From positions 1 through 22,654 of the IMG/VR virus record IMGVR_UViG_3300048834_000193: a stretch of 22,654 nt of DNA; one strand, written 5' to 3'. A program made the position numbers and the translations under genes. This document shows positions 1 through 22,654 of the stretch, in pieces (position 1 is the stretch's first letter; the number at the start of each line of letters is the position of its first letter). The notes under the pieces are model-generated. The model saw only the letters and a list, made by a program, of their open reading frames with translations, made no database searches and was not told where the DNA came from. Source of the stretch: a virus.

Positions 1-624
1 CGAGCCCGAGGCTGCATTCGTCTGCGCCCAAGTGAACGCACCCGAACTGCCCGCCGTGGCAAGCACGCCCGAGGCGTGCGCGATCGACGCGTCCGTGCCG
101 CCCGTCGAAAGGCGCTCGGCGCGTTCGGTCAGCGTCAGGTTCGCCGCGGCCTGCGAACTGACCGCAAGGTCGGGCGAGTTGACGACGACGAGGACAACCC
201 ACGCGCCGTTCGTCGCCGTGGTGATCGCCGCCTGACCTTCGTCGGCGCTGGCGTTTTGTTCACCGACGACCGTCGCATCATCGAGCGGCGCAGTCTGGTG
301 CGCGCCAGAGTAGACCGTGACGATACCGGCGGATGAGTTCGTCAGGCTCGACGCCGTGACGGTCTGCCCGCTATGGTCCCCGGTCGCGATCGTCCAGTAC
401 GTGTGACCGGAAAACGCCGACGCGCCGAATAGCTGGTCGTGCTTGTTGTTCCACGTCAGCCCGCCGGTCGTAACCGACGTGCCGCCAATCGTCCCCGTGC
501 CCGTGCCACGGTGGACGTACTCGAAGATGAGCAGGTCGCCCGCTGCTGTCGCGGGCAGCGTGACGCTAACGCTCGTGGAGCTGTTAGTCGGACCGAGCGC
601 GTTGGTTACATATTGAATCGCCAC
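1..624 (-). CDS. Putative virion structural protein, beta-rich, cut by left window edge
   Basis: A GTG-started frame stays open for 208 codons to base 1, so the C-terminus is missing. The start (MAIQYVTNALGPTNS) follows a GAGG ribosome site 7 bases upstream and lies about 30 bases after the stop of the gene before it. The visible part is rich in Ser, Thr, Ala and Gly, with alternating beta-strand patterns such as SVSVTLPATAAGDLLIF and SAGIVTVYSGA and no charged helices, as in phage tail or surface proteins. It resembles the N-terminal half of the protein at 5996-6928 (a 'PA..AGDLLI' strand, a Trp-containing middle, then 'AIVxxYSGA'), so the two are probably paralogues. I do not recognise a catalytic motif. 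A virion role is inferred from the neighbours and composition. Confidence 0.7.
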   Translation of the reverse strand, partial: MAIQYVTNALGPTNSSTSVSVTLPATAAGDLLIFEYVHRGTGTGTIGGTSVTTGGLTWNNKHDQLFGASAFSGHTYWTIATGDHSGQTVTASSLTNSSAGIVTVYSGAHQTAPLDDATVVGEQNASADEGQAAITTATNGAWVVLVVVNSPDLAVSSQAAANLTLTERAERLSTGGTDASIAHASGVLATAGSSGAFTWAQTNAASGS

Positions 625-653
625 GCGCTAACCTCGCGCCGGGTCAGGCGTGT

Positions 654-1100
654 TTAGGCTCCATCCCACGGGGTTTCGTCGCCGTTGCCGACCACTTCCG
701 CGCTGTTGATTTCCTGCACGTCCACGTACAGCAGATCGGTGCCGAAGAATGAATCGTAGACGTTCGCCGGGACGATCATAAACTCGTGGAACACCGGCAG
801 ATGGTCGGTGACGTAATTCACCCCAAGCACCGCGCGCCCGACGTAGTTCGTCTGCGCGGCGGTCAGTTCCAGGTCGTAATACCCGGCGTCGTCGCCCGTG
901 ATATGCACGAGGTCGTTGTTTCCACCCGAAGCCGTGGCCGTGGTATCGATCACCAGCGTCGGGACACCAGCATCGTCCACGACAAAGGTGACGTGTTCGT
1001 TCGTGGCAGTGAGCGCCACTTCGGGCGTCTTTGCATCCGTCACGTCGAGAAACGGCCCAACCGTCACCCGCGTAGCCGTGTTCTGCTTCAGGAATCTCAT
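654..1100 (-). CDS. Conserved phage structural protein of unknown role (148 aa)
   Basis: The protein begins MRFLKQNTATRVTVGPFLD and contains 'DDAGYYDLELTAAQTN' and 'FHEFMIVPANVYDSFFGTD'. This pattern is familiar from uncharacterised structural genes of tailed phages, which often have an 'HEFMVLPANVYDSL'-type segment. It reads as an all-beta fold with a short C-terminal tail. The start ATG overlaps the stop of the preceding gene (ATGA) and has a GAGGG ribosome site 6 bases upstream. It belongs to the leftward adhesin or tail cassette and may be a baseplate, spike-connector or decoration component. No enzymatic motif is seen. Family recognition is from memory of similar proteins, not a search. 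Confidence 0.75.
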   Translation of the reverse strand: MRFLKQNTATRVTVGPFLDVTDAKTPEVALTATNEHVTFVVDDAGVPTLVIDTTATASGGNNDLVHITGDDAGYYDLELTAAQTNYVGRAVLGVNYVTDHLPVFHEFMIVPANVYDSFFGTDLLYVDVQEINSAEVVGNGDETPWDGA

Positions 1101-1801
1101 GCTGCCCTCATTCGATAATTAGCCATTGCTTGCGGGAGGATGGAGCCGCCGCCGCCTTCGCTACTTGGGGCCGTATCTCCACCAGTGGCCGCGCCGAACA
1201 CGTCAACGGTCGTAGGCATGATGCTGTAGCCATAAACAACAATTGACGGGGATACGGTTGAATGTGTCGTGTCGGTGCCGCTTCCTGCATTCCACGTTCC
1301 CGGCTCAGAGTCGCCGTCCTGCCAGATTTTTGCGCGGATAGTGGTCCCTGAGCGACCAATACGCACCTTAAAATATGCGCCAGCGGACGGAGTAAACGAC
1401 TGAGCCGCGTCAATGTAGTCCGATAAACCGCCGTTCGAATACGCCAAGACAAGCCGTACGGTTGACGTGGATGGCAGATATAGCTGATACGACCCACCGG
1501 CCGATCCCATAAGGGCTGGGCCGATCAACATCTGATCGCCGCTTACTACAGATCCGAGTTTCAGTCTTGCGTAGACTTCGCAATCGCCAGTCGTTTCCGA
1601 CGCATCGAAGTAACAAGTCGTTACTGCGGAGCCTTGCCCGTTGTTGCTGATGACGAGCGTTTGCCCGCCAGTCGCCCCGCCGTCCGCCGTTACCGTTTCA
1701 AGCCACGTCGCATTGCCTTCGGCGACGGTCCAGTCGGAACTCCCGACCGTACCGAGTTCTCCGGTCGAATACTCACTGAAATCTCTAAACCACGTCGCCA
1801 C
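1097..1801 (-). CDS. Lectin-like (jelly-roll) virion protein
   Basis: The gene starts at GTG (MATWFRDFSEYSTGELGTVG) with the ribosome site GAGAGGG 8 bases upstream, 12 bases after the stop of the Kelch-like gene. The 234-residue protein looks like a concanavalin or LamG-type beta sandwich: 'DWTVAEGNATW', 'CEVYARLKLGS', 'YFKVRIGRSGTTIRAKIW' and 'DSEPGTWNA' are typical alternating strands of carbohydrate-binding laminin-G-like folds. A Gly/Ser linker (residues about 212-219) leads to a short C-terminal peptide ending MANYRMRAA. It probably binds host surface glycans or decorates the particle. The fold is inferred from pattern only. Its GC content looks lower than that of the packaging genes, hinting at separate acquisition. 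Confidence 0.7.
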   Translation of the reverse strand: MATWFRDFSEYSTGELGTVGSSDWTVAEGNATWLETVTADGGATGGQTLVISNNGQGSAVTTCYFDASETTGDCEVYARLKLGSVVSGDQMLIGPALMGSAGGSYQLYLPSTSTVRLVLAYSNGGLSDYIDAAQSFTPSAGAYFKVRIGRSGTTIRAKIWQDGDSEPGTWNAGSGTDTTHSTVSPSIVVYGYSIMPTTVDVFGAATGGDTAPSSEGGGGSILPQAMANYRMRAA

Positions 1802-1813
1802 TATGCGGCCCTC

Positions 1814-2992
1814 TCAAGTCCCGGCGGGGCGAAATGCTTGCACGGGTTTAGTATTCCCGGCCGCCCAAATGAAGCAGTTGACAGATGGACACCACACGAA
1901 TCGGTTATATGACCCGTTGTATCCGCTGCCATCGTAAACGGTCTGCGGAGTAGCCCCGCCAACGGCAGTGAGCGTTTCGGTTGACCATGCCCAGGTGCTC
2001 CCCCACGGGTCGCTCGGGTTGCTAGGTGTCAACCAGTAAATTGCCGCCGACGACGTGGACAGCTTCGCCGCGAACCTGTTAAGCGTCGGGCACCATTGCA
2101 TCCCGGTCCCTGATGCAGGGCCGCTTCCCGATGGGGTGACGTGCTTCCAAGCTGTGCCTTCCGCAGTTTGCCCAGCTTCAATTGAAGCGAGGTTGAAAAT
2201 ACGCAGCCCCGTGGTCCCGTTTGACGATCCCCACGTCACCATCGTTCGCGTACTGGGAACAACTCCACCGCAGTTCCCGGCAGAGTCATCAATGTTTGAC
2301 CATACCCCGTAGGACGTAATGCTGCCGCCCAGAGTGACCCGCCGTATTTCGGGAACCCAGCCGCCGCCGAGCCACCACATATTCCCGTTCGGCTCTTGCA
2401 CCATCAGCTTTGATGTGAGCGTTCCGTCAGGAATCGAGGAACTGTCAATAAACTGCGACCATGTGGCTGTCGCAAGGTTGAACTTCCACCACGCAGCAAA
2501 TCTCCCGTTCGCGCTAGAATCAACAGCCGGGAGAGTCGCTTGTATCAACGATCCCTGAGTTCCGCCACCGGCGCTTGATGGCAATATTCCAAGCGTTTGA
2601 TAACTGTGCGGCGGCGCAGGCTTTCCATCTGGGAACGCCCCGCTGCTACTAATGTTCCCAGGCGAATCGCTGTAGAGCGATGGATTCCCCAGCCGACTCC
2701 ATAGCCGCGTCGCCAGGTCGAATCTATATACCTCGTTTCCAGCGTAGGCGTTATGCCCGCCGCCCCAGTGAATCACGCTGCCAAGTGAGCCGCACTCTGG
2801 GGCAAAAATCCCTGATGTCCACACCGTGAACGCCGCAGATTGCCGCTGCACGCCAGAATAAACACAGTCGCCACCCGGGCATGGGTCAACCGCCGAGGGG
2901 AGATTAAGCGAGATATCGGAAAAATACCCAGCCGCCGGGGTCGGAAACTCTGTCACAGTGAAAGTCACTGTGTTCGAAGTTGTGACCGTCAT
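1814..2992 (-). CDS. Kelch / galactose-oxidase-like beta-propeller protein
   Basis: The 392-residue protein carries Kelch-type blades. The clearest is residues 75-101: 'HWGGGHNAYAGNEVYRFD' followed by LATRLWSRLG, the Gly-Gly, conserved Tyr/Phe and Trp arrangement of the Kelch motif. Weaker blades follow near 'AAWWKFNLATATWSQF', 'NGNMWWLGGGWVPEIRRV', 'GTGMQWCPTLNRFAA' and 'NRFVWCPSVNCFIWAAG'. Paired cysteines (CPGGDC near residues 38-43, CPSVNC near the end) could stabilise an extracellular propeller. The start codon overlaps the upstream stop (ATGA). No copper-radical site can be assigned, so oxidase activity is not claimed. The likeliest role is host-surface or glycan recognition in the virion. 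Confidence 0.7.
   Translation of the reverse strand: MTVTTSNTVTFTVTEFPTPAAGYFSDISLNLPSAVDPCPGGDCVYSGVQRQSAAFTVWTSGIFAPECGSLGSVIHWGGGHNAYAGNEVYRFDLATRLWSRLGNPSLYSDSPGNISSSGAFPDGKPAPPHSYQTLGILPSSAGGGTQGSLIQATLPAVDSSANGRFAAWWKFNLATATWSQFIDSSSIPDGTLTSKLMVQEPNGNMWWLGGGWVPEIRRVTLGGSITSYGVWSNIDDSAGNCGGVVPSTRTMVTWGSSNGTTGLRIFNLASIEAGQTAEGTAWKHVTPSGSGPASGTGMQWCPTLNRFAAKLSTSSAAIYWLTPSNPSDPWGSTWAWSTETLTAVGGATPQTVYDGSGYNGSYNRFVWCPSVNCFIWAAGNTKPVQAFRPAGT
2954..2972. repeat. Perfect 8-bp inverted repeat near the start of the Kelch-like gene
   Basis: CACAGTGA (2954-2961) and TCACTGTG (2965-2972) are exact inverted copies with a 3-base spacer, inside codons about 7-13 of the Kelch-like gene. In mRNA this would form a small hairpin about 20 bases after the AUG. 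The local protein is a Thr-Val repeat (TVTFTVTE), which can create such symmetry by chance. Confidence 0.5.
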
Positions 2993-4293
2993 GCCGCTGG
3001 CACCGCAATAGCAGAAGTGCTAACGATCACCTGATCGTAGAGCGCGTAGCTATCCACGGTCGAAGACGTGCGCCCGGACGTGTATGGCGTCAGCCAAAGG
3101 CCGTTGAACCCTTGCGTGTATGACCCCTTCCCGCCGACCGTGTAATCCGTGTGGTCCATCAAATGCGTGTACCCAGTCTCGCCCGGTTTCCACGCCCACA
3201 GGTCGTACTTGTTCCCAGACGAACCGCCGTAGGTCGCAACTTCGATACGTTGCAGGAAGCACATCCACACGTTAGGCGTGAATCGGTAGCAGTTCGGGTA
3301 CGTCGGCCCGGTCCCATAGTGGCAATAATCGCCAGTCGGAGGATCGACTCCGACTTGATTCTGATAGCTGATCTGGCCGCCGACCGTAGACGTGAACTGA
3401 ACGAAATTCGACCCGTCCTGGTGATAGGCGCGAACGACATTCAGAGCTTCAATGTCCTGAATCACGTGCTCAAACGGTTCGTTCGATGTGAACGCCGTGC
3501 TGACGATGCCGACCTTCTTGCCCTCTCCTCCACTTCCTGACGCCAACACCAGCCAGTTCTCATCGAACTTGAGCCTGTATTGAACGTAAAACGCAGTCGT
3601 GTTCAGCCCGACGCCATATTGAGGGGTAGTAATGTCGAGCGCATTCCACGTGCTGCTCAAAAAGCACTTCCACGAGCCGGGGTCCGTGCCGCTCGATGCT
3701 GGAATGTCGATTCGCAGGCAGGCGCCGCCAGTCACTCCGTCACCAGTGTAGCGAGAGACATTTGCGGGAACCGTCGCTACGCCGCGACCACCAGTAGCGG
3801 GGTACGACACGTCCGAAGCGTTGCGGAAGTCGAACGCCTGAATCACGCCGCCCGCCGTAGATCGCGTGATCCAGTCCGCTTCCGCAGTCGGCGCTGCATC
3901 AAACGCCACGTTCTTCGTCTGCGCCGTCGTCGGCGTGCCTGAGATAACACCAGTATCCGCGTCGAGACTCAGGCCGTCCGGTAACGAATCGCCGCCAGCG
4001 TTGACGGCATACGCCCCAGTGTCGGGCGGATCATAGTCCGCCAGCGCGAGCGAGTACGCCACGCCCACGGTCAGCGATTGCGCGGGGATGGTGGACCACT
4101 GCCCGCTACTCGTGCCCGTGCCACTCCCGGTCGAAGCCGCAAGCGTGCCCGCGCCGCTACCGGAGTACGTGCTGGTCGACCCGGACGTACACCAGTTCGC
4201 GTCCGGCGACGCGGGATCGTCGTCGATGTCCGTGACCAGGCCCCCCAGCCCGCCCTTAGCGACAATCGCAGTCGGGTAGAGGGTCTGAGCCAT
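2989..4293 (-). CDS. Modular virion protein: Ig-like domain plus jelly-roll domain
   Basis: The 434-residue protein has three parts. Residues 1-65 are a Gly/Ser-rich N-terminus that probably joins the particle. Residues about 68-132 match the 'putative Ig' cadherin-like pattern (PAQSLTVGVAYSLAL ... LPDGLSLDADTGVISGTPT), common in phage and bacterial surface proteins. Residues about 140-434 are a large beta domain ('FYVQYRLKFDENW', 'YRFTPNVWMCFLQRIEV', 'KYDLWAWKPGETGYTHLMD') with the look of polysaccharide-lyase or LamG-type jelly rolls. No catalytic residues can be assigned with confidence. It overlaps the next gene by ATGA and the previous gene by one base (TAATG). A tail-spike or adhesin role is inferred. 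Confidence 0.72.
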   Translation of the reverse strand: MAQTLYPTAIVAKGGLGGLVTDIDDDPASPDANWCTSGSTSTYSGSGAGTLAASTGSGTGTSSGQWSTIPAQSLTVGVAYSLALADYDPPDTGAYAVNAGGDSLPDGLSLDADTGVISGTPTTAQTKNVAFDAAPTAEADWITRSTAGGVIQAFDFRNASDVSYPATGGRGVATVPANVSRYTGDGVTGGACLRIDIPASSGTDPGSWKCFLSSTWNALDITTPQYGVGLNTTAFYVQYRLKFDENWLVLASGSGGEGKKVGIVSTAFTSNEPFEHVIQDIEALNVVRAYHQDGSNFVQFTSTVGGQISYQNQVGVDPPTGDYCHYGTGPTYPNCYRFTPNVWMCFLQRIEVATYGGSSGNKYDLWAWKPGETGYTHLMDHTDYTVGGKGSYTQGFNGLWLTPYTSGRTSSTVDSYALYDQVIVSTSAIAVPAA

Positions 4294-4673
4294 TACGGCA
4301 TCGTGATCGTGAATTCGGTCAGCGTCACCGCGTCGCCCGTGCCGAACGTCGTGCCGCCCACGAAGTTGATCGCCTCGCCCGACGTCCCGACCGTGCCGGT
4401 GATCGCATCGGTCGTGCCGGCGACCTTGATCTTGAACTTCGTCACCGGGCTGGCGCTGCCGGTCGCGCTGGAATCGGTCAGGTCGGGATCGCAGTCGAGC
4501 GCCATCGAGCCACCCGAAGCGGCCGCAAACGCCGGATTGGTCAGCGTCAGCGTCGCCACTTCGGCATCCGCCGCGGTCTGGAATTCGAGCGTCGCCGCCG
4601 CACCGACGTAGGTGTCGAGCGCGTCGAGCATCGCGTCCTTCGCGGCGTTACTGAGCGTCAGAGTCGTTGCCAT
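4293..4673 (-). CDS. Small conserved phage structural protein (126 aa)
   Basis: The protein begins MATTLTLSNAAKDAMLDALD, followed by 'GAAATLEFQTAADAEVATL' and ends with beta strands (TLTEFTITMP). Similar 110-130 residue proteins with an 'LSNAA...AMLDALD' helix and then beta strands are common, uncharacterised members of phage tail or head operons. The ATG has a GAGGG ribosome site 7 bases upstream and lies inside the end of the 50-codon gene that precedes it. Its stop shares a base with the next ATG (TAATG). No catalytic motif is visible. A decoration, connector or tail-associated role is possible. Confidence 0.72.
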   Translation of the reverse strand: MATTLTLSNAAKDAMLDALDTYVGAAATLEFQTAADAEVATLTLTNPAFAAASGGSMALDCDPDLTDSSATGSASPVTKFKIKVAGTTDAITGTVGTSGEAINFVGGTTFGTGDAVTLTEFTITMP

Positions 4674-4800
4674 TTACTTTTCCCTCAAATTCAAAATGGA
4701 CGACGGTGCCGTCCTTCTTGGTCACATACCCTTTCCCGCTCGCGCGCAGCTCGAGTACGGGCTTCACGGGCTCCCGGTCGTCCTTCTGTTCGTCTGTCAT
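4648..4800 (-). CDS. Small acidic/basic phage protein (50 aa)
   Basis: This 50-codon frame starts at an ATG overlapping the upstream stop (ATGA) and runs MTDEQKDDREPVKPV, LELRASGKGYVTKKDGTVV, then HFEFEGKVNGNDSDAQ. It overlaps the following gene by 26 bases in another frame, and that gene's ribosome site (GAGGG) lies within it. The centre looks like a small beta hairpin (GKGYVTKKDGTVVHFEFEG). The coupling, a charge pattern unlike random frames, and the 120-base gap it fills support it as real. Function is unknown. Short proteins like this often accompany adhesin or decoration genes. Confidence 0.6.
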   Translation of the reverse strand: MTDEQKDDREPVKPVLELRASGKGYVTKKDGTVVHFEFEGKVNGNDSDAQ

Positions 4801-5501
4801 GCCTGCCTCAGCAATTGCTCGATGACGCGATAACTCGCCTGCCGGCGCGCCGTCAATAGCGTGGGCTGAAGTCGTTCAATCTCCACCCGCGCACGCTGTG
4901 CTTCGATCGCGGCCTCGGTCGCGCGCTGGCGGGCCGCTCGAGCGCGTTCCGCCATTGCCGCGGCCATCTGCCCAGCGTTGCGCTGAGGAGGGGTTTCGAC
5001 CTCGAGGGCTGGCGGTGTCTCGGCCTGCGGGTTCAGTGCCGCGCGGATGCTGCGCTCCATCGCGCGCTCGCGAGCGAGCTGGTCCAGCGCCTGCCGTTTC
5101 TGCCAGCCGGGGTGCTTGAGCGGCCGGCGCATCGGAGCCGCGCCCGCCACGTCGAGCGACGGCCCCACCTGCCAGAGCAGGTTCAGCGAGGTCGTGACCG
5201 AGCCGCCGCGCTGCCAGAGCAGCACGAGGTCGCGCTCGACCGACGTGCCGGCCGCGACGATGATGTTCCAAGTGACCGTGAGATCCGACTCGACGGCCGT
5301 CACCGGATCCGCTTCGACCTGCCACAGCAGCGACAGGTCGGACTCGACGCCACCATTGACGGCCCAGAACAGCCCGAGGTCGCGCTCGACCGACGACAGC
5401 ACCTCGGCCGAGCCGTTGATGACGCCCTCGGTCGTGCTGGCCTCTCTCGCGCTCCACGAGAGAGATCCTGCAGTCAGTCTTGGACCCCAGGCTAGGCTCA
5501 T
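4797..5501 (-). CDS. Repeat-containing putative virion protein with C-terminal coiled coil
   Basis: Residues 37-112 hold five copies of a short motif, VE(R/S)DLxLLW: VERDLGLFW (38), VESDLSLLW (52), VESDLTVTW (70), VERDLVLLW (88) and VTTSLNLLW (102). Their spacing is 14, 18, 18 and 14 residues. Each copy reads as a beta strand ending in Trp, so together they may form a small repeat sheet or prism. Residues about 128-234 are highly charged and helical (RERAMERSIRAAL, MAERARAARQRATEAAIEAQ), probably a coiled coil. At DNA level a 21-base stretch is repeated exactly (5225-5245 and 5375-5395). Start and stop overlap both neighbours (ATGA). Function is unknown; a structural or connector protein is inferred. 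Confidence 0.72.
   Translation of the reverse strand: MSLAWGPRLTAGSLSWSAREASTTEGVINGSAEVLSSVERDLGLFWAVNGGVESDLSLLWQVEADPVTAVESDLTVTWNIIVAAGTSVERDLVLLWQRGGSVTTSLNLLWQVGPSLDVAGAAPMRRPLKHPGWQKRQALDQLARERAMERSIRAALNPQAETPPALEVETPPQRNAGQMAAAMAERARAARQRATEAAIEAQRARVEIERLQPTLLTARRQASYRVIEQLLRQA
5225..5395. repeat. Exact 21-bp direct repeat inside the VE(R/S)DLxLLW gene
   Basis: The 21-base stretch at 5225-5245 recurs without change at 5375-5395, 150 bases apart. It encodes the SVERDL parts of repeats 1 and 4. Diverged versions lie near 5282 and 5335. The pattern suggests the protein repeats arose by duplication. Confidence 0.75.
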
Positions 5502-5995
5502 GCTGCGGTGTTCGCCTTGACTCGAAGGGTGGCCGTATCGTTCGCGAAGGCAACCGTGGTGGCCGTCACGGTGCGCTTGACCCAGATCCCGTGCGCTTCA
5601 CCGGGCGCGAGGTTGCCGATCGTCAGGGCATTCGCTTCGTCCTCGGCGTCATCGAAGGTCGGGCCGGTCGGGGCCGTCCCTTCGTTCGCAACCGTTTCGA
5701 TGGTGTTCGCTACACCTTCATCCGCCAGCGCGATCTGCAACGCCGTCGAGGTGGCGATCGTGTTCGAGGCGATCCATATCTTCGTCGCGTAGGCAGTGTC
5801 CGTCGCATTGGTATTTTTGACGAACAGCGCGCGGTATTCGCTCTCACCCGCCGCCGCCTCGGCCGTGCCGATGTCATCGAACAGATTCGATGAGGCTTGC
5901 ACGCTCGAGATCGCGCCGCCCAGCGACGCATTCGGGTCGGCGTTCGAGCCGCCGCCGCTCAGGTAGAACTTCAGGTCGGTTGCGACGATTGCCAT
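5498..5995 (-). CDS. Conserved phage virion-associated protein (165 aa)
   Basis: The N-terminus reads MAIVATDLKFYLSGGGSNAD, then PNASLGGAISS, 'NLFDDI', and later 'EYRALFVKNTNATDTAYATKI' and 'APGEAHGIWVKRTVTA'. This arrangement is familiar from many tailed-phage operons, usually annotated only as structural or virion protein. It looks like an all-beta fold; the GEAHGIWVKR strand resembles phage Ig-like or fibre-associated domains. The ATG follows the preceding stop directly (GAGGTCTAAATG), with GAGG as ribosome site. Its end overlaps the next gene by ATGA. A role in the tail or surface layer is inferred from context. Confidence 0.77.
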   Translation of the reverse strand: MAIVATDLKFYLSGGGSNADPNASLGGAISSVQASSNLFDDIGTAEAAAGESEYRALFVKNTNATDTAYATKIWIASNTIATSTALQIALADEGVANTIETVANEGTAPTGPTFDDAEDEANALTIGNLAPGEAHGIWVKRTVTATTVAFANDTATLRVKANTAA

Positions 5996-6928
5996 TTAGA
6001 CCTCGATCACGGTTGCAGAGCCCGGCCCGATGAGCGAGTCCGTGGCGTTGTAGGCGAAGACGATCGGCGTGTCGGAAGTGGTGAGAGTGTTGCCGTCGGG
6101 TGTGATGTCTGCCGTGGGAATCAGGAGCACGGCCTCGCCACTCTCGAGGCTGGCCTCAAATGCCTGACCAGAGAACTCACCGATCACGGTGTCGCGTGTC
6201 GCGTTGAGCACCACGCCTTCGATGCCAGTTTCGCTTGCGGCGACCGCTTCGGCCAGCACCTTGACGTACCTGGTCGCTGATGCCGATCTCAGGTACACAA
6301 CGATCCCGTTTGCCGACAGCGACTCCGTCGTGCCGTCGATCGTGAAGTCGGTGCCGTCGTAATTCGTCGCGGTCGTCTGCTGCAAATCGCCGACGCCGAT
6401 CGCCTGGTCTACGTTTGTGCCGATGAACTGCGCGCGGACGTTCAGGATCGAGTGGCTGACCGTCGTCGCATCGTTCGAGGTGGCGGTCTTGTTCTTGCGA
6501 CCGACCGCGAGCACGAGGCAGTTATCGACCGACGCGCCGCTAAAGTTCGGCAGCGGCAACGTATTAATTGACGACACGCCATATGTATTCGCGTGCGCGA
6601 CGATAGTCTCCACGTCAACGTACACGTCACCAGCGTAAGCGAGGATCACCGCTGCGCTGTCGTTCGTTCCGGACCAGTCGACCGATGGCGAGTCGGTCGC
6701 CGAGCCATCGCCGTACCGCAACCAGACCTCGAGGCTTCCGTTATCGGTGACCGCGGCGGCTTGCTTCCAGCCCGTCAGCGCAGCGATCGACTGGGCCCCG
6801 GCGCGGTTCGCCGTCACCAGCACCAGCAGCTTGCCGCTTGAGCTGGCGGGTGCGCTTACCGACAGCGCGCTGCTATCGGTATTCGACGCCCACGATCCGA
6901 CGCTGGGCGGCAGGGTATAGGCCGGCAT
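5996..6928 (-). CDS. Putative virion structural protein (310 aa), paralogue of the left-edge gene
   Basis: This 310-residue beta-rich protein begins MPAYTLPPSVGSWASN. The first 230 residues follow the pattern of the left-edge protein (SVSAPASSSGKLLVLV, then a Trp-rich middle 'EVWLRYGDGSATDSPSVDW', then 'SAAVILAYAGDVYVD'). Residues about 230-310 form a second beta domain (YVKVLAEAVAASETGIEGVVL ... ATVIEV) that looks like a C-terminal fibre module. The start shares one base with the previous stop (TGATG), and its TAA sits directly before the next ATG. No enzyme motif is seen. A tail or surface component is the best guess. Confidence 0.72.
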   Translation of the reverse strand: MPAYTLPPSVGSWASNTDSSALSVSAPASSSGKLLVLVTANRAGAQSIAALTGWKQAAAVTDNGSLEVWLRYGDGSATDSPSVDWSGTNDSAAVILAYAGDVYVDVETIVAHANTYGVSSINTLPLPNFSGASVDNCLVLAVGRKNKTATSNDATTVSHSILNVRAQFIGTNVDQAIGVGDLQQTTATNYDGTDFTIDGTTESLSANGIVVYLRSASATRYVKVLAEAVAASETGIEGVVLNATRDTVIGEFSGQAFEASLESGEAVLLIPTADITPDGNTLTTSDTPIVFAYNATDSLIGPGSATVIEV

Positions 6929-8550
6929 CAGGGGAACTCACTCGGATAGGTGGCGACGTACTCGCTCGGGTTCGATGCCAGATACGACATGATCGCGGCG
7001 AAGTTCGGCAGGCTCGGCGCGTACAGCCAGAACCCGTAGTTCGCGCCCCATCCGCCTGGCGCCGCCGTGAAGCACGTCGAGAACAGGTTCGCGATGTTGT
7101 AAGACGTGTTCGACAGGCCGCTCGTCTGGTCCCCGACCTGAATGCCGACCTTGCCGCGATAGTCCGTCGTGCCGAGCGTGCCGTTGATGTACTGCCGTCC
7201 CGTGGACGGGTTCAGGTACAGCGAGTCTGGTCCGCCGAGCACGTAGTCCGCGGAACGCGCCGCTTCTAGGATCGGCTGGAAATACTGCGCGCTGCCGCTG
7301 CCTGAAATATAGTTGACGTAGATGCCGAGCTGTTTCTGAGTGAACGCCGCCCTTGCGGATGGACACAGCCGCTGCAACTGCGTCGCCAGCGCAGACGGGG
7401 AATAGTTCGACGTGCCTTCGTTCGTGGCGATGCTCATGGCCGTCTCGCCGGTCAGCACACCCTCGAACTTCGCCGTGGTGTTATACGACGCGGCCATCGC
7501 TTGAATCAGCGCGATCTTTCGGTCCATGACCGCAGCATTCCAGATTTTCGTCTTGACATCGGTGCCGTCGTCATACGCGCCGCCGTCGAACTCCGGGGTC
7601 GTCAGGTACGCCGGCACGAGGTCTGCCGCGTCCGCCCCGGCATTGTTGAAAATCGCCGTCTGGATCTGCACCCACAGATACTTGCCGGTGGCGAGCTGCG
7701 CCAGTGCGGAGTCGATGATCGAGAAGTCATAGACGCCGCGTGACGTTTCGAGGTCTTTCCAGAACGGACGGATCACGACACCCTTCAGATAGCTGCGGGC
7801 GTTCGCGTAGTTGCAGACGTTCGACACGTCCGTCGTCGTCATCGTCCCATCCGTGGTGATGTAATGGCCGGGATGCCAGTCGAGCAGCACCGACTCGGCC
7901 ACCGTCACCACGCAGGTTGCGCTCGTCGTCAGGATTCCGTCGCCGGCCTGCACGACGATATTGCCAGAGGTGCCGGCCGCCGCAGCCGTGACCGTTACCA
8001 GCCCGCTCGCGGCATTGATCATGATGCCGCTGAGCGTCGTGGTGAGGCTGTAGAACACCTCGCCGCCCTCGGGATCGTTCGCAGTGAACTGAACAGTGCC
8101 GCCCGTTGGGCCGAGGCTCGCCACCGTTGGCGCGACCGAAAACACGGGCGCTTCGTTGCCGGCCGCGACGATCGTCGCCGTGCCGATGGTGCCGGTCTGG
8201 CCCGACTCCCAGGTCGCGAGCGACCAGTTGTAATCGGCGCCCGAGAGCCCGAACGAGCCGCGCGCCCACCTCGAGACGTCGGCGTTCTGGAAGCGGATGT
8301 ACCAGTTGGCGTCGGGTGTACCCGTCGTGCCGACCGTGAAGCTCGACACCTCGCCGAGCACCACTGCGCCGGCCACCGCCGTCGCCCACGGTGCGGCCAT
8401 CGTCCCCGAGCCCATCTCGGTGTTGCTGCCGTTGAACACCTTGACGCTGATCGTGCCCGTCAGGCTCGCTACGATCGCCTCAGCGCGGCTCTGAGCCGTG
8501 GTGGCGGCATCGTAGGCGGCCTTCGTCGTGGTATCGAAGGTCGCACTCAT
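6928..8550 (-). CDS. Modular tail-type protein with Ig-like and glycoside-hydrolase-like domains
   Basis: The 540-residue protein begins with an Ala-rich helix (residues 1-30) and a beta domain that may anchor it (about 31-130). An Ig-like domain follows (about 133-218; NEAPVFSVAPTVASLGPTGG, with 'DPEGGEVFYSL'). Residues about 222-540 resemble a TIM-barrel glycosidase: 'YLKGVVIRPFWKDLETSRGV' then YDFSIID and 'KYLWVQIQTAIF' match the start of clan-A type barrels (W..LE...G.YDF..ID), and Glu369 in GVLTGETAMS sits where the acid/base Glu of such enzymes is expected. The second catalytic Glu is not assigned. It directly follows the portal and its small neighbour, so it may be a capsule- or O-antigen-degrading spike. 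The enzyme role is an inference. Confidence 0.7.
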   Translation of the reverse strand: MSATFDTTTKAAYDAATTAQSRAEAIVASLTGTISVKVFNGSNTEMGSGTMAAPWATAVAGAVVLGEVSSFTVGTTGTPDANWYIRFQNADVSRWARGSFGLSGADYNWSLATWESGQTGTIGTATIVAAGNEAPVFSVAPTVASLGPTGGTVQFTANDPEGGEVFYSLTTTLSGIMINAASGLVTVTAAAAGTSGNIVVQAGDGILTTSATCVVTVAESVLLDWHPGHYITTDGTMTTTDVSNVCNYANARSYLKGVVIRPFWKDLETSRGVYDFSIIDSALAQLATGKYLWVQIQTAIFNNAGADAADLVPAYLTTPEFDGGAYDDGTDVKTKIWNAAVMDRKIALIQAMAASYNTTAKFEGVLTGETAMSIATNEGTSNYSPSALATQLQRLCPSARAAFTQKQLGIYVNYISGSGSAQYFQPILEAARSADYVLGGPDSLYLNPSTGRQYINGTLGTTDYRGKVGIQVGDQTSGLSNTSYNIANLFSTCFTAAPGGWGANYGFWLYAPSLPNFAAIMSYLASNPSEYVATYPSEFP

Positions 8551-8756
8551 GCGCGCGCCTCGCCGCTGATCTCGCCCGTCTCGAGCGTCACATCCTCGCC
8601 CACGATGTCCACGCGCACGCTCGGGTAGTAGAGCACGTAGGTTCCCGGCCCCTGTTTCGCACAGGACTGCAGCGCCTCACGCTCCGCACGGTGGCGCGAC
8701 AGCACCACGCCGTTGCGCGTCACCTCGATGAACCCGTTGGCGGTGATCTCGATCAT
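8547..8756 (-). CDS. Small conserved phage protein next to portal (69 aa)
   Basis: The sequence MIEITANGFIEVTRNGVVLS continues RHRAEREALQSCAKQGPGTYVLYYPSVRVDI. It looks like a two-part fold: an N-terminal beta hairpin (ITANGFIEVTRNGVVL), a helix with acidic and basic residues, then beta strands (TYVLYYPSVRVDIV). It overlaps both neighbours by ATGA, following the portal gene and preceding the glycosidase-like gene. Similar short proteins occur beside structural genes of other phages, but I know no function. A small connector or fibronectin-like cap is possible. Confidence 0.7.
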   Translation of the reverse strand: MIEITANGFIEVTRNGVVLSRHRAEREALQSCAKQGPGTYVLYYPSVRVDIVGEDVTLETGEISGEARA

Positions 8757-11155
8757 TGCACGGTGGAGGTGGCGCCTGAGATACGCCCATCGGCGCCCTT
8801 CTCGAACTTAACCTTCTTGGGCCGCTCAACCGCCTGAATGACGGCCTGCATACCGCTCGTGAACACCTCGGCGAGTTGCCGGAACCCGTCCATCTGCTGC
8901 GCGGCCAGTCCCTGCACGGCCTGCACCGTGGGCGCCTGTACCGCAGCACCGGCCTGAGCCAATGCCGCGTTCGGCTCGGTCGTGAGCCGCGCGCCTCGAG
9001 GTACGCCGTCCTTGCCGAGATCAAACTGCACCTGTTTCGGGGCTTGCACGGCCTCGATGACCGCCTGGAAGCCCTCCTGCACGCCCTGCAGCGTCTGCAC
9101 CACGCCCTCGGTGGTCTGCATCGCCGGGACCATCTGCAGCGCCTGAATGGCCTGCTGGAGCTGCTGCAGGATCATCTGCTGCTGCTGGCCGATCTGCATC
9201 AGCCCCTGCTCGGCGCCCTGCGCCACCTGCCCGACCTGCTGCAATGCGCCCTGAATCTGCTGATCGTACTGGGTGAGCATCATCTGCTGCTCTTGCGCGG
9301 CCTGCTCGCCCTTGACCATCTTGGCGCCCTCGCCCTTGATGAGTTCCATGATCTGCTGCTGCGCGCCCTCGAGCTGCGCGGCGTCATTGGGCGGCGCACC
9401 CTGGAACTGCTCGAGCGCGTCCTCGACCGCGTGGCCGAGCCTTGCGCGGCGTACGACCGCGAGCGCGATCTCTTTCGCCACCTCGACCGGCAGGCCGAGC
9501 GGCACGCCCTGCAGGATCGCGCCGACGCTGTCGATGACTTCCTTCATGCCCGACATGTCGCGGTCGATCGTGTCGGCGACCGTCGAATCCGTCTCCACGT
9601 CCACGCGGTACTCGCGCAACTGGTCGGACTTCAATACCTGCCCGATCTGCTCCCACGTCGGCCCCTCGAGCGCCTGCATCACTTCGGGCGGCGGCTCCTG
9701 GCCCATCTGCTGCGCCTGCATGGCGATCTGCTGCGCCTGCGCCTGATCCTGCTGCGTGGGGAACTTGAGGTTCGTGATCGCGACGAGCGTTTCCTGCGGG
9801 TACTGCTCGGCGATGATTTCGGCCTTGATGCGGAACAGATCCCGCACGAAGCGCTGCACCTCGCGCTGCATCTTCTGCAGCCGCATCGTGCCCCATTGGC
9901 TCTTGAGCTTCTGCGCGCTCGCCGTCTCTGTGGCGTCCGTCGAGCCGCGGATGATGTCCGACAGGCCCGTCAGTTCGTAGATCGTCTGCTTGATCTCGTT
10001 GCGCGCGACGTACAGACCCTCGAGGACTTGCTTCAGCCGCTCGATCGGCATCGTCCAGATGGCCTTGTCCAGACCACCCACCGAGGCAATCTCGCTGATG
10101 TTCGCGACCGGGATCATCTCGTTCTCGCCGGCCGAGAGCAGATTGCCGATCTCTGGCAGGTTCGCACTGTAGGCTCCCCTCACCTTCATCGCGTCCACGA
10201 TCTTGTTGATGCGCGTCGAGATCTTGTCGAGTTCCTTCGCCTGCTCCTCGTAGAGCTTGTAGAGCGGAATCGGCACGAGGCTGCGCGTGGTGGGGACCGC
10301 GTACATCGGCCGCGGGAGCGGGAAGAACCCGGACAGGTGCAGCGGATCCGGTGCGGTGAGCAGCGGCTTGTCCTTGTAGCACGGCGCGATGAAGTGCGCC
10401 TGGCGCGTGTCGCGGTCCCAGATCTCCCACACCAGCGTGGTCTTGAAGATCTCGCGTGACTGCTTGTCCTCGACCGCCTCGGTGTCCTTGCCCTCGGTGT
10501 AGGTGAGCGCTTGCGCGAGTTCGTCGCCGAACTTCTCGGCCGCCATGTCCTGCGTGAAGTCGTGCCGGAACGCGATCCACGGCACCTCGTCCCAGCGCTT
10601 ACCCGGCCCGCGGCGGAAATAGTCCCACTGCACCACCTCGACGCGCACCGCGCGGTCGGTGACGCGCTCCTGCGGAGTCGGCTGTACTTGCGGCTGTTCG
10701 GGCTGCTGCGTCGGCTGCGTCTCGCCGCCCACGATGCGCGGCTCGTAGGCCACTCTCGCCACACCACGACCCGTCACCAGCACGTCGAGCACCGCAGACG
10801 CCATCGATGCGTCGAGGTCGTAGCTGTCCACCTCGTAGGAAAGCGAGCGCTCCATCACCTGCGACACGGCCTTGCCGAGCGGATCCGCGTCCCTGAAGCG
10901 CCTGCGCACGTCGGGCTGCGGCGTGGAGTTGTACAGGGCCGGCGCGAGCGTGTCGGTATTCGACCAGAACACGTTGAACGCGTGCGCCTTCTTGCGCCCG
11001 CCCTCGTACAGTTCCCAGAGCGTCTCGGACTCTTTGCGCCAGTCGTGTTCGGTCTTGTCGGCAACCGCGATCTCGGCGAGCCAGCGCCTCACCACACCGC
11101 GCGGATTGACCTCGATGTCAGCCGGCGTGGTGACTGATGGAACTTCGTCGGTCAT
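8753..11155 (-). CDS. Portal protein with long Gln-rich C-terminal extension
   Basis: The portal forms the dodecameric ring through which DNA enters the head and on which the terminase docks. Residues about 1-450 have portal features: a helical N-terminus (WRKESETLWELYEGGRKKAH), 'FNVFWSNTDTLAPALYNSTP', 'VLVTGRGVARVAYEP', 'VEVVQWDYFRRGPGKRWDE', 'YEEQAKELDKISTRINKI' and 'ELTGLSDIIRGSTDATETAS', the last typical of podovirus-type portals. From about 480 to 700 it is Gln-rich and helical, as in barrel-type extensions. The end holds two copies of a helix-plus-hairpin unit (699-725, VIEAVQAPKQVQF; 772-798, VIQAVERPKKVKF). It lies between large terminase and the 69-aa gene, overlapping both by ATGA. 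At 800 residues it is long for a portal. Confidence 0.88.
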   Translation of the reverse strand: MTDEVPSVTTPADIEVNPRGVVRRWLAEIAVADKTEHDWRKESETLWELYEGGRKKAHAFNVFWSNTDTLAPALYNSTPQPDVRRRFRDADPLGKAVSQVMERSLSYEVDSYDLDASMASAVLDVLVTGRGVARVAYEPRIVGGETQPTQQPEQPQVQPTPQERVTDRAVRVEVVQWDYFRRGPGKRWDEVPWIAFRHDFTQDMAAEKFGDELAQALTYTEGKDTEAVEDKQSREIFKTTLVWEIWDRDTRQAHFIAPCYKDKPLLTAPDPLHLSGFFPLPRPMYAVPTTRSLVPIPLYKLYEEQAKELDKISTRINKIVDAMKVRGAYSANLPEIGNLLSAGENEMIPVANISEIASVGGLDKAIWTMPIERLKQVLEGLYVARNEIKQTIYELTGLSDIIRGSTDATETASAQKLKSQWGTMRLQKMQREVQRFVRDLFRIKAEIIAEQYPQETLVAITNLKFPTQQDQAQAQQIAMQAQQMGQEPPPEVMQALEGPTWEQIGQVLKSDQLREYRVDVETDSTVADTIDRDMSGMKEVIDSVGAILQGVPLGLPVEVAKEIALAVVRRARLGHAVEDALEQFQGAPPNDAAQLEGAQQQIMELIKGEGAKMVKGEQAAQEQQMMLTQYDQQIQGALQQVGQVAQGAEQGLMQIGQQQQMILQQLQQAIQALQMVPAMQTTEGVVQTLQGVQEGFQAVIEAVQAPKQVQFDLGKDGVPRGARLTTEPNAALAQAGAAVQAPTVQAVQGLAAQQMDGFRQLAEVFTSGMQAVIQAVERPKKVKFEKGADGRISGATSTVQ

Positions 11156-12504
11156 TCAGCCCCCAGCCGCGCGCGACGCCGCTGCGCGATGATCTCGTTG
11201 ATGGTCAGTTGGGTGGATTGCTTGAAGCGGATCACGTTCGGCTTGGGAACGTCACGCACCCACGGGCGCGCCATCGCGGCATAACGAAGTTGGTCGACCG
11301 CGTGATCTTCCGCCTCACTATCCAAATCTTCGGGCCGGATGTCGTCGTGCTGCATCGTTGGCAGCGTGCGGATGATGTGTACGCAGGTGTCGAAAAAGTA
11401 AATCATCGGGCGCTCGTCTTCGCCCACTAACCGCGAGCGCACCATGTCCCAGCCACCCATCGCGCCGCGCTTACCGACGCGAGAGTTATCGGCGCGTTGG
11501 AAATACACGCCCCGCTTTGCCATGCGTTCGCCAATGGACGGGCCGCCGTCCTCGGAGAACGCAGCCGGGTCGATCACCGAATAGTCGATCTTCTCGTCGG
11601 GTGCCTGGCGCTCCAGAATCCCATCGGCCACCGCTTCCGCGGTCATCTTCAGGCCGACGTTCGGCTGGCCCGGTGCCATGCCGTACCACTCCCGATATTG
11701 CACCAGCGCACCGCGCGGAATGTCCTTGAGCTCGCCATCGGACACGGCGTACCAGCCCACGGAGAACGGCTTCGTCGAGCCCCAGTCCATCGCGCGCAGC
11801 CTCACCCAATGCTTTGGGATCTCGAAGGGTTTGACGACGTGCAGCGCGGTGGAGAACTCAGGGAAGAAAGCCCCAGCGACGACGTTCCAGTCCCCCTCTT
11901 CCATCGCCTTGACCAGGGCCGGCGCACCCAGTCCGCGCAGTCGCGCGCGATAATTCGGATCGTCGCTCGCCATGCTTGGGTTGTCATCGAGGCGTGCCGG
12001 GATGAACTGTCGCAGCATCCCGCCCTCTTCGTCCGCGGTCTGCCACACCTCGAGCGGAACGTGGCCGTCGATGAATGCCGACTTCACCCAATGGTGCCCC
12101 ACGTTGCCGGGATTGCTCGAGGCGAGAATGCGCGGGAACGCGCCGGCCAGCCCTTCGGGAAGGTTCAGGCCCACAGCGCGGACTCGCGAGCGCAGGAATC
12201 GATAGATGACCTCAGTGAAGGTCGTGAGTTCATCGATGAGCAGAACATGGATCTCCGCACCGAGGTACTTGAAGCGGTGCTTCTCTTCCTGGCAGTGGCA
12301 GAGATAGATCTTGCTGCCGTTCCAGAACCGAATCTCGCCTTCGATAATCTCCACGAGGCCGGCATTGCTCCAGCCGGCGAGCATGGCGCGCAAACCCTTC
12401 GGACCTTCGATGTGGTTCTTGACCAGATCCTCGCTGATGCGCCGGAACAGATAGCACTGCAACCCGGCGATCTGGGCGCACCAGGTAACCGCAGCGACCC
12501 GCAT
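11152..12504 (-). CDS. terL: Terminase large subunit, main part (Walker A lost by frameshift)
   Basis: This frame holds most of a phage large terminase, the ATPase-nuclease that pumps DNA into the head. Visible from its first ATG are 'CYLFRRISEDLVKNH', the Walker B 'VLLIDE' (D91, E92), the coupling motif 'ILASSNPGN' (residues 127-133), and nuclease acidic residues in 'AMDWGSTKPFS' (D240), 'YSVIDPAAF' (D312) and 'EDHAVDQLRYAAM' (D400 or D404). The ATG at 12504 is not a believable native start, because the ATPase needs its P-loop: the upstream bases in this frame encode GGKSHL, and the rest of the N-terminus is in another frame (12522-12623). The break is a likely 5-base insertion. Unless frameshifting or a sequence error explains it, the protein is inactive. 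It overlaps the portal by ATGA. Confidence 0.85.
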   Translation of the reverse strand: MRVAAVTWCAQIAGLQCYLFRRISEDLVKNHIEGPKGLRAMLAGWSNAGLVEIIEGEIRFWNGSKIYLCHCQEEKHRFKYLGAEIHVLLIDELTTFTEVIYRFLRSRVRAVGLNLPEGLAGAFPRILASSNPGNVGHHWVKSAFIDGHVPLEVWQTADEEGGMLRQFIPARLDDNPSMASDDPNYRARLRGLGAPALVKAMEEGDWNVVAGAFFPEFSTALHVVKPFEIPKHWVRLRAMDWGSTKPFSVGWYAVSDGELKDIPRGALVQYREWYGMAPGQPNVGLKMTAEAVADGILERQAPDEKIDYSVIDPAAFSEDGGPSIGERMAKRGVYFQRADNSRVGKRGAMGGWDMVRSRLVGEDERPMIYFFDTCVHIIRTLPTMQHDDIRPEDLDSEAEDHAVDQLRYAAMARPWVRDVPKPNVIRFKQSTQLTINEIIAQRRRARLGAE

Positions 12505-12521
12505 GAGGTGACTTTTCCCAC

Positions 12522-12623
12522 CTAACCTCCAGCCGCGCCGCCATACAGAATCTCTGTGGCGTGCGACTGGAAGGCTCTCCCTTGTTTGGCGTGGAGCGAG
12601 AAATCGATGGGCGCTTCGATCAC
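12522..12623 (-). pseudogene. terL: Out-of-frame N-terminal fragment of terminase large subunit
   Basis: A GTG at 12623, just after the small-terminase stop (12628-12630) and with GGGGA upstream, opens 33 codons: VIEAPIDFSLHAKQGRAFQS, then HATEILYGGAAGG, then TAG (12522-12524). This is the expected start of a large terminase leading into the Walker A loop, which in relatives continues GKSHL. The required GGKSHLMRV is encoded directly downstream but in the -1 frame. Deleting 5 bases (TAGGT, 12520-12524, or an equivalent shift) would restore one continuous protein with a perfect GAAGGGKS loop. A -1 ribosomal shift would instead give AGRLGGKS, which still fits the loose consensus [AG]x4GK[ST]. 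Confidence 0.8.
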
Positions 12624-12627
12624 TGGA

Positions 12628-13032
12628 TCACGTCCCCGAAATCGTGACGTTGACGATGGCCTGAATCCGGTTGCCGTCCGCGTCGGCGTGCTTCAGCAAC
12701 GTCGCATCACCGTACTTTTTTGCCGCAACCTTCGAGGCGAACCACTTGCGGGCGTCAATTCGGACGCGAGCCTTTGCTGGATCGGGCTCGGTATCCGAAA
12801 TATCCACGATGTCCTCGGCGTGCGTATCGGCCTGGAGATCCCTCGCGCGCGCGTATTGGGCACAAAACTGATCGTCCTGCGACAGCCACCGGAGCACCGT
12901 TAGCTTTTCCGGCATCCCTTCGTCGCGGCAAATACTGCGCAGCGACTCGCCCAGTGAGATGCGCTCACAGATGGCGGCGGCCAGTTCGGCCGTGAAGAGG
13001 CTCGGGCGTCCCACACGCCGCTTATGCCCCAC
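12628..13032 (-). CDS. terS: Terminase small subunit (Sf6 gp1-like)
   Basis: The small terminase recognises the packaging site and loads the large subunit. The start is GTG (MGHKRRVGRPSLF). The N-terminal HTH reads 'ELAAAICERISLGESLRSIC', 'RDEGMPEKLTVLRWLSQDD', followed by 'YARARDLQADTHAEDIVDIS', the pattern of Sf6-type small terminases. The C-terminal 'ARKWFASKVAAKKYGD' is also typical of this family, and the protein ends in beta strands (IQAIVNVTISGT). Length (134 residues) fits. It overlaps the upstream HTH gene by 11 bases and is followed within a few bases by the large terminase start. This places the window in the packaging region. Confidence 0.88.
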   Translation of the reverse strand: MGHKRRVGRPSLFTAELAAAICERISLGESLRSICRDEGMPEKLTVLRWLSQDDQFCAQYARARDLQADTHAEDIVDISDTEPDPAKARVRIDARKWFASKVAAKKYGDATLLKHADADGNRIQAIVNVTISGT

Positions 13033-13219
13033 TCTCGGTCTCAGGGGAATCGGGTGGACGCTTGTTGACCAGCCTGCGGTACTCGCGCTCTACCCTGCGG
13101 ATGGTGCTCTGTGAGCAGCCGAATTCGGCGGCGAGGGCTTTGAGCAGTCCCTCGCGCCATCTGAGGCGGCGCTCGAGGACGATCGCTTCCTGCTCGGGGG
13201 TGAGGCGCTTGGCGGTCAT
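13022..13219 (-). CDS. Small helix-turn-helix protein (65 aa)
   Basis: I place the start at ATG 13219, which overlaps the stop of the nuclease gene (ATGA), rather than at a longer upstream frame. The protein runs MTAKRLTPEQEAIVLERRLR, then WREGLLKALAAEFGCSQ and STIRRVEREYRRL. The segment 'LLKALAAEFGCSQSTIRRVE' is a Fis/Hin-like HTH with the usual 'A.eFG.S..Ti.r' turn. The tail (VNKRPPDSPETESGA) looks disordered. It directly precedes small terminase with an 11-base overlap. It may act as a packaging-site DNA-binding helper or as a local regulator; neither can be decided from the sequence. Confidence 0.68.
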   Translation of the reverse strand: MTAKRLTPEQEAIVLERRLRWREGLLKALAAEFGCSQSTIRRVEREYRRLVNKRPPDSPETESGA

Positions 13220-13506
13220 CGCACCGCTCCAATGGCCTGCAGCGCTTCCTGGGGCGTCCTGACGACGTACACGGGCAAGCCCTTGCGCTGGCACTCGGCG
13301 ATGGTCTCGGTCTGCGTGGCGCGGTCCTTGCGGGGTTTGCGCTCCCCTTCCCGCTTGACCTCGAGCAGCACGAAGCGGCCGTGCAGGCCTACCAGCAGGT
13401 CGAGGGGCAGGGACATGCGCCAGACTTTGGCCCCGGCGGCCTCGAGGGCTTCCACGATGGCGCGCTCGTTCGCGTCCCGCTTGGCGGCTCGGCGGAAAAT
13501 GGTCAT
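13216..13506 (-). CDS. VRR-NUC-like PD-(D/E)XK nuclease
   Basis: The 96-residue protein fits small phage VRR-NUC domains. It has 'RDANERAIVEALEAAGAKVW' (E14), 'LPLDLLVGLHGRFVLLEVKR' with D36 and the E49-V-K51 core, then a conserved-looking helix 'TQTETIAECQRKGLPVYVVR'. The canonical 'PDLLVG' is LDLLVG here. Such stand-alone domains are predicted metal-dependent nucleases, some acting on branched DNA. Start and stop overlap the neighbours by ATGA. Its place directly before the HTH and terminase genes suggests trimming or resolving branched DNA before packaging, as proposed for other phage resolvases; this is inference. Confidence 0.78.
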   Translation of the reverse strand: MTIFRRAAKRDANERAIVEALEAAGAKVWRMSLPLDLLVGLHGRFVLLEVKREGERKPRKDRATQTETIAECQRKGLPVYVVRTPQEALQAIGAVR

Positions 13507-14054
13507 GCGTAACTGAGCATCAGGAAGTCGTTGCCGCTGGATAACGTCAGGGTGCTTTGCGCCATCAGGAACGCCCCGACCGGAACCCAGCAGATCAGCG
13601 TCCCGTCCGCCTTCGCCGCGACCAGACCAGACACGTCCATGCCGTGATCGGCTGTCAGAGCCACGTCGCTATCCATGCGAACAGTCCATCCCTTCGTTGA
13701 GAAATGAGTGTCTATCGGTGGCGCGAGAATGTCAGTCAGGTCATGGACATTCGTGTGCGCAACGATATCGAGCCGATACCCCGTCCCGACTGCATAGATT
13801 CTCGCCGGTCCCGCGAACCATGCCATGCCGTATTCGAACGCGCCGACCTCCGCGCAGCCGTAGACCTGTACGCGATGGTTAGGGATGCCAGGCGCAGGTT
13901 CCCACGTGGCGTCCGCTGCATCCTCAAGCTCGAGTTCGTCCTCCCAATAATTTTCTCGATAATCATCGAGCGGCACGGCCTCGCCACGCAGCACAACCGG
14001 AGCAGCCACCGCAATGCCGAGAATCCCCAGAAATCCACGTCTGCTGGTCGTCAT
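13503..14054 (-). CDS. Predicted exported protein with twin-arginine (Tat) signal
   Basis: The start at ATG 14054 follows GGGAGG 8 bases upstream and gives MTTSRRGFLGILGIAVAAPV, a textbook Tat leader: S4-R5-R6-G7-F8-L9 followed by a hydrophobic stretch to about residue 22. An alternative start 27 codons upstream would run through the end of the previous gene and bury the signal. The mature part (about 157 residues) is acidic near its start (DDYRENYWEDELELEDAAD) and then beta-rich, ending 'AQSTLTLSSGNDFLMLSYA' like a phage structural domain. No cofactor motif is evident. A folded, exported phage product is unusual. It may alter the host surface or be a captured host gene. Function is unknown. 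Confidence 0.68.
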   Translation of the reverse strand: MTTSRRGFLGILGIAVAAPVVLRGEAVPLDDYRENYWEDELELEDAADATWEPAPGIPNHRVQVYGCAEVGAFEYGMAWFAGPARIYAVGTGYRLDIVAHTNVHDLTDILAPPIDTHFSTKGWTVRMDSDVALTADHGMDVSGLVAAKADGTLICWVPVGAFLMAQSTLTLSSGNDFLMLSYA

Positions 14055-14067
14055 AACCTGACCTCCC

Positions 14068-14379
14068 TTATCGGTCCACCACGTACCATGTCCCCTGGAT
14101 CGTTCCCGCCACCGAGCAGGCCCGCGGCCGTCCACGACGGACCCAAATCGGGGTTAGCTCGGGCAGGCGCCGGCTCACTAGGTAGCGGTCGAGGCCGCTC
14201 ACCTTTGCCAGTTCCACGGCCGTCGAGCCCGGCCAGCGTGCGAGCGCGTCCAGTACGGCCTGCTGCTGCGCCCTGAGCTTCGGCTTGATGCGCTCGGCCG
14301 CGAGGTGCGAGGTCTCAGGATCCGACCGGCGGGCGCGGGGCGTGTCGGTGTAGGGGGCGAAGGCGTCAAGCTGCTGCAT
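14068..14379 (-). CDS. Winged-helix DNA-binding protein (103 aa)
   Basis: ATG 14379 is preferred because GAGGAACACC precedes it; a longer frame upstream lacks such a site and is Pro/Ser-rich. The protein contains 'RRSDPETSHLAAERIKPKLR', a pattern common in phage proteins with a 'DPxTSxxAA' start, then a winged helix: 'QQQAVLDALARWPGSTAVEL', 'AKVSGLDRYLVSRRLPEL', and a wing 'SVAGTIQGTWYVVD'. It overlaps the end of the upstream gene by 14 bases. It probably regulates phage transcription or binds a phage DNA site; the target is unknown. Confidence 0.68.
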   Translation of the reverse strand: MQQLDAFAPYTDTPRARRSDPETSHLAAERIKPKLRAQQQAVLDALARWPGSTAVELAKVSGLDRYLVSRRLPELTPIWVRRGRPRACSVAGTIQGTWYVVDR

Positions 14380-14569
14380 GGTGTTCCTCGCAGGCGATCC
14401 GTGCGGTTTCCGGGCTCGTGAGGTGCTTGGCGATCGGCAACCGGCCGGCGGGGTGCTGGGCGGTGCGCCAGGCTTCGTATCGCCACTCGCCACGCACAGC
14501 GACCTTTGCGACCGAGTAGCGGCCGTCGGTGGTCAGTTGGGCGTAGCGGGTAGGCTTGGCCCACTTCAC
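14366..14569 (-). CDS. Conserved small phage protein (67 aa)
   Basis: I choose GTG 14569 as start because it overlaps the stop of the previous gene (GTGA). It gives a compact protein: MKWAKPTRYAQLTTDGRYSV, AKVAVRGEWRYEAWRTA, then HLTSPETARIACEEHHAAA. The beta-rich first half (the YSVAKVAVRGEWRYEAW strand pair) followed by a helix with 'ARIACEEH' is a pattern familiar from uncharacterised proteins of proteobacterial phages. An ATG farther upstream would duplicate coding of the neighbour. No catalytic motif is seen. Function is unknown. Confidence 0.65.
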   Translation of the reverse strand: MKWAKPTRYAQLTTDGRYSVAKVAVRGEWRYEAWRTAQHPAGRLPIAKHLTSPETARIACEEHHAAA

Positions 14570-14805
14570 GACAGTCCCCGTAGCCGCTTCACGTCCGCCC
14601 AGTTGTCCGCCCACGTCGGCCACAGGTGCTTCGGCGTCTTGCGCATCCACTCGCGCCATTGCTGCTCTGCGGCAGGCACAAGGGCGTCTGGGGTGTGCGG
14701 CAGGCCCACCACGACGCCCTGACGGTTCAGCGGCATCGAGGCGTAAGCGGCGCGGGTGTCATCGTCCCAAATTCTGCCGAGCGAGTACGGATTGGGGCGG
14801 GTCAT
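14566..14805 (-). CDS. Hypothetical protein (79 aa)
   Basis: The protein reads MTRPNPYSLGRIWDDDTRAA, with a Trp-rich C-terminus ('QQWREWMRKTPKHLWPTWAD' then NWADVKRL). The Trp-rich amphipathic end could mediate protein or membrane-surface contact. The ATG overlaps the preceding stop (ATGA) and its stop overlaps the next GTG, which is the main support for it being a gene. I do not recognise a family. Confidence 0.6.
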   Translation of the reverse strand: MTRPNPYSLGRIWDDDTRAAYASMPLNRQGVVVGLPHTPDALVPAAEQQWREWMRKTPKHLWPTWADNWADVKRLRGLS

Positions 14806-15134
14806 AGCGCGACCGGCTCACAAACGATCCCGGCCAGTTTCTCGGAGTCCGTGAAATCCCTGAATTCGCCTAGCGACTCGTCCCATGGCGGAACCTCATC
14901 GCCGTTCGAGTAAACGTGCGTCAGGTTGCGGCCGTTCGTCCTACGTGGTGCCCGCATCGCGGCTTGGGCGGCGTGATACGCCTTGCGCTCGCCTGCCGTC
15001 ATGTTCTTGAACTGCGTTTCCCGACACAAATCCCAATGGTCGGAGCCGTCTGGATTAGTCGGGCACCATTTCCCGTTCGGAAGCCGCTTAAACCCTAGTT
15101 CCAAGCCACACTTCCGACAGGTCTTAGTATTCAT
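14802..15134 (-). CDS. Zinc-ribbon-like protein (110 aa)
   Basis: The N-terminus has a probable zinc site: C6-RK-C9 followed by C24, H33 and C37 ('CRKCGLELGFKRLPNGKWC' ... 'HWDLC'). The remainder is charged and helical (MTAGERKAYHAAQAAMR), then acidic (DEVPPWDESLGEFRDF). Start and stop both overlap neighbours by ATGA. It directly follows the replication-type gene, in the position where other phages carry a helicase loader or primase component, but it resembles neither. A DNA- or protein-binding accessory is plausible; function is unknown. Confidence 0.66.
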   Translation of the reverse strand: MNTKTCRKCGLELGFKRLPNGKWCPTNPDGSDHWDLCRETQFKNMTAGERKAYHAAQAAMRAPRRTNGRNLTHVYSNGDEVPPWDESLGEFRDFTDSEKLAGIVCEPVAL

Positions 15135-15703
15135 TGTCGGACGCCCTTAACGGCAGAGGCCGCCAATGCCGCTACAGCGCGCCGGTTTTCTTCATTTTTC
15201 GTTGAAAACGTCTTACGCGCTGGTAAAGACTCAGAGGTGCTATATGCACCAACGGAAGAAGAACGGAGCGGTAGTGTTTCTGATACTGCCTCTGATACTG
15301 CATCTGATTGCATTACAGGTGCATTACCAACCGCATTACCGGCTTTCTTTGCCCTGTGTCTGGCGACCCGCTCCCGGTTGAGTCGCAGCTTCTCGGTGCG
15401 GGTCACGATGTCCCGGTACAGGCCCGCGTTCAGGATCATCCAACCGCCGTCAACGCGCTCGATTCTGCGGCCATCATGCTCTTTGTTCGCCGATTCACCG
15501 TCTGGGCTTTCCAGCGTTTTGACGGCCGCAGTCGCTTCCTCAACTGTCACCATTGCCCGGTTTGCCAGGTTGCGGACGCTCGAGAATTGGGCGAATCCGT
15601 CCTCGTCCATTGCGGCGAGGAAGGTAATCCAGACGATGCGTGTTGGGTTCGGTTCAAGCCATATCGACGAGTCGAGGATCTTCGTATACAGCTTGTTGTA
15701 CAT
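15131..15703 (-). CDS. Replication initiator-like protein (lambda O / DnaD-like N-terminus)
   Basis: The protein begins MYNKLYTKILDSSIWLEPNP, then TRIVWITFLAAMDEDGFAQF and SSVRNLANRAMVTVEEATAAV. This is the winged-helix N-terminus of phage replication-organiser proteins, which bind origin repeats and recruit helicase. Residues about 105-115 (LRLNRERVARHRAKKAG) are strongly basic. A low-complexity linker follows (GNAVGNAPVMQSDAVSEAVS), encoded by short direct DNA repeats, then a Lys/Arg-Ala tail. Only a weak ribosome site precedes the ATG. A probable promoter and an operator palindrome lie upstream. It is the first gene of the leftward operon. The family call rests on pattern; the exact class (O-like or DnaD-like) is uncertain. 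Confidence 0.68.
   Translation of the reverse strand: MYNKLYTKILDSSIWLEPNPTRIVWITFLAAMDEDGFAQFSSVRNLANRAMVTVEEATAAVKTLESPDGESANKEHDGRRIERVDGGWMILNAGLYRDIVTRTEKLRLNRERVARHRAKKAGNAVGNAPVMQSDAVSEAVSETLPLRSSSVGAYSTSESLPARKTFSTKNEENRRAVAALAASAVKGVRQ
15180..15339 (-). other. Possible phage replication origin inside the initiator gene
   Basis: Within the replication gene lie three copies of GCATTAC (15310-15316, 15321-15327, 15333-15339; spacing 11 and 12 bases) and two to three copies of TCTGATACTGC[CA] (15279, 15291, degenerate at 15303). In the gene's reading direction these are followed by an AT-rich stretch (about 25% GC over 15186-15209). Lambda's ori has the same layout: iterons within the O gene, coding for the linker, then an AT-rich unwinding region. 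No DnaA box or replication data support it here. Confidence 0.4.
15279..15339. repeat. Short direct repeats (12-bp and 7-bp units)
   Basis: TCTGATACTGCC (15279-15290) is followed by TCTGATACTGCA (15291-15302) and a partial third unit at 15303. Next come three GCATTAC words at 15310, 15321 and 15333. They encode the linker of the replication protein. The 9-mer GCATTACAG at 15310-15318 is identical to the left part of the palindrome upstream of the gene (15726-15734). Confidence 0.75.
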
Positions 15704-15727
15704 TTCGATTACCGCTCGTTATGGCGC

Positions 15728-15748
15728 ATTACAGGGAATTACTGTAAT
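15728..15748. promoter_or_regulatory. Operator-like palindrome upstream of replication gene
   Basis: ATTACAG (15728-15734) and CTGTAAT (15742-15748) are perfect inverted copies around a 7-base spacer. The right arm overlaps the probable -10 box (15746-15751) of the leftward promoter, the classic position for a repressor site. The binding protein is unknown; the nearby Cro/CI-like protein or the replication protein itself are candidates. Confidence 0.55.
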
Positions 15749-15772
15749 ATACCACAATGCGCGCAGGGTAAA
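15746..15772 (-). promoter_or_regulatory. Probable leftward promoter for the replication/late operon
   Basis: On the minus strand TATATT (15746-15751) is a good -10 box; a weak -35-like TTTACC lies at 15767-15772 with a short 15-base spacer. Transcription would start near 15739, about 35 bases before the ATG of the replication gene. The imperfect -35 suggests regulation or activator use. Confidence 0.45.
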
Positions 15773-15805
15773 CCGTTACCGTCACTGCCCGCCGCAGCAA
15801 ACGGC

Positions 15806-15838
15806 CCAGCCGGCCGGGTAGCGCACCGAGCCGGCTGG
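15806..15838 (-). terminator. GC-rich hairpin downstream of the repressor gene, possible terminator
   Basis: CCAGCCGGC (15806-15814) and GCCGGCTGG (15830-15838) form a perfect 9-bp stem, extended by 3 bp past a one-base bulge, with an 8-base loop. It lies 10 bases after the repressor stop. On the minus strand the stem is followed by GGCCGTTTG, only a short T run, so it is a weak intrinsic terminator or an attenuator. Confidence 0.45.
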
Positions 15839-15848
15839 AGCCTCCCAC

Positions 15849-16046
15849 TCAAGCAGCATCCTCCCGCGGGACCAGGTCCTCCAGCGGGATGCGCGTGCGT
15901 TCGTGCAATCGGCGCAGGTAGATACCGGACGGGAAGCTGCGGCCCGTGAGCCAGTTGTGGATCGTGGCCCGCGTCACGTCAATTTCTTCGGCAAGCTCGC
16001 CCTGTGAGACTCCGGTCAGGGTGAACCATTCGCGCAATTTGTCCAT
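15849..16046 (-). CDS. Cro/CI-type HTH repressor (65 aa)
   Basis: The protein MDKLREWFTLTGVSQGELAE continues EIDVTRATIHNWLTGRSFPS and GIYLRRLHERTRIPLEDLVP, an XRE-family HTH: helix 2 'SQGELAEEI', recognition helix 'TRATIHNWLTG', then a conserved 'L..L...T.IPLEDL' helix. It has no peptidase or dimerisation domain, so it is Cro-sized rather than a full CI. It is read leftward, opposite to the early operon, from a promoter whose -10 box ends 7 bases before the ATG. The mRNA should therefore start at or next to the AUG, without a ribosome site, as lambda cI does from PRM. It probably controls the divergent promoter pair. Confidence 0.82.
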   Translation of the reverse strand: MDKLREWFTLTGVSQGELAEEIDVTRATIHNWLTGRSFPSGIYLRRLHERTRIPLEDLVPREDAA

Positions 16047-16053
16047 GCCCGCA

Positions 16054-16082
16054 AATCTACGCCGTGCCTGCTATGGTGTCAA
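16054..16082 (-). promoter_or_regulatory. Leftward promoter of the repressor (leaderless transcript)
   Basis: On the minus strand TTGACA (16077-16082), a 17-base spacer and TAGATT (16054-16059) form a strong sigma-70 promoter. Only 7 bases separate the -10 box from the repressor ATG at 16046, so transcription should start at about the A of the start codon. Confidence 0.75.
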
Positions 16083-16118
16083 CGTCCATCGGCTGCGTAG
16101 CGAAAAGTATTTGACACC
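16075..16118. promoter_or_regulatory. Inverted TTGACACC sites: candidate repressor operators
   Basis: GGTGTCAA (16075-16082) and TTGACACC (16111-16118) are perfect inverted copies 28 bases apart, each containing one -35 box of the divergent promoters. The similarity continues past the -35 (TTGACACCnTnnCnGG in both), beyond what a -35 element needs, suggesting that one protein binds both sites. Confidence 0.5.
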
Positions 16119-16139
16119 CTGACCGGCAAGGCGTATTGT
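16111..16139 (+). promoter_or_regulatory. Strong rightward early promoter
   Basis: TTGACA (16111-16116), a 17-base spacer and TATTGT (16134-16139) match the sigma-70 consensus closely. Transcription should start near 16146, giving a short leader with a small hairpin (GCCC 16148-16151, GGGC 16157-16160) before the first genes of the early operon. Confidence 0.78.
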
Positions 16140-16172
16140 CTACCCATGCCCATCACGGGCCGGTAGCAAAAG

Positions 16173-16265
16173 ATGAACAGCCACACCTCAGACGCGCTTT
16201 TTAACATCGCCGTTACGGCTGCCTGCTTGCTGATGGGGTTGCTCGCTTATTCACTGTTTATTTGA
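16173..16265 (+). CDS. Tiny predicted membrane peptide (30 aa)
   Basis: The frame encodes MNSHTSDALFNIAVTAACLL followed by MGLLAYSLFI and TGA. Residues about 9-30 form one hydrophobic helix with a short polar N-terminus. It is the first frame after the rightward promoter and is followed 14 bases later by the next start. Its ribosome site is weak (GGTAGCAAAAG), though it resembles the context of the next gene (GGGAGCGAAAAG). Small membrane peptides at the start of early operons are frequent in phages, with varied or unknown roles such as superinfection control. It was recognised only by reading the frame. Confidence 0.5.
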   Translation: MNSHTSDALFNIAVTAACLLMGLLAYSLFI

Positions 16266-16278
16266 CGGGAGCGAAAAG

Positions 16279-16578
16279 ATGTCACTCGCAGGCAAGCAGA
16301 ACACCAGCCAGTACCACCGCATTCAGGCGTCCGTTTCGCGCCAGGCTGCGGTCTGCTGCGGATCGGCCGAGAAGGAACTGCGCCAGCGGCACCTCGACGC
16401 GGCCAAGCGCCACGAGGAAATGGCGCACCACCTCGCGAAGGTCGAGTCGCTGATGGACGCGGCCGATGTGGAAGCTCAGGCCATCGCGCGGATGTGCCTC
16501 ATCACCGACCCGGTTGCCATCGCTGCGCTGCGTCAGGCGTACCTCGCCGGCCGGGCTGCCGAACTCAGGAGCCACTGA
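16279..16578 (+). CDS. Hypothetical early protein, helical (99 aa)
   Basis: The ATG has a GGGAG ribosome site 7 bases upstream. The protein is almost all helical and rich in Ala, Arg, Gln and His: 'SAEKELRQRHLDAAKRHEEM', 'AHHLAKVESLMDAADVEAQA', 'AIAALRQAYLAGRAAELR'. It may form a coiled coil or helical bundle. No catalytic or metal motif is evident and I do not recognise a family. It sits early in the rightward operon, where small host-takeover or accessory proteins are usual. Confidence 0.68.
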   Translation: MSLAGKQNTSQYHRIQASVSRQAAVCCGSAEKELRQRHLDAAKRHEEMAHHLAKVESLMDAADVEAQAIARMCLITDPVAIAALRQAYLAGRAAELRSH

Positions 16579-16579
16579 C

Positions 16580-16918
16580 ATGAGCATCAACGGAATCGAT
16601 TTCGTCTGCACGGTCTGCAACCAGCCGTTCGTGATCGATGACGAGGTGTACCGCGGCGAGTTCGACCACCCGCCGAGCGAGCCGATCTGCCCGGATTGCG
16701 ATCACCCCTGCGACACCTGCGACGGCGAGGGCCGCGTGGAAGTTCGCAGCCAGGATCCGCAGGACGACTACGAGGTGCCCTGCCCCGAGTGCAACGCGGA
16801 CGGCGACGGGTTCAGCAAGAGCGAACTAGCGAACATCGACCAGATCCGGCGCCGCAACGCGCGGTTCTGGCGGCTCGGAATCCACCCCCGACGGCAGCAG
16901 CAGGAGGATTGGTCATGA
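16580..16918 (+). CDS. DnaJ-type cysteine-rich zinc-finger protein (112 aa)
   Basis: The start is ATG 16580, with AGGAG upstream, directly after the preceding stop; a longer frame starting inside the previous gene is discarded. Four CxxC knuckles are visible: C10-C13 (CTVC), C37-C40 (CPDC), C44-C47 (CDTC, followed by DGEGRVEV) and C68-C71 (CPEC, followed by NADGDG). The last two copy the CxxCxGxG form of the DnaJ central zinc domain. The J domain is absent. The rest is helical and basic (IDQIRRRNARFWRLGIHPRR). Such short proteins are common in phage early regions, perhaps binding unfolded protein or nucleic acid. Function is unknown. It overlaps the next gene by ATGA. Confidence 0.75.
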   Translation: MSINGIDFVCTVCNQPFVIDDEVYRGEFDHPPSEPICPDCDHPCDTCDGEGRVEVRSQDPQDDYEVPCPECNADGDGFSKSELANIDQIRRRNARFWRLGIHPRRQQQEDWS

Positions 16919-17115
16919 CCTGGCAAATCGGGGCGATGCTGTTTTTCCTGTGGCTGATCGCCATGTACCTGATCCTGCGCCTGTTCGACTTCGTGAAGCG
17001 CAGCGATCAGGACTGGCGCGAGTTCACCGAGCACCAGTGGAAGGACATCCGCAAGCAGGACTTCAGGCGGCGGATGGAAGAGCGGGCGCGCAAGGAACGG
17101 GCGGGGATACGATGA
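16915..17115 (+). CDS. Small membrane-anchored basic protein (66 aa)
   Basis: The frame begins at an ATG overlapping the previous stop and encodes MTWQIGAMLFFLWLIAMYLI, one transmembrane helix (about residues 5-25), followed by a charged cytoplasmic helix 'FDFVKRSDQDWREFTEHQW' and an Arg/Lys-rich end (RRRMEERARKERAGIR). The topology is probably N-out with a basic inner tail. Its stop overlaps the helicase start (ATGA). A membrane anchor for phage DNA or a host-interaction protein are possible roles; neither is shown by the sequence. Confidence 0.65.
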   Translation: MTWQIGAMLFFLWLIAMYLILRLFDFVKRSDQDWREFTEHQWKDIRKQDFRRRMEERARKERAGIR

Positions 17116-18488
17116 TCGCCGTCCGCGATTACGCCGGGTTCCTCGACTACAAGACGCACCGCGGCTCAGAGCATGGCTTCGCGCCCGTGTGGATGCCTGA
17201 CTTTCTGTTCGACTTTCAGGCGTCTCTGGTCGAATGGTCCGTGCGCACTGGTCGCGCTGCGATCCTGGCCGACTGCGGCCTCGGTAAGACGCCGATGGAA
17301 CTGGTATGGGCCGAGAACGTGGCCCGCAAGACTGGCGGCCGGGTGCTGATTCTCGCGCCGCTGGCCGTGTCGCACCAGATCGTGCGCGAGGCCGAGAAGT
17401 TCCACGTCCGCGTGACCCGCTCGCATGACGGTGTGGCCCACGACGGGATCACGGTCACGAACTACGAGCGGCTGTCGCTGTTCAATCCGTCCGACTTTGC
17501 CGGCGTGGTCTGCGACGAGTCCAGCATCCTCAAGAGCTTCGACGGTGCGCGCCGGACTGAAATCACGGCGTTCATGCGCAAGACTCCGTACAGGCTGCTC
17601 GCGACCGCCACGGCTGCGCCTAATGATTACATCGAACTCGGCACATCCTCCGAGGCGCTCGGCTACCTCGGGCACATGGATATGTTGAATCGGTTTTTCA
17701 AAAATGATCTGAACAACAGCGCGAACGGCCGGATGCGCGGCGAGGTCATCAAGTGGCGATTCAAGGGCCACGCCGAACAGCCGTTCTGGCGCTGGGTTTG
17801 CTCGTGGGCGCGGGCGGTCCGCAAGCCGTCCGACCTCGGGTTCGATGACGGCCGGTTCGTGCTGCCGCCGCTCGAGGAAGTGGATCACCTTGTCGAATCG
17901 AACACCCTGCCCGATGGGATGCTGTTCGCGCTCCCGGCCGTGGGCCTGCGCGAGCAGCGCGAGGAACGCCGTCGCACCCTGCGCGAGCGGTGCGAGAAGG
18001 TGGCCGAACTGGTGAACGATACCGGCCAACCGGCGCTGGTCTGGTGCCACTTGAACGAGGAAGGCGACCTGTTGCAATCACTGATTCCTGATTGCGTACA
18101 GGTCAAAGGATCGGACAGCGACGAAACGAAAGAGGACCGCATGATCGCGTTCACCGAAGGACGCGCTCGGGTGCTGGTCACTAAGCCGAAGATCGGCGCG
18201 TGGGGCATGAACTTCCAGCACTGCGCCCACGTCACCTTTTTCCCGTCGCACAGCTTCGAACAGTACTACCAGGGCGTGCGCCGCTGCTGGCGGTTCGGTC
18301 AGACCCGGCCCGTGCGTGTGGACGTGATCGAAACGGAAGGCGACCGCGACGTGCTGAAAAACCTACAGCGCAAGGCGCGCAACGCCGATGCGATGTTCTC
18401 GAACCTAGTGACTGAAATGAACAACGTGCTGCGGATCAATCGGGCCGCAGCGTTTACAACTAAGGAGCAGATCCCCTCATGGCTGTGA
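17112..18488 (+). CDS. SNF2/DEAD-type helicase
   Basis: The start is ATG 17112 (MIAVRDYAGFLDYKTHRGSE), overlapping the previous stop; the frame upstream is not native. The 458-residue protein has two RecA-like domains. Motif I is 'ILADCGLGKT' (residues 51-60), motif II 'VVCDESS' (132-138), motif III 'LLATATAAPND' (162-172), and motif VI 'QGVRRCWRFGQTRPV' (387-401), whose RxxRxGQ-like form is typical of SNF2 remodellers. It is shorter than cellular SNF2 proteins and has no nuclease domain. It overlaps the methyltransferase start by 10 bases. It likely translocates on double-stranded DNA during phage replication, recombination or displacement of host proteins; this role is inferred. Confidence 0.85.
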   Translation: MIAVRDYAGFLDYKTHRGSEHGFAPVWMPDFLFDFQASLVEWSVRTGRAAILADCGLGKTPMELVWAENVARKTGGRVLILAPLAVSHQIVREAEKFHVRVTRSHDGVAHDGITVTNYERLSLFNPSDFAGVVCDESSILKSFDGARRTEITAFMRKTPYRLLATATAAPNDYIELGTSSEALGYLGHMDMLNRFFKNDLNNSANGRMRGEVIKWRFKGHAEQPFWRWVCSWARAVRKPSDLGFDDGRFVLPPLEEVDHLVESNTLPDGMLFALPAVGLREQREERRRTLRERCEKVAELVNDTGQPALVWCHLNEEGDLLQSLIPDCVQVKGSDSDETKEDRMIAFTEGRARVLVTKPKIGAWGMNFQHCAHVTFFPSHSFEQYYQGVRRCWRFGQTRPVRVDVIETEGDRDVLKNLQRKARNADAMFSNLVTEMNNVLRINRAAAFTTKEQIPSWL

Positions 18489-19447
18489 AGGAACAGAAAG
18501 TTACGGACCAGTTCGCCATTTATAACGGCGACTGCATCGAGGTCATGGCGGCGATGCCCGACGAATCGCTGCATCTGTCGGTGTACTCGCCCCCGTTCGG
18601 TGGCCTGTATCACTACAGCAGCGACGACCGCGACCTGTCGAACTGCAAGGATTACGACGAGTTTTTCGAGCATTACACGTTCGTCGTGCGTGAACTGGCG
18701 CGGCTCACGATGCCGGGTCGCATGACCGCCGTGCATTGCATGGACGTGCCGGCCAGCAATACCGGCAAGGGCGACTCCATCATTGACTTCCCCGGCGATA
18801 TCATCCGGCTGCACGAGCGCGAGGGATGGCGCTACGTCGCCCGCTACAGCGTGTGGAAGGAACCGCTCGCGGTCCGCAACCGCACGATGATGAAGTCGCT
18901 GGCGCATAAGACCATCGTGGATGATTCGAGCAAGTGCAGTGTCGCCAATGCCGACTACCTGCTGGTGTTCCGGCGCAAGGGCGATAACCCCGTGCCGATC
19001 GCGCATCCGGTCGGGCTGCTCGAGTATGCCGGCGAGCGCCAGATGCCGGCCGAGTTGTTCAAGTACCGCGCATGGAAAGGCAACCAGATCGAGAACCGCT
19101 TTTCACATTGGATCTGGCGGCAGTACGCGAGCGCGTTTTGGGATGACATCCGAATGCAGCGCGTCCTGCCGTTCAAGGACTCCCGCGATCCCGACGACGA
19201 GAAGCATGTCCACCCGCTGCAGCTCGACGTGATCGACCGCATCCTGACGCTGTGGTCGAACCCCGGAGAGAAGGTGTTCACGCCGTTCATGGGCGTCGGG
19301 TCCGAGGTCTACGCGGCCGTGTGCCAGGGCCGCCTCGGGATCGGCGTCGAACTCAAGGCGAGCTATTACCGGCAGGCCGTGTTGAACGTCGAAGCCGCGG
19401 CCAGCGGTCGCCGGCTGGACGACGAGAACTTGGAACTGTTCGCATGA
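18479..19447 (+). CDS. DNA methyltransferase (N4-cytosine or N6-adenine type)
   Basis: The 322-residue protein begins with 'FAIYNGDCIEVMAAMPDESL' and the catalytic motif IV 'YSPPF' (residues 36-40). The AdoMet-binding motif I 'FTPFMGVG' (267-274) is near the C-terminus, followed by 'GIGVEL' (E291). This catalytic-before-AdoMet order is that of beta-class enzymes; SPPF is most often seen in N4-cytosine enzymes but occurs in adenine enzymes too. 'HPLQLDVIDRIL' before motif I is the usual lead helix. AAGGAG precedes the ATG by about 10 bases, within the end of the helicase gene. No restriction endonuclease is alongside, so it probably protects phage DNA or marks it. The target site is unknown. 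Confidence 0.85.
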   Translation: MAVKEQKVTDQFAIYNGDCIEVMAAMPDESLHLSVYSPPFGGLYHYSSDDRDLSNCKDYDEFFEHYTFVVRELARLTMPGRMTAVHCMDVPASNTGKGDSIIDFPGDIIRLHEREGWRYVARYSVWKEPLAVRNRTMMKSLAHKTIVDDSSKCSVANADYLLVFRRKGDNPVPIAHPVGLLEYAGERQMPAELFKYRAWKGNQIENRFSHWIWRQYASAFWDDIRMQRVLPFKDSRDPDDEKHVHPLQLDVIDRILTLWSNPGEKVFTPFMGVGSEVYAAVCQGRLGIGVELKASYYRQAVLNVEAAASGRRLDDENLELFA

Positions 19448-19581
19448 ACCGCCGCGACTATCACCGCCGCTACTACGAACAGAATCGCATCCGGCGCCGC
19501 GCGCAACGGCTGGCGAGCAAGTGGGGCGATCCGAGTATCTGGCGCGCGTTCCTGCCCATCGCACGTCAGGAGGCTGCATGA
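19444..19581 (+). CDS. Small basic protein (45 aa)
   Basis: The frame starts and ends with ATGA overlaps, between the methyltransferase and the coiled-coil gene. It encodes MNRRDYHRRYYEQNRIRRRA, QRLASKWGDPSIW and RAFLPIARQEAA. The first half is an Arg/Tyr-rich helix, likely to contact nucleic acid; the C-terminus has a Trp-containing helix. I know no family. The double overlap makes it likely to be real despite its size. Confidence 0.6.
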   Translation: MNRRDYHRRYYEQNRIRRRAQRLASKWGDPSIWRAFLPIARQEAA

Positions 19582-19766
19582 CCTACGACGCCGACCTGGC
19601 CGAGCGCAACCGGATGCTGCAGCAGGACGTGATCGCGCTGCGCCACGCGCTCGAGCGGTCGCAGCAGGAAAAGCAGGCGATGCTGCAACAGATGAACGAG
19701 ATTCGCTTCAAGCACGAGCAGGCGATTGCGCGGCTGCGGGCCACCATAGAGGAGTTTCTGAAATGA
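19578..19766 (+). CDS. Small coiled-coil protein (62 aa)
   Basis: The start ATG 19578 has AGGAGG upstream and overlaps the previous stop; a longer frame is discarded. The protein is one long helix with heptad-like hydrophobic spacing: MTYDADLAERNRMLQQDVIA, LRHALERSQQEKQAMLQQM, NEIRFKHEQAIARLRATI. It should form a dimeric coiled coil. It directly precedes the ERF gene, also by ATGA, so it may be a recombination accessory, but no partner motif is visible. Confidence 0.63.
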   Translation: MTYDADLAERNRMLQQDVIALRHALERSQQEKQAMLQQMNEIRFKHEQAIARLRATIEEFLK

Positions 19767-20497
19767 ATGCCACAAAGGAAATTGTACGGGCCGAGTCCGT
19801 ACCGGAACCAACGTCGATCTTGTCTGTAATCGCGCGGGCCGCGCAGAGTCCAGACGTGGACGTGGAAAAGATGGAGCGGCTGTTCGCGCTTCAAGAACGG
19901 TTCGCGGCCAAGCAGGCCGAGACGGAGTTCAACGGGGCATTGAACCGCGCGCAGGCCGGCGTCGGCCGGGTTGCCACGGACGCTTCAAACCCGCAGACGA
20001 AAAGCCGGTACGCCAGCTACGCCGCCCTGGATCGTGCGCTGCGGCCGGTCTACATCGATCAGGGGCTATCCCTGAGCTTCGACACAACCGACAGCCCAAC
20101 GCCGGATTGTATCCGCGTGCTGTGCCACGTCTCGCACGTCGGCGGGCATACCCGCACTTATCACGTCGATATGCCGAACGACGGCAAGGGCGCGAGGGGC
20201 GGCGACGTAATGACGAAGACGCACGCGACTGGGGCCGCGATGTCCTACGGGATGCGCTACCTGCTGAAGATGATCTTCAACGTGGCGATTGGCGAGGATG
20301 ACACGGACGGCAACGCGCCGGCCGATGTGGCGCGCGTGACCGCGGAGCAAGCTGCGAACATCGAAGCGCTGCTGACCGAGGTTGGCGCGGATCGCAAGTT
20401 GTTCCTGCGTTACATGAAAGCCGACAGCGTGGAAGGGATCTACGCCCGCCACTACGCAAACGCGATTGCCGCGCTCGAGCGCAAGAGGAAAGCATGA
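19763..20497 (+). CDS. ERF-family single-strand annealing protein
   Basis: ERF proteins bind single-stranded DNA and anneal complementary strands in phage recombination (P22 Erf type). The N-terminus has the family pattern 'VEKMERLFALQERFAAKQAE' then TEFNGALNRAQ. This is followed by 'NPQTKSRYASYAALDRALRP' (the Y-A-x-[LY]-x-x-[LV] region) and 'THATGAAMSYGMRYLLKM' with IFNVAIGEDDTDG, the conserved 'SYG.RY.L...F.I..GEDD' stretch (residues about 160-182). The C-terminal 50 residues are a helical tail. Length 244 fits. The next gene is a YqaJ exonuclease, the usual partner, and both overlap by ATGA, giving a two-component recombinase. Confidence 0.88.
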   Translation: MNATKEIVRAESVPEPTSILSVIARAAQSPDVDVEKMERLFALQERFAAKQAETEFNGALNRAQAGVGRVATDASNPQTKSRYASYAALDRALRPVYIDQGLSLSFDTTDSPTPDCIRVLCHVSHVGGHTRTYHVDMPNDGKGARGGDVMTKTHATGAAMSYGMRYLLKMIFNVAIGEDDTDGNAPADVARVTAEQAANIEALLTEVGADRKLFLRYMKADSVEGIYARHYANAIAALERKRKA

Positions 20498-21117
20498 TTC
20501 AGGGAAGCGATGAATGGAAAGCCGCCCGCTGCGGCAAGGTGACGGCATCGCGGGTTGCCGACGTGGTGGCGCGAACGAAGACCGGCTGGGGCGCGGGGCG
20601 TGCTAACTACATGGCCGAATTGATCGCGGAGCGGCTGACCGGCATTCCTGCGGATAGCTACACGAACGCGGCGATGCAATGGGGGATCGATCACGAAGGG
20701 GAGGCCCGCGATGCCTACGCCTTCCTGATCGGCCAGGAAATCGAAGAGGTCGGGCTCGTGGAACACCCGTCGATTGCAGACACGGGCGCGTCACCGGACG
20801 GGCTGGTTGGCGACGACGGGCTGGTGGAAATCAAATGCCCGAACACCGCCACGCATATCGAGACGCTACTCGGCCAGTCCGTGCCGGCCAAATACGTCAC
20901 GCAGATGCAATGGCAGATGGCTTGCACGGGCCGGGAGTGGTGCGACTTCGTGAGCTATGACCCTCGGATGCCCGAGGCGCTGCGGCTGTTTGTGAAGCGC
21001 CTCGAACGCGACGACGATCGGGTGAACGAGTTGGAGGCCGAAGTGCAGTTATTCCTGCGCGAGCTTGACGACAAACTGGCCGCGCTGACCGCGCTGACGC
21101 TGAAGGTGGCCGCATGA
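20494..21117 (+). CDS. YqaJ/lambda-type recombination exonuclease
   Basis: This 207-residue protein matches the YqaJ viral recombinase family, a lambda-exonuclease-like PD-(D/E)XK fold that resects double-stranded DNA 5'-to-3' for strand annealing. The N-terminus 'IQGSDEWKAARCGKVTASR' has the usual W..R.G..T.S motif, followed by 'QWGIDHEGEARDAY' (E68 or E70), 'SPDGL' (D102), and 'VEIKCPN' (E112-I-K114), the catalytic core. Near the end are charged helices. It overlaps the ERF gene upstream by ATGA and would supply single strands to it. A gene for a single-strand-binding protein is not visible nearby. Confidence 0.87.
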   Translation: MIQGSDEWKAARCGKVTASRVADVVARTKTGWGAGRANYMAELIAERLTGIPADSYTNAAMQWGIDHEGEARDAYAFLIGQEIEEVGLVEHPSIADTGASPDGLVGDDGLVEIKCPNTATHIETLLGQSVPAKYVTQMQWQMACTGREWCDFVSYDPRMPEALRLFVKRLERDDDRVNELEAEVQLFLRELDDKLAALTALTLKVAA

Positions 21118-21287
21118 CAACTCGCTGGGTCGGCCGCCCGCCGAAGCTCCCGCCCGAAACCGTGCGCCGCATCCGAGAATGGGCGGCGCTCGGTCAGTCT
21201 CAGCGCGAGGTGGCGCGGACGCTGGGCGTGGACCCGAAGACGGTCAGCAACTACATTCGGCAAACGCACAAGCGAAAGGTGGCGTGA
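21114..21287 (+). CDS. Micro helix-turn-helix protein (57 aa)
   Basis: The frame overlaps the exonuclease stop (ATGA) and encodes MTTRWVGRPPKLPPETVRRI, REWAALGQSQREVARTLGV, then DPKTVSNYIRQTHKRKVA. The segment 'GQSQREVARTLGVDPKTVSN' is a Hin/Fis-type HTH with a basic C-terminal tail and a 'GRPPK' minor-groove hook at the start. It is probably a compact DNA-binding regulator or a nucleoid-like helper. It is too short for the ordinary frame filters and was found by reading. Its stop shares one base with the next ATG (TGATG). Confidence 0.68.
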   Translation: MTTRWVGRPPKLPPETVRRIREWAALGQSQREVARTLGVDPKTVSNYIRQTHKRKVA

Positions 21288-21520
21288 TGGGCGACGTAGG
21301 CGACGATTTTCGCGCTTTGAAGGAACACCGCCGAGAGCGGCGCGCGACGCTGGGCGTGAATTGCCCTCAGTGTGCAATCGTTCGGCCGCGGGCGCATCCA
21401 TCGATTCTGCTACCCGGTCAGCGTTGCAAGGTTGACGGATACCGAGACGAGCGCCCTGCCGGCGCCGGCCCGCGCTGCATGTTTTGCGCAGACCTGGGTT
21501 GCTGGGCGTGCCGGCCGTGA
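21287..21520 (+). CDS. Small zinc-binding phage protein (77 aa)
   Basis: The start shares one base with the previous stop (TGATG). The protein begins MGDVGDDFRALKEHRRERRA, followed by 'GVNCPQCAIVRPRAHPSILL', 'PGQRCKVDGYRDERP', and ends with 'RCMFCADLGCWACRP'. Three to four cysteine pairs (CPQC, CMFC, CWAC) suggest one or two zinc sites. The middle 'P.ILLPGQ.CKV.GYRD.R' is a pattern familiar from small early phage proteins of unknown function. Its position between two HTH proteins suggests a DNA- or protein-binding role. Confidence 0.68.
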   Translation: MGDVGDDFRALKEHRRERRATLGVNCPQCAIVRPRAHPSILLPGQRCKVDGYRDERPAGAGPRCMFCADLGCWACRP

Positions 21521-21567
21521 ACATTTACCTTGCCCGCACCGCCCACAAGCGACGCGAGGCCGCATGA
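21517..21567 (+). CDS. Possible 16-residue micro-ORF
   Basis: A GTG overlapping the preceding stop (GTGA) opens 16 codons (MNIYLARTAHKRREAA) that end in an ATGA overlap with the next gene. Its coupling geometry is the same as its neighbours' and it fills a 43-base gap that would otherwise be unusual here. There is no clear ribosome site. It may serve mainly to carry ribosomes to the next start, or it may be chance. Confidence 0.3.
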   Translation: MNIYLARTAHKRREAA

Positions 21568-21728
21568 CCGGCCGCAAACCCAAAGCCACGCTCGCGCAGA
21601 TCGCGCGCATGAGCCACCTTCGGGCCTGCGGGCTGACGTTCGACCGCATTGCGCGGGAGTTCGGGCTGGCGCGGTCTACGGTGCGGCGATACCTCGCGGG
21701 CGAGTGCCGGCACTACCGGGGCGCGTGA
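21564..21728 (+). CDS. Micro helix-turn-helix protein (54 aa)
   Basis: The frame reads MTGRKPKATLAQIARMSHLR, ACGLTFDRIAREFGLARST and VRRYLAGECRHYRGA. The segment 'GLTFDRIAREFGLARSTVRR' is a Hin-like HTH, and the N-terminus has the GRKPK basic hook. It resembles the 57-aa protein two genes upstream in layout: hook, helix, HTH, basic tail. It overlaps the next start by one base (TGATG). A DNA-binding regulator is the best inference. Confidence 0.65.
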   Translation: MTGRKPKATLAQIARMSHLRACGLTFDRIAREFGLARSTVRRYLAGECRHYRGA

Positions 21729-22156
21729 TGGCCGAGTTCTACCTCAAGCGCACGCTACAGGGATTCGCGGCCGACGACTCTGCGGCCGTCGAGAACATGA
21801 AGCGTATCCCGCTCGGCACTACCGTGCGCTGCGAGATCACCCGGCCCCGGTCGGTGGCGCAGTTACGGTATTACTGGGCTCTGTGCGCGCTTGTGGCACA
21901 GAACCACGCCGAACTGCAGACCCGCGAGCAGGTAGACCAGGCGCTGCGGTTGCTGACCGGCCACGTTGACATCGTGAAGGTGGGCGACAAGGTGCTGCAG
22001 ATCCCGCGGCGCATCGCGTTCTCGAAGCTATCGCAGGACGAGTGGAGCGCGTACCTGGTGCGCGTCAAGGATGCCGTTGTGCGCGAGTTGCTGCCGGGCG
22101 TGGAGTTGCCAGAGTTCGAGGAGGAAATCTTGCGGATGACGGGGTGCGCGGCATGA
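21728..22156 (+). CDS. DUF1367-family phage protein
   Basis: The start ATG 21728 shares a base with the previous stop. The protein MAEFYLKRTLQGFAADDSAA continues 'VENMKRIPLGTTVRCEITRP' and 'RSVAQLRYYWALCALVAQN'. The 'M.EFYL.RTL.GF' start, the 'KRI..G..V..EI.RPR' strand and the 'YWAL...V..N' helix are features of DUF1367, a family found in proteobacterial phage early or nin-like regions with unknown function. The later part 'GKVLQIPRRIAFSKL'-like strand region and 'AVVRELLPGVELPEFEEEIL' also fit. Location beside recombination genes and a Ref nuclease suggests a role in DNA metabolism. It overlaps the next gene by ATGA. Confidence 0.77.
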   Translation: MAEFYLKRTLQGFAADDSAAVENMKRIPLGTTVRCEITRPRSVAQLRYYWALCALVAQNHAELQTREQVDQALRLLTGHVDIVKVGDKVLQIPRRIAFSKLSQDEWSAYLVRVKDAVVRELLPGVELPEFEEEILRMTGCAA

Positions 22157-22377
22157 GAAACAAGAAACGATCTGACGCGGACTGGAATACGCCTACGGAC
22201 ACAGGTTTCACTTGGCAGCACGTCGAAGTCGAGTTGCTAATGGACATCCGCGACGAGTTTAAGCGGCTGAATGAGTTGCTGAATTGTCACAACTTCATTC
22301 GCATCCCGACCGTACTCGACTCGATCTATCGGAATACGCGCAAGCCGGTGAAGCGGAAAAAGAAGGCGACGAAGTGA
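22153..22377 (+). CDS. Conserved small phage protein (74 aa)
   Basis: The start overlaps the DUF1367 stop (ATGA). The protein MRNKKRSDADWNTPTDTGFT continues 'WQHVEVELLMDIRDEFKRLN', 'ELLNCHNFIRIPTVLDSIYR', 'NTRKPVKRKKKATK'. The 'VELLMDIRDE.KRLN..L.C.NF..IP..L..I.RNT' pattern is frequent in uncharacterised phage early proteins. The C-terminus is strongly basic. I know no function. Its stop overlaps the GTG start of the Ref-like gene (GTGA). Confidence 0.68.
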   Translation: MRNKKRSDADWNTPTDTGFTWQHVEVELLMDIRDEFKRLNELLNCHNFIRIPTVLDSIYRNTRKPVKRKKKATK

Positions 22378-22654
22378 CCACTAAAGCCGACCTCGCCCGG
22401 TTCCGCAAGCTACAGCAGATTGGCTGCATTGCTTGCCGTAGCCGGGGCGTGTACTCGCAAGGCGACGTGCATCACTTGCTGTCTGGTGGACGCAGGCGCG
22501 GGCACCAGTTCACGATCCCGGCTTGTGCTTGGCATCATCGCGGACAGCCACCCGATGACCTTACCGTGGCCGAGGCGAACCGCTACTACGGCCCGTCGCT
22601 GGCCCGTGCGCCCAAGTCTTTCAGGGCTGAGTTCGGGGATGACGAGACGCTGCT
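22374..22654 (+). CDS. Ref-type HNH nuclease, cut by right window edge
   Basis: A GTG start overlapping the previous stop (GTGA) opens a frame that runs to the edge (93 full codons). It has 'IGCIACRSRGVYSQGDVHHL' (C18, C21, H33, H34), LSGGRRRGHQFTIPACAWHH (C51, H54, H55), and then 'GPSLARAPKSFRAEFG'. This is the HNH core and C-terminal helix of the Ref family (recombination enhancement function; P1 Ref is a RecA-dependent nuclease acting on D-loops). The missing part should be short, since this domain is usually about 100 residues. It fits the recombination context of this operon. Confidence 0.78.
   Translation, partial: MTTKADLARFRKLQQIGCIACRSRGVYSQGDVHHLLSGGRRRGHQFTIPACAWHHRGQPPDDLTVAEANRYYGPSLARAPKSFRAEFGDDETL

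Follow-up and report, generated by a model that had tools for sequence, protein, structure and literature searches.

Does the DNA that codes for the linker of a small replication-type gene also serve as an origin of replication? The question is raised by a locus in a 22,654-nucleotide stretch of viral DNA (IMG/VR record IMGVR_UViG_3300048834_000193, positions 1 to 22,654), referred to here as the window. In the initial annotation the locus was read as an origin lying within an initiator gene. Based on comparison with relatives, it is likely that the gene encodes an initiator of phage replication, belonging to a family not yet catalogued, and that its linker-coding DNA is the origin. The core of the earlier reading is thereby supported; it is corrected in that the iterons are direct and phased, the helix concerned is the one after the wing, and TCTGATACTGC belongs to a separate tract. 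The features of the locus are presented in Table 1.

Table 1. Features of the candidate origin locus, in window coordinates.
Feature	Position	Strand	Remarks
Putative initiator-like gene	15131..15703	-	ORF, 190 codons; winged-helix N-domain and linker
Predicted continuous basic helix AGLYRDIVTRTEKLRLNRERVARHRAKKAG	15338..15427	-	codons 93-122; AF2 helix 93-122, pLDDT about 90 over residues 91-120
N109 codon	15377-15379	-	within predicted basic helix
V113 codon	15365-15367	-	within predicted basic helix
Iteron half-site 1, GTAATGC	15333..15339	-	candidate site
Iteron half-site 2, GTAATGC	15321..15327	-	candidate site; 12 bp past half-site 1
Iteron half-site 3, GTAATGC	15310..15316	-	candidate site; 11 bp past half-site 2; other reading frame
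CAG-hexamer tract TCAGATGCAGTATCAGAGGCAGTATCAGAAACA	15275..15307	-	first CAG 10 nt past start of last half-site; score 16/16 vs codon-null maximum 15
AT-richest 150 bp of window	15186..15335	.	55% vs mean 37%; candidate unwinding region
Upstream array, four GTAAT half-sites	15708..15748	.	15708-15712 (-), 15728-15732 (-), 15738-15742 (-), 15744-15748 (+); candidate autoregulatory site

The window protein matches nothing in Pfam, PHROGs or NCBIfam; for relatives, only a weak match to HTH_36 was obtained, in some of them. No hit at E<=1 was obtained by tblastn of the window protein and its relative L003 against INPHARED phages and plasmids. The AF2 model of the window protein (pLDDT 90) predicts a winged-helix N-domain, as the initial annotation had proposed from the sequence pattern. 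A fold search of the PDB returned winged-helix matches only, all of them weak. A weak fold match to a putative replication protein O of phage Min27 (E=0.013) was also obtained. Residues 109 and 113 sit in the long basic helix that follows the wing, outside the predicted recognition helix. The protein is a short form of 190 aa, without the C-terminal domain of longer relatives. Most relatives have about 230-340 aa, and forms of less than 200 aa are found in 14 complete relatives, that of the window included; C-terminal parts vary widely among relatives and are absent in the 14 short forms. A common downstream partner of the short forms was searched for and not found.

The window record overlaps another contig, 3300048930_000159 (2 mismatches over 8021 bases), and the gene is intact in the two contigs. 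The overlapping 35.5-kb contig, possibly incomplete, gave no match to DnaB or DnaC. The right arm codes for a helicase, a DNA methyltransferase, an Erf annealing protein, a YqaJ exonuclease and NinB. Two divergent TTGACA promoters are located at 16054-16139 of the window (16082-16054 on the minus strand and 16111-16139 on the plus strand), with inverted arms at 16058-16082 and 16111-16135, and a 65-aa repressor-like HTH gene (15849-16046, minus strand) adjoins them; together they are likely a lysogeny-type switch.

Relatives were collected by tblastn scans of IMG/VR, which gave 37, 77 and 80 loci, many of them on the same contigs, and one was added from an Acidobacteria MAG. About 70 relatives in metagenomic viral contigs were obtained; 70 distinct linkers were compared, and the 63 closer relatives were used in most tests. 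A half-site was defined as GTAAC, GTAAT or GTGAC, with GTRAYG counted in linkers. The shuffles reported below take no account of relatedness among loci. One 16-kb viral contig (3300036802_000310) carries two members of the initiator family, L018 and L045, in opposite orientation. In L006 and L032 the linker is replaced after residue 118 by a similar YVYYARxYDxxKIGFSRNPWSR segment, which resembles a domain of GIY-YIG or T5orf172 type; these two loci have no half-sites. L144-L161 form a separate winged-helix-like group (STWIKLHSSLTESSVWEE or MSFIKAHCELVTSSVWEG), found by profile match, without half-sites or tract.

The linker of the window gene contains three GTAATGC sites followed by repeats of TCAGATGCAGTATCAGA. 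The first element had been noted as three copies of GCATTAC at 11-12 bp, which are found as described. The heptamer GCATTAC has six copies in the window, half of which lie inside a 30-bp stretch of the linker. Half-sites 1 and 2 are read as GNA and half-site 3, in a different frame, as PVM. When amino acids were kept fixed and codons were drawn from the phage's own usage, three or more GTAATGC in the linker were seen in 1 of 20000 synonymous samples. The untargeted test for the most repeated 6-mer, which is too conservative for single genes, was not significant for the window gene alone (p=0.415), so the case rests on the relatives. The second direct repeat of the earlier description, TCTGATACTGC, occupies 15279-15289 and 15291-15301, and part of a third copy lies at 15303-15311; it does not represent iterons and forms part of the CAG-hexamer tract. 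The AT-rich stretch that had been claimed coincides with the AT-richest 150 bp of the window, and 15188-15207 reaches 75% AT. The turning point of the GC skew is near 16.6 kb, 1.3 kb from the site, and is uninformative on the origin because gene orientation also changes there.

Looking at the relatives together, the 63 linkers contain 181 half-sites, against 69.7+-6.5 expected under the synonymous-codon null. The sites occur in several frames and on both strands. Successive direct half-sites are mostly 10-11 bp apart, the next commonest distance being 21 bp, a pattern of helical phasing and not of codon spacing. About a quarter of the relatives have few or no half-sites in the linker, and some of these carry upstream sites only. 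According to the initial annotation, an origin in the linker would be contradicted by relatives that keep the linker amino acids and lose the DNA repeats; the opposite was seen, as linker residues change and the DNA sites are kept.

A second element, the (CAGNNN)n tract, follows the half-sites at a fixed distance: its first CAG lies 10 nt after the start of the last half-site in 30 of the 38 measurable relatives. A-ending codons for Ser, Ala, Thr and Val make up 166 of 249 in the tract vs 134 of 1154 in the N-domain. Its peptide differs among relatives, being EAEAEA, SDTDT, VAVAVA, VSVSDT or PVPVPGPEP, and in another frame QKQKQK or QIQIQ (L065, L121 and L134). In L015, L061, L068 and L113 it is found on the strand opposite to the coding direction. 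Duplex stability is lowest over the tract. An exact scan of viral contigs for (CAGAAG)n, with CAGAAGCAGAAGCAGAAGCAG as the query, gave at least 76 loci with full flanks. Among the listed matches with full flanks, 28 of 76 show, immediately 5' of the tract, a 6-mer present at least four times, compared with 3 for a control stretch. By eye, many of the listed genes have a basic helix and different repeats (TGTTCG, GTCAAC, GGGACA), and other listed matches are plainly unrelated low-complexity proteins; the scan therefore demonstrates enrichment, not specificity of the tract for initiators. A blastn search of phages with a composite tract query found nothing, for which low-complexity filtering is possibly responsible. 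A limited literature search, which does not exclude their existence, found no paper on EAEAEA tracts in phage initiators.

Half-sites are also concentrated upstream of the start codon. The relatives contain 146 of them in this region, vs about 32-35 in control stretches, and the upstream and linker half-site types agree across relatives to an extent reached by 0 of 20000 shuffles. Upstream half-sites are mainly inverted pairs and those of the linkers phased direct repeats. In the window the 9-mer GCATTACAG that the linker was said to share with the upstream palindrome is indeed found at 15310-15318 and 15726-15734. An inverted pair is present upstream in 34 loci, in 17 of which a TTGACA-like box lies just before it (shuffled mean 1.3). 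No sigma-70-like promoter was recognised just upstream of the window gene, though the array is present. Upstream of L017, L023, L034, L050 and L063 the TTGACA box and inverted pair are very near the start codon; the transcripts of these loci may be leaderless.

Each of the 119 columns of the N-domain was compared with half-site type, with 500 permutations. For pooled sites, residue 109 (N/T) is the best predictor of GTAAT vs GTAAC and residue 113 (V/non-V) the best predictor of GTAAY vs GTGAC, each with 0 of 500 permutations. Concerning residue 109, N is accompanied in the linker by 25 GTAAT and 14 GTAAC and T by 2 and 151; upstream, the respective numbers are 23 and 10 for N and 3 and 98 for T. 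For residue 113, linkers of proteins with V contain 16 GTGAC and 203 GTAAY, and those with another residue 31 and 7. In separate tests, where linker counts start after codon 119, residue 109 was still the best predictor for either set by itself, linker or upstream (0 of 500 each). For residue 113 the linker gave 1 of 500, and the upstream sites by themselves 146 of 500, which is not significant; there are few GTGAC sites upstream. The N/T state of residue 109 changes 8 times on the tree, and among phylogenetically independent pairs 3 agree and 0 disagree, a number too small for the sign test to reach significance. Eight further relatives show the same direction (linker, N109: 5 GTAAT and 6 GTAAC; T109: 1 and 18). 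One of them, L139, has N109 and no GTAAT; it also has A113 and three GTCAC. Because residues 109 and 113 share one predicted basic helix and track the sites, the initiator protein very probably binds in both places. This agrees with the earlier suggestion of one protein for the linker and the upstream site, as the two sets of sites switch together with these residues.

A DnaB domain was found in 11 of the 48 records searched, and 8 of these 11 have it on the same strand, no more than 2 kb downstream. In L024 and L025 the next gene downstream is DnaC-like.

Taken as a comparison of sequences, these data show constraint at the level of DNA, sites that covary with residues 109 and 113 both in the linker and upstream, a fixed spacing of the tract and helicase or loader synteny in relatives. 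It could be argued that the repeats are merely those of a low-complexity protein linker (GNA/PVT, SEAEAE), the DNA repeats following from the amino acids. Similar linker peptides do recur across relatives and the untargeted 6-mer test is not significant for the window gene alone, but the synonymous-codon nulls are far exceeded, the sites stand in more than one frame and also on the other strand, the CAG tract underlies the several peptides listed above, and the type of site follows residues 109 and 113. Contradicted by the codon tests, this explanation is most improbable.

The sites could also be bound by the protein for regulation or copy-number control (operator, titration, handcuffing), while the phage initiates elsewhere or otherwise. 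The operator-like upstream sites, with the inverted pair after a TTGACA-like box, would suit such a role, as would the short window protein and the absence of a DnaB or DnaC partner from the overlapping contig, and the incC locus of the F plasmid is a precedent for iterons that are not an origin (PMC13028717). The phased direct repeats of the linker, the fixed 10-bp step and the low duplex stability are nevertheless superfluous for simple regulation, and relatives show helicase or loader synteny; we regard a purely regulatory role as unlikely. Similarly unlikely is that the window gene is a decaying or repurposed initiator, in which the N-domain and the origin were kept and the helicase-recruiting part was lost. 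Its length relative to most relatives and the same missing DnaB/DnaC match are what would be expected of such a gene; against this, short forms recur in complete relatives, the window keeps clean half-sites, tract, spacing and upstream sites, and the gene is intact in two contigs.

In our best reading, the origin would lie inside the gene, as it does in lambda, its direct iterons would be phased in the manner of plasmids, and a site for autoregulation would precede the start codon. The winged-helix domain with its protruding basic helix (residues 93-122) would read GTAAT half-sites, and the three direct half-sites of the linker, about one helical turn apart, would load the initiator. One turn further on, the array leads into the (CAGNNN)n tract and the AT-rich stretch; melting would occur here, and one strand would be captured so that the helicase can be loaded. 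Through the half-sites in front of the start codon, the protein would keep its own production in check. Four parts of this scheme are inferred: that the protein binds the sites, that the DNA unwinds at the tract, that expression is autorepressed and that the window phage uses this origin.

In lambda the origin lies in the middle of O, and its iterons are imperfect 19-bp inverted repeats that bind O dimers and flank an AT-rich region (PMC7466680, PMC5043065). The candidate origin is likewise within the linker of the initiator gene, after an N-terminal DNA-binding domain and before an AT-rich region, and a helicase-loading gene or helicase is found downstream in several relatives. The lambda O-like order that had been proposed stands for the arrangement of sites; the iterons are direct, and the window protein has no C-terminal domain. 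Unlike the lambda iterons, each of which is an inverted repeat, the half-sites of the family are direct and about one turn apart; the family also has the CAG-hexamer tract after the sites and the same sites before the start codon, and no match to the O family was found in Pfam, PHROGs or NCBIfam. Iteron plasmids have direct phased iterons, and F has inverted copies before repE for autoregulation (PMC5043065, PMC13028717). The family resembles them in its direct, helically phased iterons (window spacings 12 and 11); inverted copies stand before the initiator gene in many relatives (34 loci), and the window has the array there but no recognised promoter. The family differs in that its iterons are inside the coding sequence, on a phage, with a protein family unrelated by sequence to that of F RepE. 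It combines the origin position of lambda with the layout of iteron plasmids. The DnaA-trio of oriC, with the motif 3'-(G/A)AT-5' repeated every 3 nt (PMC10797057), shares with the tract a short-period repeat on one strand, a fixed step from double-stranded initiator sites and a position near the candidate unwinding site. The tract has CAGNNN with a 6-nt period; the likeness is one of placement, and single-strand binding is putative.

The helix itself has another possible parallel. In bZIP basic regions a long basic helix reads short half-sites. The N-x-x-x-V spacing of the window helix and the A/V-type change with TTAC/TGAC-like sites look similar, as a resemblance only; the helix of the family projects from a winged-helix fold, and no zipper was seen. 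We tentatively propose, as a possibility rather than as the expected outcome, that the CAG tract is a general phage origin element for unwinding or single-strand capture, in a DnaA-trio-like role, common to initiators with different iterons, which would explain the EAEAEA-type linkers of many phage replication proteins, and that the reading of the half-sites by a bZIP-like basic helix follows a simple code of two residues.

The locus introduces an uncatalogued initiator family whose putative recognition code is readable from natural variation. Its candidate origin is concealed in a coding region, and the short element that follows turns up beside other iterons as well. Should this tract serve for unwinding, the origins of many uncultured phages could be located by simple scans of sequence, and the repetitive linkers found in replication proteins of phages would gain a reason at the level of DNA.
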